Of a stretch of 64,000 nt of DNA, positions 1-64,000 are shown piece after piece. A program made the position numbers and the translations under genes. Origin of the DNA: a virus. A model generated the notes under the pieces. The model saw only the letters and a list, made by a program, of their open reading frames with translations, searched no databases and was not told where the DNA came from. The stretch's first letter is position 1. Every line of letters starts with the position of its first letter. The stretch lies in the IMG/VR virus record IMGVR_UViG_3300027541_000009, positions 1-64,000 of that record. One strand, written 5' to 3'.

Positions 1-1
1 C

Positions 2-127
2 ATTACAACTCAACAAGCACTCAACGAACAGTGTGGGACTCACTACAACTTCTTCCAAGTTGCTACTGCGGGTGATAATCTTTCCCGTCTTTGCCAAATT
101 AAGAATCAGACAGTGACCGTCAAATGA
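2..127 (+). CDS. C-terminal end of an unknown protein (partial)
   Basis: An open frame enters from the left edge and ends at the TGA shared with the next start codon (ATGA overlap). The 41 visible residues are polar and end in QTVTVK. No motif is recognisable. The overlap with the next gene shows it belongs to the same translationally coupled run. Confidence 0.6.
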   Translation: MTTQQALNEQCGTHYNFFQVATAGDNLSRLCQIKNQTVTVK

Positions 128-327
128 CTTACCAAATCACCCGACAACTTCGTATTCACAACATTGAAGATGATTGGTTCTACCAACTTACTGATGATGG
201 TCAAGGTCTTGTAGAGATTAATCAATACACATCTCACGGAATTGAAGAAACTAAAACAGGGGAACCTTTTCACATTCCCAAAGATTGCCTTGAAACCTTT
301 ATCTCTGTCCTTCAAGAACTGAAATGA
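124..327 (+). CDS. Small unknown protein, 67 aa
   Basis: Acidic protein with a predicted beta-rich first half and a C-terminal helix (around residues 52-66, CLETFISVLQEL). The strand-rich core followed by one helix is faintly like PC4-type single-strand binders, but no diagnostic residues can be named, so function is unknown. Start and stop both lie in ATGA overlaps. Its last codons are part of the GAACTGAAATGA sequence that also marks several following junctions. Confidence 0.7.
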   Translation: MTYQITRQLRIHNIEDDWFYQLTDDGQGLVEINQYTSHGIEETKTGEPFHIPKDCLETFISVLQELK

Positions 328-509
328 GATACTACGAAAGTAGAACCTACGAACACCAGTGCGACTTTGATGCTAAAAACAGAGCACAAAAAGCATCACA
401 AGATTACTACAAAAAGTGGATAAATCTTCGTAAAGAAGTTCGTAATCTTGTAAGAGAACAAAACCTCACCATTACTCCTGAATTTTCTAAACTGATTGGA
501 CTGAAATGA
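324..509 (+). CDS. Small basic helical protein, 61 aa
   Basis: Rich in Lys, Arg, Gln and Tyr, and predicted to be mostly helical (residues 15-45). No membrane segment or known motif. Overlaps both neighbours by ATGA; the downstream junction reads GGACTGAAATGA. Function unknown; charge alone is not enough to call it nucleic-acid binding. Confidence 0.68.
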   Translation: MRYYESRTYEHQCDFDAKNRAQKASQDYYKKWINLRKEVRNLVREQNLTITPEFSKLIGLK

Positions 510-718
510 CTAACCACATCATTCCCAAAGTCGCATACATTCCTCTGGAATACCATATGTCTGTTGAAGATTTCTTGGAAGTTTGGAAGGATATGGAAAT
601 GGAAGATGAACCAACCCAAGAAGATTATGATACTTTTATTCTTGATAGGGGAAAATCGTATTTTTATGATATGAGAGGTGAGATTGAAAACAACATTCGT
701 TTGATAGAGGACAACTGA
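506..718 (+). CDS. Small acidic protein, 70 aa, paralogue of the gene at 22884
   Basis: Begins MTNHIIPK and ends IRLIEDN. It shares the pattern IIPK, SVE-F---W, EPTQ-DYD and C-terminal LIEDN with the 65-aa protein at 22884-23081, so the two are diverged copies of one small family. No enzyme motif is visible. Its TGA stop lies inside AACTGAAATGA, the same junction sequence used nearby but read in another frame. Confidence 0.72.
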   Translation: MTNHIIPKVAYIPLEYHMSVEDFLEVWKDMEMEDEPTQEDYDTFILDRGKSYFYDMRGEIENNIRLIEDN

Positions 719-719
719 A

Positions 720-917
720 ATGAAAATGACTAAAGAGGCACAAGCAGTCGCAGATGCTATTGAAGAAGTGAGATTTGACTGGGGTGATATGGAACAATCT
801 CATCCTCATACTATTGCTGTTGCTACTCTTCGTAAAGTTGTAGAAGAACTCAAGTGGATTGGTATTACTGAAAAGAACATTCTTGAACTTGCGAATGAAC
901 TGGAGGAACTGAAATGA
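720..917 (+). CDS. Small helical protein, 65 aa
   Basis: Predicted all-helical, with a C-terminal amphipathic helix (ILELANELEELK). Follows the previous stop by one base and overlaps the next gene by ATGA. A second in-frame ATG lies two codons later (MKMTK), so the exact start is uncertain by two residues. Function unknown. Confidence 0.68.
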   Translation: MKMTKEAQAVADAIEEVRFDWGDMEQSHPHTIAVATLRKVVEELKWIGITEKNILELANELEELK

Positions 918-1237
918 CTGCCTTCAATTACAAAGGATACGGACGCATCTACACTAATCCAGAAAACATTCAAGATGTAGAACAAATCATTCAAGAACTT
1001 GATGAGTTTGAGTGGGGTTATTATACAGGAGGACTTGTAGCATCTTGGGATATGTATCCAAATGTTGAGTATGTTGGTAAGTTTGAACTGAATGAAGAAA
1101 AGTTCAAACAAATCTGTAAGGAACGAAACATTCCTGTTTTTGTCTTTAATGCTTATGATAATGATTATCCTCGTGGTTATGTCAAAACCTTGAATGTAGA
1201 AGAAATCAAAACACTTTCTTATGGAGAACTGAAATGA
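914..1237 (+). CDS. Unknown protein, 107 aa
   Basis: Mixed alpha/beta protein rich in Tyr, Asn and Glu, with no membrane segment and no recognised motif. Both ends are in ATGA overlaps. The upstream start is preceded by GGAGGAACTGAA, which supplies the ribosome binding site from inside the upstream gene. Confidence 0.7.
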   Translation: MTAFNYKGYGRIYTNPENIQDVEQIIQELDEFEWGYYTGGLVASWDMYPNVEYVGKFELNEEKFKQICKERNIPVFVFNAYDNDYPRGYVKTLNVEEIKTLSYGELK

Positions 1238-1560
1238 CTATCAAAGTAACTGAACTTCTCAAACTCTTTACCAAAGCAAATCAACTTGATTTGAGTGTTG
1301 AGGTTCGTGAGGACAAAGATGGTGATTATGTAGTTCGTATCTATGAAATGTTCCGTCCAGAAAACTTTGATGAAAAGGCAGTCATCACTCAAAAAGGTGA
1401 AAGTAACTGGAACAAGGATGGTTATAGTTTTGATTATATGATGGATGTTCTTGATGGAATGTTGGAAGAAAAACGACAAGAAGAAATCAAAGAACAAAAA
1501 CGACAAGAACTTCTTGCTCGTTTGACTGATGAAGAAAAAGAACTTCTGGGGGTAAAATGA
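1234..1560 (+). CDS. Unknown protein with charged C-terminal helix, 108 aa
   Basis: The first 60 residues look alpha/beta (VEVREDKDGDYVVRIYEMF). Residues 70-108 form a long Glu/Lys/Arg/Gln-rich helix, probably a coiled coil. Translationally coupled on both sides by ATGA. Function unknown. Confidence 0.7.
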   Translation: MTIKVTELLKLFTKANQLDLSVEVREDKDGDYVVRIYEMFRPENFDEKAVITQKGESNWNKDGYSFDYMMDVLDGMLEEKRQEEIKEQKRQELLARLTDEEKELLGVK

Positions 1561-1784
1561 CTAACGAAGAAAAACTCAAACTTATCCTCAAGGTTCTCAA
1601 AGAATACGCAGAGGTAAAACACTGCTATGAAGGTCTATTTGGAGATGATTATACTCCAAGTGCTGGTAGTTATGATGATGCCTTTGAGGATGGTTGTGCT
1701 TATGGTGAGATTACCTTTGCCCGCACTATGCTAGAATGTATTGGTGAAAAGTTTGAATACCCTTGTATGAAAGAAAATGACTGA
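1557..1784 (+). CDS. Small unknown protein, 75 aa
   Basis: N-terminal helix (EEKLKLILKVLKEYAEVK), then a Gly/Asp/Tyr-rich middle and a second helix. Three Cys are scattered and do not form a metal-binding pattern. It overlaps the next gene by 8 bases. Function unknown. Confidence 0.68.
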   Translation: MTNEEKLKLILKVLKEYAEVKHCYEGLFGDDYTPSAGSYDDAFEDGCAYGEITFARTMLECIGEKFEYPCMKEND

Positions 1785-2136
1785 ACCTGAACTGGGACAA
1801 ATTTTATTTGGAAATCCCACAGAGGAATATAGTGTTCCTCGTGAGAAATGGATGGGTGGTCCATTCCAAATCTTGATTGATGCGATTACAGAAAAGACAG
1901 GAGAAAAAGATTATGGATACACTCCACATTTCTCCAACGATTTCTTTATCATCCGTCCTTATTATTGGGGTGATGAAGAAGATGAAATGGATAAACCTAA
2001 CTTTGAAATCCCAAGTGAAAACTTCCGTTTGACTTGGTATAAGTATCCTTTTAGGAGTTCTTATGCGAGTGAGAAACTTACTCCAAAGAGGTGGAACGAC
2101 CTGATTCAAAAATGTATTAAGAGTTTGGAAGAATGA
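1777..2136 (+). CDS. Unknown protein, 119 aa
   Basis: Soluble, aromatic-rich protein (several WY/YW pairs) with no recognised motif. The start overlaps the upstream gene by 8 bases and the end overlaps the next gene by ATGA, supporting translation. Function unknown. Confidence 0.7.
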   Translation: MTEPELGQILFGNPTEEYSVPREKWMGGPFQILIDAITEKTGEKDYGYTPHFSNDFFIIRPYYWGDEEDEMDKPNFEIPSENFRLTWYKYPFRSSYASEKLTPKRWNDLIQKCIKSLEE

Positions 2137-2318
2137 CTAACAAACTAAAATTTACACAAGTATCACGAGTAATCTGCCCCAAGACTGGTGTTCATCATCT
2201 TGATGCGATTGATGAGAATGGAATACACTGGGTTGCTCAACAAGAAATTGGTGTGGAACGGTGGATTACATACAAAGAAGTTTGGAAAAAAGACCCTCAA
2301 CAACCATTAGACTTATGA
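2133..2318 (+). CDS. Small unknown protein, 61 aa
   Basis: Short beta-rich protein containing a CPKTGVHHLDAID stretch and two Trp in the second half. One Cys and three His are present but not spaced like a known zinc site. Coupled by ATGA on both sides. Function unknown. Confidence 0.66.
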   Translation: MTNKLKFTQVSRVICPKTGVHHLDAIDENGIHWVAQQEIGVERWITYKEVWKKDPQQPLDL

Positions 2319-2566
2319 CTAAACAATACCCAATAGAAGACTGGGAGTTTGTTGAGGAGATTGAAACATCCTTCAACGACTGGTTTTATGGAAATCATAC
2401 TGAATGGACTTGGACTGTTGAATGGTTTGCGGGAGACTGTTCTGTTGAAGACCCAAAGACCCGTGAAGACCTGATGAGAAAATGGATTTACGCATCGTTC
2501 TATGAGGGTTTTATGCGAGGGAAATATGGTAAAATAGAAGAAGAGGTAGAAAATGATAATAAATAA
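2315..2566 (+). CDS. Acidic Trp-rich protein, 83 aa
   Basis: The start at 2315 was chosen because it makes an ATGA overlap with the upstream stop; a longer frame open from 2261 would overlap by 58 bases. Residues 10-40 hold several Trp (NDWFYGNHTEWTWTVEW) and the C-terminus is a Glu/Asn-rich tail. Last gene of the coupled run before a terminator. Function unknown. Confidence 0.68.
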   Translation: MTKQYPIEDWEFVEEIETSFNDWFYGNHTEWTWTVEWFAGDCSVEDPKTREDLMRKWIYASFYEGFMRGKYGKIEEEVENDNK

Positions 2567-2604
2567 AAGTGTCTATAGGAACCGCAATTCTCTACAGGCA
2601 GATT

Positions 2605-2629
2605 AGGTGCTCTTATGGGCACCTTTTCT
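2605..2629 (+). terminator. Rho-independent terminator
   Basis: Stem AGGTGC / GCACCT with an 8-base loop, followed by TTTTCTA. It closes the run of small genes before the homing endonuclease. Confidence 0.7.
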
Positions 2630-2631
2630 AT

Positions 2632-2639
2632 TATAAATA
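2632..2639 (+). promoter_or_regulatory. T4-type late promoter motif TATAAATA
   Basis: Exact TATAAATA, 30 bp before the ATG of the GIY-YIG endonuclease and just after the terminator. The same motif and spacing precede the HNH gene at 11923 and the gene at 21826. In T4 this octamer is read by the late sigma factor gp55. Confidence 0.65.
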
Positions 2640-2661
2640 ATAATGCGGTTTCTGTAGAATA

Positions 2662-3486
2662 ATGATGACTTCACAAAGTCCAAGAATTTACATATACAAA
2701 ATTACCTTTGAGGAAGTTTTGTATTACTATTACGGTGTTCATAAAGAAAAAACATATAATGAGTATTATATGGGTTCTCCTATAACAAACAAATGGTGTT
2801 GGGAACTTTATACTCCAAAGAAACAAATATTGGAATTATTTGAGTTTAGTGATGAAGGTTGGATAAAAGCACAAGAAGTTGAAAAAAGATTAATACGACC
2901 TTTTTTTAATACTGATAAATGGTGTTTGAATGAGGGTTGTGGAGGACAAGTTTCTCTTTCTATTAGAAGAAAAACTGGTAAAAATATCGCAGAAAGAAAT
3001 AAAGAAAAAAATATTGGTATATTTGTTATGACGCAAGAAGAACTATCTAAAGCAGGTAGAAAAGGTGGTAAAATGGGAGCAAGAACACAAATGCAAAATA
3101 AAACTGGAGTGTTTGGTAGAACCAAAGAACAAATGACGGAAGATGGTAAAAAGGGAGCACAAAAAGTAAAAGAACTTGGTATAGGAATATTCTCACTAAC
3201 AAGTGAAGAATTATCTGCCTCTGCTAAAAAAGCATATGCGAATGGACTTGCTAAATTACCAAAAGAAGTAAGAAGTGAATATGGTAGAATGGGAGCAAGA
3301 ACACAGATGAAAAATGGAACTGGTATTTTTTCTTTAACACCAGAACAAAAAAGTGAATTAGCAAAAAGAAATAACGCACAAAGATGGATGTGCCTTGAAA
3401 CTGGTTATGTTTCTAACTCTGGTGGTTTATCAAAATACCAGAAAGCAAAAGGTATTGATACTTCTAAAAGAAAACGAATAGCATAA
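2662..3486 (+). CDS. GIY-YIG homing endonuclease with NUMOD-like repeats
   Basis: Residues 9-50 hold the GIY-YIG nuclease start, seen as IYIYKIT followed by YYYYGVHK, and the EVEKRLIRPF helix at about residue 72 supplies the expected Glu. The C-terminal two thirds is a run of repeated DNA-binding motifs with GVFGRT, GIFSLT, GGKMGARTQM and a closing WMCLETGYVSNSGGLS-type element, as in NUMOD-bearing homing nucleases of cyanophages. Such enzymes cut a target locus and spread their own gene. It is freestanding, has its own late promoter and a terminator ahead of it, and no intron is evident. An ATG pair (MM) leaves the start uncertain by one residue. Confidence 0.88.
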   Translation: MMTSQSPRIYIYKITFEEVLYYYYGVHKEKTYNEYYMGSPITNKWCWELYTPKKQILELFEFSDEGWIKAQEVEKRLIRPFFNTDKWCLNEGCGGQVSLSIRRKTGKNIAERNKEKNIGIFVMTQEELSKAGRKGGKMGARTQMQNKTGVFGRTKEQMTEDGKKGAQKVKELGIGIFSLTSEELSASAKKAYANGLAKLPKEVRSEYGRMGARTQMKNGTGIFSLTPEQKSELAKRNNAQRWMCLETGYVSNSGGLSKYQKAKGIDTSKRKRIA

Positions 3487-3544
3487 GGACACTTTACGAA
3501 CTGGAACACGGGCACTTGAAAACGGATGCCCTTTGTCGTATAAT
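3487..3544 (+). promoter_or_regulatory. Sigma70-like promoter with upstream half-palindrome
   Basis: -35 TTGAAA (3516-3521), 17-bp spacer, -10 TATAAT (3539-3544). GGACACTT (3487-3494) and AACTGG (3499-3504) form an imperfect dyad centred about 54 bases before the predicted start site. Drives the gene run from 3568. Confidence 0.7.
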
Positions 3545-3567
3545 ATTTTCATACACACAGACACCTG

Positions 3568-3756
3568 ATGACTGACGAACAAATCCTTAACCTTGCTGAA
3601 AAGCATCTTGAAGTATTGGTTGATGATTATGAGGGAATAGAGTATTTTTCTTCAACCAAAAAACAAATGGTTGAGTTTGCCCTAAAAATCCACGAAATGG
3701 GTTATAATATGGGAAGAATGGAAGGACTTGAAGTAGGACTGACAAACAATGATTGA
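3568..3756 (+). CDS. Small helical protein, 62 aa
   Basis: Starts MTDEQILNLAEKHLEVL and is predicted all-helical; C-terminus is Gly/Met-rich (MGYNMGRMEGLEVG). First gene after a sigma70-like promoter, and it overlaps the next gene by 8 bases. Function unknown. Confidence 0.7.
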   Translation: MTDEQILNLAEKHLEVLVDDYEGIEYFSSTKKQMVEFALKIHEMGYNMGRMEGLEVGLTNND

Positions 3757-4033
3757 AATTGACCCCTCTCTTATTCTCAAATATGATAATCATATTTACT
3801 ATCACGGAGAAAAGTATCAAAAAGTAGAAGAACCCAAAAGTTTTTATGATAAACTCTGGGAAGAACTTGGGAAGAAAGTTGGATATGGTATTGATTGTGA
3901 TGAACTCACTGATAGAGTTATGGATTTGATTAGGAATAATATTCCAGAACCTATGGAAAATAAGTATCACTCTGATGTTCTTCAAGGATATAATACGGCA
4001 CTTAAAGATATAGATTTTAACTTCTATGGATGA
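3749..4033 (+). CDS. Small acidic protein, 94 aa, shares a domain with the next gene
   Basis: Residues 38-94 (LGKKVGYGIDCDELTDRVM..., then IPEP, then LQGYNTALKDI) resemble the last 70 residues of the downstream 262-aa protein, which has LGYDFDACNDVVDLVEDWLPK and LVDGFNHCLQKM. The shared helical pattern suggests tandem duplication of one domain. Function unknown. Coupled to both neighbours by 8-base overlaps. Confidence 0.7.
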   Translation: MIEIDPSLILKYDNHIYYHGEKYQKVEEPKSFYDKLWEELGKKVGYGIDCDELTDRVMDLIRNNIPEPMENKYHSDVLQGYNTALKDIDFNFYG

Positions 4034-4814
4034 TATAATCTTCAAAACCAAAGGCAAAGAAACATTCCGTATTCCTTTTCCAACTCCTGGAACCAAATGT
4101 CCCGAAACTAAACTTGAAGTGAAAGAAATGACTGAATATCAACCAACTCCACAAACACCAGAACAAGTAGATGAAGGTCTGCGTAATGCTTTTAGACAAG
4201 CAATGAAAGATGGTGTGATGGATGCTACTCCTTACCTGAAACAAATGAATTCCAATAAAGAAATTGAACTTCTAAAACAAGAAATCAAAATGCTCAAATC
4301 CAAACTTTCCCTTCTGGAAGAACTGGAAAAAACAAAATCACCAGTAGAAGAAGCATACAAAGAGTGGTGGGGGCAATATCCTGAATTGGAAACTGATTCC
4401 AAGTATGATGATATGAGGTGGCAGGGTTTCCAAGCAGGTTTTCAGGCAGCATATGAAGAGAAGGTAAGAGAAGATGATTATTATAATGAGGTTATTACAC
4501 AAAAAAATACTGAACCACAGTGTCCTGATGAACCAGAGTATTATGATGAAGTAGAATGGGATGAAAAAGATAATCCAAAACCTATGGATGAAGTTGTGAA
4601 TAGATTGGTGAGAAAATACGAAGCACAAAAACTTTTTAATAGATTGGTAGATGAACTTGGTTATGATTTTGATGCTTGTAATGATGTTGTAGATTTGGTA
4701 GAAGATTGGTTGCCGAAAGAACAATCAGCAGCAGGAAGTCAGAATGTAGATACTGAATTACTTGTGGATGGATTTAATCACTGTTTGCAGAAAATGAAGG
4801 AGATGCTACGATGA
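4026..4814 (+). CDS. Unknown acidic protein with coiled coil, 262 aa
   Basis: Residues 1-35 are basic/Pro-rich. Residues 75-105 form a coiled coil (KEIELLKQEIKMLKSKLSLLEEL). Residues 110-150 carry a Trp-rich motif (YKEWWGQYP, then RWQGFQAGFQAAYEEK). The C-terminal 70 residues repeat the domain of the upstream 94-aa protein. No catalytic motif is seen, so an adaptor or scaffold role is only a guess. ATGA overlap with the next gene. Confidence 0.72.
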   Translation: MDDIIFKTKGKETFRIPFPTPGTKCPETKLEVKEMTEYQPTPQTPEQVDEGLRNAFRQAMKDGVMDATPYLKQMNSNKEIELLKQEIKMLKSKLSLLEELEKTKSPVEEAYKEWWGQYPELETDSKYDDMRWQGFQAGFQAAYEEKVREDDYYNEVITQKNTEPQCPDEPEYYDEVEWDEKDNPKPMDEVVNRLVRKYEAQKLFNRLVDELGYDFDACNDVVDLVEDWLPKEQSAAGSQNVDTELLVDGFNHCLQKMKEMLR

Positions 4815-4993
4815 CTAAACGAAACATAAAACAACAACTCCAGTATTCCTACTATGAGGATATGGAGGATGGTAGAACAATTGAAACGATTGATTATGAT
4901 GCCTTGATTGAAATTATTGATGATTTGTATGATAAAATTGAAACACTTCAAAGAGATAATGAATTTCTAAAATCTTATGCTTGGGAACGATGA
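4811..4993 (+). CDS. Small coiled-coil protein, 60 aa
   Basis: Acidic protein ending in a heptad-like helix (LIEIIDDLYDKIETLQRDNEFLKSY). No other motif. ATGA overlaps at both ends. Function unknown. Confidence 0.68.
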   Translation: MTKRNIKQQLQYSYYEDMEDGRTIETIDYDALIEIIDDLYDKIETLQRDNEFLKSYAWER

Positions 4994-5172
4994 CTGACGA
5001 ACAAATTGATACAATGCTCCAAATGCATAGGTATCTTATTCATTGTGAGATGAGTTATTTGGTTGATAAAACATTGAACCAAGATGACCGTGCTGCCGAA
5101 CTTCAAGAAAAAGTAAATAACGAAGAATGGACTAAATTTGCTCTATGGTTGAAGAAGATTAGAGATGAATAA
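4990..5172 (+). CDS. Small helical protein, 60 aa
   Basis: The start at 4990 makes an ATGA overlap with the upstream stop. Begins MTDEQIDTMLQMHRYL; the same MTDEQI opening appears in the gene at 3568, but the rest differs. Predicted helical, function unknown. Confidence 0.66.
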   Translation: MTDEQIDTMLQMHRYLIHCEMSYLVDKTLNQDDRAAELQEKVNNEEWTKFALWLKKIRDE

Positions 5173-5977
5173 TGAAATGCCGTGGGTTAATCTCACACAA
5201 GAAGAAGTAGAAGAACTCCGCAGAAAAAAACACGAATTAACGGAATATGGAAAACAGAGGTTGAGAGAACTTATCTACAAACAGGATATGAAAAAAATGG
5301 AAGATGCTGCAAAAGACCTTGTTCTTGAAAATCTTACGCACGAAGAAATGCTTTCTCTTGCTGAACAAAGAGAAGCAGAAAACAAAGCACTTGAAGCATT
5401 AGACAAACTTTATGATGAAAATGGTGAAGGTATGAAACAACTTGCTGAAGATGAAAGAATCAAAGTGATTCAAACCGCTTGTGGTGCGATTGATAAGTAT
5501 TCTGATGCTCTCAAAGCACTTGCTGAAACAGAAAAGGTAGAGTTGCGAGTAGAGTTGGAAGCAAAGAAAAAAGAAAACTTTCAAGAACTTGCTGATGCTT
5601 GTATGAAAGATTATGAACAAAAGTATGGTCGTGATGTATTTCCAGTGGATGAGCATTGGGTGTATATGGTTTCCGAATATTTCGGCACAGGGGAGGGTCA
5701 AACTGTGTGTGTTATGATGACACAGGCAAATCCTGGTCATCCTGAAGATTTTGAAAACTCTACCAATAAGTATGTTGCTTGTACTACACAGCAATATCGT
5801 GCTGTGAGAGCATTCCATGAGCAGTTTGGCACTTGGTATCTTCATGGTCTCAGATTTCTCACTAAAGAAGATTTCTTTAGTGAATATTCATACTACATTC
5901 CTCCAGCAATGATGAAACTTCTCAATAGGAGTTGCTTCAAAGACTTCTACACCCGTGTTCATTACAATTTCTCATAA
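5165..5977 (+). CDS. Unknown protein, coiled-coil N-terminus plus globular C-terminus, 270 aa
   Basis: Residues 10-145 are almost entirely charged helix (Glu/Lys/Ala/Leu-rich, likely coiled coil). Residues 150-270 are a globular aromatic domain with FPVDEHWVYMVSEYFG, VCVMMTQANPGHPEDF and a Phe/Tyr-rich end. No known family is recognised. It overlaps the upstream gene by 8 bases and shares one base with the next start (TAATG). Confidence 0.72.
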   Translation: MNNEMPWVNLTQEEVEELRRKKHELTEYGKQRLRELIYKQDMKKMEDAAKDLVLENLTHEEMLSLAEQREAENKALEALDKLYDENGEGMKQLAEDERIKVIQTACGAIDKYSDALKALAETEKVELRVELEAKKKENFQELADACMKDYEQKYGRDVFPVDEHWVYMVSEYFGTGEGQTVCVMMTQANPGHPEDFENSTNKYVACTTQQYRAVRAFHEQFGTWYLHGLRFLTKEDFFSEYSYYIPPAMMKLLNRSCFKDFYTRVHYNFS

Positions 5978-6273
5978 TGACTTACGACCTAAACCAAGAA
6001 GCAAAACCATTCTCTTACACTCGTGAAGAGTTGTTTGAGTGTATCACAAAGATTATTACTTATCCTCTTGTGATTACTACCGATTCCGAAAGAGCAAAGG
6101 CAGCAGCAATCTTTATGGTTTTCAGTGACTATCTTGGAAACTATACCGAGAGTGATAATAATGGTGGGCATTATGTTTATGAATCTGATGCCACTGACTT
6201 TGAGGGTTATGTGATGGAAAGGTTTGGGTATCTAAACTATGGTGATGCAAGTGCAACGGAGTTGATGCGATGA
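5977..6273 (+). CDS. Unknown protein, 98 aa
   Basis: The start at 5977 gives a TAATG overlap with the upstream stop; the frame is open earlier but would overlap 45 bases more. Mixed alpha/beta, with a SERAKAAAIFMVFSDYLG helix. Ends in ATGA overlap. Function unknown. Confidence 0.68.
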   Translation: MTYDLNQEAKPFSYTREELFECITKIITYPLVITTDSERAKAAAIFMVFSDYLGNYTESDNNGGHYVYESDATDFEGYVMERFGYLNYGDASATELMR

Positions 6274-6455
6274 GTAGATTTCAAGAAAATCCTGATGAGA
6301 TTGTGCTTCAAGACATTCAAATGTTTCATCTTGAAAGTATGAATGAACGCACCCTTTGGATTGGTGTTTATACTGAAGATGACAAAATCTATCACTTAAA
6401 CATTTCTGCTGATGGAGATAAACTACGTTATTATTGGAGCAATGAAACAGTTTAG
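6270..6455 (+). CDS. Small beta-rich protein, 61 aa
   Basis: Short strands (LWIGVYTEDDKIYHLNISADGDKLRYYW) suggest a small beta barrel or sheet. Coupled by ATGA to the upstream gene. Function unknown. Confidence 0.65.
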   Translation: MSRFQENPDEIVLQDIQMFHLESMNERTLWIGVYTEDDKIYHLNISADGDKLRYYWSNETV

Positions 6456-6783
6456 AACTTGGTTAGAAGATGCTTGGTGGTCTTGGGGAAATTGTATTAA
6501 CTTTAGGTTTGTCAATTACAATGACAACATAGACAGGTTAGCATTTTTTGAAGAATTGAATGTTGGTTGGTATCAAGAATACATCTATCCTTATGATGAT
6601 TGGTATAATCCAACTATCAGTAAAGAAAGAAAGTTGCGACTGGATGAGGGTATCCCCACAATCTATGTGACTGAAGAGCAATATGATGCTCTGATGGATG
6701 CAATCAATAATCCACCTAAACTTTCGCAAGGACTGATTGATTTAATGAATCGTAAAACACCTTGGGAGACAGAAAATGATTGA
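6442..6783 (+). CDS. Unknown aromatic-rich protein, 113 aa
   Basis: The ATG at 6442 is preferred because GGAG lies 5 bases upstream; ATG 6412 is an in-frame alternative. Trp/Tyr-rich N-terminal half (WLEDAWWSWG) and a helical C-terminal half ending WETEND. Overlaps the upstream gene by 14 bases and the next by 8. Function unknown. Confidence 0.66.
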   Translation: MKQFRTWLEDAWWSWGNCINFRFVNYNDNIDRLAFFEELNVGWYQEYIYPYDDWYNPTISKERKLRLDEGIPTIYVTEEQYDALMDAINNPPKLSQGLIDLMNRKTPWETEND

Positions 6784-6934
6784 AGTAAAAGAAGAAACTG
6801 ATGGAACATTTACAATCAGTTGGGATGAAAATGACCCAGTAGAGAGTATCCTTAATACTTGGTCTGAAGAAGATTTCAAAAAAGCAATTGAAACAAATTT
6901 AATTAAACTTATGGAAGAGGAAAATAAAATATGA
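6776..6934 (+). CDS. Small acidic protein, 52 aa
   Basis: Reads MIEVKEETDGTFTISW..., then SILNTWSEEDFKKAIETN and a Glu-rich end. It overlaps the upstream gene by 8 bases, like other junctions here, and is the last gene before the ubiquitin-like cassette. Function unknown. Confidence 0.62.
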   Translation: MIEVKEETDGTFTISWDENDPVESILNTWSEEDFKKAIETNLIKLMEEENKI

Positions 6935-6971
6935 TATCGATACTCTAACGGGACTATGGAACGTATAGTCA

Positions 6972-7030
6972 TGTGACACTTTTTGTACTGACCCCAACAT
7001 TCCCCGTTGGGGTTCAATCCAGGGTATATT
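6972..7030 (+). promoter_or_regulatory. Promoter of the ubiquitin-like protein gene
   Basis: -10 TATATT (7025-7030). TGTGACACTT (6972-6981), the left half of the recurrent palindrome, lies in the usual phase near -53. A strong hairpin ACCCCAAC / GTTGGGGT (6991-7013) occupies the -20 to -46 region where a -35 would be. Leader to the ATG at 7091 is about 54 bases. Confidence 0.55.
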
Positions 7031-7090
7031 ACTTGAGTCGGTGGGGGAGGGAACCTCACCAAAACCTGTCCTTCATTTTCAATTTTAATC

Positions 7091-7351
7091 ATGTCTTTCT
7101 TCGATCAAATCCGCACTGCTGATCAATCTGCTCCTGTGACTCTGCTTCTGAATGAAGAAAGCATCACTCTCAATGCAGATCAATTCCGTGGTAAAACTGT
7201 TTCCCAACTGTTCGGAGAGTATGGTCACACTCTTGGGAATGTCTCTCGCATCAACCGTTTTGTTCTCAACGGTGAGGTTGTTCCTGGTGATACCGTAGTG
7301 CGTCCTGGTGAAACTGTGCGGGGTGCAGTTTCTTCCGAAAGCAAAGGTTGA
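7091..7351 (+). CDS. Ubiquitin-like beta-grasp protein (PRTRC-C / ThiS-MoaD like)
   Basis: 86 residues. Residues 15-80 follow the beta-grasp order: strand VTLLLN, strand ESITLN, helix with GKTVSQLFGEYG, strand SRINRFVLNGEVV, then PGDTVVRPGETVRGAV. The last part matches the 'NGE-V--D-----GD-V' pattern of ThiS/MoaD-type modifiers. The chain ends SSESKG, a single terminal Gly after Lys rather than the Gly-Gly of ThiS and MoaD. As I recall, bacterial PRTRC protein C also ends in Lys-Gly. A protein of this kind would be adenylated at its C-terminal Gly by the E1-like enzyme at 9630 and attached to targets or used as a sulphur carrier. A terminator follows it. Activity and targets are inference. 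Confidence 0.75.
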   Translation: MSFFDQIRTADQSAPVTLLLNEESITLNADQFRGKTVSQLFGEYGHTLGNVSRINRFVLNGEVVPGDTVVRPGETVRGAVSSESKG

Positions 7352-7372
7352 TCACAATAACTCTGATTTGAA

Positions 7373-7406
7373 ACCACATCAGTTTTTCTGATGTGGTAAT
7401 TTTTTA
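7373..7406 (+). terminator. Strong Rho-independent terminator after the Ubl gene
   Basis: Perfect 10-bp stem ACCACATCAG / CTGATGTGGT with a T5 loop, then AA and a T6 run. It would let the small modifier be made in excess over the downstream enzymes, or partly uncouple them. Confidence 0.85.
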
Positions 7407-7426
7407 TTATTCTACACACTAAATCA

Positions 7427-8512
7427 ATGACTGCTGTTACTGAAGAAATTCAAGATCAAACTGTCCAACAACAAGAAACTCCTAGTGTTCTTCGCACTCG
7501 TAGAGATGGTGTGTGGGAAATTTATGATGGTCCTTGGGGTTCTTATCTACGGGTAACTGATGATCCCGAAGCAAATGTAGAAATTACCGAAGATCATCTT
7601 AAAAAGTTTGAACTGAAAAAAGATATTCACCGCATCCCTGCAGAACTTTGGGCACGTTGGGTTAAACTTTGTTTCTATTTTGTAGACAAAGTTCCCAACT
7701 CTGTGGAAGTTTCTATTCGTATTCTTCGCAGTCAGGAAGATCCTAGTCAATATCGTTTTCTCGTTCCTCGTCAGAAAGTCTCTGGTGCTTCTGTGCGAGT
7801 GGAAAACTTTGATGAGGCAGTTGATATTGAGACTGGTGAAGAGATCGAACAGTATCCCCCTTCTGGTTGGATTCCTGTAGGATCTTCTCACTCTCACAAT
7901 ACCATGCAAGCATTCTTCTCAGGTATTGATGACAAATATGAACTTGATGATCCTGGTATTCACCTAGTCATCGGTTCAGTTGACACCAAAAACATGAAGT
8001 ATACTATTGCATCTTCTGTTGTTGGAAGTCGTCGTCGGTTTGAGTTGCCTTATGATAATCTCGTAGATGCAACTCCCGTGGAAGGTGTAAATTTCCATCC
8101 TAAAGTGATTGATTATGTTGATTGGTCAACACCTACTGTAGTTACTCCTAAGAAGTCTGGTGGTTCTTTCCTTAAAGTTCCTACCCAATGGACTAAAAAG
8201 GTATCGGATACTCCCAAAAATAACTTCAACAGTATGGAGTATTGGGGTTGGAATGATTCCGATGATTATAATGATCCTTTTTATTGGAATACTTCTTATT
8301 CTAATAAAGATGATGATATGGGTTTAGATTCAGTTAAGATCTGGCACATTACAGATACACTTAATGATTTTATGAATCAGAATAAAACTGAAGTCCACAA
8401 ACTCAATAATCTTAGGGAAGAACTCTATGACTTTTTGAGTGACTTGGAAGTTCTGTTGGATTCTCAAATCGAACAGAACTTCGAAGAACTTATTGAAAGT
8501 AACGTATATTGA
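7427..8512 (+). CDS. JAB/MPN (JAMM) metalloprotease, deubiquitinase-like
   Basis: 361 residues. The complete JAMM zinc motif is visible: H155-S-H157, seven residues, S165, two residues, D168 (HSHNTMQAFFSGIDD), with Glu94 (NSVEVSIRIL) upstream as the likely catalytic Glu. Residues 20-80 form an N-terminal extension with Trp-rich strands. Residues 90-215 make the JAB fold (SGWIPVGSSHSHN, IHLVIGSVD). Residues 230-361 are an Asn/Asp-rich linker and a helical, possibly coiled-coil tail. JAB enzymes cut isopeptide bonds to ubiquitin-like proteins or trim their C-termini; PRTRC cassettes include a JAB-type protein A. Position between the Ubl and E1 genes makes processing or removal of that Ubl its likely job. 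No -10 was found in the gap upstream, so it may depend on read-through of the terminator. Confidence 0.9.
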   Translation: MTAVTEEIQDQTVQQQETPSVLRTRRDGVWEIYDGPWGSYLRVTDDPEANVEITEDHLKKFELKKDIHRIPAELWARWVKLCFYFVDKVPNSVEVSIRILRSQEDPSQYRFLVPRQKVSGASVRVENFDEAVDIETGEEIEQYPPSGWIPVGSSHSHNTMQAFFSGIDDKYELDDPGIHLVIGSVDTKNMKYTIASSVVGSRRRFELPYDNLVDATPVEGVNFHPKVIDYVDWSTPTVVTPKKSGGSFLKVPTQWTKKVSDTPKNNFNSMEYWGWNDSDDYNDPFYWNTSYSNKDDDMGLDSVKIWHITDTLNDFMNQNKTEVHKLNNLREELYDFLSDLEVLLDSQIEQNFEELIESNVY

Positions 8513-8518
8513 TATACC

Positions 8519-8544
8519 CCTGGACAGTTTCCGAACTGTCCAGG
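8519..8544 (+). terminator. Long hairpin between JAB and the Cys-rich gene
   Basis: Perfect 11-bp stem CCTGGACAGTT / AACTGTCCAGG with a TCCG loop. No T run follows (ATTCCCCC), so it may be an mRNA stabiliser, processing site or factor-dependent terminator rather than an intrinsic one. Confidence 0.6.
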
Positions 8545-8564
8545 ATTCCCCCATTTAAAGAGAA

Positions 8565-9554
8565 ATGTCTGCTACACTACTGGAACAACCAAGAACGGAA
8601 ATGTCTGTAATTTTTCCAACTAAACCTGCAACTGTGAAACTGCATCCTCTTCCTAAAAATGCAGAGGCAATTACATATCGAGTAGAAGATAATATTATTC
8701 TTTCTGCATGGATGCCTGATGGTTATCATACTGTGCAAGAGCAATATGAAATGACTGATGATGATTTTTACCATGAGAACTGTGAGGGATGTGAACGTAA
8801 TTGTTATTCATTTCTAAATCAGTATACTGATGAAGAAACTGATGAAGTAGATTGGGATCAAGTTCCTGGTGGTTATTATGGACATTGCAATGTTTATGAT
8901 GAAGGTTATTGTGGTCAAGATTGTCCTGAAGGTCATGTAAAAAAAGATTCCAATCTGGAATTTGATATTTCTAACATGGTGTTTGAAATTTCACTCACTC
9001 ATCTTGGAGATTCTGCACGTTTTACTCCAGTTGCTGATAGTGCATATCTTGCCGCAGGTGTTTTTACTAATGATAATGTAAAAAGTACAGAAACTAGGAT
9101 GCCCGCAAATGTTTTCGGTTCCGAAGACAACCCTGAAGGTATTTGCTGGGGATATAATAGCAAACCACATACTCTCAGGGAAATTGTAACTGAATATTAC
9201 AACACTCCATTTAACAATGATCTCACACCCATCGAGTGCTTTGAGGAAAATTGTAGGAGTATTCGATCTATGAAAAATCGTCATGACTTCTGCAGTACAG
9301 ATGATAATTATCTTTGCCAAGGTGCAGATCAACTAATCATGGTAGATGCAGAGAAAAATAAGACTGCATTTTTCCATCTCCTGACTGCAGGATACAAGTC
9401 ACTATCAAAAGCACCCCATATTATGATACTCCCTGTCAAAGAGAGTACTATTCATAAAAATGGAAATGTATTTGAAGGATATTTGACAGATGAAGATTCT
9501 GTGGGAAAGCAGTGGTTTATTACAACTGATGGTCTTTTGATTGGTCAGGTGTGA
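8565..9554 (+). CDS. Cysteine-rich protein in the Ubl cassette, PRTRC-B-like candidate
   Basis: 329 residues. Residues 66-122 hold six Cys (C73, C76, C80, C108, C116, C120) in spacing suggestive of one or two zinc knuckles. Residues 178-220 contain RMPANVF, then EGICWGYN (C194) and YYNTPFNNDL, which resemble my recollection of the conserved C-W-G-N region of PRTRC protein B. Further Cys are at 225, 230, 243 and 251. Gene order (Ubl, JAB, this, ThiF) also puts it where a PRTRC-B or E2-like partner would be. C194 is the obvious candidate if it carries a thioester, but this is inference; a purely structural or target-recruiting zinc protein is equally possible. Its TGA is embedded in the palindrome of the next promoter. 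Confidence 0.6.
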   Translation: MSATLLEQPRTEMSVIFPTKPATVKLHPLPKNAEAITYRVEDNIILSAWMPDGYHTVQEQYEMTDDDFYHENCEGCERNCYSFLNQYTDEETDEVDWDQVPGGYYGHCNVYDEGYCGQDCPEGHVKKDSNLEFDISNMVFEISLTHLGDSARFTPVADSAYLAAGVFTNDNVKSTETRMPANVFGSEDNPEGICWGYNSKPHTLREIVTEYYNTPFNNDLTPIECFEENCRSIRSMKNRHDFCSTDDNYLCQGADQLIMVDAEKNKTAFFHLLTAGYKSLSKAPHIMILPVKESTIHKNGNVFEGYLTDEDSVGKQWFITTDGLLIGQV

Positions 9555-9608
9555 CACTTTTTCAGGTGTCCACTACCCCTTCAAAAGTCCATCCTCACCT
9601 GCTATAAT
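9551..9608 (+). promoter_or_regulatory. Promoter of the E1-like gene
   Basis: Extended -10 TGC-TATAAT (TATAAT 9603-9608). Dyad GACAC (9553-9557) / GTGTC (9566-9570) is centred 53.5 bases before the predicted start. The upstream stop codon lies inside the dyad. Confidence 0.7.
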
Positions 9609-9629
9609 AACTTCATAATCAAAAAACAA

Positions 9630-10343
9630 ATGAATTTCACTCCCGACAAAACTTTCGTTATTGGTTCTGGTGGAAGTGGTGGTCATCTTATTCCAGCACT
9701 TGCTCGTCTCCTTGCATATCACAAAAATACGCAAGATTCTACTCTAACCGTCATTGATGGGGATGAGTATGAAGAAAAGAATATGACTAGGCAAATTGTT
9801 GCACCTTCTCAGGTGGGATTGAACAAAGCACAAGCAATGAAAGACTTCTGTAATTATCAGGGTCTTGAGAACGTAGATTATAAAGCAGATTTCATTTCTG
9901 CTTCTACGTTTATTCCAATGCTTCGACGTTCAGAAGCACCTATGGTCATTGCATGTGTAGATAATGATGCAACTCGTCTTGCACTTATCAATGCAATCAA
10001 TTCAATGCCTGAAGATAAAGACTTTTTCTTCATCACTCCTGGTAACTCTGATGGAGTTGAAGATGTAAAAGGTCAAACTCTTTGGTATGGTAGAATCGGT
10101 GGAGTTAAAGTTGGTTGTAATCCTGCTCTAGTGTATCCCAACATTGATAATCCTCAAGATAGTATTCCACATCAAGGATCTTGTGCTCTTCATGCACCTT
10201 CTCGTCCTCAACTGATTGCTGCTAATTTTATGGCAGCATCTATTACTCTGATGGTGATTCAAAATCTTTTGGATGGTCAAATTGATCCATCTCAAAGTTC
10301 TATGTTCTTTAATCTTCGTAACCTGAAGACATCTGCTGCATGA
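9630..10343 (+). CDS. ThiF/E1-like ubiquitin-activating enzyme (PRTRC-ThiF-like)
   Basis: 237 residues, the size of a single adenylating domain. ATP-binding loop GSGGSGG (12-18), the acidic strand TVIDGDEYEEKNMTRQ with D43, D45, N51, R54 and Q55, K66 in VGLNKAQAM, and ACVDNDATR (109-116) are the standard E1/ThiF/MoeB motifs in order. C185 in HQGSCALHAPSRPQLIAANF resembles the S-C-L---A...Q--IN--A stretch I recall from PRTRC ThiF proteins and is the candidate catalytic Cys. The paired CxxC zinc site of MoeB/ThiF is not visible. It would adenylate the C-terminus of the 86-aa Ubl. It has its own promoter, so its level can be set apart from the modifier. Confidence 0.9.
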   Translation: MNFTPDKTFVIGSGGSGGHLIPALARLLAYHKNTQDSTLTVIDGDEYEEKNMTRQIVAPSQVGLNKAQAMKDFCNYQGLENVDYKADFISASTFIPMLRRSEAPMVIACVDNDATRLALINAINSMPEDKDFFFITPGNSDGVEDVKGQTLWYGRIGGVKVGCNPALVYPNIDNPQDSIPHQGSCALHAPSRPQLIAANFMAASITLMVIQNLLDGQIDPSQSSMFFNLRNLKTSAA

Positions 10344-10400
10344 GGACACAAAAGGAACTGGCACAGTGAACCTCCAGTTCCTCCACAGATGCCCTATAAT
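10343..10400 (+). promoter_or_regulatory. Promoter with in-phase imperfect palindrome
   Basis: -10 TATAAT (10395-10400). GGACACA and AACTGGCACA (10344-10365) form the recurrent element near -53. A second dyad GGAACTGG / CCAGTTCC (10354-10381) overlaps it and may terminate the E1-like transcript. Confidence 0.65.
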
Positions 10401-10422
10401 ACACAAGTAATCAACCAATCCA

Positions 10423-10758
10423 ATGTCCACCGAAACTATTGCTGTCAACGACAATCTAGTTAAAATTGATAATGTTTTGACTGCTTTGAACTACCTCCTA
10501 GAGGAAGTTCAGACTCGAAAAGAACAAATTGTCAATTCTATTGACGTTGGTGAAAAAGTTCGCAATGAAATCAACACCCGTCGATTCAAAGATGAATTGT
10601 TTTATTACATTCGCAATGAATATGGTGAGGGTCTTTGTCGTGAAGTTGCATTTATGGTAATGGAACGAATTGATGATGATATTGAAGCATTTATCAATTC
10701 TCGGGTAAACAAAGCACTTGCTGCTGCAGGTGTCAATCTAAACAACAATAACGTCTGA
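10423..10758 (+). CDS. Unknown helical protein, 111 aa
   Basis: Predicted helical with a heptad-like N-terminus (DNVLTALNYLLEEVQTRKEQIV) and an Asn-rich end. It follows the E1-like gene but has its own promoter, so membership of that cassette is not established. Overlaps the next gene by one base (TGATG). Function unknown. Confidence 0.72.
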   Translation: MSTETIAVNDNLVKIDNVLTALNYLLEEVQTRKEQIVNSIDVGEKVRNEINTRRFKDELFYYIRNEYGEGLCREVAFMVMERIDDDIEAFINSRVNKALAAAGVNLNNNNV

Positions 10759-10886
10759 TGGAAATTTCAACTTACAGTTTTTCAGGTGATATTATCACCG
10801 TCATTGGTTTTATTGGAGTTCTATCTACACTGTTAATTGTCTATACGGCATTTACTAGATATTTTAAAAATGCTCTTCGCAAATAA
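10758..10886 (+). CDS. Single-span membrane protein, 42 aa
   Basis: Residues 12-33 (IITVIGFIGVLSTLLIVYTAFT) would be one membrane helix, followed by a basic tail (RYFKNALRK) expected to stay inside. The start overlaps the upstream stop. Small phage membrane proteins can be holin-like or bind host membrane enzymes; nothing here decides. Confidence 0.62.
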   Translation: MEISTYSFSGDIITVIGFIGVLSTLLIVYTAFTRYFKNALRK

Positions 10887-10891
10887 TACTT

Positions 10892-10899
10892 CTAAATAA
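10892..10899 (+). promoter_or_regulatory. Late promoter motif CTAAATAA
   Basis: CTAAATAA, 27 bp before the ATG at 10919. Variant of the T4 late octamer; the same form precedes gp15 at 62357. Confidence 0.5.
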
Positions 10900-10918
10900 A
10901 TCAACCATTATTATTCAC

Positions 10919-11146
10919 ATGGAAAACGTCAAAACTATTAAAGATTACGAAAAAGAACTGAAAACAGAGAAGAAGAGATACGATAAACTTCTAAAGGCAC
11001 TTAAGAAGTGTACCAGTTCTTATCAGTATGAAAATCTTTATGATGAAATTGAAGTTCTCGCAGAAGATATCAATCAACTTCAAATGATCATCACCGAACT
11101 TAGACAGAAGAAAAAGAAAGAGCAGGAAGAACTACTTGAAATTTGA
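10919..11146 (+). CDS. Small coiled-coil protein, 75 aa
   Basis: Almost entirely Lys/Glu/Leu-rich helix with heptad spacing (KELKTEKKRYDKLLKALKK and ITELRQKKKKEQEELLEI). A single Cys. Likely oligomeric; function unknown. Confidence 0.7.
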   Translation: MENVKTIKDYEKELKTEKKRYDKLLKALKKCTSSYQYENLYDEIEVLAEDINQLQMIITELRQKKKKEQEELLEI

Positions 11147-11147
11147 A

Positions 11148-11372
11148 ATGACTAATATCTATTCTGAAATTCTAAAAATGGATAGTTTTGAATTGAATAA
11201 TAACCCGATGAATGAACAATTCTATAACATTCCATTGACTCCAGATCAACTTAAAACAGTGATGGATCTATTGACAGATGTTGGAGAGAATGCTATTCTC
11301 AATGACATCAGAGTTTTTCTAAACGAGGAGTATGGATTTGATTACGTTCCATTTTATGAATTTGAGGACTAA
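11148..11372 (+). CDS. Small acidic protein, 74 aa
   Basis: The start at 11148 was chosen because it directly follows the upstream stop. Helical middle (TPDQLKTVMDLLTDVGENAI) and acidic C-terminus (YEFED). Function unknown. Confidence 0.68.
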   Translation: MTNIYSEILKMDSFELNNNPMNEQFYNIPLTPDQLKTVMDLLTDVGENAILNDIRVFLNEEYGFDYVPFYEFED

Positions 11373-11380
11373 ATAATGCC

Positions 11381-11441
11381 ATTGTGCCACTTCTTCAGGT
11401 GGCACAATATGCTTGACAAACCACTCAAAACCTGTTATATT
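11381..11441 (+). promoter_or_regulatory. Complete sigma70-like promoter with 10-bp palindrome arms
   Basis: Palindrome ATTGTGCCAC / GTGGCACAAT (11381-11390, 11399-11408) centred at about -53.5. -35 TTGACA (11413-11418), 17-bp spacer, -10 TATATT (11436-11441). Best full example of the recurrent promoter. Confidence 0.85.
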
Positions 11442-11468
11442 AGGTACATAGTCAAGGAGGTTCTTCAA

Positions 11469-11618
11469 ATGATCAACACCTATCTTCTTCACGACGATTA
11501 CGAAAGTTTTGCTTCCAAGTATCTTGGAATTGATTACGAAGATTATGTGAATCTTCAACTGAGTCTTCCTGATGAAGATGAAATTGAGGAAGTTGAGTAC
11601 GAAGTTCCAGTTTTTTGA
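11469..11618 (+). CDS. Small acidic protein, 49 aa
   Basis: The ATG at 11469 is preceded by AAGGAGG (11454-11460), an unusually strong Shine-Dalgarno sequence, and lies just after the promoter. A longer frame from 11376 would start upstream of that promoter and is rejected. Predicted helix followed by a Glu/Asp tail (DEDEIEEVEYEVPVF). Function unknown; high expression is likely. Confidence 0.75.
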   Translation: MINTYLLHDDYESFASKYLGIDYEDYVNLQLSLPDEDEIEEVEYEVPVF

Positions 11619-11628
11619 TAACTAACTT

Positions 11629-11648
11629 TCTAGGAAACTAGATTTTTT
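11629..11648 (+). terminator. Rho-independent terminator with GAAA tetraloop
   Basis: Stem TCTAG / CTAGA, loop GAAA, then T6. Ends the 49-aa gene transcript ahead of the tRNA genes. Confidence 0.7.
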
Positions 11649-11650
11649 AA

Positions 11651-11674
11651 ATACTACACTTCATAGTGTAGTAT
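11651..11674 (+). other. Perfect hairpin before the tRNA cluster
   Basis: ATACTACACT / AGTGTAGTAT with loop TCAT, 6 bases before the tRNA-Arg. It may be a second terminator or a processing signal for the tRNA precursor. Confidence 0.5.
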
Positions 11675-11680
11675 TATTAT

Positions 11681-11753
11681 GGGCAAGTAGCATAATGGAT
11701 AATGCATCAACCTTCTAAGTTGCCGATTGTAGGTTCGAGTCCTACCTTGCCTG
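11681..11753 (+). tRNA. tRNA-Arg (anticodon TCT)
   Basis: Cloverleaf: acceptor GGGCAAG / CTTGCCT (one G-T), D stem GCAT/ATGC, anticodon loop CTTCTAA with TCT at 11714-11716, T arm GTAGG-TTCGAGT-CCTAC. Outer anticodon-stem pair is a T-C mismatch. No encoded CCA. It reads AGA, frequent in these AT-rich structural genes. Confidence 0.92.
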
Positions 11754-11780
11754 TTAGATTCTAATTAGAATCTAAATTAT

Positions 11781-11868
11781 GCGAGTGAGACTTGGTAGTC
11801 AGAGAGGTCTTATAAACCTTTTCCGCCAGATTAGCGGCTTTGAGATGGTTCGAATCCATCCACTCGTA
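11781..11868 (+). tRNA. Class II tRNA with long variable arm, anticodon TAT; identity unclear (Leu-like scaffold)
   Basis: Acceptor GCGAGTG / CACTCGT with discriminator A, T arm GATGG-TTCGAAT-CCATC, and a long variable arm (CCGC / GCGG stem, 11823-11836), the class II form of Leu, Ser and bacterial Tyr tRNAs. The anticodon stem GAGGT / ACCTT closes a 7-base loop CTTATAA, giving TAT at 11811-11813, formally an Ile anticodon. The D arm is short (GAC / GTC around TTGGTA). The scaffold and A73 fit a leucine tRNA, for which TAA would be expected, so it is a degenerate Leu tRNA or a reassigned one. Confidence 0.75.
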
Positions 11869-11890
11869 TTACTCTAAACTACACTTAGAG

Positions 11891-11898
11891 TATAAATA
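11891..11898 (+). promoter_or_regulatory. Late promoter motif TATAAATA
   Basis: Exact octamer 32 bp before the ATG of the HNH gene; same arrangement as at the GIY-YIG gene. Confidence 0.65.
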
Positions 11899-11922
11899 AA
11901 TGTGTAGAGTGATCTAACTCCT

Positions 11923-12339
11923 ATGATAGGAAAATGTAAAAACTGCGAAAAAAACTTTAAGTATTCTCCATCACAAGGAAAAGGAATTTATTGTTCAAAT
12001 AAATGCCAACAAAAAGATTACTACAAACAAAATATTACCGATTGGTTATCCAAAAAAATAACTGGAAAGGTTAGAGATGGAAGACCAAGTGATTTTGTTA
12101 GAAGGTATATGCTTGAAGAAGCAGGATACAAATGTTCTGAATGTGGTTGGGGAAAAGCAAATCCAACAAATGGTATTATCTATCTTGAAATAGACCACAT
12201 AGATGGTTCAAGAAAAAATGGGTATAGGGAAAATCTTAGAGTATTATGTCCCAATTGCCATACCTTAACTAATACCTACAAAACACTAAACAAAAATATA
12301 GGGTATCACAAATCAAGAAAACAACAATTAAATGATTAA
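11923..12339 (+). CDS. HNH homing endonuclease inserted in the tRNA cluster
   Basis: 138 residues. An N-terminal zinc knuckle (CKNCEKNF, then YCSNKC; residues 5-30) is followed by an HNH nuclease: CSECGW, LEIDHIDGSRKNG with the D-H pair, ENLRVLCPNCHT. Such enzymes nick or cut DNA and often move into tRNA clusters of phages. It lies three bases before the CAT tRNA and has its own late promoter, consistent with insertion as a mobile unit. No intron is evident. Confidence 0.9.
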   Translation: MIGKCKNCEKNFKYSPSQGKGIYCSNKCQQKDYYKQNITDWLSKKITGKVRDGRPSDFVRRYMLEEAGYKCSECGWGKANPTNGIIYLEIDHIDGSRKNGYRENLRVLCPNCHTLTNTYKTLNKNIGYHKSRKQQLND

Positions 12340-12342
12340 CTT

Positions 12343-12415
12343 GCTGGTTTAGCTATCTGGTGAAAGCACCCGACTCATAATCGGTATCAGGTGGGTTCGA
12401 TCCCCTCAACCAGCA
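12343..12415 (+). tRNA. tRNA with CAT anticodon (Met or lysidine-type Ile)
   Basis: Acceptor GCTGGTT / AACCAGC, discriminator A, anticodon loop CTCATAA with CAT at 12376-12378, T loop TTCGATC. One T-stem pair (T-T) and one anticodon-stem pair are mismatched. The sequence cannot separate elongator Met from Ile(CAT) read by a lysidine-modified C; the first G-C pair argues against an initiator. Confidence 0.9.
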
Positions 12416-12432
12416 CTTAATTTTTACTTACA

Positions 12433-12621
12433 ATGGACTTAATTCTTGCCCCACTTATTTGGTTATACAAACCAAGAGTTTCCCAATATAAGAATTCATG
12501 TTCTTATGAAGTAAATGTGGTTCAAGGATCACCAGAGTTTATTGATAATTCTAGTTCATTATTTAAACAATGTCTAAAGTATAGGATACAAGACTCTTTA
12601 AATGATAGCACAAGACCATGA
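12433..12621 (+). CDS. Small unknown protein, 62 aa
   Basis: Hydrophobic N-terminus (MDLILAPLIWLYKP), then a polar Ser-rich region. Overlaps the phosphoesterase gene by ATGA, which supports the reading frame. Could be membrane associated; function unknown. Confidence 0.62.
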   Translation: MDLILAPLIWLYKPRVSQYKNSCSYEVNVVQGSPEFIDNSSSLFKQCLKYRIQDSLNDSTRP

Positions 12622-13388
12622 AACTGAAAGTCTTAAGTGATTTGCACCTGGAACATTTTACTGCCTGTCAGGTTTATCCTGTAGGTGAAGGTGATGTTCT
12701 AGTTCTTGCTGGTGACATTCTTAATGCCAAGCACTTCAAGACTGATGGTTATGTCCACGCAGTCTATGATAGATTCCTGAATGATTGCAGCAAGAACTAC
12801 GATAAAGTTCTTTATGTATTTGGAAATCACGAATACTATGGATATAATTATGAAGGTGCAAAGAGGAAGATAAAAGAGAATCTTCCTCATAATTTTCATA
12901 TTCTTGACAATGACACAGTTAAAATTGGAGACTGGAACTTTATAGGTTTCACTCTCTGGACAGACTTTAGAGATGAAAATGCTCTAGAAATGATGGAAGC
13001 AGCACAAGTGATGAATGACTATAAAGTTATTCGTATCACTCCAAAGTATCGGAAACTGAATCCAACAGATACTCTCAACTTCCATAAGGATAGTAAGAAG
13101 TATCTGCTAAATCAACTACAAACACTGAATGAAAACGTATTTGTCATCAGTCATCACGCACCGAGTTATCAATCTATTCCGCAGGAATACAAAAAGAATG
13201 CAAATGGTGCTTATTGTAGTAATCTTGATACTCTTATTCTAAATCATCCACAAATTAAATACTGGGTTCACGGACATACGCACACTGCTTTTGATTATAT
13301 GATTGAGCAGTGTAGAGTTATCTGCAATCCTGGTGGTTATCCTGGTCAAAACACTGGGCATGATTGTAATATGTTTATTGATCTTTAA
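12618..13388 (+). CDS. Calcineurin-like metallophosphoesterase
   Basis: 256 residues. The metal-binding blocks are all present in order: SDLHLEH (D8, H10), AGDIL (residues 31-35), GNHEYYG (near 75), SHHAPS (near 180) and GHTHT (near 223). This two-metal family hydrolyses phosphodiesters or phosphomonoesters; the substrate cannot be read from sequence. In phages related enzymes process RNA or DNA ends or nucleotides. No signal peptide, so cytoplasmic. Confidence 0.9.
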   Translation: MKLKVLSDLHLEHFTACQVYPVGEGDVLVLAGDILNAKHFKTDGYVHAVYDRFLNDCSKNYDKVLYVFGNHEYYGYNYEGAKRKIKENLPHNFHILDNDTVKIGDWNFIGFTLWTDFRDENALEMMEAAQVMNDYKVIRITPKYRKLNPTDTLNFHKDSKKYLLNQLQTLNENVFVISHHAPSYQSIPQEYKKNANGAYCSNLDTLILNHPQIKYWVHGHTHTAFDYMIEQCRVICNPGGYPGQNTGHDCNMFIDL

Positions 13389-13396
13389 TTAAAATT

Positions 13397-13708
13397 ATGG
13401 CAACTTGGAGAGCAGATCTTTTCGTCAACTCAAGAGTGGGTAGAATCACCACTGAAGTTGAAGCAGCAACATTTTCTGGAGCAAAAGAACAAATTTATGC
13501 AAAGCATGGAAATGTTCAACAAATCACAAATTTAAGAGAAGTTAGAAATTCAAACGGGAGTCAAACTTCAAGTGGTGATTACAGTGGATTGTTACCAGCA
13601 ATAGCAATTCTATTTGTATTAGGATTGATAGTAACTTACTGGTACATTGCAGTTCCAGTCTTAGTGTTGATCGCAATTCTCTATTTTTATGGGAAATCAA
13701 ATGACTAA
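13397..13708 (+). CDS. Two-span membrane protein with small N-terminal domain, 103 aa
   Basis: Residues 1-55 form a small soluble domain (TWRADLFVNSRVGRITTEVEA, then SGAKEQIYAKHGNVQQI). Residues 64-98 are one long or two short membrane helices (LLPAIAILFVLGLIV, then YIAVPVLVLIAILYFYG). The protein at 14573 has the same layout and a similar N-terminal pattern, so the two form a family. Function unknown. Confidence 0.72.
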   Translation: MATWRADLFVNSRVGRITTEVEAATFSGAKEQIYAKHGNVQQITNLREVRNSNGSQTSSGDYSGLLPAIAILFVLGLIVTYWYIAVPVLVLIAILYFYGKSND

Positions 13709-13904
13709 AATTAAAACTCTACTTATTTTTTGCATTTTTAGTGCATGTCCAGCAGTAGCACAAGAATATGCTTATATCAATGTGAATCGAGTATGTGCTG
13801 CCATCGTTAACATTCCATATGCATCTGATAATTTTACAGATGAAGAATGGAATCAATTTCAAGATTGTGTTAAATTCATTGACAAATTTGACCGTGTAGA
13901 GTGA
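13701..13904 (+). CDS. Small exported protein, 67 aa
   Basis: The ATG at 13701 overlaps the upstream gene by 8 bases. Residues 1-21 (MTKIKTLLIFCIFSACPAVA) form a signal peptide with a likely cut after AVA before QEYAYINV; the IFSAC stretch could also serve as a lipobox. The mature part has two Cys that could form a disulphide. Probably periplasmic or envelope bound, function unknown. Confidence 0.68.
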   Translation: MTKIKTLLIFCIFSACPAVAQEYAYINVNRVCAAIVNIPYASDNFTDEEWNQFQDCVKFIDKFDRVE

Positions 13905-13910
13905 CATTGG

Positions 13911-13968
13911 TGGACACTTCTTCAAGTGTCCATTACACCCAGGATTTGCCCTGGACACCTGCTATAAT
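13911..13968 (+). promoter_or_regulatory. Promoter with palindrome TGGACACTT / AAGTGTCCA
   Basis: 9-bp arms (13911-13919, 13924-13932) centred at about -53.5, inner dyad CCAGG / CCTGG (13939-13954), extended -10 TGC-TATAAT (13963-13968). A strong ribosome site AAAGGAGG (13983-13990) follows. Confidence 0.85.
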
Positions 13969-13996
13969 ACTTACATACAAACAAAGGAGGTTTCAC

Positions 13997-14416
13997 ATGT
14001 CCCCGAAGTTCAAGTTCCCTCGCATCGAAGCAGGTCTTTATCAAGTTGTTAAAGATAAAGAACCTGTTGGACTGATTCAAAAGCAAGTCGATGGGAAGGA
14101 AGTTACTTGGTGGATCTATAACACTACCAATGTGGATGAAATTGGTGCTGTTACTTGTGTGGGCAATCCTGATGACCTACTGAGAGAAGCAAAGGAAGTT
14201 GCACAAAAATACTTTACTGAAAATTCTGAATCTAAATCTACTGTGGTTGAGCAGGAAGTAGTAGTGAAACCTGAGAAGAAAGTTGAACTTGAGGAAGACT
14301 TTTTTGATAGTATGAGTGCATTTGAAGATTTTGAAGATGGTTTTGTTAATGAGGAAGTTGACCTCTCTGATATTGACCTCTCTTACTCTGAAGAAGAGGA
14401 ACTTGCACTTGTTTAA
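13997..14416 (+). CDS. Unknown protein, 139 aa, paralogue of the gene at 18188
   Basis: The ATG 13997 has AAAGGAGG 6 bases upstream. Residues 3-75 (KFKFPRIEAGLYQVV, VGLIQKQ, TWWIYNTTN) match the N-terminus of the 133-aa protein at 18188 (KFEKIEAGQYRIA, IGFVRKQ, WVMYKCTN). The C-terminal 60 residues are very acidic and Val-rich, probably unstructured. Function unknown; strong promoter and ribosome site suggest abundance. Confidence 0.75.
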   Translation: MSPKFKFPRIEAGLYQVVKDKEPVGLIQKQVDGKEVTWWIYNTTNVDEIGAVTCVGNPDDLLREAKEVAQKYFTENSESKSTVVEQEVVVKPEKKVELEEDFFDSMSAFEDFEDGFVNEEVDLSDIDLSYSEEEELALV

Positions 14417-14576
14417 TTTTAATATCTCGGATGATGGGAGCACTTTCCATGAGGATGCTCCCTCTTTTTTTATTGACGATGCAGAAGAATCTGCTTATGA
14501 ATTTTGCTATGAAGTAGAAATGAAAGCAGCAATGCTTGGTGTAACTGTAGACTACTACCTCATGGAATTTGTATGA
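14409..14576 (+). CDS. Small acidic protein, 55 aa, TTG start likely
   Basis: A TTG at 14409, with GAGGAA 8 bases upstream and overlapping the previous stop, is the best start; ATG codons further up lie deep inside the upstream gene. Ends VTVDYYLMEFV, like the ITVEYYILEFLN end of the 38-aa protein at 28674. Function unknown. Confidence 0.5.
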   Translation: MFNFNISDDGSTFHEDAPSFFIDDAEESAYEFCYEVEMKAAMLGVTVDYYLMEFV

Positions 14577-14950
14577 CTGATTGGAAAGTTAAAGTAGAAA
14601 CTCAAGATCATCAAATTAGAACTGTTACTGTCCAAGACTTTACATACCCTTCAGATGCAAGTCGTGCAGCACTCGCACAAAGTGCAGGAACTAGAGTAAT
14701 AAGTGTTACTCCATCTTATCATGATGAAGATGATCCTCGATATAATTATTATTTCGATCATGATTATCATAAATCGGATGTATCAGATTATTCTACAGAA
14801 ACAAGAACTTACTATGAGGAAACAAAGTTAGATTGGTTTTCTTATTACTTAATTGCAACTTCAATTCCTACTCTAGTTCTATACTTCATCAATCCAGTAT
14901 TTGCTATCATCTTTAATGCTTTATTCTTGTGGTGGTGGTACAAAAAGTGA
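14573..14950 (+). CDS. Membrane protein with small N-terminal domain, 125 aa
   Basis: Residues 1-48 (TDWKVKVETQ..., SDASRAALAQSAGTRVISVTP) parallel the N-terminal domain of the protein at 13397. A Tyr/Asp/His-rich linker follows, then hydrophobic residues 88-122 (YYLIATSIPTLVLYF and PVFAIIFNALFLWWWY). Function unknown. ATGA overlap with the gene before. Confidence 0.72.
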   Translation: MTDWKVKVETQDHQIRTVTVQDFTYPSDASRAALAQSAGTRVISVTPSYHDEDDPRYNYYFDHDYHKSDVSDYSTETRTYYEETKLDWFSYYLIATSIPTLVLYFINPVFAIIFNALFLWWWYKK

Positions 14951-14994
14951 ACTGTCCATATAAACCCACAAAACAAGATCCCACATGCTATAAT
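14950..14994 (+). promoter_or_regulatory. Promoter of the helicase gene
   Basis: Extended -10 TGC-TATAAT (14989-14994). Only the right half of the recurrent palindrome, AACTGTCCA (14950-14958), is present, but in the usual phase; the left half would fall in the upstream coding sequence. Confidence 0.65.
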
Positions 14995-15014
14995 AACCCT
15001 AAGATAACTTGATT

Positions 15015-16244
15015 ATGAAGCACCTTCGACCTTACCAAACAAAAGCAATTGACATTCTAAAGAAGCATAACAAAGGTAAGGTGATCTTTCCCACTGGTGC
15101 AGGGAAAACTATTGTCATGCTGGAAGATGCAAAGCAGAGGATTCTATCTTCCAGCAAACCACTTAATTTTGTAATTGTTGCACCTAAGATTCTTCTTGCT
15201 GCACAACTTGCTTCTCAATTTCAATCATATCTGAAAGATCAGGATATTTATATTTCTCATGTCCACTCGGGTGAGAATGGAACAACAGACGTAAATCATA
15301 TTAAAGTAGGTTGCCAAGTCATCAAAAGCATTGGTAAGCATCATTTCATGTTTACCACTTATCAATCACTTCCTCGTATCAATGATGCAGGAATTGAGAT
15401 TGACTTCTGCTATTTTGATGAAGCACATCATTCTACAAAGAAAAATAACTTTGTAGGTGTTGCTCAGACATCACATGTCTCTAAAAATACTTTCTTCTTT
15501 ACTGCTACACCAAAGCACAATGATACTGAGAGTTCAATGTGCAACTCTCATGTTTATGGTGGCAATTTGATTTCAATTCCTGCAACTGACCTGGTTTCGG
15601 ATGGTTACATCATTCCACCACAGATCAGAACTTATACTGCAGAAACTGCAAGGACAAAGGATAATGCACCATTTGTAGATGCAGAAAATATAATCAATTT
15701 TCTGAACAGTATTGATGAGGAAATTCAAAATCCTAAAGTTCTAGTTGCATCTCCATCTACACAAGTCATTGTAAACATGTTCAGTGAGACTGACTTGCTG
15801 ATGGAACTTTCTGCACGTAACTTTACAGTTTGTCACATCACCAGTAAGTATGGGGCAATCATCAACAATCATAAAGTAACTCGTGAAGAGTTTTTTGAAC
15901 GTCTCAATGCTATGGGTGCAGATGACAATGCAAGGTTCATTATCTTTCACCATTCGATCATCAGTGAAGGAATTGATATTGCAGGCATGAATTGTGCATT
16001 GCTTCTTCGCAATCTTCCTTACATTGATATGGTTCAAACTATTGGAAGGATCATCCGAATGCACAAGCAAGATTATCAAGACATTCAAAACGGATTGATA
16101 GTTCCTGGTGACTTCTCAAAGTATCGGAAACCATGTGGCATTGTTTCAGTTCCAGTCAAGAACAACTATGGTGATGCTATTGCTCGTAGGTTGCAATCTG
16201 TTGTTGATGCCATCTTTGTAAGGGGTGAAACTCCAGTTGCATAG
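15015..16244 (+). CDS. Superfamily 2 DEAH-box helicase
   Basis: 409 residues from ATG 15015 (TTG 15009 is an alternative). Q-like motif LRPYQ (4-8), Walker A FPTGAGKT (25-32), DEAH (135-138), FTATP (motif III), HHSIISEGIDIAG (motif V) and QTIGRIIR (motif VI with Arg finger) are all present, so an active ATP-driven helicase or translocase is expected. It belongs to the group that includes T4 UvsW and type III restriction helicase subunits; its small size and lack of extra domains prevent a closer call. Likely acts on phage DNA or RNA in replication, repair or recombination. Confidence 0.9.
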   Translation: MKHLRPYQTKAIDILKKHNKGKVIFPTGAGKTIVMLEDAKQRILSSSKPLNFVIVAPKILLAAQLASQFQSYLKDQDIYISHVHSGENGTTDVNHIKVGCQVIKSIGKHHFMFTTYQSLPRINDAGIEIDFCYFDEAHHSTKKNNFVGVAQTSHVSKNTFFFTATPKHNDTESSMCNSHVYGGNLISIPATDLVSDGYIIPPQIRTYTAETARTKDNAPFVDAENIINFLNSIDEEIQNPKVLVASPSTQVIVNMFSETDLLMELSARNFTVCHITSKYGAIINNHKVTREEFFERLNAMGADDNARFIIFHHSIISEGIDIAGMNCALLLRNLPYIDMVQTIGRIIRMHKQDYQDIQNGLIVPGDFSKYRKPCGIVSVPVKNNYGDAIARRLQSVVDAIFVRGETPVA

Positions 16245-16267
16245 ATATTGCAACTTATAAATTTAAT

Positions 16268-16432
16268 ATGCCATTTACTAAGAAATTCCCAAAGTCTGGT
16301 GAAACTAAACACATTCGAGTTCCTGCGGTTTATGCTGACCTAGTGCAAGAGTTAATGGAAGTATTTGATAAGAAATTTGATCCAGAAAGAGGTCAACATT
16401 TTCTTAGAAAATACATCTCAAGTCTTCGATAA
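16268..16432 (+). CDS. Small basic protein, 54 aa
   Basis: Reads MPFTKKFPKSGETKHIRVPAV..., then LVQELMEVFDKKF and FLRKYISSLR. The opening resembles ribbon-helix-helix type small DNA binders (HIRVPAVYADLVQEL), a strand followed by two helices; this is a suggestion only. Confidence 0.6.
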   Translation: MPFTKKFPKSGETKHIRVPAVYADLVQELMEVFDKKFDPERGQHFLRKYISSLR

Positions 16433-16444
16433 TCTTTTCTTTAA

Positions 16445-16500
16445 GGACACTTCTAAAACCGTCTGTAATACCTCCAGGGGAGGCAGAAAAGTGCTATAGT
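16445..16500 (+). promoter_or_regulatory. Promoter with left half-palindrome
   Basis: GGACACTT (16445-16452) in phase near -53; inner dyad CCTCC / GGAGG (16471-16483); extended -10 TGC-TATAGT (16495-16500). Confidence 0.6.
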
Positions 16501-16510
16501 AGGTTCATGA

Positions 16511-16645
16511 ATGGAAAGACCTATGAACACTCCGAACTGGGTCAAGAACTCAGGAAAACAGAAGAAAACAAAAGGTATTTCTAAAAACAAATTAAAATCC
16601 AGAAAACAAGCACTTCAAGCAATTAAGAGGAAATTTGCATTATGA
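16511..16645 (+). CDS. Very basic small protein, 44 aa
   Basis: Lys/Arg/Gln-rich (WVKNSGKQKKTKGISKNK, then KSRKQALQAIKRKF). ATG 16523 is an internal alternative. Overlaps the next gene by ATGA. The charge suggests nucleic-acid binding, without a motif to prove it. Confidence 0.58.
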   Translation: MERPMNTPNWVKNSGKQKKTKGISKNKLKSRKQALQAIKRKFAL

Positions 16646-16896
16646 ATTGTGTTCTTCAAGTAGGAAAAAATAATACCTCATATTCTAGAGGATATTATTA
16701 TGTTGGAGGAGAAGATCCAACTCCATATATACATAGAGCAACAGTCTATGATTCAGAAAAAGATTTTGTTAAAGATCTTTTACAAAGTCATGATGATATT
16801 TGGAATGTTATTTTCATTTCAGATATTGAAGACTGTAGTTCACAAACTCCATATTTTGATTGTTACGAAAAATCAAGGAGGTTAAATTATGTCTAG
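16642..16896 (+). CDS. Small unknown protein, 84 aa
   Basis: Tyr/Asp/Ser-rich, alpha/beta pattern (EKDFVKDLLQSHDDIWNVIFISDIEDC). Three Cys without zinc spacing. Overlaps neighbours by 4 and 8 bases. Function unknown. Confidence 0.66.
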   Translation: MNCVLQVGKNNTSYSRGYYYVGGEDPTPYIHRATVYDSEKDFVKDLLQSHDDIWNVIFISDIEDCSSQTPYFDCYEKSRRLNYV

Positions 16897-17128
16897 AACA
16901 CATCGAATTATTCCTGAATGGAGACATCCTTTTAAAAAACCAAAAACAACTGGGGAAATTAGAAAAAACGTAGGGTTACTTGCTGATGTAAAGACGGATG
17001 ATCTTGAATATAGTATTTCTCACCTCAATCGTCTTCATCGTAGTATTCCTATTCATTGGGATGATAAGTACGTTTCTTCTCTCTTTGAAGACAAACACAA
17101 TTACAAATACAAATCAAAAACACAATAA
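16889..17128 (+). CDS. Small basic protein, 79 aa
   Basis: His/Lys/Arg-rich ends (HRIIPEWRHPFKKPK and HNYKYKSKTQ) around a helix (DLEYSISHLNRLHRSI). Start has AAGGAGG upstream inside the previous gene. Function unknown. Confidence 0.66.
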   Translation: MSRTHRIIPEWRHPFKKPKTTGEIRKNVGLLADVKTDDLEYSISHLNRLHRSIPIHWDDKYVSSLFEDKHNYKYKSKTQ

Positions 17129-17131
17129 ATA
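17124..17131 (+). promoter_or_regulatory. Late promoter-like motif AATAAATA
   Basis: One mismatch to TATAAATA, 33 bp before ATG 17157, the usual spacing in this window. It overlaps the stop of the previous gene. Confidence 0.4.
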
Positions 17132-17156
17132 ACCATCAAAAGTATTCTAAAGTCAA

Positions 17157-17324
17157 ATGGAACTTAAACTCACTGACAAAGAAAAGAATATTATTCTACA
17201 GGCCTTGTATTATTATGAAGATAATAAATGGTTTGGTAACAAAGATGACGTGAATGCATTGATTAAAAAGTTCGAAAAGAGTGAAAAACTAAATACAGAA
17301 AATTGGATACTCTGCGACTACTAA
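17157..17324 (+). CDS. Small unknown protein, 55 aa
   Basis: Reads MELKLTDKEKNIILQALYYY..., with NKDDVNALIKKFEKSEKL, a helical protein. The helix pattern LTDKEKNIILQALYYY...DDVNALIKKF is common among small phage proteins of unknown role. Confidence 0.6.
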   Translation: MELKLTDKEKNIILQALYYYEDNKWFGNKDDVNALIKKFEKSEKLNTENWILCDY

Positions 17325-17325
17325 C

Positions 17326-17505
17326 ATGGTTTATTCGCATACTCCTGGAACTTCATTAGCATTTCTACAATTAGAAAATGCTATTAAGGGAAAAACAAAA
17401 GATAATCTTAACGAATTAGTTGGTGAGTTAAAAGTTCTATATGACAAAGCAGTAGAAGTAGATTCTATGTGTAATGATATTAAATCTGGTTCTTATATTC
17501 TTTAA
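17326..17505 (+). CDS. Small helical protein, 59 aa
   Basis: MVYSHTPGTSLAFLQLE..., helical throughout. Starts one base after the upstream stop. Function unknown. The 125 bases that follow hold no gene that I can see. Confidence 0.58.
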   Translation: MVYSHTPGTSLAFLQLENAIKGKTKDNLNELVGELKVLYDKAVEVDSMCNDIKSGSYIL

Positions 17506-17630
17506 TATAGTAATTCTCCAAACTCCACAGAGTTGATTATATTCATATTTTGATTATTGTCAATATGGGTTTCCCTACCTGATAATATCTTTTAAAAAAC
17601 TGATTTTGATGTTAATGTAAAGCACAACAG

Positions 17631-18107
17631 ATGGACTACTTACAAATTGAACCGAATCAAACTATTCTAGTATTGAATAGTTCTTATGAACCCCTTAATT
17701 TTACAAATTGGAGACGTGCAGTAGTCCTTCTGTTGAAGAATAAAGCACAAGTATTATCTAATCGTGTTATCAGACTTTTAACTTATGTGAGGATACCTCT
17801 ATCTAAGATAAGAGCAAATCGACCAACTCGTTCACTTGTCTATAAACGTGATGATAATACTTGTCAGTATTGTGGATCTAGAGAAAGACTAACTATAGAT
17901 CATATTATTCCAAAATCTCGTGGTGGAGAAGATACATGGGAAAATTTGGCAACTGCATGTTATTCATGTAACATCAAGAAAGGAAACAAAACACCAGAAG
18001 AAATTGGAATGTTTTTGCTTAAGAAACCAAAAGCACCATTGAGTAAGATGAACCTATCCCTCAATAAATCAAATATCAAAGAGTGGAAAGAGTACATTTA
18101 TGTCTAG
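17631..18107 (+). CDS. HNH endonuclease
   Basis: 158 residues. HNH core at about residues 83-125: CQYCGS, LTIDHIIPKSRGGEDTWENLATACYSCNIKKG with D-H, N and the second Cys pair. The N-terminal 75 residues (ILVLNSSYEPLNFTNWRRAVVLLLKNKA) are the usual extension of a widespread cyanobacterial and phage HNH family. It is a freestanding nuclease, possibly homing; its target is unknown. Confidence 0.9.
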   Translation: MDYLQIEPNQTILVLNSSYEPLNFTNWRRAVVLLLKNKAQVLSNRVIRLLTYVRIPLSKIRANRPTRSLVYKRDDNTCQYCGSRERLTIDHIIPKSRGGEDTWENLATACYSCNIKKGNKTPEEIGMFLLKKPKAPLSKMNLSLNKSNIKEWKEYIYV

Positions 18108-18176
18108 TGCCACTTTTTGAACTGTCTATATATCCTTCGGTTGGTCCCGATCCCGTGCTATGATTACGGAGTAATC
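18107..18176 (+). promoter_or_regulatory. Promoter with half-palindrome and start-site dyad
   Basis: GTGCCACTT (18107-18115) in phase near -53; extended -10 TGC-TATGAT (18159-18164); dyad GATTAC-GGA-GTAATC (18162-18176) across the predicted start site. Confidence 0.7.
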
Positions 18177-18187
18177 GAAAGGAAAGC

Positions 18188-18589
18188 ATGACTCTCAAGT
18201 TCGAGAAAATCGAAGCAGGTCAATATCGCATTGCTCAAGGTAGTGGAATGATTGGTTTTGTTCGCAAACAGTCTGCTAGCAAGTGGGTTATGTATAAATG
18301 CACCAATCTTTCTATGCTTGGCAATCCTGTTGCTGTAACAAAGACTCTCAAGGATATGAAAGTTCAAGCAGAAGATATTTTCAGCAACTATGAAGTTCCT
18401 GAAATTACTGAAGAAAGTCCTGAACTTGATGCTCTTCTGAATGAAGTTCAATCTGCTCCTGATAAGTTTGAACTTATGAAGGAAATGCTTGAGAAGGGAA
18501 ATTTGATTGAGTTTAATGAGTACAACCTCGAAGGTGAGCAAGTTCCTTTTAGTGAATTTCTTACTGAAGATCAAGCAGTTGCAATTTAA
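18188..18589 (+). CDS. Unknown protein, 133 aa, paralogue of the gene at 13997
   Basis: N-terminal 70 residues match the 13997 protein (KFEKIEAGQYRIA, IGFVRKQ, WVMYKCTN). The C-terminal half differs and is acidic and helical. Both copies sit directly behind a promoter and a good ribosome site (GAAAGGAAAG here). Function unknown. Confidence 0.75.
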   Translation: MTLKFEKIEAGQYRIAQGSGMIGFVRKQSASKWVMYKCTNLSMLGNPVAVTKTLKDMKVQAEDIFSNYEVPEITEESPELDALLNEVQSAPDKFELMKEMLEKGNLIEFNEYNLEGEQVPFSEFLTEDQAVAI

Positions 18590-18594
18590 TTAAA

Positions 18595-18774
18595 ATGATT
18601 ACGGTTGAATTGACTCAAGAAGAGTATGATTCTGCATACAAAGCAATTCGATCTTGTGCAGATTGTGGTTCACCTTCAATTTGGGAACCACATTATCCTT
18701 TTTTAAATCGTGTTCTTTTGAAAATGATGAAAGCAGAAGACCCAGAGTATTACAAAAACATTGGTCCTTGGTGA
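18595..18774 (+). CDS. Small protein with CxxC, 59 aa
   Basis: MITVELTQEEYDSAYKAIRS followed by CADCGSP (two Cys spaced as in zinc knuckles, but no second pair). Overlaps the next gene by TGATG. Function unknown. Confidence 0.6.
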   Translation: MITVELTQEEYDSAYKAIRSCADCGSPSIWEPHYPFLNRVLLKMMKAEDPEYYKNIGPW

Positions 18775-18941
18775 TGAATGAAAGACATATTGGATATGAA
18801 ATAGATTGTGATTATCAGTGGGTGAACATGCTCACAACAATGAAAGAAAAGAATCCACAGAGATTCTATGAGTTTTATGATGATAACACCATTTACCATT
18901 ATATGGATAAACTTCAGTATCGTCATTTGACTACTGACTGA
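18774..18941 (+). CDS. Small unknown protein, 55 aa
   Basis: The start at 18774 overlaps the upstream stop (TGATG). MNERHIGYEIDCDYQWVNML..., Tyr/Asp-rich. Function unknown. The stop lies at the edge of the next promoter palindrome. Confidence 0.62.
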   Translation: MNERHIGYEIDCDYQWVNMLTTMKEKNPQRFYEFYDDNTIYHYMDKLQYRHLTTD

Positions 18942-18996
18942 CACTTGTGGAAGTGGCACAGTACATTACCCACTGAGTCCAAATTTACCCTATAAT
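18942..18996 (+). promoter_or_regulatory. Promoter with palindrome CACTT / AAGTG
   Basis: Arms 18942-18946 and 18951-18955, centred at about -54.5; -10 TATAAT (18991-18996), no TGn extension. Confidence 0.7.
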
Positions 18997-19016
18997 GAGG
19001 ACATCGAGAAAAGGCA

Positions 19017-19280
19017 ATGACCAACTCAAATCTCTCTAAAATCAAACCCAAACTTCGCACTCAAGGTGTTGTATCAGGGAACTTCGGACGTGCTAAAGTT
19101 AAAGCAGGTTCTCCAATGCGTGATCTTGGTGTCACAAATGCCAAGGTAGTTAAAGTCAACACTCAAGAGGAGTATTTGCATCGTCTATATCGTGCTTATG
19201 CAGCAGCAGATGATGTAAAATTGAAGAAGTTTATTTTTGATGAGATCAAAAAGATTCTGATTCAAAGGGGAGAATGGTAA
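19017..19280 (+). CDS. Small basic protein, 87 aa
   Basis: Lys-rich N-terminal half (SKIKPKLRTQGVVSGNFGRAKVKAG is split over residues 6-30) and helical C-terminal half (EEYLHRLYRAYAAADDVKLKKF). Function unknown. Shares one base with the next start (TAATG). Confidence 0.68.
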   Translation: MTNSNLSKIKPKLRTQGVVSGNFGRAKVKAGSPMRDLGVTNAKVVKVNTQEEYLHRLYRAYAAADDVKLKKFIFDEIKKILIQRGEW

Positions 19281-19447
19281 TGACTGGAATACAAATTGAA
19301 TGTGAGATTCAAAAAGCAGTCAAGCAGCACTTGCTTGACTGTATGACAAGACCAGAGTATTATAATTATCCTCATGTAGATCTAATTGCAGATTATACTG
19401 CAAAGATTGAAAAGATTGATAAATTTCTAGAAATTTTTGATAAGTAA
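19280..19447 (+). CDS. Small helical protein, 55 aa
   Basis: MTGIQIECEIQKAVKQHLLD, then a second helix ADYTAKIEKIDKFLEIF. Starts in a TAATG overlap. Function unknown. Confidence 0.6.
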   Translation: MTGIQIECEIQKAVKQHLLDCMTRPEYYNYPHVDLIADYTAKIEKIDKFLEIFDK

Positions 19448-19474
19448 CTTGTTTTGATTCCCTCTCTTGAAAAA

Positions 19475-19642
19475 ATGAAACCAAAAATCTACAACATTCT
19501 TTCAGAAGCAATAGAAGAGGGAATTACTTTAGGTTATCGAAGAGCACATAAACATGTAGATAACCCATCTGAACAACATATCCTAGATTCAATTCATGAT
19601 TCGATTATGAATCAAGTTTGTGAATACTTTGATTTTGAGTGA
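19475..19642 (+). CDS. Small helical protein, 55 aa
   Basis: ATG 19475 chosen; a TTG at 19454 is possible. Helical, with GITLGYRRAHKHVDNPSEQ in the middle. No clear ribosome site. Function unknown. Confidence 0.55.
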   Translation: MKPKIYNILSEAIEEGITLGYRRAHKHVDNPSEQHILDSIHDSIMNQVCEYFDFE

Positions 19643-19643
19643 C

Positions 19644-19829
19644 ATGACTACATTTGTTGCAGGATTGGAAGTATATTATAATGGGATGTATGGTGTAATA
19701 AGACACGTTGATGATCAATACATTACAGTTTGTACAAAACTTGGATATCATAAATCTAAAGATGTGTGTATTGTTGTTTATCGAGACCGATACGAATTGA
19801 TAACACTTAAAACCGAGTCAGAAAAGTGA
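19644..19829 (+). CDS. Small beta-rich protein, 61 aa
   Basis: ATG 19644 directly after the upstream stop. Pattern GLEVYYNGMYGVIRHVDDQYITV resembles a small SH3-like or KOW-type barrel. Function unknown. Confidence 0.6.
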   Translation: MTTFVAGLEVYYNGMYGVIRHVDDQYITVCTKLGYHKSKDVCIVVYRDRYELITLKTESEK

Positions 19830-19832
19830 GGA

Positions 19833-19900
19833 TGTGCCACTTGTAGAACTGGCACAGTAAAATCCCATACCCTCAGTTTCTGTGCTATGATACTCGTATC
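19833..19900 (+). promoter_or_regulatory. Promoter with palindrome TGTGCCA / TGGCACA
   Basis: Arms 19833-19839 and 19850-19856, centre about -53.5; extended -10 TGC-TATGAT (19886-19891); dyad GATACT-CGTATC-type (19889-19900). About 80 bases of T-rich leader separate it from ATG 19978. Confidence 0.75.
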
Positions 19901-19977
19901 AAAGGTTGAAGATGTGCCCTGATTTCAGTGGTAAGTTTCAGTTTTAATTCTCTTTTCTTTTTTTGGTTTTCATCAAA

Positions 19978-20118
19978 ATGCAACTCAATTTTGAAGAACT
20001 TGATGCTATCCTTGCACTCATTGAGTTCCATGATGATTGGGATGAAGTTAGTGAAATCATCGGATGCAACATTTCAGAACTCTATGACAAACTCTCTGAA
20101 ATGAGAGATGAAGTCTGA
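19978..20118 (+). CDS. Small acidic protein with helix-turn-helix-like pattern, 46 aa
   Basis: MQLNFEELDAILALIEFHDDW, then EVSEIIGCNISELYDKLSEM. The second half looks like a helix-turn-helix (EIIGCNISELYDKL), but the protein is acidic, so DNA binding is doubtful. Confidence 0.58.
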   Translation: MQLNFEELDAILALIEFHDDWDEVSEIIGCNISELYDKLSEMRDEV

Positions 20119-20154
20119 TTTAATAAATTATTACACCCATTTTACACTAAACTA

Positions 20155-20706
20155 ATGCATTTCATCGACTATCTAGAAACTCAGGTTAATTGGAATAAAG
20201 TTTTTGGTGTTGTTGATTCCGTCTATTCTGATGATGGATTCAAGTCCAATGCAGACAACTTTATTCGATCTATTTCCATTGAGAAAGCAATCGAAAAGTT
20301 TTCAGATGTCGAACGTGTAGATAAAAATGGGTATGATTTTTTGTATGATAAATCAGTAAAGGTTGAAATGAAAGTGGGTAAGAATTTGTTTTATAAAAAC
20401 AACCCATTTACCACCAAAAAATTCAAAGTTAAGTCTTTTCTTTCCGCAACAAAAACTGTTGAGGATTTTCAACAAGTTAGCACATTCGATTATCTTTTGG
20501 TGATTGATCTTACTGCACGTCGAGTTGTAGTTGTTGAAGATGAAGTTGCACGTCCACTTTATGAAAGTGGTGCAGATGGTGCTATGATTCAACTGACCAA
20601 AGGTACATTCTATGAATGTGAAATTGGTGAAGTTAATCCTATTGCACCAAAATATAAACTCTCTGAGTTGATTGAGAGTGCATATCAAACTTTTCTTGAT
20701 TTTTGA
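20155..20706 (+). CDS. Possible PD-(D/E)XK nuclease, 183 aa
   Basis: Residues 60-75 read YDFLYDKSVKVEMKVG, giving D61 and E71-x-K73 in the spacing and strand context of the PD-(D/E)XK core (acidic residue, then hydrophobic strand with E-x-K). Two later strands (FDYLLVIDLTARRVVVVED, residues 111-129) fit the same alpha/beta core. No restriction-system partner or methylase is next to it. A phage nuclease for host DNA degradation or repair is plausible; an inactive relative cannot be excluded. Confidence 0.5.
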   Translation: MHFIDYLETQVNWNKVFGVVDSVYSDDGFKSNADNFIRSISIEKAIEKFSDVERVDKNGYDFLYDKSVKVEMKVGKNLFYKNNPFTTKKFKVKSFLSATKTVEDFQQVSTFDYLLVIDLTARRVVVVEDEVARPLYESGADGAMIQLTKGTFYECEIGEVNPIAPKYKLSELIESAYQTFLDF

Positions 20707-20717
20707 GGTTTAGTAAA

Positions 20718-20894
20718 ATGACTTACCAAGATCTTCTTTTGTTTCTTCAGACTCTCGACCATAATCAACTCAAATGTGAAGTTGCAGTTTATGATGAACT
20801 ATCTGACGTATTGAAAGATGCTATATCTTTGAGAATCACCGATCGTGAAACACATTCAGTGATTGATAAAGATTATCCATATCTTGTAGTCTAA
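20718..20894 (+). CDS. Small unknown protein, 58 aa
   Basis: ATG 20718 preferred over TTG 20703. MTYQDLLLFLQTLDHNQLKC..., then VAVYDELSDVLKDAISLRI: the layout of a helix followed by a beta-strand domain is common in small phage proteins (similar openings occur in 'QDLL..L..L...QL...V.V.D' types). Function unknown. Confidence 0.62.
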   Translation: MTYQDLLLFLQTLDHNQLKCEVAVYDELSDVLKDAISLRITDRETHSVIDKDYPYLVV

Positions 20895-20907
20895 TTATTA
20901 TATGAGT

Positions 20908-20966
20908 GTGCCACTTGTACAAGTGGCACTGATGCTATTGTGGTGCCTAAGATTCTAGGGTATTAT
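20908..20966 (+). promoter_or_regulatory. Promoter with perfect 22-bp palindrome
   Basis: GTGCCACTTGT / ACAAGTGGCAC (20908-20929) has no loop at all, centre about -54.5; -10 TATTAT (20961-20966). The absence of a loop fits a protein-binding operator better than an RNA hairpin. Confidence 0.75.
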
Positions 20967-20972
20967 AGATTC

Positions 20973-20993
20973 ATGGTTGAGGAATTCCAATGA
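20973..20993 (+). other. Possible six-codon leader peptide
   Basis: ATG GTT GAG GAA TTC CAA TGA starts at the predicted +1 and its stop overlaps the next start (ATGA). Could be a leader peptide or chance. Confidence 0.3.
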
Positions 20994-21154
20994 CTTACAT
21001 CCCGCATCTGTCATACATTCCATATTTGAAGGTGCCTGAAAATCGGGTGCGTCTTGCATTTGATTGGTATAATAGGAATGTAAACCATCCGATGAACTTT
21101 CCGTGCTATGCTTACTGGATTCAGGAGTGTGAAAATGATGGAACCGACTACTAA
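20990..21154 (+). CDS. Small aromatic protein, 54 aa
   Basis: MTYIPHLSYIPYLKVPENRV, then AFDWYNRNVNHPMNFPCYAYW. Rich in Tyr, Pro and Asn. GAGGAATT lies upstream as ribosome site. Function unknown. Confidence 0.6.
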   Translation: MTYIPHLSYIPYLKVPENRVRLAFDWYNRNVNHPMNFPCYAYWIQECENDGTDY

Positions 21155-21335
21155 AAATATGCTTGATACTGTACTGATGATTGAAGACATTTTATCTACA
21201 AAACAGATGACTGCTCTTCGAGACATTCTCTACTTCTACAAAGAGTTTGAGTTGGAACTTTATAAGTATCCCCCTGAGGATACTTTGTTCACTGAAACTC
21301 AAAGAGAATTATTTAAAATCTTTGACATTAAATGA
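21135..21335 (+). CDS. Small helical protein, 66 aa
   Basis: ATG 21135 has AGGAG 7-8 bases upstream; it overlaps the previous gene by 20 bases. Helices around IEDILSTKQMTALRDILYFYKEF. Function unknown. Confidence 0.62.
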   Translation: MMEPTTKNMLDTVLMIEDILSTKQMTALRDILYFYKEFELELYKYPPEDTLFTETQRELFKIFDIK

Positions 21336-21538
21336 CACACATTTCTTTTACTTCTGGTGAGATTCTAGACATAATTTCTGCACTAGATGAAAAAGCAGAA
21401 AATGCAGAAGAATTTGAATATTATGAGTTGTCTGCTTATTACTTAAATCTTGTAAAACAATTTAGGATTGTTTCTAATACATTGAATGAGTATCAACCAG
21501 AAAATCGAGTAGCAAATCTTATTCTCACTATAAATTGA
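21332..21538 (+). CDS. Small helical protein, 68 aa
   Basis: MTHISFTSGEILDIISALDEKAEN..., predicted helical; ATGA overlap with the gene before. Function unknown. Confidence 0.65.
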   Translation: MTHISFTSGEILDIISALDEKAENAEEFEYYELSAYYLNLVKQFRIVSNTLNEYQPENRVANLILTIN

Positions 21539-21566
21539 GAATTTGTACTCAATAAGTTTCAAAAGG

Positions 21567-21595
21567 TTGCGAAATAGACTCATCTCTGATACATT
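21567..21595 (+). promoter_or_regulatory. Weak sigma70-like promoter candidate
   Basis: TTGCGA (21567-21572), 17-bp spacer, TACATT (21590-21595). It lacks the recurrent palindrome. Confidence 0.35.
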
Positions 21596-21631
21596 ATACA
21601 AGTACCTTTTAATTTGACTAAAACCATACTA

Positions 21632-21790
21632 ATGGAAGAAACTATCACTACTCATAAATCTGTAAACATTTCAGTCTATTTCAATGATGAAATGGATGAC
21701 GGTGAAGTACAAGATTTTGTAGATCGCATCCTTCACAAGTATCAACATCCAGATGATGTTGTAAAAGATTATGAATATTGGTATGAATAA
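21632..21790 (+). CDS. Small acidic protein, 52 aa
   Basis: MEETITTHKSVNISVYFND, then VQDFVDRILHKYQHPDDVV. Asp/Glu-rich with a short C-terminal helix. Function unknown. Confidence 0.58.
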   Translation: MEETITTHKSVNISVYFNDEMDDGEVQDFVDRILHKYQHPDDVVKDYEYWYE

Positions 21791-21794
21791 AGAT

Positions 21795-21802
21795 TATAAA
21801 TA
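21795..21802 (+). promoter_or_regulatory. Late promoter motif TATAAATA
   Basis: Exact octamer 31 bp before ATG 21826. Confidence 0.6.
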
Positions 21803-21825
21803 ACGAGAATACTATTTTTTTAACT

Positions 21826-22032
21826 ATGACTGAACAACAGCAACATCTAATTCAACTTCTTCAGCAGAGAGATGAAATCTCTAAAAGAAATGCTAATGAT
21901 AGGGAACTTATTCTAAAACTTCAAGGTGCAATTGAATATCTAACCCAAATTGGGGTAACATTGCCCGAACCCCCAACAGAAGAAACTGCAGAAACTGCAG
22001 AATCAACTGAAGAAGTTAGCACAGAAGAGTGA
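21826..22032 (+). CDS. Small acidic coiled-coil protein, 68 aa
   Basis: Helical N-terminus (QQQHLIQLLQQRDEISKRN...LILKLQGAIEYL) and a Thr/Glu repeat tail (ETAETAESTEEVSTEE). The late motif suggests a virion or assembly role, unproven. Confidence 0.65.
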   Translation: MTEQQQHLIQLLQQRDEISKRNANDRELILKLQGAIEYLTQIGVTLPEPPTEETAETAESTEEVSTEE

Positions 22033-22039
22033 TATTCTT

Positions 22040-22077
22040 GATTCAATGTGCCACTACTTTTAGTGGCACATTGAATC
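22040..22077 (+). terminator. Perfect 17-bp hairpin containing the promoter palindrome
   Basis: GATTCAATGTGCCACTA / TAGTGGCACATTGAATC with a CTTT loop. The inner part is the recurrent operator, the outer part extends pairing to the gene end. It could end the upstream transcript and also serve as the -54 element of the next promoter. Confidence 0.6.
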
Positions 22078-22083
22078 TCCCAA

Positions 22084-22112
22084 GCACACGTTTGGTGTGC
22101 TATGATACTCGT
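22084..22112 (+). promoter_or_regulatory. Promoter with dyads around the -10
   Basis: Inner dyad GCACAC / GTGTGC (22084-22100) runs into extended -10 TGC-TATGAT (22101-22106) and a second dyad GATACTCGTATC (22104-22115). Confidence 0.72.
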
Positions 22113-22138
22113 ATCAAAGGTTTTGAAGTTCTCTTGTT

Positions 22139-22495
22139 ATGACGTTTTTTGAAACCCTGACTAAAGAAGACTATCTAGAAAAGTATAAAGATAGCACAAA
22201 GTCAAAAGTTCGATCAAAAATCAATGAACTCCTTGATGACGGTTGTAGTCAGGAATCAATCGAGGAGTTTATTGATATATTTGGTGAAGATCAAATAGAA
22301 GGTTTTCATGATTCTTATTGTGGAAATCATTATTCTGGTGCAGAATATGCCAAACAATTTGTAAATGATTGTTGGTATGAGGTGTTTGATAGGATGCCAG
22401 GATTTATGGAAATTGACTGGGTAAAAACCTGGAACAATTTAACTGATGATTATACGATTACTGATAAAGGTAACGTTTTTAATAAAAACTTCTGA
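22139..22495 (+). CDS. Unknown acidic protein, 118 aa
   Basis: Helical, acidic (SKVRSKINELLDDGCSQESIEEF, then GAEYAKQFVNDCWYEVFDRM). The YAKQFVNDCWYEV helix is of the kind found in ArdA-like small acidic antirestriction proteins (which carry a -E-YA-E-----Y segment), but only this fragment agrees. Function unknown. Confidence 0.68.
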   Translation: MTFFETLTKEDYLEKYKDSTKSKVRSKINELLDDGCSQESIEEFIDIFGEDQIEGFHDSYCGNHYSGAEYAKQFVNDCWYEVFDRMPGFMEIDWVKTWNNLTDDYTITDKGNVFNKNF

Positions 22496-22510
22496 TTTTT
22501 ACTTATTAGC

Positions 22511-22717
22511 ATGAACTACAAAGTTACTGAGATTGAATTTGATTTCACTGATGATCTTAATGAAGATGCACTAGATTTTGAATCAAAAGATGAAATCTAT
22601 GATGATGTATTGTCTACCGTTTGGGAAGCAGATGATGAAGATGATCTAATTGAAGAAATCACTGCTGCTCATGGTTGGTGCATCAAGTCCATTGATTATG
22701 TTCACGTTCTGAAATGA
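22511..22717 (+). CDS. Small very acidic protein, 68 aa
   Basis: Asp/Glu-rich with strands at both ends (YKVTEIEFDFTDD and WCIKSIDYVHVLK). Could mimic DNA by charge; no evidence beyond composition. Junction TTCTGAAATGA with the next gene. Confidence 0.66.
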   Translation: MNYKVTEIEFDFTDDLNEDALDFESKDEIYDDVLSTVWEADDEDDLIEEITAAHGWCIKSIDYVHVLK

Positions 22718-22881
22718 CCGAACTCAAAGATTATTACTTCACTGATGGGCAGATTGACTTTATCATGAACTTTCTCCGTGATAATGCTCATAATCCAGAA
22801 TACAAAGGTGACAAAGATTGGATACAAGATTTGTCCAATCAAATTGAAGACCAAATTGTCAATCATCCCACCAATGACTAA
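22714..22881 (+). CDS. Small acidic helical protein, 55 aa
   Basis: MTELKDYYFTDGQIDFIMNF..., ends HPTND. ATGA overlap with the gene before. Function unknown. Confidence 0.6.
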   Translation: MTELKDYYFTDGQIDFIMNFLRDNAHNPEYKGDKDWIQDLSNQIEDQIVNHPTND

Positions 22882-22883
22882 CA

Positions 22884-23081
22884 GTGACCCAAATTATTCC
22901 AAAAATCTCATTAGTTGAGTTTAGTTTCTCGGTAGAAAGTTTTATGGATGAATGGGAGTATTATACTCCTGATGAAGAACCTACTCAAAAAGATTATGAT
23001 GAATGGGTAATGTCTTATACTTATGAGATATTAAAAGATCCAGACTATTCTCCACATGTTAAATTGATCGAAGATAACTGA
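22884..23081 (+). CDS. Small acidic protein, 65 aa, paralogue of the gene at 506
   Basis: GTG start at 22884, two bases after the upstream stop. Shares IIPK, SVESFMDEW, EPTQKDYD and LIEDN with the 70-aa protein at 506-718, 22 kb away. Function unknown. Confidence 0.68.
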   Translation: MTQIIPKISLVEFSFSVESFMDEWEYYTPDEEPTQKDYDEWVMSYTYEILKDPDYSPHVKLIEDN

Positions 23082-23083
23082 TT

Positions 23084-23344
23084 ATGTATCGAAACCTTGC
23101 TAATTTGAAACAACGGGTCGATGATCTGATTGCAACATATGGTGAAGATGCCAATGTTGCAGCATTTGTCTTCAGTCCTGCTGATGTATTTGAAATGGAT
23201 GAAAACTTCAATGAGGTTTATCTTCCAAATGAAGATGCAAATGAAGTTCTCTATGAAGTGGGAAACACTGATTACATTTACGAGCAAATTGGTGAATGTA
23301 TTGATGATGAAATTCGCAGGTTAAAGTTGAAAAAAACCTATTGA
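23084..23344 (+). CDS. Small acidic protein, 86 aa
   Basis: MYRNLANLKQRVDDLIATYG..., then AAFVFSPADVFEMDENFN and a basic end (RRLKLKKTY). Function unknown. Confidence 0.66.
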   Translation: MYRNLANLKQRVDDLIATYGEDANVAAFVFSPADVFEMDENFNEVYLPNEDANEVLYEVGNTDYIYEQIGECIDDEIRRLKLKKTY

Positions 23345-23379
23345 ATTTGAAATTTATCTAAAAACTCTGGAAATTTGTA

Positions 23380-23799
23380 ATGTCTTACACTCAATTTGTT
23401 GCAACTGCATCTCTGTCTGTTGTTGATGACTTTAACTTGAAAAGTTATCTCGATGCAATCTCAACTCGTTCATTAACTGAAGAGAACTTCTTGCTTGAAG
23501 AGTATGGTGAAGTTGATGGTAAAATTGATCTCGATTTTGATAGTTATGTTCATCAAGTTGGAGATCGAATTCTAATTGAATGTGACACTGAAGAAGATAA
23601 TAACAACTCTGAAGTTTGGGATTGGTTAATTGATCAATTTCTTCCTATTATGACTTCTCAATTTGTTGAAATTAAATCTGCAACTGTTGATAGTCGCAAT
23701 GGTGTTGATATTGATTTCACTCTTTATGGGAAAGATCATAAAATTGTTCAACTGAGTGATTTGGTTGGAAATTATCTGTCCAGTCTTGCAGTTCAGTGA
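23380..23799 (+). CDS. Unknown acidic protein, 139 aa
   Basis: Alpha/beta protein; strands VHQVGDRILIECDT, VEIKSATVDSRNGVDIDFTLYG. Not recognised. The stop is followed directly by the next promoter palindrome. Confidence 0.7.
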   Translation: MSYTQFVATASLSVVDDFNLKSYLDAISTRSLTEENFLLEEYGEVDGKIDLDFDSYVHQVGDRILIECDTEEDNNNSEVWDWLIDQFLPIMTSQFVEIKSATVDSRNGVDIDFTLYGKDHKIVQLSDLVGNYLSSLAVQ

Positions 23800-23804
23800 T
23801 GCGG

Positions 23805-23862
23805 TGTGCCACTTGTACTGGTGGCACAGTAAATGAGCACGGTGCCCAAAATGTGGTATTGT
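23805..23862 (+). promoter_or_regulatory. Promoter with palindrome TGTGCCAC / GTGGCACA
   Basis: Arms 23805-23812 and 23821-23828, centre about -52.5; -10 TATTGT (23857-23862). A further dyad GGGGTGG / CCACCCC (23866-23898) lies in the leader. Closely resembles the promoter at 29468, which precedes a paralogous gene. Confidence 0.7.
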
Positions 23863-23925
23863 ATAGGGGTGGTGAGGGAAGGGCAACCAACCCACCCCAC
23901 AAACGTCAAACTAACTCAAACTAAA

Positions 23926-24078
23926 ATGACTGTTGATTTCTCGAAAGATGTTATGCTCGGTATGCTCCGCAAGGGTGCTACTGGCAATCAGATTCTGGAC
24001 ATCCTGAATGTGATTGTGAGTGATAAAGATGCAGACATTGAGGGTGGTTATGCTGCTTTGAGTGACGACGACATCTGA
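23926..24078 (+). CDS. Small protein, 50 aa, paralogue of the gene at 29578
   Basis: ATG 23926 chosen since it follows the promoter leader. MTVDFSKDVMLGMLRKGATG..., then NQILDILNVI; the 47-aa protein at 29578 has SRDLMLGMLRKGQIGSQIL. Both genes sit behind near-identical promoters. Function unknown. Confidence 0.7.
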   Translation: MTVDFSKDVMLGMLRKGATGNQILDILNVIVSDKDADIEGGYAALSDDDI

Positions 24079-24096
24079 TTAAATAGAAACGATAGA

Positions 24097-24141
24097 GTGC
24101 AAGTCCCTGTTACATCCTGATGAGGTGTATCACACTTGCAC
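24097..24141 (+). ncRNA. Two-stem hairpin in an intergenic leader
   Basis: Outer stem GTGCAAGT / ACTTGCAC (24097-24104, 24134-24141), 6x4 internal loop, inner stem TACATC / GGTGTA (24111-24116, 24124-24129) and loop CTGATGA. Located between the genes at 23926 and 24173, so it may be a cis-acting leader or processing structure. Confidence 0.4.
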
Positions 24142-24172
24142 CATCAACTTAATTCATTTGCTTTTGACTCCA

Positions 24173-24358
24173 ATGTTTGTTGCTTGCCCTGTTACTTTCA
24201 CTCTTGAAGATGCAGAGTGGTTTGATGACATTGATGAAGCAAAAGAAGATGCACTTGATTGGAGTGTAGAACTCTCTGGTGAGAATGTGATTGTTTATGA
24301 AGCAATCGAAGGCAATTATGGTTACGACTTCAAACCTGTAAGTTCTATCTGTGCCTGA
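24173..24358 (+). CDS. Small acidic protein, 61 aa
   Basis: Start ATG 24173 is tentative; a GTG at 24125 inside the hairpin is less likely. MFVACPVTFTLEDAEWFDDI..., strand-helix-strand pattern. Function unknown. Confidence 0.6.
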   Translation: MFVACPVTFTLEDAEWFDDIDEAKEDALDWSVELSGENVIVYEAIEGNYGYDFKPVSSICA

Positions 24359-24360
24359 TC

Positions 24361-24416
24361 GACAGTGCTACAACTGTCCACTTTCATCCTAATCGGCACC
24401 TGTGGGGTGCTACAAT
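24361..24416 (+). promoter_or_regulatory. Promoter with palindrome GACAGT / ACTGTC
   Basis: Arms 24361-24366 and 24373-24378, centre about -53.5; inner dyad GCACC / GGTGC (24396-24410); extended -10 TGC-TACAAT (24411-24416). Confidence 0.65.
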
Positions 24417-24440
24417 AGGTTCATCAACCAAAAAGGAACA

Positions 24441-24662
24441 ATGAATCAAACTCAAATTGTTGATGCCATCCTTGATGCACTGAATAATCTCTATAATTGG
24501 GATGTAAATTGCTTTCACTATTGGATTGAAGAACTGTATGATGGTGATGATGAGATTTGGAATAACTGGACTCTAGATAATCTTGCTCGTATTGAGAAGG
24601 ATGTAATGTATTCTTTCGGTGATTTGATGGATCAGGGTCGTGCCGAACTGATTGGCAAATGA
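24441..24662 (+). CDS. Small acidic protein, 73 aa
   Basis: ATG 24441 follows the promoter with AAAAAGGAACA as ribosome site. Helical (TQIVDAILDALNNLYNWDVN), Trp-rich. ATGA overlap with the next gene. Function unknown. Confidence 0.65.
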   Translation: MNQTQIVDAILDALNNLYNWDVNCFHYWIEELYDGDDEIWNNWTLDNLARIEKDVMYSFGDLMDQGRAELIGK

Positions 24663-24808
24663 GAAGCAAGACATTAACTTTCAAAGCACCGAACAAGATG
24701 CGAACTATAATTCTTATCTTTGCAGTTGCATTTATCTTCTCTCCTGGAGTAAGAAATCTAACTGCAAATACTCTTCACACTGTTGCTGACATTATTTCTT
24801 CCAAATGA
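24659..24808 (+). CDS. Single-span membrane protein, 49 aa
   Basis: Basic N-terminus (RSKTLTFKAPNKMR) then hydrophobic residues 15-30 (TIILIFAVAFIFSPG), a type II signal-anchor layout or a cleavable signal. ATGA overlaps on both sides. Function unknown. Confidence 0.6.
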   Translation: MRSKTLTFKAPNKMRTIILIFAVAFIFSPGVRNLTANTLHTVADIISSK

Positions 24809-24915
24809 GCAAACAAGAGTTTATGAAGAAAGTTATTCTTCAAATTCGATTTCTTACCAATCATGGAAGGCATAAAGAAGCAAGTGAATTGTATATCAAG
24901 CACTTTGGAGTTTAA
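24805..24915 (+). CDS. Very small basic protein, 36 aa
   Basis: MSKQEFMKKVILQIRFL, then RHKEASELYIKHFGV. Two short helices. Supported mainly by the ATGA overlap. Confidence 0.5.
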   Translation: MSKQEFMKKVILQIRFLTNHGRHKEASELYIKHFGV

Positions 24916-24920
24916 GATCA

Positions 24921-24995
24921 TGTGTGACACATGTTTTAGTGGCACACTACACTCCCCAAACCCCCTCTAGACCTGCTATACTGAACGGAGTTCAG
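24921..24995 (+). promoter_or_regulatory. Promoter of the DUF2786 gene
   Basis: Near-palindrome GTGTGACAC / GTGGCACAC (24922-24930, 24939-24947), centre about -54.5; extended -10 TGC-TATACT (24977-24982); dyad CTGAAC-GGA-GTTCAG (24981-24995). Confidence 0.72.
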
Positions 24996-25004
24996 ACAAA
25001 CGCA

Positions 25005-25679
25005 ATGGATCGCACCCAAGTTATTGCAAAGATTCAGTCGATTCTGAAACTGAAAGAAAACACCACGTTTGATAGTGAAGCAGATGCTGCTGCAAAGATG
25101 ATTGATAAACTTTGCAAGCAATATGGTGTAACTATCGGTGAAGCAACTGAAACTCAAGTTTTTGATGAGGAGTTTGCATCATTCAAACGTCTAAATACTG
25201 CACTTTCTCTTCTTCTCAATGCTGTTGCTACTTTCTATGATGCAAAAGCATATTTGAAGAATGGTGATAACAAGTCTCTGCAAGTGATCGGTAGTGAAGC
25301 ACAACAGATTCAAGTGCGACTCTATTATGATTACCTTGTTCAGGTGATGGAGAAAGAGGCAGAAGTTGCACATAAAGCAGAGAAAGTTATGGCAGAACTG
25401 ACTGGTGCAACTGTATCTCGTAGTTTCAAGATTAACTTCCGTAAAGCATTTGCAGAAAAAGTTTTTGAACGTCTGCAAGATATGAAACGTGAAGAAAATC
25501 GAGTACATGATGATGCAGAAGCAGTCGATAAGAAACTTTCTACGATGCGATTCGGTCGTGCTCGCAGAATGAATGGTGCTAACGGTGCTGGTGCTTTTGC
25601 TGGTTCAAACGTTGGTGCTGGTGTATCTCTGAACCGTCAAGCATCTGGTTCTGTTGCAAAACAACTGTGTGGAGTGTGA
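25005..25679 (+). CDS. DUF2786-family protein, 224 aa
   Basis: Residues 5-45 (VIAKIQSILKLKENTTFDSEADAAAKMIDKLCKQYGV is spread over these positions) match the K-I-x-x-L-L-x-L-A and E-A-x-x-A...L-x-x-Y-G pattern of DUF2786, a small domain common in phages and plasmids. Residues 55-150 are helical with an aromatic region (ATFYDAKAYL). The C-terminal 50 residues are Gly/Ala/Ser/Asn-rich and flexible. Function of the family is unknown. Start at ATG 25005, just downstream of the promoter. Confidence 0.78.
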   Translation: MDRTQVIAKIQSILKLKENTTFDSEADAAAKMIDKLCKQYGVTIGEATETQVFDEEFASFKRLNTALSLLLNAVATFYDAKAYLKNGDNKSLQVIGSEAQQIQVRLYYDYLVQVMEKEAEVAHKAEKVMAELTGATVSRSFKINFRKAFAEKVFERLQDMKREENRVHDDAEAVDKKLSTMRFGRARRMNGANGAGAFAGSNVGAGVSLNRQASGSVAKQLCGV

Positions 25680-25719
25680 GTTAATCTCACTTCCTTCTTT
25701 TCCTTTTATTCTTAATATC

Positions 25720-26043
25720 ATGAACGCACAAATGACTGTTGATGAATGTAAAGTAATGTGGGTTGTTGGAGCACTCGAACGACTTGCAACTTTGGGTTTG
25801 ATTGGTGCTGATATTCCATTGAAACTTACTGCTAATGCAGTAGAAGATTATCTTGAAATTGATGAGCACAGGGAACTTCTGTTCGATTCTGATTTTGAAA
25901 TTGCAAGTATTTTCAATGCGATTGCCAATGATGAAACTGACACAGATCCAGATGACATTAAACCAATGATTGAACTTCTTCTGGAGTATAAGAACAACCG
26001 AACTGAGGTTGTAAAGTATGCACTGTCCCAACAATTTGTTTGA
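25720..26043 (+). CDS. Unknown acidic protein, 107 aa
   Basis: ATG 25720 selected. Helical and acidic (DECKVMWVVGALERLATLGLIG, then AVEDYLEIDEHRELLF). Function unknown. Confidence 0.68.
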   Translation: MNAQMTVDECKVMWVVGALERLATLGLIGADIPLKLTANAVEDYLEIDEHRELLFDSDFEIASIFNAIANDETDTDPDDIKPMIELLLEYKNNRTEVVKYALSQQFV

Positions 26044-26048
26044 TTATC

Positions 26049-26387
26049 ATGACACAAACTGTAACTCTTAAATTTAATCTTACACAAGAAGATTTCGAAG
26101 ACATTATTGATGCTGCAGGTTACTCGATTGGTTACTGGGCAACCGAAGGATTTATAACTGGAGAAACATACAATTTGATTGATGCTGAGTTTGAAACATT
26201 TGAAATCACCAAAGATCAAGTTGAACTTGCCATGGCAAATGTAGTCAATGGTGAGTATGATGTTTCTAAAACCATTCAAGAAAGTGTAACAAATGCCATT
26301 ACACAAAATGAGTTTGGTGAGATTGATGGTGATTGTGCAGATGTATTGATTCAACTCTGCTGTTTTGATGAAATTGTCTATGCTTGA
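26049..26387 (+). CDS. Unknown acidic protein, 112 aa
   Basis: ATG 26049 preferred over TTG 26040. N-terminal strand and helix (TVTLKFNLTQEDFEDIIDAAG), Trp in GYWATEGFITGETY. Function unknown. Confidence 0.68.
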   Translation: MTQTVTLKFNLTQEDFEDIIDAAGYSIGYWATEGFITGETYNLIDAEFETFEITKDQVELAMANVVNGEYDVSKTIQESVTNAITQNEFGEIDGDCADVLIQLCCFDEIVYA

Positions 26388-26404
26388 GTGAGTTGTTGAT
26401 GTCA

Positions 26405-26476
26405 TGTGCCACTTGTTTTAGTGGCACAATAAATGAGCACAGACCCCTCTGGGGTGCTATAGTGAACGGAGTTCAC
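26405..26476 (+). promoter_or_regulatory. Promoter with three dyads
   Basis: TGTGCCAC / GTGGCACA (26405-26412, 26421-26428) centre about -53.5; ACCCC / GGGGT (26443-26455); extended -10 TGC-TATAGT (26458-26463); GTGAAC-GGA-GTTCAC (26462-26476) over the start site. Confidence 0.75.
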
Positions 26477-26487
26477 AAGGATGAGGA

Positions 26488-27066
26488 ATGACCACTTTCA
26501 CCATCAATAAAAAGGGTCAAGAAATCTCTTTTGAGAGCAAGTTTAATACTTTGGAAGATGTAAAGTCTTATCTTGCTGAAAATGTCAAATATAATGATTT
26601 TGTCGATAGTTTATTATCCAAGAAAAGTGTATCTGTATCGCAAGTTTCTTGGATGCACTATCTCGCAACTCAAAGTGTGATTGATTCTGAAACTCCAGTT
26701 GAGTTTGGACCTTACAAGCAACTGGTCAACAAAATGTATGATGCAGGTGCTTATCGTGCCAGCAAGTTTCAAGTGAGACTGCCTGGAATTACTCTGAGCA
26801 CTGTAACTAAAGGTGCCAACATTGGTTGTATTTATCTCTTTGAAAACAACTATTATGTTGGTAAGATTACTGCTACTGGTGAACTGAAAGGTAATGTCAG
26901 TGATGATGTAAAGAATTTGCTAGAAGATGCCAATGATAATCTTCTGCAACTGGCAAAGATTTATGGACATGAGACTGGTTCTTGTTCAATTTGTGGTCGC
27001 ACACTAAATGATCCACTCTCTATTCAAATGGGAATTGGTCCTATTTGTGCAAAACGTTTCTCCTGA
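26488..27066 (+). CDS. Protein with C-terminal DUF6011-type zinc motif, 192 aa
   Basis: The last 30 residues carry SCSICGRTLNDPLSIQMGIG followed by PICAKRF: C-x2-C-G-R-x-L-x-D-P-x-S...G-I-G-P-x-C, the DUF6011 zinc-binding signature found in phage and actinobacterial proteins. The preceding 160 residues are alpha/beta with no known fold. A nucleic-acid or protein contact role is possible, not shown. Ribosome site AAGGATGAGGA. Confidence 0.8.
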   Translation: MTTFTINKKGQEISFESKFNTLEDVKSYLAENVKYNDFVDSLLSKKSVSVSQVSWMHYLATQSVIDSETPVEFGPYKQLVNKMYDAGAYRASKFQVRLPGITLSTVTKGANIGCIYLFENNYYVGKITATGELKGNVSDDVKNLLEDANDNLLQLAKIYGHETGSCSICGRTLNDPLSIQMGIGPICAKRFS

Positions 27067-27082
27067 TTTTTAATTCTAAAAA

Positions 27083-27265
27083 ATGACAAATTTTAATCGT
27101 GACCAACTGATTTCTGATTATGTTGATCAGATTCTTGATAACATGACTACCAAAGATTTGATGCAAATTGTTGGTAGTCAACTCGAAGAAAATCTTGAAT
27201 CTTATTCTGATGAAGAACTTCTAACTGAAATTGGTGATCATTACCCAGAACTTCTAACTGACTGA
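27083..27265 (+). CDS. Small acidic protein, 60 aa
   Basis: Helical, acidic (DQLISDYVDQILDNMTTKDLM, EENLESYSDEELLTEI). Similar small proteins are common in T4-like cyanophages, function unknown. Confidence 0.65.
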   Translation: MTNFNRDQLISDYVDQILDNMTTKDLMQIVGSQLEENLESYSDEELLTEIGDHYPELLTD

Positions 27266-27287
27266 TTCTTTATTTTTTCATAGAATA

Positions 27288-27536
27288 ATGTTTGATCAAC
27301 TTGTGTTTGAAGCACATCAGATTCCTGGTGCAATTCAAGGAAAGTATAAGTTCAGCAATGATTGGAGTATTTCTGTTGTTGCTGGACTTCCTGGAAGTGG
27401 ATTGTATGGAAATGTGACTGATAACACTTATGAGGTTGCAATCTTCCGACCGAATGGTAACATGACTGAAGATGTAATTGGTTGGAATACTAAAGAGGAA
27501 GTAAGTGCAATGATGAAAGTTCTTGTGCATCTGTAA
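27288..27536 (+). CDS. Small unknown protein, 82 aa
   Basis: Beta-rich (YKFSNDWSISVVAGLPGSGLYG, TYEVAIFRPNG) with a C-terminal helix. Function unknown. Confidence 0.66.
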   Translation: MFDQLVFEAHQIPGAIQGKYKFSNDWSISVVAGLPGSGLYGNVTDNTYEVAIFRPNGNMTEDVIGWNTKEEVSAMMKVLVHL

Positions 27537-27581
27537 GCATACCCATCAGGGATGCTGATAGGTAGAAGAACCGTAGACCCC

Positions 27582-27621
27582 TTGACAAGCACCCAGATTG
27601 GTGCTATGATGAACGGAGTTC
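27582..27621 (+). promoter_or_regulatory. Complete sigma70 promoter lacking the -53 palindrome
   Basis: -35 TTGACA (27582-27587), 17-bp spacer, extended -10 TGC-TATGAT (27605-27610). Inner dyad GCACC / GGTGC and start-site dyad GAAC-GGA-GTTC (27611-27621) are kept, but the palindrome at -53 is absent; the only upstream dyad (ATCAG / CTGAT) is near -65. A consensus -35 may make the activator site unnecessary. Confidence 0.8.
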
Positions 27622-27625
27622 AGAG

Positions 27626-27862
27626 ATGAGTCAAGTGACTTCTTTCAGTCAAGTGTTTGAGAAAGAGATTGAAACTGCCTGGAATGAAACTGTTTCTGAT
27701 CTGACTCCTGAACAGAAAAAAATGCTGATGAACTCTACTCCTCAAGATTGGGCACAAGCAATTTCTGATTGTGCGAAAAGTCCTGAGTTTTGGATGAGTG
27801 TTGGTGCTGCATTTGTAACTGGAATTGCTCAAGGTTTCAGTAATGCAATGAATGACCTGTAA
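27626..27862 (+). CDS. Small protein with hydrophobic C-terminus, 78 aa
   Basis: N-terminal helix (VFEKEIETAWNETVSDLTPEQ) and a Gly/Ala/Phe-rich end (WMSVGAAFVTGIAQGFSNAM) that could touch a membrane. The GGAG in the start-site dyad lies 8 bases before the ATG, so the leader is very short. Function unknown. Confidence 0.7.
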   Translation: MSQVTSFSQVFEKEIETAWNETVSDLTPEQKKMLMNSTPQDWAQAISDCAKSPEFWMSVGAAFVTGIAQGFSNAMNDL

Positions 27863-27896
27863 GGTATCATCCACTCACCTGAGTCCAATGATACAA

Positions 27897-27968
27897 TGTG
27901 CCACCTGTAGCACTGGCACAATACACCCCCCAAACCCCTGCTGGGGATGCTATGATTACGAAGTAATC
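27897..27968 (+). promoter_or_regulatory. Promoter with three dyads
   Basis: TGTGCCA / TGGCACA (27897-27903, 27914-27920) centre about -54.5; CCCC / GGGG (27935-27946); extended -10 TGC-TATGAT (27951-27956); GATTAC-GAA-GTAATC (27954-27968). Confidence 0.75.
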
Positions 27969-27980
27969 AAGGATGACCTG

Positions 27981-28154
27981 ATGACTGCTGCACAACGGAT
28001 GGAAAAGCAATTCTTTTGCAATTTCATTTCTCTTATCAATGAGGTGCAAGGTAAGCAGAAACTTCCTTCTCAACTGAAAGGAAATCGTAAATCTGCTTGG
28101 TGCAAACAAAGCAAAAATCCCAAGCAAAAGAAAGATGCACTCTCCCGAGTTTGA
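27981..28154 (+). CDS. Small basic protein, 57 aa
   Basis: ATG 27981 is preceded by CAAGGATG. Lys/Gln/Ser-rich end (KQSKNPKQKKDALSRV). It overlaps the next gene by 20 bases. Function unknown. Confidence 0.58.
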   Translation: MTAAQRMEKQFFCNFISLINEVQGKQKLPSQLKGNRKSAWCKQSKNPKQKKDALSRV

Positions 28155-28338
28155 TTTCAAAATGATTCAATCCATTGCTGAAATGATTGTAGAATCAAAA
28201 GATGATTCTCAAACTGCAATCAACATTCAAGAGATGCACAAAACACAAGAAGGTGCAGAAACTCTACGATTGATTGTAAGAGATAACATTGCAGGTGCTG
28301 GTGATATAATTGCCAATGCACTTTGGAATCAACTCTAA
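28135..28338 (+). CDS. Small helical protein, 67 aa
   Basis: FKMIQSIAEMIVESKDDSQTA..., helical, ends ANALWNQL. Function unknown. Confidence 0.64.
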   Translation: MHSPEFDFKMIQSIAEMIVESKDDSQTAINIQEMHKTQEGAETLRLIVRDNIAGAGDIIANALWNQL

Positions 28339-28371
28339 ATCCCATCTGTCCCACATAAACAACAAAAACTC

Positions 28372-28500
28372 ATGATTCTTCGATTTACGCAAGACATTCA
28401 GACCAAACAAACTGTTTATGTTGTGTGTGATAATGATGGAACACCCAAAACATTAACAACTGATATTACAAAAGCAATTCAATTGACACAATCAAAATGA
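28372..28500 (+). CDS. Small beta-rich protein, 42 aa
   Basis: MILRFTQDIQTKQTVYVVCDNDGTP is split across residues 1-25; ends AIQLTQSK. ATGA overlap with the next gene supports it. Function unknown. Confidence 0.55.
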   Translation: MILRFTQDIQTKQTVYVVCDNDGTPKTLTTDITKAIQLTQSK

Positions 28501-28565
28501 CAATAATTGCATTGATTGGATTGATTGTTTTACTCATCATTGGTTATTCACTTTTATCCATTTAA
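28497..28565 (+). CDS. 22-aa membrane peptide
   Basis: MTIIALIGLIVLLIIGYSLL plus SI: essentially one membrane helix. Start and stop overlap both neighbours (ATGA, TAATG), which argues that it is translated. Function unknown. Confidence 0.5.
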   Translation: MTIIALIGLIVLLIIGYSLLSI

Positions 28566-28681
28566 TGATTACATTTGCCTGGATACTTCTTATAGGAAAG
28601 ACTCTTACAGCAATCTGGGCATTAAGTTTAGTATGGAAAGAGTATCAAAATTACAAAAAGAAAAAGGCACATTATGACTGA
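28565..28681 (+). CDS. 38-aa membrane protein with basic tail
   Basis: MITFAWILLIGKTLTAIWAL as a membrane helix, then WKEYQNYKKKKAHYD. It forms an overlapping pair with the 22-aa peptide upstream, an arrangement seen for small two-part membrane complexes; no function assigned. Confidence 0.52.
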   Translation: MITFAWILLIGKTLTAIWALSLVWKEYQNYKKKKAHYD

Positions 28682-28790
28682 AGAAACACTGAATCTCTTT
28701 ATTGAACAAGAAGAGAAAAGACAATATATTGAAGAAGCAGAAAAGTTGAATATCACTGTTGAATACTACATTCTTGAGTTTCTAAACTGA
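28674..28790 (+). CDS. Small acidic protein, 38 aa
   Basis: MTEETLNLFIEQEEKRQYIE, then KLNITVEYYILEFLN. The end resembles GVTVDYYLMEFV of the gene at 14409. Overlaps the upstream gene by 8 bases. Function unknown. Confidence 0.52.
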   Translation: MTEETLNLFIEQEEKRQYIEEAEKLNITVEYYILEFLN

Positions 28791-28793
28791 CTT

Positions 28794-29048
28794 ATGACAT
28801 ACAAACAATTCCTTGATCTAGCAACACAATATCATCAACAATATCCAGAGATGAGGAAAGGTCAAGCATTTATGAATTGTCTTTATCAAGTCAATCCATA
28901 CTTGCATGATTTAATCTCCACTACTGAGTTTGATTGTTTTTATGATAACTCACGTTATTGGAACTTTCTTCAAATCGTAGAAAAAAACATTACTGATCAA
29001 GTAGAAAACAAACGTTTTAACTTACCAAAAGTAATTAAATTGTATTGA
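28794..29048 (+). CDS. Small unknown protein, 84 aa
   Basis: MTYKQFLDLATQYHQQYPEM, then GQAFMNCLYQVNPYLHDLI and a Tyr/Asn-rich end. This matches the pattern 'F----A-Q----P--R-GQA--N-L-----L---I-----DPFY' seen in small phage proteins. Function unknown. Last gene before the non-coding origin-like region. Confidence 0.66.
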   Translation: MTYKQFLDLATQYHQQYPEMRKGQAFMNCLYQVNPYLHDLISTTEFDCFYDNSRYWNFLQIVEKNITDQVENKRFNLPKVIKLY

Positions 29049-29115
29049 TTATTACTTGTTTAAAAATGTATTAAAAAATATATTGTTGTGTTTATATTAG
29101 TCTGATAAGATGTTG

Positions 29116-29123
29116 TATAAATA
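29116..29123 (+). promoter_or_regulatory. Late promoter motif TATAAATA in the origin-like region
   Basis: Exact octamer not followed by an ATG at the usual 30 bp. It faces a minus-strand copy at 29229-29236 across the tandem repeats, so transcription here may serve replication or make a short RNA. Confidence 0.4.
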
Positions 29124-29149
29124 CTCTGTTTTATTTGCCTCTGTACTGC

Positions 29150-29203
29150 CTTATAGACTCTATCTATTCCCTTATAGACTCTATCTATTCCCTTATAGAC
29201 TCT
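29150..29203. repeat. 21-bp tandem repeat, two full copies plus a partial third
   Basis: Unit CTTATAGACTCTATCTATTCC at 29150-29170 and 29171-29191, then CTTATAGACTCT at 29192-29203. The copies are identical. Confidence 0.92.
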
Positions 29204-29316
29204 TATGAGTACCTCAATTAAATGGTGATATTTATAGTCATCTAAGGCTGCATAAGTATAGCACACCTCTAAAAATCTGTCAACCCCCCACAAAAACTCT
29301 AAGAACCCAGCAAAAG

Positions 29317-29434
29317 TTTTCCACAGGTTTCGGAGTAAACTCAGTGTTTGCAATGCTTTATAAGAATTGCCCTGTGGAAAACTTTATAAAATCTGTGGAA
29401 AAACCTGTGGAAAACTATGTCAACCTGTGGAAAA
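29317..29434. other. Cluster of five DnaA-box-like sites
   Basis: TTTTCCACA at 29317-29325 and TGTGGAAAA at 29373-29381, 29394-29402, 29406-29414 and 29426-29434; four share one orientation with steps of 21, 12 and 20. TTTTCCACA is the form of DnaA box I recall for cyanobacterial chromosomes, one base from the E. coli TTATCCACA. Confidence 0.75.
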
Positions 29435-29467
29435 CTATTAGAATCTCAGCATGAGTCTCTGATGTGG

Positions 29468-29525
29468 TGTGCCACTTGTGAAACTGGCACAGTAAATGAG
29501 CACAGACCCCGATCTGTGGTATTAT
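29468..29525 (+). promoter_or_regulatory. Promoter with palindrome TGTGCCA / TGGCACA
   Basis: Arms 29468-29474 and 29485-29491, centre about -52.5; dyad CACAG / CTGTG (29501-29518); extended -10 TGG-TATTAT (29520-29525). Confidence 0.72.
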
Positions 29526-29577
29526 TAAAGGGTGGAGGGAGTGCCCACCACAAGTTCACAACACTAACTCAAACAAA

Positions 29578-29721
29578 ATGCAAGTTCAACTCTCCCGTGA
29601 TCTGATGCTTGGTATGCTTCGCAAGGGGCAGATTGGTTCTCAGATTCTTGCAATTCTTGATGTAATTACTTCCATGGACCCTGAGACTTCTGAGGATGAG
29701 GAAGTGCCTGCTGCTGCCTGA
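29578..29721 (+). CDS. Small protein, 47 aa, paralogue of the gene at 23926
   Basis: SRDLMLGMLRKGQIGSQIL followed by a Glu/Pro/Ala tail. Matches the 50-aa protein at 23926 over the helical core, and its promoter and leader are also alike, so gene and promoter were duplicated together. Function unknown. Confidence 0.7.
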   Translation: MQVQLSRDLMLGMLRKGQIGSQILAILDVITSMDPETSEDEEVPAAA

Positions 29722-29947
29722 TAAGATCGTTCATCACTTCGATATAATGCAACATCGTTCACTATATCTGTGGTGAAATCATTATCTTCGTGGTACAATG
29801 CATCATGAACAGTTCGTCTATGAAGTTCGTTATTAAACAACCTCTGAGACAATGAACTTCGTGGTAATTCTCATACGTGGGGGACTTCGTTATTCTGAAC
29901 TCCCAGAGAGTTACTGAGTTTCATACATTTGCCGCAGTATAATACAA

Positions 29948-29990
29948 ACTGTTCGTCCATTAAGTTTTCTTAATGTATGGACAGTTTTTT
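29948..29990 (+). terminator. Terminator-like hairpin in the TTCGT region
   Basis: Inner stem CATTAAG / CTTAATG with T4 loop, outer ACTGT / ACAGT pairing, followed by T6. Probably ends RNA from the upstream promoter-like sites. Confidence 0.6.
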
Positions 29991-30020
29991 ATACTATTGA
30001 CAGCACATAGAAGTTCGTGG

Positions 30021-30026
30021 TATAAT
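30021..30026 (+). promoter_or_regulatory. Promoter-like site TTCGTGG-TATAAT
   Basis: TATAAT with TGG extension inside GTTCGTGGTATAAT. Related sites are at 29744 (TTCGATATAAT) and 29795 (TTCGTGGTACAAT). Confidence 0.45.
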
Positions 30027-30540
30027 CTTAGGGCAATCAGTTCGTTATATGAATTGTAGTTGCTTCGTGATTGTGTTTTTATGATGAAGTTCGTCAGTAT
30101 TTCATACGTGGGGGACTTCGTTATAAAAATCACACAGTATTGTTAATATCTTATACGTGGGGGTGTTGGGTATAAAAATCACTCTTCGTTGTTATACACG
30201 AATAACGAAGTCTTCGTTGATTCTTATTAAACAGCACTGTTTAATTCTTATTGGCAGTTATTTCTGATTGTTGTTGATTGTTATTATAAACCGATGCCCC
30301 CGATATATAAAAACAAGGGTCCCTTATAAGCTATAAACGTTCACCAACGGGCATTCAATTGTCACTCACTTAAAAAAATTCCGAGGGATAAAAAGAAGTT
30401 TCAAAACCTCGTGCCCTAAAAAAATTTTCCGAGAAAATTTGAGAATTCTGTAAGATTTTTGCAAGGGGGGCACCTCTCAGAAAAGTCGAAGAATCAGAAT
30501 TACTATATAATCTTTGAAAAGATGTAAAGAAGAATAAAAC

Positions 30541-30693
30541 ATGGAATTAAATTTCGATGAATACGAGAGAGACTTGCTGATTGATACAATTCAGTATAGA
30601 TTAGAATCTGACGAGGAGTTAATTTTAAGTGAGAGTTTGAAGGATGAATTACAGGACCTTCTCAGAAAAGTAGAAGACGATGAATACTTATAA
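30541..30693 (+). CDS. Small acidic helical protein, 50 aa
   Basis: MELNFDEYERDLLIDTIQYR, then ESLKDELQDLLRKVEDDEYL. TATAAT at 30506-30511 gives a leader of about 23 bases with AAAGAAGAA before the ATG. Function unknown; the helical pattern is common in cyanophage small proteins. Confidence 0.6.
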   Translation: MELNFDEYERDLLIDTIQYRLESDEELILSESLKDELQDLLRKVEDDEYL

Positions 30694-30844
30694 TGTATCA
30701 GTAAATGGTAAAGAAGTACTTACACAAATACATTCAGAGGAACTTGAAGGATCTCTTAAAATATTGAGAGGATTGGTATGGGCATCTGGTGGATCTGATA
30801 AGGATATTGAAGTATTTCTAAATAACACAGACACGACGACTTGA
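30680..30844 (+). CDS. Small unknown protein, 54 aa
   Basis: MNTYNVSVNGKEVLTQIHSE, then LKILRGLVWASGG. Overlaps the upstream gene by 14 bases. Function unknown. Confidence 0.58.
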   Translation: MNTYNVSVNGKEVLTQIHSEELEGSLKILRGLVWASGGSDKDIEVFLNNTDTTT

Positions 30845-30851
30845 CTTGTTG

Positions 30852-30860
30852 TGGTATAAT
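30852..30860 (+). promoter_or_regulatory. Extended -10 promoter of the glycosyltransferase gene
   Basis: TGG-TATAAT. The -53 palindrome seen at other promoters is absent; the TTGTTGTGGTATAAT context resembles the TTCGTGGTATAAT sites of the repeat region. Confidence 0.6.
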
Positions 30861-30886
30861 AAAAGTAGTTAATCAATGAAATTTTT

Positions 30887-31633
30887 ATGGCAAAAGGTTT
30901 TACAGTAAAAGCAAAAAGTCCTGAAGTATCTTCTGACGAGTTTGATATCAGTGCAGCAAAAGAATCAATTAGAGGTAAGTCGATTGTATTCTGTTTACCT
31001 GGACGGGGAGTTTCATATACATATTTGAAGAATTTTGTTCAGTTGTGTTTTGATCTTGTACAGAATGGTGCGAGCATTCAGATCTCACAAGATTATTCTT
31101 CCATGGTGAACTTTGCACGTTGTAAAGTACTAGGTGCAAATGTTCTTCGTGGACCAAAGCAAGTACCTTGGGATGGAAAACTTGCATATGACTACCAGTT
31201 GTGGATTGATAGTGATATTGTTTTCAGTACTGAAAGTTTCTATCGTCTCGTTGCAATGGATAAAGACATTGCTGCTGGTTGGTACTGCACAGAAGATGGA
31301 AAAACCACGTCTGTTGCCCACTGGCTCGAGGAAGATGACTTCAAGAATAATGGTGGAGTTATGAATCACGAGACTCTTGAGAGCATTTCTCGTCGTAAAA
31401 AACCCTTTACGGTTGATTATACGGGATTTGGATGGGTTCTGATTAAGAAAGGTGTCTTCGAATCTCTTGAGTATCCCTGGTTTGCACCGAAGATGCAGGT
31501 CTTTGATAGTGGAGAGGTTCAAGATATGTGTGGAGAGGACGTTTCGTTCTGTCTCGATGCAAAAGAAGCAGGTTTTGAGATTTGGTGCGATCCTCGTATT
31601 AGAGTTGGACATGAAAAGACTCGGATTATCTGA
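30887..31633 (+). CDS. GT-A type glycosyltransferase
   Basis: 248 residues. Fold starts with IVFCLPGRGVSYTYL, the metal-binding D-x-D is LWIDSDIVF (D108, D110), and the C-terminal half has FTVDYTGFGWVLIKKGVF and CGEDVSFCLDAKEAGFEIWCDPRIRVGHEKT-type ending (E-D followed by a His), as in family 2-like sugar transferases. It would transfer a nucleotide-sugar-borne sugar to an unknown acceptor: phage DNA, a virion protein or a host surface molecule. Similar genes recur in T4-like cyanophages. Confidence 0.82.
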   Translation: MAKGFTVKAKSPEVSSDEFDISAAKESIRGKSIVFCLPGRGVSYTYLKNFVQLCFDLVQNGASIQISQDYSSMVNFARCKVLGANVLRGPKQVPWDGKLAYDYQLWIDSDIVFSTESFYRLVAMDKDIAAGWYCTEDGKTTSVAHWLEEDDFKNNGGVMNHETLESISRRKKPFTVDYTGFGWVLIKKGVFESLEYPWFAPKMQVFDSGEVQDMCGEDVSFCLDAKEAGFEIWCDPRIRVGHEKTRII

Positions 31634-31666
31634 GAATCTTTCTTGACGAACGTTTCTGAAACTGTT

Positions 31667-31695
31667 AAAGTGTCTTTCATAAGGCACTTTTTTTA
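31667..31695 (+). terminator. Rho-independent terminator
   Basis: AAAGTGTC / GGCACTTT (one G-T) followed by TTTTATT, after the glycosyltransferase gene. Confidence 0.8.
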
Positions 31696-31713
31696 TTCTG
31701 ATGTGTTCTTATT

Positions 31714-31754
31714 GCGTTTTTAAGTCTTATATGCGTTAAAAATGCGTTAAAAAA
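31714..31754. repeat. Three short GCGTTAAAA-like repeats in a leader
   Basis: TGCGTTTTTAAG, ATGCGTTAAAA and ATGCGTTAAAAAAA in 40 bases upstream of the 44-aa gene. Role unknown. Confidence 0.45.
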
Positions 31755-31776
31755 ACCAAATTGGAGATATTGAAGT

Positions 31777-31911
31777 ATGGCAATGAATAAAAAAACGATG
31801 AAGATCGAACCAAATCCCAAAAATACTCGACAGGGACAAGGTAAAAACACAAAATATGCTGCAACTTCACGAAATCGAGCAAAAAAAGCATATCGTGGAC
31901 AAGGAAGGTGA
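31777..31911 (+). CDS. Very basic protein, 44 aa
   Basis: MAMNKKTMKIEPNPKNTRQG, then TKYAATSRNRAKKAYRGQGR. TTGGAGAT is the ribosome site. Small basic proteins of this type occur next to structural genes in related phages; nucleic-acid binding is possible. Ends directly before the next ATG (TGA-ATG). Confidence 0.66.
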   Translation: MAMNKKTMKIEPNPKNTRQGQGKNTKYAATSRNRAKKAYRGQGR

Positions 31912-32511
31912 ATGTATTGTCTTGAAGGGAACGACGAGTGGACTCAATTAGACCCTCAAGACATCTGGGTATACAATAAATTACAACTAAGTGCCCTTTT
32001 AGGGTATCAATGTGGTCCCGTAGGAACGTCCGTACCTTCCTCGGGACTTTATATTGTCCGTCCAGTGATGAATTTCTTAGGAATGGGTCGTAATTCTCGA
32101 ATCGAATACTTAAAAAGTAGTACCGATCACCTACATCCAGGTGAATTTTGGTGTGAAGTCTTTAAAGGTGAGCACTTAAGTGTTGATTTTTACAAAAAAG
32201 AATGTGTTTTAGTCGTAAAGGGTCATAAAAATCATAAAAATCCACTATATAAATGGTCATGTTGGTCTAAAATTAATAAGATAATCGGATTTCCTCCGAT
32301 TTTGTCTTCATTAATTGGAAATTATGAGTGGATTAACTGTGAATTTATAGGAAATAAGTTAATTGAGGTGCAATTGCGTCGAAATCCAGATTTTCGATAT
32401 GAAAATACGATTGCAATACCTGTATGGAAGGGTGAAAAAGTTAAAAATATGAAAAATTATCGTTTTATTTCTGATCCTGACTATCAGAGAGAAGGATTTT
32501 ATGTAAAATAA
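31912..32511 (+). CDS. Unknown protein next to speD, 199 aa
   Basis: Soluble, Trp/Tyr/Cys-rich. Contains GYQCGPVGTSVP, LYIVRPVMNFLGMGR, HLHPGEFWCEVFKGEH, GNYEWINCEFIGNKLIEVQ and ends SDPDYQREGFYVK. I recall similar proteins beside structural genes in T4-like cyanophages, without known function. The strand-rich centre and RP..N..G stretch are slightly like ATP-grasp domains, not enough for a call. Confidence 0.72.
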   Translation: MYCLEGNDEWTQLDPQDIWVYNKLQLSALLGYQCGPVGTSVPSSGLYIVRPVMNFLGMGRNSRIEYLKSSTDHLHPGEFWCEVFKGEHLSVDFYKKECVLVVKGHKNHKNPLYKWSCWSKINKIIGFPPILSSLIGNYEWINCEFIGNKLIEVQLRRNPDFRYENTIAIPVWKGEKVKNMKNYRFISDPDYQREGFYVK

Positions 32512-32514
32512 ATA
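32507..32514 (+). promoter_or_regulatory. Late promoter-like motif AATAAATA before speD
   Basis: One mismatch to TATAAATA, overlapping the upstream stop codon and 46 bp before the speD ATG. Confidence 0.35.
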
Positions 32515-32552
32515 CTAAATTGGGAGATTTATGTAAATTGGAAAAATTCTCA

Positions 32553-32879
32553 ATGGGTAATCACCTCTTACTAGAGGTTTATAACGTAGAATATACATTA
32601 CTTAACACTTTAGAACCGTTACTAGAAGTCATGCAGAATGCCGTCTGCCGTGCTGGTATGACCATTCTGAATACTTCTAGTCATGTGTTTCAACCACAAG
32701 GTCTAACGGTCGTTCTAACCCTCTCTGAGAGTCATTGCTCTTTACATTCATGGCCAGAACAGGGTTGTGCTGCAATAGATGTTTATACTTGCGGTGAAGG
32801 AAATCCAAAAATAGTTGCAATTGAACTTTTAAAATATTTTAACTCAGAAAACTATAATCTTCGTGAGTTAGATAGATAA
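32553..32879 (+). CDS. speD: S-adenosylmethionine decarboxylase
   Basis: 108 residues from ATG 32553, which matches the usual SpeD opening (MGNHLLLEVY); an in-frame TTG at 32520 would add 11 residues. LTLSESHCSLHSWPEQGCAA holds the self-cleavage site E59-S60, where Ser60 becomes the pyruvoyl cofactor, with H61; AIDVYTCG carries the catalytic Cys80. The enzyme decarboxylates S-adenosylmethionine to supply aminopropyl groups for spermidine. It is a recurrent metabolic gene in T4-like cyanophages, placed here between early and baseplate genes. Confidence 0.93.
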   Translation: MGNHLLLEVYNVEYTLLNTLEPLLEVMQNAVCRAGMTILNTSSHVFQPQGLTVVLTLSESHCSLHSWPEQGCAAIDVYTCGEGNPKIVAIELLKYFNSENYNLRELDR

Positions 32880-32884
32880 AGTGT

Positions 32885-32902
32885 AGGAGATAGCAACCTC
32901 CT
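32885..32902 (+). terminator. Hairpin after speD
   Basis: AGGAG / CTCCT with an 8-base loop followed by TTATA; weak terminator or mRNA end. Confidence 0.45.
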
Positions 32903-32913
32903 TTATAAAAGTT

Positions 32914-32935
32914 CTGTTTTTATTTTTAAAAACAG
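32914..32935 (+). other. AT-rich hairpin next to a ribosome site
   Basis: CTGTTTTTA / TAAAAACAG with T4 loop, its 3' arm ending in the AGGAG ribosome site (32934-32938) of the next gene; it could act as an intrinsic terminator or gate translation. Confidence 0.5.
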
Positions 32936-32945
32936 GAGCTAACCA

Positions 32946-33179
32946 ATGTCAAATTTACCAGTAGATAGAGATTCAAATTATATGAGAGAAATGTGGGGAA
33001 CCGCAAAATTAGTGACTGACTATCAGGCAGATTCAAAGGTATTACAAGAAGTTGTTCATGATATGGCACCTTCTTATCGTTTGACAAAACAATCAGAACT
33101 TCATGAAAGAATTAGAAATGATGAAGACTATGATGATTGGAGTTATGGACTAGAACCTTCTTATACAAATCATCCATAA
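32946..33179 (+). CDS. Small unknown protein, 77 aa
   Basis: MSNLPVDRDSNYMREMWGTA, then VVHDMAPSYRLTKQSELHER. Polar, helical. AGGAG lies 7 bases upstream. Position at the edge of the baseplate block suggests a virion or assembly role but no motif supports it. Confidence 0.65.
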   Translation: MSNLPVDRDSNYMREMWGTAKLVTDYQADSKVLQEVVHDMAPSYRLTKQSELHERIRNDEDYDDWSYGLEPSYTNHP

Positions 33180-33201
33180 TTTTGTAACTTATCAAAAACA
33201 T

Positions 33202-33209
33202 CATAAATA
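33202..33209 (+). promoter_or_regulatory. Late promoter motif CATAAATA
   Basis: 34 bp before the gp25 start codon; first late motif of the structural block. Confidence 0.6.
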
Positions 33210-33235
33210 TTCATGATTATTTCTTTATAATCTAA

Positions 33236-33637
33236 ATGGGTCTTAAGATTTCGAGGGCATTTAAGGATATTAGTCTGTCTTTTAGTAGACATCCTGTGAC
33301 TAATGATATTCTTGTCCTTAAAAATGAAGACGCAATTAAGAAAACAGTGATTAATTTAGTCAGAACACGTATTGGAGAGAGGTTCTTCAATAGTTTATTG
33401 GGGACCTCTATTGCAGATGCATTGTTTGAACTTGCTGATCTAGATTATGTAACTTTATATAAAGAAGAGATTTATAATGTCCTAAGAAACTTCGAACCCC
33501 GTGTCAGAGTTAATAATGTAGAAGTTCAAATTGAAGATGATACATATGATTTAAATATTAGAATACAATATGATATCATTGGATTGCCATTTCCAGCACA
33601 AGAAATAGAATTTTTACTTCAACCGACTAGAATATAA
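33236..33637 (+). CDS. gp25: Baseplate wedge subunit gp25
   Basis: 133 residues, the T4 gp25 size. IGERFFNSLLGTSIADALFE and NFEPRVRVNNVEVQ match the gp25/GPW lysozyme-like family, which in myoviruses joins gp6 in the wedge core and is part of the sheath initiation site. The stop overlaps the gp6 start (TAATG). Confidence 0.93.
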   Translation: MGLKISRAFKDISLSFSRHPVTNDILVLKNEDAIKKTVINLVRTRIGERFFNSLLGTSIADALFELADLDYVTLYKEEIYNVLRNFEPRVRVNNVEVQIEDDTYDLNIRIQYDIIGLPFPAQEIEFLLQPTRI

Positions 33638-35520
33638 TGTCATTCAATCAGTTTACCAATTTAGATTTTAGTTCATTACGAACTCAAATCAAAGAATATT
33701 TGAGATCTAACAGTAATTTTACTGACTTTGATTTCGAGGGCTCTAATTTCTCAACTCTGATTGATCTATTAGCATATAATTCTTATATTACATCATTTAA
33801 TACGAATATGGCTGTCAATGAGGCATTCATTGATAGTGCAACCGTTCGTGAAAATGTTGTATCTCTTGCTAGAAATATTGGATATGTTCCACGTTCAAAA
33901 AGATCTGCAAGAGCAAATATTTCATTCTCAGTAAATACTACAGGATTTAATTCTAAGACTGTAACTTTAAAAGCAGGAATTGTAGCATTAGGTGCAGTTG
34001 AAAGTGGAAATTATATTTTCTCTATCCCACAAGATAAAACGGCAGTAGTTGATAATAATAATATTGCTACATTTACTGATATTCCCATCTATGAAGGAAG
34101 TTATCTAACAAAGTCATATGTATTAGATAATTCACAAACAAATCAAAGATTTATTATTCCAAATGCTAATGTAGATATATCTTCCGTTAAGGTTTACGTT
34201 ACTGATACCAAAACAGAAGAATACAAACTATACTCAAATATTTTTGAAGTTGAAAGTACCTCTAGAATCTTTTTGATTCAAGAAATCGAAGATGAAAAAT
34301 ATGAGGTTATATTTGGAGATAATATTTTAGGAAAGAGACCATCAAATGGAAGTTCTATTGTTATTAGTTACATCGTAACTAATGGTAAAGAAGCAAATGG
34401 ATCTTCTAGTTTTACATTTTCTGGTGTATTGATTGATAATAATCAAAATAAATTAACTACAGGAATATCTGATCTATCAACCACACAATCTGCAGAAAAT
34501 GGTGATGATATAGAATCTGTAGATAGCATTAAGTACTTAGGACCTAGAGTTTATTCATCTCAGTATAGAGCAGTCACTGCAAATGATTACAAAGGTCTAA
34601 TACCATATATATTCCCTAATGTGGAAAGTGTCACTGCATATGGTGGTGATGAATTAGATCCACCAGAATATGGAAAGGTCTTCATTTCAATTAAACCTAG
34701 AAATGGATCATACATATCTCAAATTACAAAAGAAAGTATTAAAAAAGATTTAAAACAATACTCAATTGCTGGAATTAAACCTGAGATTGTAGATTTAAAA
34801 TATTTGTATGTTGAAATGGATGTAAATGTTTATTATAACAAGAGTTTTGTCTCACGTCCTTTAGATATTCAATCTGCAGTAATTAATACTCTTAAAGAGT
34901 ATTCAACTTCCACAGATTTAAATTCTTTTGGTGGAAGATTTAAATATAGTAAAGTTATATCATTAATTGATAATGTAAATTCTGCAATTACATCAAACAT
35001 CACAAAAATAAAGATAAGAAGAAATTTACAACCAGCTTTAAATAGACTGGCAACTTATGAACTTTGTTTTGGTAATCAATTCCATCTTAAGAGAAACAAA
35101 AATGGTGATATGACTGGTTATAATATTAAGTCTACTGGATTTAATATAAAAGATGTAGAAGGAACCGTATACTTAAGTGATATTCCAATTGATGATGAAA
35201 AGGGATCTATATTCTTCTTTAGAATTAAAAATAATTTACCAGTGATGGTAAGCAAAAATGTAGGTACAATAGATTATAAGAAAGGTGAGATTCGATTAAA
35301 TCCAGTTATTTTTACAGGAGTGTCAAGTACTGAAGGTATTGAAGTTCAAGCAATTCCAGAATCAAATGATGTCATTGCTTTGAGAGATATATATTTAGAA
35401 CTTAACATGGCAAATACTGTAGTAAATATTATAGAAGATACAATTGTTTCTGGTGAAAATCTATCAGGATCAGATTATGCAGTAACATCCAGTTATGTAA
35501 ACGGAGAGTATACAAGATAA
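33637..35520 (+). CDS. gp6: Baseplate wedge subunit gp6
   Basis: 627 residues (T4 gp6: 660). Opening FNQFTNLDFSSLRTQIKEYL, then STLIDLLAYNSYITSFNTNM and AFIDSATVRENVVSLARNIG, is the conserved gp6 N-terminal region; QYRAVTANDYKGLI and the GDELDPPEYGKVFISIKP stretch are the shared gp6/J-like core. In T4 gp6 dimers ring the central hub and link wedges. Overlaps gp25 by one base. Confidence 0.93.
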   Translation: MSFNQFTNLDFSSLRTQIKEYLRSNSNFTDFDFEGSNFSTLIDLLAYNSYITSFNTNMAVNEAFIDSATVRENVVSLARNIGYVPRSKRSARANISFSVNTTGFNSKTVTLKAGIVALGAVESGNYIFSIPQDKTAVVDNNNIATFTDIPIYEGSYLTKSYVLDNSQTNQRFIIPNANVDISSVKVYVTDTKTEEYKLYSNIFEVESTSRIFLIQEIEDEKYEVIFGDNILGKRPSNGSSIVISYIVTNGKEANGSSSFTFSGVLIDNNQNKLTTGISDLSTTQSAENGDDIESVDSIKYLGPRVYSSQYRAVTANDYKGLIPYIFPNVESVTAYGGDELDPPEYGKVFISIKPRNGSYISQITKESIKKDLKQYSIAGIKPEIVDLKYLYVEMDVNVYYNKSFVSRPLDIQSAVINTLKEYSTSTDLNSFGGRFKYSKVISLIDNVNSAITSNITKIKIRRNLQPALNRLATYELCFGNQFHLKRNKNGDMTGYNIKSTGFNIKDVEGTVYLSDIPIDDEKGSIFFFRIKNNLPVMVSKNVGTIDYKKGEIRLNPVIFTGVSSTEGIEVQAIPESNDVIALRDIYLELNMANTVVNIIEDTIVSGENLSGSDYAVTSSYVNGEYTR

Positions 35521-35521
35521 G

Positions 35522-38500
35522 ATGTCAGACATAAAGAAAGTAAAAATTCAGAATATTATTGAGAGTCAAATTCCAGAATTCTTAAATGAGGAAAATCCTC
35601 TTTTCAAAGAATTCTTAAATCAGTATTACATATCTCAAGAATATCCAACAGGTGCAATAGATTTAGCAACAAACATTTTAGAATATAAATCTATTTCTGG
35701 ATTTAATAATGAGAAATTTTTCAGTGCCTTTGTACCTCCCGTTGTAACGAAAGCAATTCTTTCAATAGATGATGTTATTAATGTTTCCCATACAATAGGA
35801 TTTCCTGATAGTTATGGATTAATCAAGATTGATGATGAAATTATTACATATACATCTAAAACAAAAACAACTTTTGAAGGTTGTGTAAGGGGTTTTAGTG
35901 CCATTGATAAGATCCCATCTGATTCACAATTAGATTCAATTTACTTTACTTCCACTGAAGCACAGGATCACCCAATAAATTCATCAATTAATAATTTGAA
36001 TTTATTGTTTTATCAAAAGTTATTTGAAAAGTTTAAGTTCCAATTCTTACCTGGATTTGAGAATAGAAACTTTGTTCCTGGAATAAACTTACAAAATATT
36101 TTAACAAGGGCAAAAGATTTTTATACTACTAAAGGTACTGATGTATCATATAAAATTCTTTTTAAAATTTTATATGGAGTAGACATAAGTTTAATTAAGC
36201 CTCAAGAATATATGCTGAGGCCTTCTGATAGTAATTATTTTGTTACTAAAAATATTTTAGTTGAAAAAATCTCAGGAGATGTCAATCCTTTAGATCTTGA
36301 TGGTAAAACATTATTTCAAAATATCCCAAATGTAGGTACTGCAAGTGCTGCAATTTATAATGTAGAGTATAGACCTGTTGAGGGTAGAAATTTTTATGAA
36401 ATATCTTTAGATTCTACTTCATTCATTTTTGATTTTATATCAACTAAAAAGACAAATTTATCAGAATCTGAACCTTTAAATACAAATTCTCTTTTAGTTG
36501 ATAGTACTATTGGATTTCCAAAATCTGGAACATTACTAATAAAAACTAAAAATGCAAATATTCCCATAGTAGCTAATTACTCAGATAAGACTGCAAATCA
36601 ATTTTTAAATGTTTCTGGAATAGTCGCACCACTAAATGAAGGTGATGAAATTATTGAAAATAATTTTGCATATTCATACCTAGGTTCAGATATAGTTGAA
36701 TTTAGAATACTGAACATTATAGATACTGTCGATTATTCACAATCATCTAATTTAAGAGTAGATGATAGAATCTCACTATCTACATTTGGATTAGATCTCT
36801 TAGATAAACCGGAATTTAATTCTTGGATTTATAATATCCCAACAACTCACAATATACAGTCAGTAACACCAACATCTGAAGATAGTATTTGGAGAATTGA
36901 ACTTAAAGATGCAGTAAAATTTACCATAGGTGAGTCTATTAAATTATTAAATCCAGATTTTCCTGATGACAATGAATTGATTGTTACTGTAAGAACTACT
37001 ATTAATACTAAAACTATAGAAGTTTTAAGTCCAGTAGTTATTACAAATAAATCTCAAATTAAAAAAATTATTAGAAAGTCCAATGTATTAGCATTTCCTG
37101 AAGTTAACAGTTTGACCTCAGGAGTTCAAAATACATACTCAGATGAGCAAGTAAACAATTTATATGTAACATCATCTGGATTACCAGATTATCAAGTCTT
37201 AGCTGATAGTAGAGCAGTTCGAGTTAGTACTCCTCCGATGCCAGTTAATGCTGGATCTGCTACTACTACGATTCTTAATACAGATAAAGTACATAGATTT
37301 TATACTGGAGAAAAAATATATTATTTTCCATCATCAGTATCCGGAATTATTACTGGGCAATACTATGTTACTACAGTAGGAAATAGTAACGATAGTTCCC
37401 AAATTAAACTTTCTTTAAGTAATAGTGATCTATATTCGGAAAAATATATTAATGTAGGATATGGAGTAACTAATGATTATTTTGTAAAAAATGATTATGA
37501 AAATAAAACTCTAGAGCATCAAAAACTATTAAAAAAAATTACTTTAACTAAAGAAGAAAATACATTAACTAGTCCAGAAGAAATATCGACAAATAATAAA
37601 ACTGTAGGAATTTTAGTAAATGGAGTAGAAATTTATTCATCTACTCTATATGATGAAAACATCTATTATGGAAAGTTAGATAATGTTCTCATCACCAATA
37701 ATGGATCTGGATATGATGTAATTAATTACCCCAAAGTAGATGTATTCGATTCTGAAGGATATGGTGCAAAAGTATGCCCTTCAATTACAGGATCTGTTAA
37801 AGAAATTAAAATAATACGTCCAGGTATAGGATATCAATCTAAACCTAAAATTTCTATAATTGGTGGAAATGGATCAGGTGCAGTTTTAAAACCAAACTTA
37901 ATAAAATCTAGAATTACCTCAGGATTTAGAGGTGATGGTAATGGTGTAAACCCATCTACAGATGTTATAACATTTGTAAGTAATCATAATTTTGACGATG
38001 GTGAGCAGGTTATATATTTAAATAATTCAAATTCTCCTATTTCACCATTACAAAATAATTCAGTTTATTTTGTAGGAAGAGAAAATGATACTCAGATTAA
38101 ACTTTACGAAAATCGAGAAAATGCTGCTAAAAAACAAAATAATATCAATTTAGTAGGAATAAGTTCAGGATTTCATTATTTTAGAACACTGAATAGTAAA
38201 AATACAATAACAAAAATTTATGTTGAAGATTCTGGATCAAATTATTCAAATAAATTCATAAGAGTACCTTCAATCCAAAGTACAAATGTAAATGAAGTTA
38301 ATGGTGTAAACACTTTTGACAATTATATTTTTGCAAAAAATCACACCTTTAAAGATGGAGATTTAGTTGTATATTCATCTACTGAAACTGAAATAGTAGG
38401 ATTGAATACAGAAACCCAATATTATGTTCATATAATCGATGAAAATAAATTTAGATTATCTTTAGCAGGTGTAGGTAATAGTACAAATATAGAAAATTAT

Positions 38501-41500
38501 AAAAATAAAAAATATGTAAAATTTAATAGCATTGGAGTAGGTACTCATACTTTTTCATATCCTCCGATTCAAATAGTAATCGAATCTGTTCCTGAAATAT
38601 CATCTTCAGAAATTATTGAACCTATCTTAGAACCTGTTGTCCTTGGATCATTTGACAATATTTTTATTGAGGAAAGTGGGTTCAAATATGGTGTACCAAA
38701 TATAGTAAACTTTCATAGAAGACCAAATATTGGAATATCTAGTATTACTTCAGAAGCAATATTAAAACCAATTGTACTTGATGGAAAAGTTGTTGATATC
38801 CAAATTTTAAGTCATGGAGCTGGATATACTAATGATATAGATGTAGTAATTTCTGGATCTGGAAGATATGCAGAATTTAAACCAATTGTAGAAAATGGTG
38901 AGATTTCAGATGTTATTATTCTCAATGGTGGAATTAATTATCTTCCAAAAAATACTGAGTTGAGAATTAAAAGAAGAGGTATAGACGCAAAGTTTATTGG
39001 AAATATTTTTGAATGGAAAATAAATCAAGTAGAAAAAAATAAAAGATTACTTACAAATTCAGATGAAGGAGTATTAGTTCCAAGTAAAAATCAACAGTAT
39101 GGATTACAATTTATAAATTTCTACCCACCGAAATTATTAAGAAAGAGTTTAAATGATCACTTAGATAATCAAAATAGAGAAGTATTGACTGAACTACATT
39201 CACCAATACTTGGATGGTCATATGATGGATATCCAATTTATGGACCATATACTAAAATTGGATTAGAAATGACTAAAGTGAGAAGTAGTTATCAAAAAAG
39301 AGTAGAGACTGATAGTAAACTTAGACCTATTGGACAGGGATTTCCAGATGGATTTTTCATACAGGATTATCAGTACGATTCTTCAACTGGAGATTTGGAT
39401 CAATATAATGGAAAATTTGTAATTAATAGTGATTTCCCGAATGGAACATATGCATATTTCTTAACTATTGATAATGAAATAAATTCAAATCCCGTTTATC
39501 CATATGTTTTTGCAAGTGAATTAAAAAATTCAATTATTAAAGAGAACACTAACCCTGCCTTTAATCAAGATTTAAATATTTCAGACTTAGGATTGATTAG
39601 AAATGTTGGTCCTTACTATATAAATTCAGTAAATTCAAATTATAATTTAATAAACAAGGTAAAAGATTCATATAGACAAACTTTTATAGTTAATGAAATA
39701 GAATCTTCAGGAATTGATGGGATCAATGTATATAATGCGGGGCAAGATTATAAAGTAGGAGATATTATATTTTTTGATAACTCTGGCACAGATGGTACAG
39801 GAATTTCTGCAGTAGTATCTGGAATTAAAGGAAAAGATATTTCAAATTTACAAGTTGGAATTAATACTTTTAATGAAACTACTTTTATAAAATCATCTAA
39901 TAGAATTACTGGAATTACAGAAGTTCCACATGGATTTAGAAATGAAGATAGAATTGTTGTATCTTCAATGTCTAATATTGATTTTAGATATCTAGAAGGA
40001 TTTAGACAAATTATTGTTAACGAAAAATCAGTAGGATTGTTGAAAAATATTGGAACTATCCTAGAAACTGGAACTCAAACTTCTATAGATGTAAATGATA
40101 CTTCTGTATTTGAAGTCAATGATTATATTAGAATCGATAATGAATTATTACAAATTACAAAAATATCAGAGCAACAGTCAAAACTTTATGTGAATAGACT
40201 TGAAAATATTGGTGTTCATACTGTTGGAATCTCCAGTGTAACATTACTTCCTCGTAAATTTACATATTTCTTAAATGATTCTTCAGGTAGAGACATCATT
40301 GGAAATAATACTTTCTATTTTAATCCTTATAGTGAAGTAGGTATTGGAAGTACAACTACAGTGTATGAACAATTTGATGGTTCTCTATTAACTATTCCAT
40401 CAAAATCAATTTATATTCCAAACCACAAATATCAAACTGGTCAAGCATTAACTTATGGAGTTGGCATAGGTGGAACTGGAATGTTAGTTTCAAATAATTT
40501 AACATCTCCAAGTTATAATCTTGATGATGGACAAACGGTATATGTAGTAGATTTAGGTAGAGATTTTATTGGACTATCTACTATAGGTTTTGTATCAATT
40601 TCAGGAATAGGTACAGATTATAACTCAGTATACTTCTTACAAAATCCACCAGGAATAGGAATTGGACATTCTCTCACAACTCAAAATGAAAAAATATTGG
40701 GAGATGTTAAAAATTACTTTATTGACGTTGTAACTAATGATGATCACCAATTACTTACAGGAGATAAAGTAAAATTAAATCTCAATCCCAATGATAGTAG
40801 AACTATCAAATTAAGATATGATCCAAATATTAGAAAAATAACTACAGATTTTGTAGGATTTGCTGGAACTTATGTTAATTTAGAAACATCTGAAATTTAT
40901 ATTGAAAATAATACTTTTAAAACAGGTGATAAAGTAGTTTACTATGCAAGTCCATCGGGAACAATTGGAAACTTAGTAGATAATGGAACATACTTTATCA
41001 TTAAATATAATTCAGATAAAGTTAAATTGGCAGAATATCCATCAGATGCTAAAAGTGGGATTGCTATCAGTTTCAGTTCTACTGAAACTGGAACTCACAA
41101 TTTAGCATTAATTAATCCACCACTAGAGATTACAAAAGGAGATACTGTTACATTTGATGTTTCAGATCCAAGTCTTCTTGAGATGAATTTTAAATTATAT
41201 AAAGATTTAAATTTGAAAAAAGAGTTAGAAAGTTATAAGTATCAAACTAATTCGGGTGACTTTAAGATTAGGACTGCAACAACTCAATATCCATCTGAAT
41301 TATATTATACATTCTTGTCTAATTCTAAATTAGACACCAGAAAAGATGAGATATCAAAAGATGATGAAGTAATAGGTAGAAACATGATTAGGATTATACC
41401 CAGTCAGTTTAGAAAAGAATATCCTATAATTTCAACTGGAAATACTTCCTTTAAGATAGATTTCCAATCTATTCCAGAAAACACAAATTATAATGTTAAT

Positions 41501-43294
41501 ACTGGCGTTTCTACAATATTCTATACTTCAAATTCTAAATTTATTACTGGACCAATTAATGATATTAAAATAAACTTTAAAGGAAAAGGATATAGAAAAG
41601 TACCAAAAATTAAAACCATACGAAGTGTATCTGGTAAAAATGCCACACTAGAACCAAGATCCAGTTCGATAGGAAAAGTAAGTATACTGAATAGAGTCAA
41701 AGATGGATTTGATTATCCAACAGATGCTACATTAAAACCATTTTTAAGTTCTCCTGCAATTATACAAGTTAAAGATATTTTAAGAGTTGAAAAAATTAAT
41801 ATTTTATCAGGAGGATCAGGATATAATACTCCACCATCATTAAGAGTTATAGGAAGTAATGAATTAAAATTATCTGCATCTATACAGGGAGGTTCAGTCA
41901 CTTCAGTAAAAGTAGATAAAAATGTAAATGATTTAAAAAATCCGTTAAGAATTGTTCCAACAAGAAATTCAAATGGATATGATATTGATAATATTACTAG
42001 ATTGGGAACCAATGTAACATTAGAGTTAATTAATTCAAACTCTCAAATTTATCCATTGGTTTCATCTGGATATGGGAAAACAGAAACAGAATTCCCATTT
42101 GCAGTTGGAGACGAGATTTTTATTGAAAATTGTAGAGTAGACTTGAGTGAGACTGATGAATCTGGAAATATAATACCAAAAAATAATTATAATTCTTCAA
42201 ACTATGGATATAGATTCTTTAAAGTAACTGGAATAAACACAAATAATTATACTGTTACTTATAGTATGGATGGAATAGGTTCTAATTTGGGAAATTATGT
42301 TAATGATTTTGGTTATGGTAGTGTTGTCAACAGAAAAAATATGGCAGAATTTGAAATGATTCTTGCTGATGATCTATCATATTTTTCTAAAGAGACTGTT
42401 GTTGGTATTGATAATTCTGGAAGAGAAGTATTTTCTGCAGAAATAATGGAGAATGGTTGGGATAATGAAATTAATCAGATGAGAGTGATTAACGCAAAAG
42501 GTACTCTTAAGGAAGGAAATAGAATCAAAGGTTTGATATCAAATCTGACTGGAACAGTGACAAATGTAAATTCATTTAACATTCCAACTTCTGTTGGAAT
42601 TTCTAGAGAAAAAGTTAATGACTTTGGTGATAGAAATGGATTACTCAATGATTACCAACAAAGAATCTCTGATAATAACTACTATCAGAAGTTTTCATAT
42701 TCAATTAAGAGTACTTTACCATATTCTACTTGGAGAGAGTCTGTAAAATCATTAGTACACCCTGCAGGATTTAAAGAATTCTCTGATCTTGATGTTGTAA
42801 GTATTGGTTCTACAATATTAAACAAAGATATTTCAGTAAACGTATTGGGATCATCACTAGACTTAACTATAAACATTGATAGTGAAAAATCAATGTATAC
42901 TAGAAATAATTTTGGAATGGTTACAGAGGAAGATCAATTTGAAGATGGATCGATTCAGAGAATAATATTCGATGAAGGTATTGCACTTAAATCTTATATT
43001 TTAAATAAAACTAATAAAGTCATACCAATAGATGATATTAGTCCACAATTTACTGGATTTACAACTACTACTGGAGGGGTAGTTGTTGGATTAACCACAT
43101 TTAAACTGAAAAACAAAGGAAATCCACTATTCTATAAAGAATTCAATTCCTCAAGTTCTTCTATTGTCAATTTAAATAACAATTCATTTAAAATTATCAA
43201 TCATAACTTCCAATCTGGTCAAAAAGTTTCATATGAAGTGGTGTCATCAGAGGCAATACCTACTGCAATAGTTGACAATATTATCGAATATTAA
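35522..43294 (+). CDS. Giant baseplate wedge protein, gp7 position, 2590 aa
   Basis: Follows gp6 by one base, where T4 has gp7 (1032 aa). Residues 1-290 (EYPTGAIDLATNILEYKSIS, KDFYTTKGTDVSYKILFKIL) are a conserved wedge-type N-terminus. Much of the rest repeats short beta units with a G-x-G-Y core (NGSGYDVINYP, PGIGYQSKPK, GAGYTNDID, GGSGYNTPP). Near residue 1225 there is LGWSYDGYPIYGPYT followed by LDQYNGKF, a YHYH-domain-like region. Residues 1-200 also hold the first IDDEI...RG module shared with other tail proteins. The length is about 2.5 times T4 gp7; the additions could form fibres or adhesins. Name given by position. Confidence 0.72.
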   Translation: MSDIKKVKIQNIIESQIPEFLNEENPLFKEFLNQYYISQEYPTGAIDLATNILEYKSISGFNNEKFFSAFVPPVVTKAILSIDDVINVSHTIGFPDSYGLIKIDDEIITYTSKTKTTFEGCVRGFSAIDKIPSDSQLDSIYFTSTEAQDHPINSSINNLNLLFYQKLFEKFKFQFLPGFENRNFVPGINLQNILTRAKDFYTTKGTDVSYKILFKILYGVDISLIKPQEYMLRPSDSNYFVTKNILVEKISGDVNPLDLDGKTLFQNIPNVGTASAAIYNVEYRPVEGRNFYEISLDSTSFIFDFISTKKTNLSESEPLNTNSLLVDSTIGFPKSGTLLIKTKNANIPIVANYSDKTANQFLNVSGIVAPLNEGDEIIENNFAYSYLGSDIVEFRILNIIDTVDYSQSSNLRVDDRISLSTFGLDLLDKPEFNSWIYNIPTTHNIQSVTPTSEDSIWRIELKDAVKFTIGESIKLLNPDFPDDNELIVTVRTTINTKTIEVLSPVVITNKSQIKKIIRKSNVLAFPEVNSLTSGVQNTYSDEQVNNLYVTSSGLPDYQVLADSRAVRVSTPPMPVNAGSATTTILNTDKVHRFYTGEKIYYFPSSVSGIITGQYYVTTVGNSNDSSQIKLSLSNSDLYSEKYINVGYGVTNDYFVKNDYENKTLEHQKLLKKITLTKEENTLTSPEEISTNNKTVGILVNGVEIYSSTLYDENIYYGKLDNVLITNNGSGYDVINYPKVDVFDSEGYGAKVCPSITGSVKEIKIIRPGIGYQSKPKISIIGGNGSGAVLKPNLIKSRITSGFRGDGNGVNPSTDVITFVSNHNFDDGEQVIYLNNSNSPISPLQNNSVYFVGRENDTQIKLYENRENAAKKQNNINLVGISSGFHYFRTLNSKNTITKIYVEDSGSNYSNKFIRVPSIQSTNVNEVNGVNTFDNYIFAKNHTFKDGDLVVYSSTETEIVGLNTETQYYVHIIDENKFRLSLAGVGNSTNIENYKNKKYVKFNSIGVGTHTFSYPPIQIVIESVPEISSSEIIEPILEPVVLGSFDNIFIEESGFKYGVPNIVNFHRRPNIGISSITSEAILKPIVLDGKVVDIQILSHGAGYTNDIDVVISGSGRYAEFKPIVENGEISDVIILNGGINYLPKNTELRIKRRGIDAKFIGNIFEWKINQVEKNKRLLTNSDEGVLVPSKNQQYGLQFINFYPPKLLRKSLNDHLDNQNREVLTELHSPILGWSYDGYPIYGPYTKIGLEMTKVRSSYQKRVETDSKLRPIGQGFPDGFFIQDYQYDSSTGDLDQYNGKFVINSDFPNGTYAYFLTIDNEINSNPVYPYVFASELKNSIIKENTNPAFNQDLNISDLGLIRNVGPYYINSVNSNYNLINKVKDSYRQTFIVNEIESSGIDGINVYNAGQDYKVGDIIFFDNSGTDGTGISAVVSGIKGKDISNLQVGINTFNETTFIKSSNRITGITEVPHGFRNEDRIVVSSMSNIDFRYLEGFRQIIVNEKSVGLLKNIGTILETGTQTSIDVNDTSVFEVNDYIRIDNELLQITKISEQQSKLYVNRLENIGVHTVGISSVTLLPRKFTYFLNDSSGRDIIGNNTFYFNPYSEVGIGSTTTVYEQFDGSLLTIPSKSIYIPNHKYQTGQALTYGVGIGGTGMLVSNNLTSPSYNLDDGQTVYVVDLGRDFIGLSTIGFVSISGIGTDYNSVYFLQNPPGIGIGHSLTTQNEKILGDVKNYFIDVVTNDDHQLLTGDKVKLNLNPNDSRTIKLRYDPNIRKITTDFVGFAGTYVNLETSEIYIENNTFKTGDKVVYYASPSGTIGNLVDNGTYFIIKYNSDKVKLAEYPSDAKSGIAISFSSTETGTHNLALINPPLEITKGDTVTFDVSDPSLLEMNFKLYKDLNLKKELESYKYQTNSGDFKIRTATTQYPSELYYTFLSNSKLDTRKDEISKDDEVIGRNMIRIIPSQFRKEYPIISTGNTSFKIDFQSIPENTNYNVNTGVSTIFYTSNSKFITGPINDIKINFKGKGYRKVPKIKTIRSVSGKNATLEPRSSSIGKVSILNRVKDGFDYPTDATLKPFLSSPAIIQVKDILRVEKINILSGGSGYNTPPSLRVIGSNELKLSASIQGGSVTSVKVDKNVNDLKNPLRIVPTRNSNGYDIDNITRLGTNVTLELINSNSQIYPLVSSGYGKTETEFPFAVGDEIFIENCRVDLSETDESGNIIPKNNYNSSNYGYRFFKVTGINTNNYTVTYSMDGIGSNLGNYVNDFGYGSVVNRKNMAEFEMILADDLSYFSKETVVGIDNSGREVFSAEIMENGWDNEINQMRVINAKGTLKEGNRIKGLISNLTGTVTNVNSFNIPTSVGISREKVNDFGDRNGLLNDYQQRISDNNYYQKFSYSIKSTLPYSTWRESVKSLVHPAGFKEFSDLDVVSIGSTILNKDISVNVLGSSLDLTINIDSEKSMYTRNNFGMVTEEDQFEDGSIQRIIFDEGIALKSYILNKTNKVIPIDDISPQFTGFTTTTGGVVVGLTTFKLKNKGNPLFYKEFNSSSSSIVNLNNNSFKIINHNFQSGQKVSYEVVSSEAIPTAIVDNIIEY

Positions 43295-43394
43295 ATATTT
43301 TTACCATTGCATTTATTAGTGAAATAAATATTTTAAACATATGTTACTTTTTATCATATTTTGAATAGATTCAGTAAAATATTAACCTAAATTT
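43295..43394. other. AT-rich gap between two giant structural genes
   Basis: 100 bases with AATAAATA (43323-43330) 72 bp before the next ATG and no clear ribosome site. The following protein starts like an internal fragment, so this may mark a split of one longer gene. Confidence 0.45.
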
Positions 43395-46300
43395 ATGCCA
43401 ACAAGAGTAGTTCCAGGTTTTGGTGCTGTTTTAAAACCGAACTTTAATACCAGTTATAGTGTTACTTCAATAGATGTAATTAATGGTGGAACTGGATATG
43501 CATCAACAGACCCACCTAAAATAGTAATACAAGGAACTAGCACTCCTGCAGTTGAAGGAATTTTTGAGCCTGTAATAAATATCGATGGAGAAATAACAGA
43601 AATAATAATAATTGATGGGGGTAGTGGATATATTCCTAATAAAATTTTTGGAGATAAAATAGGAATACAGACGACTTCATATGTAGAAAGTTCAAAACTT
43701 GTACAAAAAGGAACAGATACCAATAATCCATACGTTTCTGTTGCATCAACCGAGTCTAGTATTATTATGGAAGTTATTGGAGGTAATGGATCCTCCATAT
43801 ATGAAAATGGATATAATGTTGCAGTGTCTACATCTGTAGTTGGAGTTTCTTCTTCAGTAATTCCAAATTTTTCATCAAATCAAAATGAATTTTATGGATT
43901 CTTTAATCCATTTCCTGCATATTTAACTAGTGGATCAGGTACTGGTGCAAAGTTCAGTGTTTTTATCGTTTATAATTCTACTACAGGATCTCCAATATCA
44001 ACATCTTTAATTTTAAGAGAGGGTGGAAGAGGATATTCAATTGGAGATACAGTTTCAATTGCAGGAACTTTTATGAATGGGTCATCTCCAGAAAATGACC
44101 TAACATTTACGGTATCAAAATTATCTAATACAAGGATTGTATCTGCAGCTAACAGTTCATTTAATGATATTCCATCATCAACCATAGTTGGATTTGGTAC
44201 TGGTGCTAAATTTAATGTCTCTAGAGATTTATTTGGAGATATATCAGTAATTGATGTCTCATATGGTGGTTCTGGTTATGCAATGACTGATAAAATTAGT
44301 GTGGCAGGAACTTACATTGGAGGAATAAGTCCACAAGATGATCTATTATTATCTCCAATTTTATTAGGTACAGATAAACTTCCAAAAACTTTATATGTTA
44401 ATAAAACAGATGATAATAATATAAAAGTATCAGGTCTATCTACTTCACAACCTTTAAATCTTTTAAGTCTTGGAATAGGAACACATAGTTTCACTTTAGA
44501 TGATCCAAATGCAAGTTCATTAATTGCAATTGATAATGTTGTTCAAAATCCAATTTATAATACTAATTTAAATTTAGAATTGGATGCAAATATTTCTACT
44601 GCATCTTCAAGTATTACAGTAAGTTCTGGAATATCTTCAATATTTACTACGGATATAATTAAAATTGGTAATGAATTAATGAAGATTATTAATTTGGGAA
44701 TATCAGGTCCCAATGACATTGAAGTTGAACGTGGTTTTATGGGAACATCTGCAGATTCGCATATAGCAGGTTCTTCAATTGAAATTGTAAGAGGAAATTA
44801 TAATATTATTAAGGATGAAATATATTTTGCATCTCCACCATATGGTCCAACTGGACTTCCTGGAATTGAAATTACATCTAGATTCAATGGAAGAGCATTT
44901 AGTAGAAGGTTTGATCCAGGAATTCCAAATGATAAAAATATCATTTTTGATGACATCTCAGATCAATTTACTGGAATTGGAGCAACGGAATTTATATTAA
45001 AGTCTAAGGGTGAGGATGTAGTTGGAATATTTACTAATACGAATAGTATTTTGGGAAGTACAATTGATATTAATAATAATCCATTCATCTTAATTAACAA
45101 TATTCCTCAAATATCTAAAAAAGATTTTACCATCGATACTCCTGGTCAAAATACAATTAGATTCATTAGTGGAGTTCCATTAGCAGGAAAAATTACAAAG
45201 GTAGGCATTACCACAGGATATGGATATGTGCCCCTTGTAGGTGCTTCTGCAACGGTCTCAGTATCCTCAAGTGGTTCTATTGATAATGTGTATCTTACTG
45301 GGTATGGAAGTGGGTATAGAACCCCTCCAGTTATTGATATACTGTCCACTGTAGGATCTGGAGCAAAGATCTCAGCTTCAGTAGGAGTAGGTGGAACTAT
45401 AACTGGACTAACTATAGTTAATTCTGGATATGGATATACTAATTCACAATTACCAAATGTTAGAATTGGAATCCCATCAAGTTATAGTGATTTATCATTA
45501 GAGTATGTATCTGGAAGTGGATTGGGGCAAGGTGCTAAAGTTTCAGTAAATGTTGGAAGTGCATCTAGTATTATAGGATTTAATTTAGAAGAAAATGGAG
45601 TCTCATATAAAGTAGGAGATATCCTAAAAGTTGTAGGGTTAACTACAAATCCGAATGTAGGTAATTCTTTTGAAGAATTTGAAATTACAGTTGAAGAGAT
45701 ATTTACTGATAAATTTAGTGGATTTTACCCTGGACAATTCATACAATTTGATAGTATCAGTAAATATTTTAATGGAACTAAAACTAAATTTATATTAACA
45801 GTAACTGTTGCAGGAACTACTGAAGTTTTAAGTTTAAAAACTGATCCAAATTCTGATTTAAGAATAGAAAATAATTTATTTGTTTATATTAATGATGTAC
45901 TCCAAGTTCCAGGTGAATCTTACACCTATTCGGGATCTAGAATTATTTTCAAAGAAGCTCCCAAAACAGGATCTAAGTGCGATATTTTATTCTATAGAGG
46001 ATCCGATTTAGATGTTGAACAAGTAGATCCACCAAAAACTATTAAGGAAGGTGATATTGTAAGAATTAAAGAAAATATTTTTGATTTATTTGATAGAGAA
46101 CAATTTGATAGAGTTGTTAAAAACATTGTATCAACTGAAATTTTAGATACATTCCCATATGATAGTTTGGGAATTAATACGAATCCAACAAAAGAAAGAC
46201 CTTTAGATTGGACAAAACAAACTCAAGATAAAATAATTAATGGAGTTTTATATTCAAAAGCAAGACCTGGATTAAAATCAAGAATTATCCCCAATACAAG

Positions 46301-48239
46301 TATTATTAAAAACGTATCACAAGATGATGAACAAATCTATGTAAATAATGCATTCCCATTATTTTCAGATTTAGATAAAAACAAAGGTATAAGTGAGGAA
46401 TTGAGAGACATATTTATTGTAAACAACATAGATATCAATCCCGGAATTTCTACTGCAATAGTTTCTGCTGCTACTACAATTTCAAATATAGATTTAGTAG
46501 ATCCTGGCAATGGTTATTACCAATTAACTAATCCTGAAGTTTCAATATCTCCATCATTCATAGTTAAGAAAGATCCAATTTATAATTGGCAAACTATCAG
46601 TGGAATTACAACTTTAAATTACAATGCAGTATCTGCAGGAAATCTTATTGTTGCAATAGGTGAAGATAATAATTTGGCAATAAGTACAAATGGATTAGGT
46701 TGGAATAATGTTTCAATAGGTGGATCATCAATTATAGATTTTAATGCAGTTGAGGTTGCACAACCTTCAGATAGATACGTTGCTGTTGGAAGTAGTGCAA
46801 ATGTGTATAGAGCATTGGGTGTAAATAATTCTACTACAACTTGGACAAAAGTATCTCTAATCAAAGAAGTCCAATATGTTGGGCAAACTTTATCTAGAAT
46901 TCCAAGTACATATTCAGGAACATTTAATGATCTTTCATATAATAGTGCTAAAGATGTATGGGCAATAGTTGGAACTTCAGGTGGATTGTTTTCTTCTGTA
47001 GGAATAAACACTGACAGAATGGTTGAACGTATAATATCGTTTAATGATTTAAATTCAATTACTAATAATAATGATACATTTGTATCTGTTGGAAATAATG
47101 GAGACATAGTTTATTCTCCAGATGGAATTTTCTGGTATCCATCTCCAAATAAGATTACAGTTCAGAATTTAAATGATGTCGTTTGGGATGGTAATAAATT
47201 TGTTGCAGTGGGAAATAATGGAATTATCTTAATTTCTTCAAATGGAATAGATTGGTCAGAACTTGTAATTGAAAATACTTCTATTAATTTTAAAAAGATA
47301 AAATATTATGATAATTTCTATACTTCACTTGATAGTAATGGAACTTTACTCTTCTCTTTTGATTTAATTCATTGGGTTAAGAGAGATACAAATCAATTAA
47401 ACCCAATTAATGATTTAATCTATATCCCAAATCTTGGAAATGAAGGTAGATACATTGGTGTTGGAAATAGTGGTACGATAATATATGCGGAACCTATAAT
47501 TAATAAAGCAGTTGCTATAAGTACAGTGTCTGATGAAAAGATTTCATCTATTACTATAGTAAACGGTGGATTTGGATATTCTAGAATAAATCCACCACCA
47601 ATTCTTATTCAATCAGATACTATTAAAAAAGAAGAAATTAAATCTATTAAGGCAATTGGTGATTATGGAACAATTATTGGAATTAATACATTTTCTGAAG
47701 GATCTCCTGGAATTGGAACTACTTCACCTAAACTAGAATTTGTCCTTAAATCTGAATTTTATGATAATGATTCTCTAGGAATAGGATATTCATCACTCAA
47801 TACATATGGTGTACAATATAGTTCACTTTCTGTTGGAGATTACTTTGTTCTTGTAGATACTAATGCAACATGTGGTCATGCTTTAACTGGAATAACGACC
47901 AGTAAAAATGGAATGGCAAATTATCCAGAATCTAGAGTTGGAACTGCAGTCAGTTTCCTGGATGGAGTTTATATTGTTGAAAGTGTAACTCCAGCATCTC
48001 TCGGAATTGTTACTGTAGGATGTAATTTTGCACCAATTCCTTCTATAGGTGCAGATGTAATTGAAGTAAATCCAGGTGTAAATACTACTGGTTATTATGG
48101 AAGTTACAGTTGGGGTAAAATATTTGGTTATGAATCTAGATCTAGAGGAATTCCTAAAGATTTCGTAGTCAATACCAATGATGGTCTTGTTGGATTGAAT
48201 ACTGGTCCTAAGATTTATAGAAGTCGTGGACTTATTTAA
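43395..48239 (+). CDS. Giant virion protein with G-x-G-Y repeats and a BNR-like propeller, 1614 aa
   Basis: Residues 1-1000 are tandem beta units with cores such as GGTGYASTDPPK, GGSGYIPN, GGRGYSIGD, GGSGYAMTD, GSGYRTPP and GYGYTNSQLP. Residues about 385-455 hold an I-G-N-E-L...VERGFMGTSADSHIAG module. Residues about 1070-1370 repeat VAVGNNG-IL-SSNGIDW-type units (AVGSSANVY, FVSVGNNGDIVYSPDGIFW, FVAVGNNGIILISSNGIDW, YIGVGNSGTIIY), a beta-propeller of the BNR / sialidase-like type that may bind sugar. Between the gp7-position gene and gp8; probably part of the baseplate periphery or a receptor-contacting fibre. No usual ribosome site precedes its ATG. Confidence 0.65.
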   Translation: MPTRVVPGFGAVLKPNFNTSYSVTSIDVINGGTGYASTDPPKIVIQGTSTPAVEGIFEPVINIDGEITEIIIIDGGSGYIPNKIFGDKIGIQTTSYVESSKLVQKGTDTNNPYVSVASTESSIIMEVIGGNGSSIYENGYNVAVSTSVVGVSSSVIPNFSSNQNEFYGFFNPFPAYLTSGSGTGAKFSVFIVYNSTTGSPISTSLILREGGRGYSIGDTVSIAGTFMNGSSPENDLTFTVSKLSNTRIVSAANSSFNDIPSSTIVGFGTGAKFNVSRDLFGDISVIDVSYGGSGYAMTDKISVAGTYIGGISPQDDLLLSPILLGTDKLPKTLYVNKTDDNNIKVSGLSTSQPLNLLSLGIGTHSFTLDDPNASSLIAIDNVVQNPIYNTNLNLELDANISTASSSITVSSGISSIFTTDIIKIGNELMKIINLGISGPNDIEVERGFMGTSADSHIAGSSIEIVRGNYNIIKDEIYFASPPYGPTGLPGIEITSRFNGRAFSRRFDPGIPNDKNIIFDDISDQFTGIGATEFILKSKGEDVVGIFTNTNSILGSTIDINNNPFILINNIPQISKKDFTIDTPGQNTIRFISGVPLAGKITKVGITTGYGYVPLVGASATVSVSSSGSIDNVYLTGYGSGYRTPPVIDILSTVGSGAKISASVGVGGTITGLTIVNSGYGYTNSQLPNVRIGIPSSYSDLSLEYVSGSGLGQGAKVSVNVGSASSIIGFNLEENGVSYKVGDILKVVGLTTNPNVGNSFEEFEITVEEIFTDKFSGFYPGQFIQFDSISKYFNGTKTKFILTVTVAGTTEVLSLKTDPNSDLRIENNLFVYINDVLQVPGESYTYSGSRIIFKEAPKTGSKCDILFYRGSDLDVEQVDPPKTIKEGDIVRIKENIFDLFDREQFDRVVKNIVSTEILDTFPYDSLGINTNPTKERPLDWTKQTQDKIINGVLYSKARPGLKSRIIPNTSIIKNVSQDDEQIYVNNAFPLFSDLDKNKGISEELRDIFIVNNIDINPGISTAIVSAATTISNIDLVDPGNGYYQLTNPEVSISPSFIVKKDPIYNWQTISGITTLNYNAVSAGNLIVAIGEDNNLAISTNGLGWNNVSIGGSSIIDFNAVEVAQPSDRYVAVGSSANVYRALGVNNSTTTWTKVSLIKEVQYVGQTLSRIPSTYSGTFNDLSYNSAKDVWAIVGTSGGLFSSVGINTDRMVERIISFNDLNSITNNNDTFVSVGNNGDIVYSPDGIFWYPSPNKITVQNLNDVVWDGNKFVAVGNNGIILISSNGIDWSELVIENTSINFKKIKYYDNFYTSLDSNGTLLFSFDLIHWVKRDTNQLNPINDLIYIPNLGNEGRYIGVGNSGTIIYAEPIINKAVAISTVSDEKISSITIVNGGFGYSRINPPPILIQSDTIKKEEIKSIKAIGDYGTIIGINTFSEGSPGIGTTSPKLEFVLKSEFYDNDSLGIGYSSLNTYGVQYSSLSVGDYFVLVDTNATCGHALTGITTSKNGMANYPESRVGTAVSFLDGVYIVESVTPASLGIVTVGCNFAPIPSIGADVIEVNPGVNTTGYYGSYSWGKIFGYESRSRGIPKDFVVNTNDGLVGLNTGPKIYRSRGLI

Positions 48240-48245
48240 TAAATA
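48238..48245 (+). promoter_or_regulatory. Late promoter-like motif AATAAATA
   Basis: 29 bp before the gp8 start, overlapping the previous stop codon. Confidence 0.45.
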
Positions 48246-48266
48246 ATAAAAAGTTTCTCGTGTAAA

Positions 48267-49832
48267 ATGCCTGCAATTATATCTGACCAATTTAGAATAA
48301 TGAATGCTGAAACTTTTGTAAAAAGCATCGTTTCAGTAGGAAATAGTACAAATTATTACTATACATTTTTAGGTCAACCAAATTGTTATAACGAATTGGC
48401 AGGTGGATCTCCAAATTGGGGAGAAGGTCTACCACCTCTAGATGGATTTCAAGAAGAAAATGAAATAAAAAATAGTATTATATCTCTAAAAAGAGTAACT
48501 GATAGTGATATCAGGAGAATGATACGTAAGTTGAAATGGATTTCGGGAAATACATATGAAATGTATCGTCATGATTATTCAATCTATAATAAAACACCAA
48601 ATACAACTCAAAGTAGTTTATATGAAGCAAATTATTATGTAATTAACGAAGATTTTAGAGTTTATATTTGTCTACAAAATGGAACAGATCCAGAAAATCC
48701 TAGAGGGAAACCATCATTCGATGAACCAACTTTTATTGATCTAGAACCAAGACCTGCAGGAACAAGTGGAGATGGATATATTTGGAAATATTTGTTTACA
48801 ATTAAACCATCAGAAATTGTAAAATTCGATTCAATTGAATATTTACCAGTTCCTGAAAAGTGGGGTGAGATCGGTGAAAGTATTTCTACCAAAAATAATG
48901 CTATAGAAGGAAAAATTGAAATAGTTACTATCAAAAATAGAGGTTCCGAATATCAACCTATTTCTCAAACTTTTACAAATGTACCTATTCTTGGAGATGG
49001 AACTGGAGGTAGAGCAACTATAACAGTCGATTCATTTGGTAAAGTTTCTGAAGTTTATGTTACAGATGGTGGACATGGATATACTAAAGGTATCATAAAG
49101 TTTGAACCAGGTGCACCTGGGATTACAACTTCCTTATCTAATGGTGGAACAATGGCAGAATTTGATGTCATTATTCCACCAAAAGGTGGTCATGGTTATG
49201 ATATTTACAGAGAACTAGGAGCATATCGAGTTCTTATTTACTCTAGATATATTACAGATGAAACAAATCCTGATGTTATTTTAGGAAATGATTTTGCAAG
49301 AGTTGGAATCCTTAAAAATCCAACAGTTTTGGGGAGTGAAGTAGAATTACTTAATAAATCTGAAGTCAGTGCATTAAAATCATTAAAATTAGTTGGAATT
49401 ACCTCACAAACTACTTATGCAGTAGATAGTAGAATTACACAAACTGTCGGTTTAGGTAAAACTGCAATCGGATTTGTTGCATCATGGGATAATGTTACTG
49501 GAGTTTTAAAATATTACCAACCTGTTGGACTTGCTACTGTAGGTGTAAGTTATAAATTACATGATTTTACATCTTCCCCAGAGTCTGGTGGAAATATATT
49601 AATTAATTCATCATCAATTGTAGGACCTGCATTAAATATTCATACAGGTTTTACTGGTCTCAGTACGGTAATAAATAATAGGACTTATCAATTGGGTAGT
49701 TACTTTAATTCTGGTATTTCATCTGCCGAATATAACACTAAATCAGGTGAAATAATTTATATTGATAATAGACAACCAATTCCTCGTTCTAGAAATCAAA
49801 AAGAAGATATTAAAATAGTTTTGGAGTTCTAA
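48267..49832 (+). CDS. gp8: Baseplate wedge subunit gp8
   Basis: 521 residues (T4 gp8: 334). N-terminal TFLGQPNCYNELAGGSPNWG, then RKLKWISGNTYEMYRHDYSI, GTSGDGYIWKYLFTIKPSEI, and the C-terminal GEIIYIDNRQPIPRSRNQKE, I.V.EF ending align with the T4 gp8 layout (GDGYVWEYLFEI and MIYMENRPPI in T4, as I recall). Residues about 210-275 carry an inserted pair of G-x-G-Y type units (RGSEYQPISQ, GGHGYTKG), explaining part of the extra length. Confidence 0.9.
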   Translation: MPAIISDQFRIMNAETFVKSIVSVGNSTNYYYTFLGQPNCYNELAGGSPNWGEGLPPLDGFQEENEIKNSIISLKRVTDSDIRRMIRKLKWISGNTYEMYRHDYSIYNKTPNTTQSSLYEANYYVINEDFRVYICLQNGTDPENPRGKPSFDEPTFIDLEPRPAGTSGDGYIWKYLFTIKPSEIVKFDSIEYLPVPEKWGEIGESISTKNNAIEGKIEIVTIKNRGSEYQPISQTFTNVPILGDGTGGRATITVDSFGKVSEVYVTDGGHGYTKGIIKFEPGAPGITTSLSNGGTMAEFDVIIPPKGGHGYDIYRELGAYRVLIYSRYITDETNPDVILGNDFARVGILKNPTVLGSEVELLNKSEVSALKSLKLVGITSQTTYAVDSRITQTVGLGKTAIGFVASWDNVTGVLKYYQPVGLATVGVSYKLHDFTSSPESGGNILINSSSIVGPALNIHTGFTGLSTVINNRTYQLGSYFNSGISSAEYNTKSGEIIYIDNRQPIPRSRNQKEDIKIVLEF

Positions 49833-49838
49833 TAAAAA

Positions 49839-52800
49839 ATGCCTCAAAATACAAACCTAAATGTTTCTCCATATTTTGATGATTTTGATCCATTAAAGAA
49901 TTATCAAAGAGTACTATTTAAACCTGGATATCCAATCCAGTCAAGAGAATTAACTACATTACAATCAATATTACAGAATCAAATTGAAAAGTTTGGGCAA
50001 CATTTCTTCAAAGAAGGATCTGTAGTAATTCCCGGACAAGTTGCTTATGACTCTGAATATACTTCAGTACAAATAAATGATACACATTTAGGAATTCCAG
50101 TTTCATCCTATATTGATAAATTAGTAGGTAAAAAAATAAAAGGTGAAACTAGTGGAGTTGTTGCAAAAGTAGAAAATTATATTACAGGTGTAGAATCAGA
50201 ACGTTCAAATTATACTTTATATGTAAAATACTTAAGTTCAAGTGATACAGATTTTACTACCACTACATTTTTAGATGGAGAAAATTTAATAACTCTTGAG
50301 ACAATCGATTATAGTTTAACGTCTATTGTTGCAAACACTACATTTGCAACTACAATTATTAGTGAATCCACCTCTACAGGATCTGCAATTAAAATTGTTG
50401 AGGGGATTTATTTTATTCGTGGATTCTTTATTACAGTACCTTCCCAAACTGTAATATTAGATCAATATTCAAATTCACCATCTTATAGAATAGGTTTACT
50501 GATCAATGAAGAATTTTCAGTAGCTTCAAATAATAATGATGATTTATTTGATAATGCTCAAGGATTTTCTAACTTTGCTGCTCCTGGTGCAGATAGATTA
50601 AAGATAACTACAACTTTAATCAAAAAAGAGTTAGAAGATTTTAATGATGAAGATTTTGTAGAGTTAGTAAGAATTGAAAATGGTGAAATTAAAAAATTTG
50701 TAAACACTACTAATTATAATTTAATTAGAGATGAATTAGCAAAAAGAACTTATGATGAGTCTGGTGATTATTATATTAAACCTTTTGTAGCATCAATAAA
50801 AGAATCTCTAAATGATAGAGTTGGAAACAATGGAATTTATCTAGAAGGTTTAAAAACAAAGCAAGGTAATACAGCATCTGATGATTTGGCTTGCATCTCT
50901 ATAAGTCCAGGTAAGGCTTATGTAAGAGGATATGGGATTGAAACAGTAAGTAATGAATTAATAGATTTACAAAAACCAAGAACTACTAATAAAGTTATTA
51001 ATTCGGCACTTCCATTTAATATCGGTAGACAAATTACAATTAATAATGTATATGGTTCAGTACCAGTAGGATTTTCAACATTATCTACTGTATATTTGTA
51101 TTCAGATAGGACCACCACTCCTGGAGTTTCATCTGGTGAAATGATAGGAGTTGCTAACGTATATGATTTGAAATCAAAATCATCTGAGTATGCAAATCAA
51201 ACTACAGAATATGAAATATCTTTATATGATGTCCAGACATATACGTTATTAACTTTAAATGCAAACATACAAACTTTAGCAGAATCTACATTTGTCGAAG
51301 GAACAAGTAGTGGAGCAACTGGATATTTAGTATCTACTATTTCAAATTCAAATATTTTAACTTTATATCAAGTATCTGGATCTTTCTTACCCAATGAATC
51401 ATTAAAATTCAATGGAGTGGATGATGGTAGAATTGTTGTAAGTATAAAAGATTATAATTTATCAGATGTACACCAATTTGTAGGAAATAGTGGAGTTTCT
51501 GGAGTTGGAACTTTTACTGCAGATCCAGTCCTATCTAATAGAATTGTTTTAGGAGAACTTGCCGCACAGTTTACAATTACTGGTGCTTCTGGTGGAACAA
51601 GTAATGTTTCAACATCAAGTACAATATTTTATTCTACAGTAAATGTTGGAGATATTATAACATATACAAAACAAGGACAGACTGTTCCAACATACAATAA
51701 AGTTTCTAGTGTAAATGATTATTCTTACTTAACAATAATTCCAACAACTTCAGTTTCTGGAGTATCCAGTGGAGGATTACCAACATCTACAATAGTCGTA
51801 AATGATTTAAGAAAAGCTACATTAGAAATTCAAAAAACATCTAATGCTTATCTTTATTCTAAATTAGAAAATTCTAATGTTTCAAATGTAGATCTAACTG
51901 GATCTAGTATTATATTTAAAAAGTCTTATGATCTAAGCTCTGGTGATATCTCATCTGGATCTGTAAGTAAAACTTTAGAGACAGATTTAGATTTAACTTT
52001 AGAGCCCTTTGACGAAGAGGATTATACTTTAACTTATAAAAATACTGGTAAGGTTGAACCTTTAAATGATCAAAAAGTTTCAATTTCAGGTAGAACTATT
52101 TCTATTTCAGGTCTTACTGGATCAGGACCTGCTACTTTAACTGCGACTTTCAAAAAAATAAATACAAAAAATAAAAAGAAAGTATATAATCGTTCAACAT
52201 CTTTAATTGTATCCAGATCTAATTCAACATCTTCAGGAATTGGGAAATCAACTTTAGATGATGGTTTAGTATACAGTTCAATTTATGGTGTAAGAGTACA
52301 GGATAAAACTATTTCATTAAATATTCCAGATGTTGTAAGTATTACAGGAATATTTGAATCTTCAGATACATCTGATCCAAAACTTCCAGTTCTTACACTT
52401 ACTTCTTTAAATTCTGCATTAACTAATGCAGTGAAAGGTGAAAGAATCATTGGTAAAACTAGCAATGCTGTTGCTACGTATGTAAATAGATTAGATGCCA
52501 ATCAATTAGAATTAGTATATCTCAACGAGAATACATTTAGATCTGGTGAAGTTGTAGTATTTGAGGAATCTAAAATTTCGGGTGAAGTTTTAGATATTAC
52601 TGTCGGTGATAAGAATATTAAATCATCATACACTTTAGATTCTGGATATAGAAGTGAGTATCTAGATTTTTCTAGAATTATTAGAAAAGAAGATAGTGCA
52701 TCTCCAACCAAAAAAATTAGAATTATATTTAACAACTATACATTAAATGCTGAAGATAATGGTGATTTTGTAACTGTAAATTCTTATGATAAAGAAAGAT

Positions 52801-55800
52801 TTAAAAATGATATATTGTCAGTAGATGGTTATCGATCCACTGATGTGATAGATCTCAGACCTAGAGTTCTTCCATATTCTGGAACATATTCTCCGTTTGA
52901 ATATAGATCCAGACAATTTAGTACATCTTCAAATTCATCACCACATATCTTCTCACAAGATAGATTTATAAATCTATCCTATGATTATTATCTTCCAAGA
53001 ATTGATAAACTTTTCTTAAGTAAAGATGGTATTTTTACTTTAAATAGTGGAGTTCCATCAATTAATCCAAAATCACCAGATAATTTAGATTATGCTTTAG
53101 AAATTGCAACATTATATTTACCTCCATATTTGTATGATGTAAAAGATGTTAAAATAAACTTTACAACACATAAGAGATATACTATGAAAGATATCTCTAG
53201 GTTGGAGGATAGAATATCTAATATTGAATATTATACTTCACTTTCACTTTTAGAATCAGACACTCAAAATTTAGTAATTAGAGATCCGCAAACAGGATTA
53301 GATAGATTCAAGGCTGGATTTTTTGTTGACAATTTTAAATCAAATAGTGGTGGGGATCTTTCAAGTCCAATTTATAAAGCAAGTGTAGACACTGCATTAG
53401 GAATGCTGAGACCGCAGCACTATACTACCTCCGTTGATCTTTTACTAGGTTCCGAATCTATTGTTGGTATTGGAACAACATCAAATCCATCAGTAGACCT
53501 TAGATTTGCAAATGATTTAGGATCACTTAATATTAAGAGAACTGGAGATATAATTTCTTTAAATTATTCAGATGTAAAATATATTGAGAATAAATTTGCA
53601 ACCAGAATTGAAAATGTTAATCCATTCTTAGTAACTACTTGGATTGGTAGTCTTGAATTAAATCCATCTACAGACACATGGATTGAAACTAGAAGAACAG
53701 AAAGAACTGAAGATATTGAAGGAACGTATAGGACTGCTATGCAACTTCTTGGAGTTGATAGTAATACTGGATTATCTCCAGTTGATTGGGGTGCTTGGGA
53801 AACTAATTGGACTGGAACAACAACTGTTGCGGGACCATCATTAGGTAGAATTAACGTAGGAAGTCAATTAACTAGCACAAATTGGTTTGGATGGGGAGTC
53901 ACCCAAAACTTCAGAGATACTATTATAGATGTAAGAAATGAAACCACGACTACTACAACAAACCAATCAAGACAAGGAATTCAATTTGGAGTAAGTGAAA
54001 GATTTGATAGCACAAGTCTAGGAGATAGAGTCGTTTCTAGATCAATTATTAGTTTAATGAGATCTAGAAATATTGAAGTTATTGCAAGAAGACTGAAACC
54101 TAATACTAGATTTTATGGATTCTTCGATAATGTAGATATGACTGAGTATATTGTTCCAAAACTCATTGAAGTTACAATGAGCAGTGGAACATTTGCTAAA
54201 GGTGAAACTGTAGTTGGTGTATTGGGATCAAAGACTATCAGATTTAGACTTGCAAACCAAAATCACAAGTATGGTCCATATAATGCACCAATTGAGGTCT
54301 ATAAGACTAATCCATATCAACCAGAAAATTCATTATCAACAAATTATTCATCAACAACAACAGTTCTTAACGTAGATACTGCAAGTTTAGAACTTCAAGC
54401 AAATTCAGAATTCTTTGGATCTATTTCTGCTAATATGAAATTAGTAGGTGAAACTAGTGGTGCAATTGCCACTGTATCTCAAATTAGACTTATTACTGAT
54501 AATGCAGGAGTCTTTATTGGTTCATTGTTTATCCCAGATCCAACAACTCCATCTACTCCTTCATTTAAAACAGGAACTAAAACATTTGTATTGACTTCAA
54601 GTTCTACTAATTCTTCAATTGTTGGATTTACTCAAAGTACGGCAGAAAATAACTTCACTTCAAGTGGAACTTTAGATAATGTTGAAGAGTTGACACTTAG
54701 AATTAGAAATGCTGATGTAGAAAGAATTCCTAGATCAGAATCTAGAGTAGTAACTAGTGTAGAAAGTGGTCTTGAAGTTGCTGCAATAACTGAAAATAGA
54801 TCAGTTACAACAATATTCCCACCACCTCCAAGAAGAATTGATCCACTTGCTCAATCTTTTGAAGTCACTGATCCAAATGGAGTATTTGTTACTAAGTGTG
54901 ATGTTTATTTTAGAAGTAAGTCATCAAATGATATTCCAGTTGTTCTACAAATTAGAACAATGCAAACTGGTTTACCAACTCAAACTATATTACCATTCTC
55001 TGAAGTAACATTAGATTCAGATAATGTAAAAGTTTCAGAAGATGGAACAGTTTCCACTACATTTACATTCCCATCACCTGTATACTTAGAGTCTGGGAAT
55101 GAATATTCTTTAGTATTACTTTCATATTCAGATGAATATACAGTATGGATCTCCAGAATGGGTGAAGCAGATGTTTCAACATTAGATTTACCGGAAAGTG
55201 AAAGAATTATTGTTTCTCAACAACCTCTTCTTGGATCATTATTTAAATCACAAAATGCATCAACTTGGGATGCAAGTCAATATGAAGATCTTAAATTTAC
55301 TCTTTATAGAGCAGAATTTTCTAGAACTGGTGGTTCCGTAAGATTCTATAATCCAGATCTAGGAATTGGTAATAGACAAGTTGCATCATTAAGACCAAAT
55401 CCAATAACTGCTTATTCAAGATCTGCTGTCATTGGATTGGGTAAGAGTTTGTCCTCAGCAGACTCTGTATTATTCACCAATGGTAGTACCATTACTCAAG
55501 AAAATAATACAAATTTCTCAGGTAATTTAAAATCAGTTCTTGGGGCAGTTGGTGTCGGATCTACCTTAAGTATTACAAATTCTGGAACAGGATTTGTAGG
55601 ATTCTTAACAACTTATTCAAATGTTGATTTAGTTACTCTTACTGGTTCAGGATCTGGAGCAAAAGCAAGCATTACTGTTTTCAATGGAGTTGCTATAGCA
55701 GCTACAGTCTCTAAAGGTGGTTCTGGATATGCAGTTGGAGATACTTTAACAATAGATTCGGAAAATACTGGAAACTTTGGTAAAAACTTAATTTTAAGTA

Positions 55801-57320
55801 TTCCAAATAAAGTTGGAGTTATATCCGCATACAATTCAATAATTGTAGATAATATACAAGGAACAATTAGTATCAATAATACCGATGATATTATTGTTGG
55901 AGTTAATACTATATCTGGTGCATATGTAAGTTCAAATCAAATTATATCTGATGGATTACACTTTAAAGTATTCCATAATAATCATGGAATGTATGCTGCA
56001 AATAATAGAGTTACTATTTCTGGAATTGATCCAGATGTTGCACCAGTAAAACTAACAGCAAATATTACTGCCACATCTACCACAATTAATGTAAACTCCG
56101 TTGGTATATTTACCAGTTTTGAGGGTCTTCCTGTTGATGTGTCTAATCCAGGTTATATCATCATCAATAATGAAATAATCGGATACACCTCATATGATTT
56201 AGCATCAAATACTATTTCTGGAATTTCTGGATTAAGAGGTTTAGATGGAAGTACTATTAATTCACACATCACTAATGACAATGTATTCAAATATGAATTT
56301 AATGGTGTATCATTAAGAAGAATTAATAATTCTCATCTTTTAAGTAATACAGATACTACAAAATATCCAACTGAAATGGATTCATATCATGTTAAAATAG
56401 ATATGAGTAAAAATGGAAAAGATAGATTGGCCATTAATCAATTGTATTTTAATAATACTAAGTCTGGAGGTACTTATTCTTCACAGAATGTTCAAGTAAA
56501 TAGCATAACTGGACCAAAAGCAACTCAAAATATGGTATTTAATACCATTAGACCAAATGTTCAAACATTACTCCCATCTACTACAAGTATTCAATCTAAA
56601 GTTAGAACTTTCAGTTCTACATCCATAAATGGATCAGAAAGATCTTTTGTAGATAAAGGATTTGAAAATATTTCATTGAATTCTAATAATTTATTTAATG
56701 ATTCTAGAATGATTTGTTCTAAAATAAATGAAATTAACAATTTACAAAATTATCCAGGAAATAAATCATTTACATTAGAAATGTTCTTAAGTACAGGAGA
56801 TACAAGAGTTTCTCCAATGATTGACTTGGATAGAGTTAATGTTATAACAACAATGAATAGAATTGATAATCCAATTAACAATTTCTCTGAAGATCCTAGA
56901 ATTAATCAAATATCTGATGATCCAAACTCTGCAATTTATGTTTCCAAGATTGTTAAATTACAAAAACCATCTGATAATTTAAAAGTCATATTTGATGCAT
57001 ATAGACATTCTACAAATGAAATACGAATAGCATATCGTTTGTTTAGAAGTGACACTCCTTCAGATCAACAACTTTATGAATTATTCCCAGGATATGATAA
57101 TCTAGATCCTATTGGTAATATAATAAATCCATCAAATAATAGTGGAAGATCCGATAGATTTATAGAACCCTCTAATACTTCTAATGATTTTGGCAATTAT
57201 GAATATACTGCTAAAAATCTTCCTATATTCGATGGATTCCAAATAAAAGTTATTATGACGGGAACAAATCAATCTTATGTTCCATTGATCAGAGATTTAA
57301 GAATTATCGCAACAATATGA
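49839..57320 (+). CDS. Giant tail protein with N-terminal DUF4815, 2493 aa
   Basis: NVSPYFDDFDPLKNYQRVLF, then PGYPIQSRELTTLQSILQNQ and FKEGSVVIPGQVAYD are the opening of DUF4815, found in structural proteins of many marine myoviruses. Around residues 1270-1330 a Trp-rich segment (WIGSLELNPSTDTWIETRR, WGAWETNWTG) and around 1665-1780 DPLAQSFEV...CDVYFRSKS and SPVYLESGNEYSLVL follow, both typical of this protein. Later regions have a G-x-G-Y unit (GGSGYAVGD) and an RG-LDGS---SHI module. It takes the place of T4 gp9/gp10 genes and is probably the peripheral baseplate or fibre-attachment protein. Confidence 0.75.
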   Translation: MPQNTNLNVSPYFDDFDPLKNYQRVLFKPGYPIQSRELTTLQSILQNQIEKFGQHFFKEGSVVIPGQVAYDSEYTSVQINDTHLGIPVSSYIDKLVGKKIKGETSGVVAKVENYITGVESERSNYTLYVKYLSSSDTDFTTTTFLDGENLITLETIDYSLTSIVANTTFATTIISESTSTGSAIKIVEGIYFIRGFFITVPSQTVILDQYSNSPSYRIGLLINEEFSVASNNNDDLFDNAQGFSNFAAPGADRLKITTTLIKKELEDFNDEDFVELVRIENGEIKKFVNTTNYNLIRDELAKRTYDESGDYYIKPFVASIKESLNDRVGNNGIYLEGLKTKQGNTASDDLACISISPGKAYVRGYGIETVSNELIDLQKPRTTNKVINSALPFNIGRQITINNVYGSVPVGFSTLSTVYLYSDRTTTPGVSSGEMIGVANVYDLKSKSSEYANQTTEYEISLYDVQTYTLLTLNANIQTLAESTFVEGTSSGATGYLVSTISNSNILTLYQVSGSFLPNESLKFNGVDDGRIVVSIKDYNLSDVHQFVGNSGVSGVGTFTADPVLSNRIVLGELAAQFTITGASGGTSNVSTSSTIFYSTVNVGDIITYTKQGQTVPTYNKVSSVNDYSYLTIIPTTSVSGVSSGGLPTSTIVVNDLRKATLEIQKTSNAYLYSKLENSNVSNVDLTGSSIIFKKSYDLSSGDISSGSVSKTLETDLDLTLEPFDEEDYTLTYKNTGKVEPLNDQKVSISGRTISISGLTGSGPATLTATFKKINTKNKKKVYNRSTSLIVSRSNSTSSGIGKSTLDDGLVYSSIYGVRVQDKTISLNIPDVVSITGIFESSDTSDPKLPVLTLTSLNSALTNAVKGERIIGKTSNAVATYVNRLDANQLELVYLNENTFRSGEVVVFEESKISGEVLDITVGDKNIKSSYTLDSGYRSEYLDFSRIIRKEDSASPTKKIRIIFNNYTLNAEDNGDFVTVNSYDKERFKNDILSVDGYRSTDVIDLRPRVLPYSGTYSPFEYRSRQFSTSSNSSPHIFSQDRFINLSYDYYLPRIDKLFLSKDGIFTLNSGVPSINPKSPDNLDYALEIATLYLPPYLYDVKDVKINFTTHKRYTMKDISRLEDRISNIEYYTSLSLLESDTQNLVIRDPQTGLDRFKAGFFVDNFKSNSGGDLSSPIYKASVDTALGMLRPQHYTTSVDLLLGSESIVGIGTTSNPSVDLRFANDLGSLNIKRTGDIISLNYSDVKYIENKFATRIENVNPFLVTTWIGSLELNPSTDTWIETRRTERTEDIEGTYRTAMQLLGVDSNTGLSPVDWGAWETNWTGTTTVAGPSLGRINVGSQLTSTNWFGWGVTQNFRDTIIDVRNETTTTTTNQSRQGIQFGVSERFDSTSLGDRVVSRSIISLMRSRNIEVIARRLKPNTRFYGFFDNVDMTEYIVPKLIEVTMSSGTFAKGETVVGVLGSKTIRFRLANQNHKYGPYNAPIEVYKTNPYQPENSLSTNYSSTTTVLNVDTASLELQANSEFFGSISANMKLVGETSGAIATVSQIRLITDNAGVFIGSLFIPDPTTPSTPSFKTGTKTFVLTSSSTNSSIVGFTQSTAENNFTSSGTLDNVEELTLRIRNADVERIPRSESRVVTSVESGLEVAAITENRSVTTIFPPPPRRIDPLAQSFEVTDPNGVFVTKCDVYFRSKSSNDIPVVLQIRTMQTGLPTQTILPFSEVTLDSDNVKVSEDGTVSTTFTFPSPVYLESGNEYSLVLLSYSDEYTVWISRMGEADVSTLDLPESERIIVSQQPLLGSLFKSQNASTWDASQYEDLKFTLYRAEFSRTGGSVRFYNPDLGIGNRQVASLRPNPITAYSRSAVIGLGKSLSSADSVLFTNGSTITQENNTNFSGNLKSVLGAVGVGSTLSITNSGTGFVGFLTTYSNVDLVTLTGSGSGAKASITVFNGVAIAATVSKGGSGYAVGDTLTIDSENTGNFGKNLILSIPNKVGVISAYNSIIVDNIQGTISINNTDDIIVGVNTISGAYVSSNQIISDGLHFKVFHNNHGMYAANNRVTISGIDPDVAPVKLTANITATSTTINVNSVGIFTSFEGLPVDVSNPGYIIINNEIIGYTSYDLASNTISGISGLRGLDGSTINSHITNDNVFKYEFNGVSLRRINNSHLLSNTDTTKYPTEMDSYHVKIDMSKNGKDRLAINQLYFNNTKSGGTYSSQNVQVNSITGPKATQNMVFNTIRPNVQTLLPSTTSIQSKVRTFSSTSINGSERSFVDKGFENISLNSNNLFNDSRMICSKINEINNLQNYPGNKSFTLEMFLSTGDTRVSPMIDLDRVNVITTMNRIDNPINNFSEDPRINQISDDPNSAIYVSKIVKLQKPSDNLKVIFDAYRHSTNEIRIAYRLFRSDTPSDQQLYELFPGYDNLDPIGNIINPSNNSGRSDRFIEPSNTSNDFGNYEYTAKNLPIFDGFQIKVIMTGTNQSYVPLIRDLRIIATI

Positions 57321-57517
57321 TACCAGTAGAAGGGCATCGAAATCTCTTTAGAGATGAAAAAAGTAATGCAATTGTAAATTGCAATGATTATGAATATCAA
57401 GAATATCTTAAAATTAAAAATAAAAAATTAACTGAACAAAATGAAATAGATAAATTGAGATCCGAATTGGATGAAATTAAATCCCTTTTAAAAGATCTAT
57501 TAAAGTCTAAAGTATAA
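57317..57517 (+). CDS. Small coiled-coil protein, 66 aa
   Basis: MIPVEGHRNLFRDEKSNAIV, then YQEYLKIKNKK and a heptad helix (EIDKLRSELDEIKSLLKDLL). This N-L-x-R-D...S-x-A-I-x-N pattern followed by a coiled coil is one I recall from structural clusters of marine phages. ATGA overlap with the giant gene. Likely a virion or assembly factor. Confidence 0.72.
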   Translation: MIPVEGHRNLFRDEKSNAIVNCNDYEYQEYLKIKNKKLTEQNEIDKLRSELDEIKSLLKDLLKSKV

Positions 57518-57520
57518 ATA
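57513..57520 (+). promoter_or_regulatory. Late promoter motif TATAAATA
   Basis: Exact octamer 33 bp before ATG 57546, overlapping the end of the previous gene. Confidence 0.62.
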
Positions 57521-57545
57521 TAATAAGAAAGATAATAGTTTAATC

Positions 57546-57887
57546 ATGTCGGTATACGTAAGTAATATTACTATTCCAATTGGGGCTGACTTTGAACAAA
57601 CTTTTAGTTTGGAAGATAATGTTTTAAATTCTTATTTGGACTTGACTGGTTACACTGGATCTTCCTTACTTAAAAAACATCCTTCATCTCTAACTACTGC
57701 TGCATCATTTGAAGTTCATTTTACAAACAGATCATATGGTGAATTAACTATTTCTTTAGGATCTAGTATAACATCATCATTAAAACCTGGAAGATATTGT
57801 TATGATATATTGATATCTGATGGAACAAAAAAAAGTAGAGTAGTTGAAGGTAGTGCCTTAGTTACTGCAGGAGTTACTACAAGCTAA
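57546..57887 (+). CDS. Virion protein with BppU-like beta-sandwich, 113 aa
   Basis: Pattern GADFEQTFSLED, LDLTGYTGSSLLKKHPSS, TISLGSSITSSLKPGRYCYD, VEGSALVTAGVT fits the Ig-like N-terminal domain of phage baseplate/fibre proteins (a range of 'input' followed by L-x-P-G-x-Y-x-Y-D). Probably a small structural or fibre-linked subunit. Confidence 0.7.
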   Translation: MSVYVSNITIPIGADFEQTFSLEDNVLNSYLDLTGYTGSSLLKKHPSSLTTAASFEVHFTNRSYGELTISLGSSITSSLKPGRYCYDILISDGTKKSRVVEGSALVTAGVTTS

Positions 57888-57888
57888 A

Positions 57889-58107
57889 ATGACACAAGTA
57901 AACAGCAGGTTAGGATCTCAAAATACAATAAAAGTTATTCCCTCAATAGGAGCAGCAACTATAGGAGCTTTGCGTGATGTAGATACAAGTAATCTAGGTA
58001 ATGGATACGTTTTAGTTTATGACTCAGCAACAAAAAAATGGGTTGCTACCGATCAATTAACACCAGGGGAAACTCAAAATTTAATCATCAATGGAGGAAA
58101 TTTCTAA
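57889..58107 (+). CDS. Small fibre-associated protein, 72 aa
   Basis: ALRDVDTSNLGNGYVLVYDS followed by TKKWVATDQL is a repeat unit often seen in phage tail fibre proteins (L-x-D-V-D...G-x-V-L-x-Y-x-S-x-T-x-K-W). It ends one base before the large fibre-like gene. Confidence 0.68.
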   Translation: MTQVNSRLGSQNTIKVIPSIGAATIGALRDVDTSNLGNGYVLVYDSATKKWVATDQLTPGETQNLIINGGNF

Positions 58108-59907
58108 ATGGCAAGTTACATCAAGATTAAAAGGTCTACTGGAACAGTAGCACCAGCATCACTTCAATATGGAGAACTTGCTTATACCGCTGGAGTGGGT
58201 ACCCACGGAAATAGTGGTGGAAGGCTTTTCATTGGTGATAATGTACCAAATGCAATAGCAATTGGTGGTAGATACTATGCAGATTTACTTAGTATTGCTC
58301 CAGGATTAGTAGCAGGACAATCCAATCCAACTACTGCTGCAAATGGATTTGTAGCAATTTTAGATCAAAATAGAAAAGTTGATCAATGGAATGTAGATAA
58401 TCTTACTTTAGATGGTAACACTTTATCATCCACAAATGTAGATGGTGATATTAATTTAGACCCAAATGGAACGGGTGAAATTGTAGTTCCAGATGATACA
58501 TATTTAACTTTTGGTACAAGTAAAGATACTAAAATTAAATATGATGAAACTACAGATAATAGATTAGAAGTAACCGGTGCAGACTGGAACTTTGCAGATG
58601 GAGTAGCAATTAGTGTAAGTGACATTACATCATCAACCTCCACCTCAACTGGGGCATTTATCGTTTCTGGTGGAGTAGCAATTGGTGAAAATCTCAATAT
58701 CGGTGGAAATGCAGATTTTGATGGAGACTTAAATTTAGATGGTGGAGATTTAACATCTAATCTCTCGTCATTTAACATTTTTCCACAAAATGTAGTAACA
58801 ATTGATGCATTTGCTGCTGCAGAGACCATTGGGATTGGCAGTGACTCATCTTCAACTACTGTAACTATCAGATCAACCACACCTTCAACATCTCCTACTA
58901 CAGGGGCACTTGTTATCAATGGTGGGGTTGGTATTGCCAGTGATTTAAATATTGGTGGAACTACTAACTTTAATTCTAATGTAGAAATCCAAGATCATTT
59001 AGTAATTCATGATTATTTGACCGTAGAAGGTAATACTAATTTAGGAGATTCTTCTACTGATCAAGTAACCATTACTGGAAATCTATATCAAACTGGAATT
59101 TCAACTATTGTCGGTGAACTTTATGTAGATGCAGTTGGAATCAACTCAAATACCATTTTTACAAGACCTGGATCTGGTGATAAATTATTCATCGATCCTT
59201 TCCCATCTGGCCTCAGTAATGAAGGAACTGTTGTCATTAAAGGTGATCTTCAAGTTGATGGTACTACTACAACTGTTAATTCTGTTACAGTAACTAGCAA
59301 TAACCCAATTTATATTGTAGGTGATAATGCATCTACTAGAACAGTAGTATTAACTGTTGCAACTGGAAGTGAATTAACTATAGACAGTGTTGCTGGAATC
59401 AATACTAATGATGTAGTAACTGGAAATAATATTCCATCAAATACTGTAATTTCCAGCATAGACTCAGGAAATAAAGTAATTACATTATCAAATGCAATTA
59501 CTGGAACAGTAAATTCTGGAGATCAAATTACAGTAAGTCAAGGTGTCGATACTAATGATGATAGAGGTATCGGATTTAAATATGTTTCTTCTGGAATTGG
59601 AACACAGGCAGTAGTCAAAACTGGATTCTTCGGTTATGTAGATGCAAATTCACGTTGGACCTATGTTCCAGATGCAGGACTTGCAGGAAACGTAGTAACA
59701 GGAACCAAAGGATTCCTAGATATCAAAGGAATTTATTATCAAAGTGGTGATTTCTCAACCAATGGTGTCACTTACTTTGACAGTGATGGATTAATGAAGT
59801 CTACAGTTGCTCCTGGATCTGGAATTAGCACCTCAAACTATATTCTAACAACAGATGAGTTTGGAGTTCCAACTTGGACTGACACAATTGATGGAGGACT
59901 ATTCTGA
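58108..59907 (+). CDS. Tail fibre-like protein with beta-helix repeats, 599 aa
   Basis: N-terminal KIKRSTGTVAPASLQYGELA and GGRLFIGDN are the opening common to phage fibre/needle-like proteins. Repeats such as STSTGAFIVSGGVAIGENLN and TTGALVINGGVGIASDLNIG, with N-IGG-, suggest a triple beta-helix shaft. The C-terminus (YILTTDEFGVPTWTDTIDGG) resembles a fibre end. Likely trimeric and host contacting; no chaperone gene is next to it. Confidence 0.75.
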   Translation: MASYIKIKRSTGTVAPASLQYGELAYTAGVGTHGNSGGRLFIGDNVPNAIAIGGRYYADLLSIAPGLVAGQSNPTTAANGFVAILDQNRKVDQWNVDNLTLDGNTLSSTNVDGDINLDPNGTGEIVVPDDTYLTFGTSKDTKIKYDETTDNRLEVTGADWNFADGVAISVSDITSSTSTSTGAFIVSGGVAIGENLNIGGNADFDGDLNLDGGDLTSNLSSFNIFPQNVVTIDAFAAAETIGIGSDSSSTTVTIRSTTPSTSPTTGALVINGGVGIASDLNIGGTTNFNSNVEIQDHLVIHDYLTVEGNTNLGDSSTDQVTITGNLYQTGISTIVGELYVDAVGINSNTIFTRPGSGDKLFIDPFPSGLSNEGTVVIKGDLQVDGTTTTVNSVTVTSNNPIYIVGDNASTRTVVLTVATGSELTIDSVAGINTNDVVTGNNIPSNTVISSIDSGNKVITLSNAITGTVNSGDQITVSQGVDTNDDRGIGFKYVSSGIGTQAVVKTGFFGYVDANSRWTYVPDAGLAGNVVTGTKGFLDIKGIYYQSGDFSTNGVTYFDSDGLMKSTVAPGSGISTSNYILTTDEFGVPTWTDTIDGGLF

Positions 59908-59908
59908 T

Positions 59909-60145
59909 ATGCAAAATGATGTTGATGTGAATATTTTAATTAATACTTATCACAATAAAATTTCTACGTTATATAATCAAAATATACTGTTAGAAGCAAA
60001 GGTCCAATCCTTAGAAAAAGATTGGACCTCCGAAAAAAATGCATTGTTAATGAAAAATTTAGAATTGCAAAAAAAAGTAGATGAACTTTCCAGATCAAGC
60101 AATAAAAAGTCATCTCAAAAATTTTCTGATGCAGAGGTAGAGTAA
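59909..60145 (+). CDS. Coiled-coil protein, 78 aa
   Basis: ATG 59909 follows the previous stop by one base; the frame is open further upstream within the fibre gene. Long heptad helix (QNILLEAKVQSLEKDW, LELQKKVDELSR) and a polar tail. Overlaps the gp13 start by one base (TAATG). Possible assembly factor. Confidence 0.68.
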   Translation: MQNDVDVNILINTYHNKISTLYNQNILLEAKVQSLEKDWTSEKNALLMKNLELQKKVDELSRSSNKKSSQKFSDAEVE

Positions 60146-60960
60146 TGTCCCAACCATCATCTAGACAAGAACTCTTAGATTATTGTTTAAGAAAACTGGG
60201 ATATCCAGTGTTAGAAATAAATGTAGATGATGATCAGTTAAATGATAGATTAGATGATGCTCTTCAATATTTCCATGAACGTCACTTTGATGGAATTGAA
60301 AGAGTATTTTTGAAGCACAAATTATTGCATGAGGAAGTAGACCTAATTAAAAATAATCCAACATATACTACTGGACATGCTACATCTGGAATTACCACTG
60401 CAACTCTAGAAGAACCTCAAAATTTTATCCCATTACCAGATACTGTAATTGGGGTTAATATGGTATTTAAATCCGATGCTAATACCATTAGTGCAGGAAT
60501 GTTTAATATTAAGTATCAAATCTTTTTAAATGATTTGTATTATTATGGAGCATTGGATTTAATGAATTATGCAATGACTAAGATGTATCTTGAAGATATT
60601 AGTCGAATAATTACTCCAGATGTTCAATTAAGATTCAATAAAAAGCAACATAGGTTATATCTTGATATTGATTGGGGTATGGTAAATAGTGATTCATATA
60701 TTGTAATAGATTGCTATAGAATTGTAGATCCTGCAAATTTCCCAAAAGTTTATAACGATTATTGGTTAAAGAAATATTTAACAGCATCTATTAAAAAGCA
60801 ATGGGGACAGAATTTAATTAAATTCAATGGGGTTCAACTTCCAGGGGGAGTAACAATGAATGGAGATAGATTATATACAGATGCAGAAAAAGAATTAGAA
60901 GAGATTGAAAGACAACTCAGAGACGAGTATGAATTGCCACCTCTTGGTCTTATAGGATAG
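60145..60960 (+). CDS. gp13: Neck protein gp13
   Basis: 271 residues (T4 gp13: 309). SRQELLDYCLRKLGYPVLEI, then DDQLNDRLDDALQYFHERHF match the conserved gp13 N-terminus; the middle holds MFNIKYQIFLNDLYYYG. In T4 gp13 and gp14 form the neck that closes the head and joins the tail. Confidence 0.9.
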   Translation: MSQPSSRQELLDYCLRKLGYPVLEINVDDDQLNDRLDDALQYFHERHFDGIERVFLKHKLLHEEVDLIKNNPTYTTGHATSGITTATLEEPQNFIPLPDTVIGVNMVFKSDANTISAGMFNIKYQIFLNDLYYYGALDLMNYAMTKMYLEDISRIITPDVQLRFNKKQHRLYLDIDWGMVNSDSYIVIDCYRIVDPANFPKVYNDYWLKKYLTASIKKQWGQNLIKFNGVQLPGGVTMNGDRLYTDAEKELEEIERQLRDEYELPPLGLIG

Positions 60961-60971
60961 GGAGGTGAGAT

Positions 60972-62360
60972 ATGCCTCTTAATCCATATTTTTTAAATGG
61001 ATCTCCATCTGAACAGAGATTAATTCAAGATTTAATCAATGAGCAGTTGAAGATGTTTGGGCAAGATGTAGTTTACATGCCCAGAAAATTTATAACAGAG
61101 AAAAAGATAATAAAAGAGATTTTAGTATCTAAATTTGATGATAATTTTCACATCGAAGCTTATATTGCAAATTTTGATGGATTTGGTGGAAGTGGAGATA
61201 TCTTATCAAAATTTGGTGTTAGAAGTACAGATGAAATAACTTTTATTATATCTAGAGAAAGATTTGAAGACTTTATATCACCCTTTGTTTCTGGGCAGAA
61301 TGATGTATTTTTAACTACAAGACCACAAGAAGGTGATTTAATTTATTTTCCATTAGACAATGGTTTATTTGAAGTAAAGTACGTAGAGGCAAAAAAACCA
61401 TTTTATCAATTAAACAATTTGTATGTTTATGAATTGAGATGTGAACTCTTTGAATATGAAGATGAAGTTATTGATACTGGATTAGAAGAAGTTGATACTA
61501 CGGTCCAAGATTTTGGATATACTATAACTTTGAATATGGTAAAAGAAAATGCAAATAGTGCAACAATTAAGACTGAACCTGCAATAAATCTTTCTCCAAA
61601 TCGTATTCCAAATGCACAATCTGTAAGATATATTGATATTTTAAATGGTGGATCTGGATATAAATCCACCCCATCCATATCTTTAAGTAAACCTGTATCT
61701 GGAGGTGTTCAGGCAACTGCAGTTGCTATTATGACAAGTAGGGGTAATGATTCTACCGTAGATAAGATTTTAATAGTTAATCCAGGATATGGTTATACAA
61801 CTCCACCAAAAATTACGGTAAAATCAAATTCGGGTAGTGGATTTATTGGGACTTCTATTTTAGCATCTGGAACACTAGGACCTATAACAATTTTGGATAG
61901 TGGTGAAGGATATACATCTATACCAACTATAGGAATAACATCTTCATCTACTGGAGATTCTGCAGAATTGGTTCCTATTATTAATACATCAGGTAAAGTC
62001 ACTGCAGTGTATTATAGTGATGCAGGAATTGGATATACTGCAATTCCTAATATAACGGTATCTTCACCAATAGGTGTTTCTACTGGCAATTATATCTTTA
62101 ATGAAATTGTTAAAGGTGTTTCTACTGGAACTAGTGCATATGTTAAGAGTTGGGATTATGATACTAGAATTCTCAAGTTAGCAATAGTAAGTGGGAAATT
62201 TGCAGTTGGGGAATCTATTGCAGGTTATGGTGCAACATATAAAATATATTCAATAGATGATTATGATGTATACGATACTTATGCATCAAATGAAGAAATA
62301 GAAGAAGAAGCAGATCAGATTATAGATTTCAATGAAAAGAATCCTTTTGGGGAATTCTAA
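60972..62360 (+). CDS. gp14: Neck protein gp14 with inserted G-x-G-Y repeats
   Basis: 462 residues, against 256 in T4. The N-terminal half (EQRLIQDLINEQLKMFGQDV, VYMPRKFITEKKIIKEILV, FEVKYVEAKKPFYQLNNLYV) is the gp14 core. Residues about 220-365 insert four units with cores GGSGYKSTP, PGYGYTTPPK, SGEGYTSIP and AGIGYTAIP, the same type seen in the giant baseplate proteins. The C-terminus (DVYDTYASNEEIEEEADQII, FGEF) returns to the usual gp14 end. The insert would decorate the neck. Confidence 0.9.
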   Translation: MPLNPYFLNGSPSEQRLIQDLINEQLKMFGQDVVYMPRKFITEKKIIKEILVSKFDDNFHIEAYIANFDGFGGSGDILSKFGVRSTDEITFIISRERFEDFISPFVSGQNDVFLTTRPQEGDLIYFPLDNGLFEVKYVEAKKPFYQLNNLYVYELRCELFEYEDEVIDTGLEEVDTTVQDFGYTITLNMVKENANSATIKTEPAINLSPNRIPNAQSVRYIDILNGGSGYKSTPSISLSKPVSGGVQATAVAIMTSRGNDSTVDKILIVNPGYGYTTPPKITVKSNSGSGFIGTSILASGTLGPITILDSGEGYTSIPTIGITSSSTGDSAELVPIINTSGKVTAVYYSDAGIGYTAIPNITVSSPIGVSTGNYIFNEIVKGVSTGTSAYVKSWDYDTRILKLAIVSGKFAVGESIAGYGATYKIYSIDDYDVYDTYASNEEIEEEADQIIDFNEKNPFGEF

Positions 62361-62364
62361 ATAA
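62357..62364 (+). promoter_or_regulatory. Late promoter motif CTAAATAA
   Basis: 30 bp before the gp15 start, overlapping the gp14 stop codon. Confidence 0.55.
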
Positions 62365-62386
62365 AGTAAGGATTGTATTTTAAATC

Positions 62387-63442
62387 ATGTTAGGTAATCA
62401 TACATACCACGAAATAATCAGAAGGACTACAGCATCTTTTGGCACACTTTTTAATAATATCTACATACAGCATAAAGATGCTGAAGGGGATGAATTTAGT
62501 TTAATTAAAGTTCCTATTGCATATGGTCCAATTCAAAAATATTTGGCAAGAATTGAACAAAAACCAGATTTAAGAAAAAGGAATGCCATAACTTTGCCAA
62601 GAATGTCTTTTGAAGTTGGGCAGTTATCTTACGATCCTAGCAGAAAATCTTCTACATTACAAACGTTTAAATCTATCACTGGAACTGATAACAAACCGGT
62701 AAGTACTTACATGCCAGTTCCATATAATTTACCATTTGAATTGACAATTGCAACCAAATATAATGATGATATGTTCCAAATTGTGGAGCAAATATTACCA
62801 TATTTTAGACCAGAATTTAATATTACAGTAAATCTAACTTCAACTTTAGGTGAGAAAAGGGATGTACCCATAATTCTCCAAAATGTTTCACCATTCCAAG
62901 ACAATTATGAAGGGGGATTTGATGAACGTAGGTTTATGCAATGCACATTGACTTTCGTAGCAAAAATATTCTTATTTGGTTCAGTTCCATCTGATCAAGA
63001 TGGCAACATTATTAAAAGAGTTCAAGTTGATTATTATTCAGATACTAATAGAGTAAATGCATCTAGACAACTGCGTTATGTGGTTACACCTAGAGCAACA
63101 AAAGATTATAATAAAGATAAGACTACTACACTTTCTCAAGATATTGGAACAGAAGTTACCGAGTTTACAGTTTCAAATGCAAATCTTTTAGTACCAAATA
63201 GTTACATACAAATAAATGATGAGAATATGTATATTAAATCCATCAACAATGATGAGATAACTGTGTTACGTGGTCAGGATGGAACAACTATATCTGAACA
63301 TGAAGAAGGTGATTACATAAATGCAATCACACAAGAAGATGATGATATGATTATACCAGGTGATGATTTTGAATTTGATGAAGAACTTTTTGATTTTGGT
63401 GATGGTAGAATTTATAGCCCAAGAAAGGGTGAAGACCTATGA
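62387..63442 (+). CDS. gp15: Tail sheath stabiliser gp15
   Basis: 351 residues (T4 gp15: 272). YHEIIRRTTASFGTLFNNIY, then VPIAYGPIQKYLARIEQKP, LPRMSFEVGQLSYDPSRK and PVPYNLPFELTIATKYNDD are the conserved gp15 blocks. The last 80 residues add the shared IQINDENMYI...VLRGQDGTTISEHEEG module. gp15 caps the tail and attaches it to the neck. ATGA overlap with the terminase gene. Confidence 0.9.
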   Translation: MLGNHTYHEIIRRTTASFGTLFNNIYIQHKDAEGDEFSLIKVPIAYGPIQKYLARIEQKPDLRKRNAITLPRMSFEVGQLSYDPSRKSSTLQTFKSITGTDNKPVSTYMPVPYNLPFELTIATKYNDDMFQIVEQILPYFRPEFNITVNLTSTLGEKRDVPIILQNVSPFQDNYEGGFDERRFMQCTLTFVAKIFLFGSVPSDQDGNIIKRVQVDYYSDTNRVNASRQLRYVVTPRATKDYNKDKTTTLSQDIGTEVTEFTVSNANLLVPNSYIQINDENMYIKSINNDEITVLRGQDGTTISEHEEGDYINAITQEDDDMIIPGDDFEFDEELFDFGDGRIYSPRKGEDL

Positions 63443-63864
63443 GTAATAAATTTGATAAAATCAATGAAACTTTAGATATTGAGGCAGAAGCAGTATCTAC
63501 AGAGTATATTGAAAAAGTTAAAAAAGAAATAAAAAAACCAGTTTCTGAAGATGAGGCACATAATGATTATGAATACACTCGTCAAAATTTGTATGACTTA
63601 ATAGAAAAGGGACAAGAAGCAATTTATGAAATGTTGGAAATTGCAAAAGAGACCCAAAAAGCAAGAGATTTTGAAGTTGCAGGACAATTGATAAAGAGTG
63701 TTGGTGATGTTTCAGATAAATTATTAGATCTTCAACATAAAATGAAAAAATTAAAGGAAGAAGATAAATCATCTTCACCTACCAATGTAACTAATAATGC
63801 TCTTTTTGTTGGTTCTACTGCAGACCTTCAAAAATTTTTAAAAGAAAGTATGAAAGATAAATAA
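63439..63864 (+). CDS. gp16: Small terminase subunit gp16
   Basis: 141 residues (T4 gp16: 164). DYEYTRQNLYDLIEKGQEAI, then ARDFEVAGQLIKSVGDVSDK and LLDLQHKMKKLKEE give the helical coiled-coil core of T4-type small terminases, which set up packaging by the large subunit; that gene should lie just beyond the right edge. The end TNNALFVGSTADLQKFLK is also a usual feature. Confidence 0.88.
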   Translation: MSNKFDKINETLDIEAEAVSTEYIEKVKKEIKKPVSEDEAHNDYEYTRQNLYDLIEKGQEAIYEMLEIAKETQKARDFEVAGQLIKSVGDVSDKLLDLQHKMKKLKEEDKSSSPTNVTNNALFVGSTADLQKFLKESMKDK

Positions 63865-63875
63865 TCAAAAAGACA

Positions 63876-64000
63876 ATGAAATCATATTCAGAACTAAGTA
63901 AAATTTTTGAGCAATTAAAAGATTACAAATCTCCAGAAAATATTGCTAAAAAGCATAATGTTCTACTGTCTCTCATTAAACAGCAATTAAAAATTGGAAA
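63876..64000 (+). CDS. Partial protein, DUF5661-like start
   Basis: The 41 visible residues (MKSYSELSKIFEQLKDYK, then PENIAKKHNVLLSLIKQQLK) end at the window edge. The A-K-K-H-N/K-V...I-x-x-Q-L-K pattern resembles the DUF5661 opening found in phage proteins. Late-like GATAAATA lies at 63856-63863. Confidence 0.5.
   Translation, partial: MKSYSELSKIFEQLKDYKSPENIAKKHNVLLSLIKQQLKIG

Follow-up and report, generated by a model that had tools for sequence, protein, structure and literature searches.

What would a virus gain by tagging proteins? Work on the conjugation of ubiquitin-like (Ubl) modifiers in bacteria has mostly dealt with it as a defence of the host or as a plasmid-borne curiosity, and a phage with the whole set of genes turns the question round. 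Such a set is located at positions 7091-10343 of the 64,000-nucleotide stretch of DNA analysed here (the window), which forms the beginning of the 284-kb IMG/VR record IMGVR_UViG_3300027541_000009. The record contains gp23 and two photosystem D1/D2-type genes, supporting the T4-like cyanophage source named in a preliminary description. The four genes follow each other in the order Ubl, JAB, B and E1, all on the plus strand (Table 1), and the coordinates, lengths and motifs first given for them were all borne out. All four are under purifying selection, with dN/dS values of 0.10-0.33 in a comparison of close relatives. The cassette is embedded in an accessory region of small unknown genes and tRNAs, about 23 kb away from the first large structural gene; tRNA genes start approximately 1.3 kb downstream. 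The profile of the 111-aa protein encoded directly 3' of E1 found matches at the same place in contigs L002, L003, L075 and L012 (1.5e-12) and weakly in L014 (1.4e-4), while a Pfam search with this protein remained without a match.

Table 1. Genes and putative transcription signals of the cassette region (window coordinates).
Feature	Position	Strand	Description
Ubl gene	7091..7351	+	86 aa, C-terminal ...SSESKG, predicted beta-grasp modifier
Intrinsic terminator after Ubl	7373..7397	+	10-bp stem plus T-run
JAB gene	7427..8512	+	361 aa, HSHNTMQAFFSGIDD; JAB/JAMM isopeptidase-like, PRTRC-A-like
Strong hairpin between JAB and B	8519..8544	+	Without T-run; hairpins there in L003 and L075 too
B gene	8565..9554	+	329 aa, EGICWGYN; PRTRC-B / Prok-E2_D-like (E2-like)
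Promoter-like site 5' of E1	9580..9608	+	TTCAAA-17-TATAAT, TG-extended
E1 gene	9630..10343	+	237 aa, GSGGSGG and GSC; ThiF-family adenylyltransferase-like
111-aa protein gene	10423..10758	+	Alpha-helical-looking, possible fifth member

The similarity of the 237-aa protein to E1 enzymes was upheld by its match to Pfam ThiF (39 bits, cut-off 28.1) and by a match to PRTRC_ThiF with 1.2e-16, although the 60.8 bits of the latter lie under the curated cut-off of 144.75. The key residues are GxGGxG, D43, R54, K66, D111 and C185, the last being conserved in 133/133 relatives and the ATP-site residues in essentially all of them. Besides ThiF, the E1 profile matches MccB, UBA3, UBA5, MoeB and Uba4, and no rhodanese domain was found on E1. 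In PADLOC, the best result for the window E1 was a partial E1-E2 match (5.6e-8), with BilD at 0.0026. PDB entries 9egb-9egd are a ThiF-type E1 match for which no accompanying paper was found. The JAB protein scored just over the cut-off of Prok-JAB in Pfam (26.9 versus 25 bits) and under the curated cut-off of PRTRC_A (3e-5; 23.7 versus 101.8 bits). Its JAMM motif is complete, as initially claimed (E94, H155, H157, S165, D168). These residues are invariant across five phage JAB proteins, and the motif is present in 103 of 109 relatives, several of the misses being truncated or intron-split genes. Of the Arg and Trp that are conserved in the JAB-N domain of the 6d/PRTRC core, a comparison by eye suggests that the window protein (DGVWEIYDGPWGSYL) keeps the Trp of plasmid A (NGVFLEITRPWLRVV) but not the Arg.

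Direct scans against Pfam, NCBIfam, PHROGs and PADLOC gave no match to any family model for the window B alone and nothing useful for the Ubl, so that relatives and profile-profile comparison were needed for both. By hhalign, B matched plasmid PRTRC-B with a probability of 93.7 (E 1.9e-7), and three of the ten B proteins of the clade matched Prok-E2_D (best 9.1e-6). Judged by these profiles, the third protein is a divergent PRTRC-B / Prok-E2_D protein and hence E2-like. The "Cys-rich partner" of the preliminary description thus kept its reading frame and its EGICWGYN motif and lost its status as an unknown partner; the cassette would be a complete 6d system instead of Ubl, JAB and E1 with an unassigned companion. 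The candidate catalytic Cys is C194 within ICWG, a motif found in 94 of 106 relatives compared to 2.8 expected in shuffled sequences. Specific to the clade are a Cys-rich insertion, in which C73, C76 and C120 are nearly invariant, and a C-terminal extension. An absolutely conserved His downstream of the Cys was described for 6d E2-like proteins (Iyer et al., 2006; PMC1779556). The window B has Asn at this position (PFNNDL), which is also not His in the plasmid B proteins of Trichormus (PFNKDL) and Pseudanabaena (PFNNHL). The B model (pLDDT 77.6) had no E2 structure among its Foldseek matches in the PDB; these matches were of low probability, mostly rotavirus VP8, and were treated as noise.

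For the 86-aa protein, AlphaFold2 predicted a beta-beta-alpha-beta-beta-beta arrangement (pLDDT 78.9) and Foldseek found TGS, designed ubiquitin, SUMO and Urm1 (probability ~1, TM 0.5-0.6), in agreement with the beta-grasp fold proposed earlier. By this prediction it is a small beta-grasp Ubl with a C-terminal Gly, as is the modifier of the 6d/PRTRC core, yet it is unrecognisable as PRTRC-C by sequence (hhalign probability 0.4, E 0.15); the PRTRC_C model was silent in the record, but silent in the controls as well. Orthologues are present in L003, L075 and L012-L015, the more distant ones with profile matches of 6.8e-30 (L012), 5.6e-22 (L014), 8.9e-19 (L013) and 4.1e-8 (L015). Plasmid PRTRC-C units terminate in xKG, and in the tandem Ubl polyproteins of other phages every unit end repeats ...AGTKG, ...AGVKG or ...TGTKG. 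Because these units of phages with 6d sets terminate in ...KG, the sequences point to Lys-Gly as the processed end of the Ubl. Some Ubls of the clade run beyond KG (SESKGLG, EGKGAA), among them that of L003 with its end SKGLG, and the one of L014 ends in SKQA, not KG.

The terminator reported after the Ubl gene was confirmed as the sole terminator-like site within 4 kb, a count not above that of shuffled sequences (1 versus 2.1 expected), and by a strong hairpin at the matching place in all seven contigs read (window, L003, L075 and L012-L015). Its stems are unrelated in sequence between contigs, but the position is kept; a T-run follows at least in the window, L003, L012 and L013, is short in L075 and L014 and absent in L015. 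Concerning the separate E1 promoter, the TG-extended site does exist and a TGCTAT-like motif was seen by eye at this position in L003 and L075, but promoter-like sites of the region are no commoner than in shuffles (10 versus 12.3). With the Ubl as a probable transcription unit of its own, the modifier could exceed the enzymes.

One clade in the E1 comparison comprises ten viral contigs, and those complete enough have the order Ubl-JAB-B-E1 in common. Profiles built solely from the window, L002, L003 and L075 recovered all four proteins in unchanged order in distant contigs, and the four genes recur in L012-L015 amid genes that otherwise have no match in the window. The association of the four genes is thus conserved among relatives, as expected from the initial proposal. 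E1, JAB and B occur together in 49 of the 70 viral loci examined, with a recognised Ubl in 19 of those 49; the set is not unique to this T4-like cyanophage. A DNA search of annotated phages revealed no relative, and tblastn of E1 against phages returned three records only, none of them a cyanophage, in contrast to gp13 of the window, which matched 439 Synechococcus- or cyanophage-named records. Other 6d sets were found in Bacillus phage KLEB27-3, Vibrio phage D69 and Salmonella phage Arash and on the large IMG/VR contigs L029-L032 and L067. D69 is not a JAB-only phage, as it also encodes B, a homologue of ThiF and a Ubl of three units; the Ubl of KLEB27-3 has four units. Cyanobacterial plasmids and genomes carry PRTRC/6d sets, too. 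Recent transfer from such a plasmid was rejected on two grounds: in a quick tree without bootstrap, a deep split divides the cyanophage E1 from the E1s of cyanobacterial plasmids, and the best genome matches share only ~30% identity.

The set contains every part of operon type 6d (Iyer et al., 2006; PMC1779556), the equivalent of the plasmid PRTRC A/B/C/ThiF core: a Ubl with C-terminal Gly, a JAB, a stand-alone rhodanese-free E1 and an equally stand-alone E2-like protein bearing a conserved Cys. The phage E1 and B align with the plasmid members over the catalytic residues. Differences concern the order (Ubl-JAB-B-E1 versus Ubl...B-JAB-E1), the enlargement of B by its insertion and extension, the Ubl sequence, the separate transcription units and the location in a phage genome. 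Neither TIGR03734 nor PF02195 detected a PRTRC ParB in the 284-kb record; proteins E and F gave no match there, and none in the controls either. The PRTRC-like assignment stands for the core of E1, JAB, B and Ubl, while by sequence scores strict NCBIfam membership does not, with PRTRC_A and PRTRC_ThiF below their curated cut-offs, no match for ParB and no relation of the Ubl to PRTRC_C seen by hhalign. The sets of other phages also combine B, JAB and E1 homologues, but with these genes in the B-JAB-E1 order of plasmids; tandem poly-Ubl proteins are encoded by several of them, and their E1s are found elsewhere in the tree. Bil systems follow an E1/E2/JAB logic in host defence, with a modifier ending in one Gly. 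The same logic and the single terminal Gly recur in type II CBASS, where this Gly forms a thioester with Cap2 and a tandem fusion is cut by the JAB protein Cap3, a precedent for conjugation; Cap2, however, is an E1-E2 fusion that conjugates the cGAS-like enzyme itself (PMC10097602), whereas the phage E1 stands alone with 237 aa. No fused E1-E2 or Bil gene set was found, PADLOC giving partial matches for E1 and none for Ubl, JAB and B. Lambda-type tail assembly proteins K (JAB) and I (Ubl) likewise place a phage JAB next to a ThiS/MoaD-like Ubl, but without E1 or E2-like protein (PMC1779556), and the cyanophage JAB is of the PRTRC-A type, with no NlpC/P60 match seen.

Taken together, the cassette is probably a phage-resident, reversible version of the bacterial 6d/PRTRC conjugation system, a reading to which we assign a probability of about 0.6. 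It is favoured because no part is missing and the catalytic residues are conserved, because the same four genes recur among non-matching neighbours, and because dN/dS is low and Lys-Gly is the common Ubl end. The E1-like protein would use ATP to adenylate the Ubl at its C-terminal Gly86 and take it onto Cys185, from where it would be handed to Cys194 of B and attached to amino groups of target proteins, perhaps with help of the Cys-rich insertion and the C-terminal extension. The JAB would trim Ubl precursors extending past Lys-Gly and also remove the tag, and the modifier, made from its own unit, may outnumber the enzymes. As its role, we would first consider that proteins of the host or the phage are modified in the course of infection. 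Counted against conjugation were the missing E2-fold match in the PDB, the failure of the window B alone to match a family model, Asn in place of His, the SKQA end of L014, a Ubl sequence that does not match PRTRC-C and the use of the same E1 and Ubl folds in sulfur-carrier chemistry.

Sulfur carriers of the ThiS/MoaD/Urm1 style provide the model for one alternative, in which E1 adenylates the Ubl, the Ubl, once thiocarboxylated, supplies the sulfur for a cofactor or a tRNA base, and the JAB only matures it. The ThiF, MoeB and Uba4 matches of E1, Urm1 among the structural neighbours and the downstream tRNA genes would fit, but a dedicated Cys-bearing E2-like protein accompanies the rhodanese-free E1, the poly-Ubl relatives better fit a consumed tag, and neither PF00266 (cysteine desulfurase-type) nor PF01171 (tRNA-thiolase-type ATPase) was detected in the record although all controls matched; host enzymes could serve for both, and we consider this pathway quite unlikely. 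We give just as little chance to a counter-defence role, in which the Ubl, the JAB or both would serve as decoy or eraser directed at host Bil, CBASS Cap2/Cap3 or plasmid PRTRC, forming no conjugates of their own: such a role would not call for an E1 and an E2-like enzyme, yet the phage has both, with their catalytic residues conserved and dN/dS low, and the cyanophage E1 is far from those of cyanobacterial plasmids, even though such hosts do carry PRTRC/6d sets and Cap2/Cap3 is a host Ubl system acting against phages (PMC10097602). A virion-directed role, with tagging of structural proteins of the phage or a part in assembly, is unlikely, too. The homologues of E1 and B in Salmonella phage Arash (gp246 and gp248) are located at the end of the structural gene block and were named "structural protein" by the depositors, the basis of the name not being given, but the accessory region with the cyanophage cassette is remote from the first large structural gene and no modification site was identified.

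Tagging kits of the 6d/PRTRC type were already known from bacterial plasmids; here they were found in many viruses. No description of phage-borne 6d sets turned up in a search of open-access literature that covered PRTRC papers by title and abstract, and the main text of a survey of 224 jumbo phage genomes contains no JAB, E1-like, ThiF or Ub-like (PMC7824862). We tentatively propose, at somewhat less than an even chance, that lytic T4-like cyanophages and, separately, several further groups of large phages possess complete, anciently resident Ubl conjugation systems, some with polyubiquitin-style precursors, which tag proteins of the infected cell. The phages with poly-Ubl have a natural counterpart in the polyubiquitin genes of eukaryotes, and the small proteins of the cassette lend themselves to tests on the unsolved 6d/PRTRC family. 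With such kits in many viruses, viral protein tagging in bacteria becomes directly testable.

As judged from its sequence, the window appears to hold a complete core of operon type 6d, because the third protein of the cassette (B) is PRTRC-B/E2-like and the set described for this type matches: a Ub-like protein ending in Gly, a JAB protein, an E1-like protein and an E2-like protein with a conserved Cys (Iyer et al., 2006; PMC1779556). Coordinates and frames of the four ORFs were confirmed. Neither B nor the ubiquitin-like protein (Ubl), each searched alone, gave a useful family-model match. The preliminary description called B a Cys-rich partner; the Cys is there, but motif alignment, profiles and Pfam matches identify the protein as PRTRC-B/Prok-E2_D-like. 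In an alignment that includes phage and plasmid relatives, EGICWGYN...TPFNNDL coincides with the PRTRC-B motif, whose counterpart in Bacillus phage KLEB27-3 is WLCWGSQ...NPFNHDL (gp196 against PRTRC_B: 0.0011). A profile of plasmid PRTRC-B proteins and this gp196, with the window left out, matched homologues of window B in the related contigs L012 (6.9e-7), L016 (3.5e-8) and L023 (8.8e-8), and profile-profile comparison of window-type B with PRTRC-B gave a probability of 93.7 (E 1.9e-7) across the Cys region. Prok-E2_D was matched by three of the ten clade B proteins (best 9.1e-6). The B model (pLDDT 77.6) places a beta-meander N-terminal and helices C-terminal of C194; Foldseek found no E2 structure for it.

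E1 and JAB exceeded the Pfam cut-offs for ThiF (39 bits, cut-off 28.1) and Prok-JAB (26.9, cut-off 25). The best NCBIfam match of E1 was PRTRC_ThiF (1.2e-16, under the curated cut-off), and JAB matched PRTRC_A weakly. In counts including near-identical contigs and some prophages, C185 is kept in 133/133 E1 sequences and the ATP-site residues in essentially all, the JAMM motif in 103 of 109 JAB and the Cys motif in 94 of 106 B sequences, while E1, JAB and B occur together in 49 of 70 viral loci, 19 of them with a recognised Ubl. In L012 and L016, Group I introns (Rfam RF00028) split the JAB gene at the codons directly 3' of its HSH metal-binding motif.

The proposed beta-grasp fold of the Ubl was borne out by the predicted model (beta-grasp order, loose tail), to which TGS domains, a ubiquitin design, SUMO and Urm1 are the nearest solved structures. 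The Ubl failed the sequence test for PRTRC-C; the C-terminus is what both have in common. It reads SSESKG in the window and L013, TSESKG in L075, TSEAKG in L015, SSESKGLG in L003, AEGKGAA in L012 and TDSKQA in L014; plasmid PRTRC-C proteins end in ...GTKG, ...AKG or ...IKG, extended or not, with one KA. The Ubl of other phages is a head-to-tail polyprotein of 2 to 6 PRTRC-C-like units, each closed by KG, with JAB, E2-like and E1-like genes nearby, an arrangement that resembles polyubiquitin. Lys-Gly is therefore likely the processed and activated end. Cap3, the JAB protein of CBASS, reportedly cuts a tandem fusion, and Cap2 needs no more than one terminal Gly (PMC10097602).

Features of the window and related loci
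Locus	Feature	Position	Remark
Window	Repeat-containing protein	2662-3486	GIY-YIG-like start YIYKITFEE..YYYGVHKE (by eye)
Window	Ubl	7091-7351	+
Window	Terminator	7373-7397	
Window	JAB	7427-8512	+
Window	B	8565-9554	+
Window	E1	9630-10343	+
Window	Conserved 111-aa protein	10423-10758	no known family
Window	tRNA-Arg(tct), tRNA-Ile(tat), tRNA-Met(cat)	11680-12416	ARAGORN
Window	HNH-like ORF	11923-12339	by eye; among the tRNA genes
L012	Group I intron	3966-4202	
L016	Group I intron	3422-3695	
L016	Homing-endonuclease-like ORF	2676-3581	
KLEB27-3 (L007/L164)	Poly-Ubl, gp199		four units
L029-L032	Poly-Ubl	331-1410	six units
L067	Poly-Ubl	1798-2178	two units
Vibrio phage D69 (L008)	Poly-Ubl	2265-3056	three units
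L069	Poly-Ubl	1592-2698	five units
Bacillus velezensis plasmid	Poly-Ubl		four units
Plasmid L082	Poly-Ubl	1009-1770	

The terminator assigned behind the Ubl gene is real as judged by its position: each of the seven contigs read has a strong hairpin after this gene, although the stem sequences are unrelated; its T-run is clear in the window, L003, L012 and L013, weak in L075 and L014 and absent in L015. Together with a second hairpin separating the JAB and B genes, and with an extended -10 site upstream of E1, this makes separate expression of the modifier well supported, and the modifier may be made in excess of the enzyme.

The assignment to a T4-like cyanophage also holds, as the 284,050-base record carries a T4-type Gp23 capsid gene, two Photo_RC (D1/D2-type) genes and a neck protein with up to 61% identity to Synechococcus phages, all of which point to such a virus. 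In a quick E1 tree without bootstrap, the window and nine further viral contigs form one group (SH-aLRT 95), and plasmid and cyanobacterial PRTRC E1s fall outside; the best matches among 84,980 species genomes reach about 30% identity. The order Ubl-JAB-B-E1 is kept in L003, L075 and L012-L015, and JAB-B-E1 in L016 and L023; contig L002 is truncated at its end. Because the remaining neighbours in L012-L015 hardly match the window's first 25 kb, the cassette appears to move as a unit. The dN/dS of its four genes is 0.10-0.33. The 111-aa protein, encoded immediately 3' of E1 in several relatives, is a possible fifth member. A related group (L017, L020, L039, L059, archaeal MAG contig L089 and others), found in viral contigs and an archaeal assembly, combines JAB, E1 and an additional ThiF-like gene with B homology that sits within a very large protein. 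Homologues of the repeat-containing protein sit elsewhere in L002 and L003, which suggests a mobile endonuclease.

In the best-supported cycle, E1 would adenylate Gly86 of the Ubl and load it onto C185, B would receive it on C194 and pass it to targets, and JAB would mature the Ubl and take it off again. Sulfur transfer by E1 and Ubl is less likely due to the E2-like protein and because searches of the record turned up neither a PF00266 nor a PF01171 gene, although host enzymes could stand in for both. A pure decoy or eraser, in turn, would have no need for E1 and B. As to the targets of the conjugation cycle, E1 and B of Salmonella phage Arash are named 'structural protein', a hint at virion proteins that is a lead, not proof.

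Compared with 6d/PRTRC, the set is alike in working and shares the core homologues, but its scores lie under the cut-offs of the strict NCBIfam PRTRC definition, B lacks the His expected downstream of its Cys, and the record has no ParB match. We regard the cassette as a probable 6d system resident in a phage, set apart by a rearranged gene order, a Ubl type of its own and an enlarged B.
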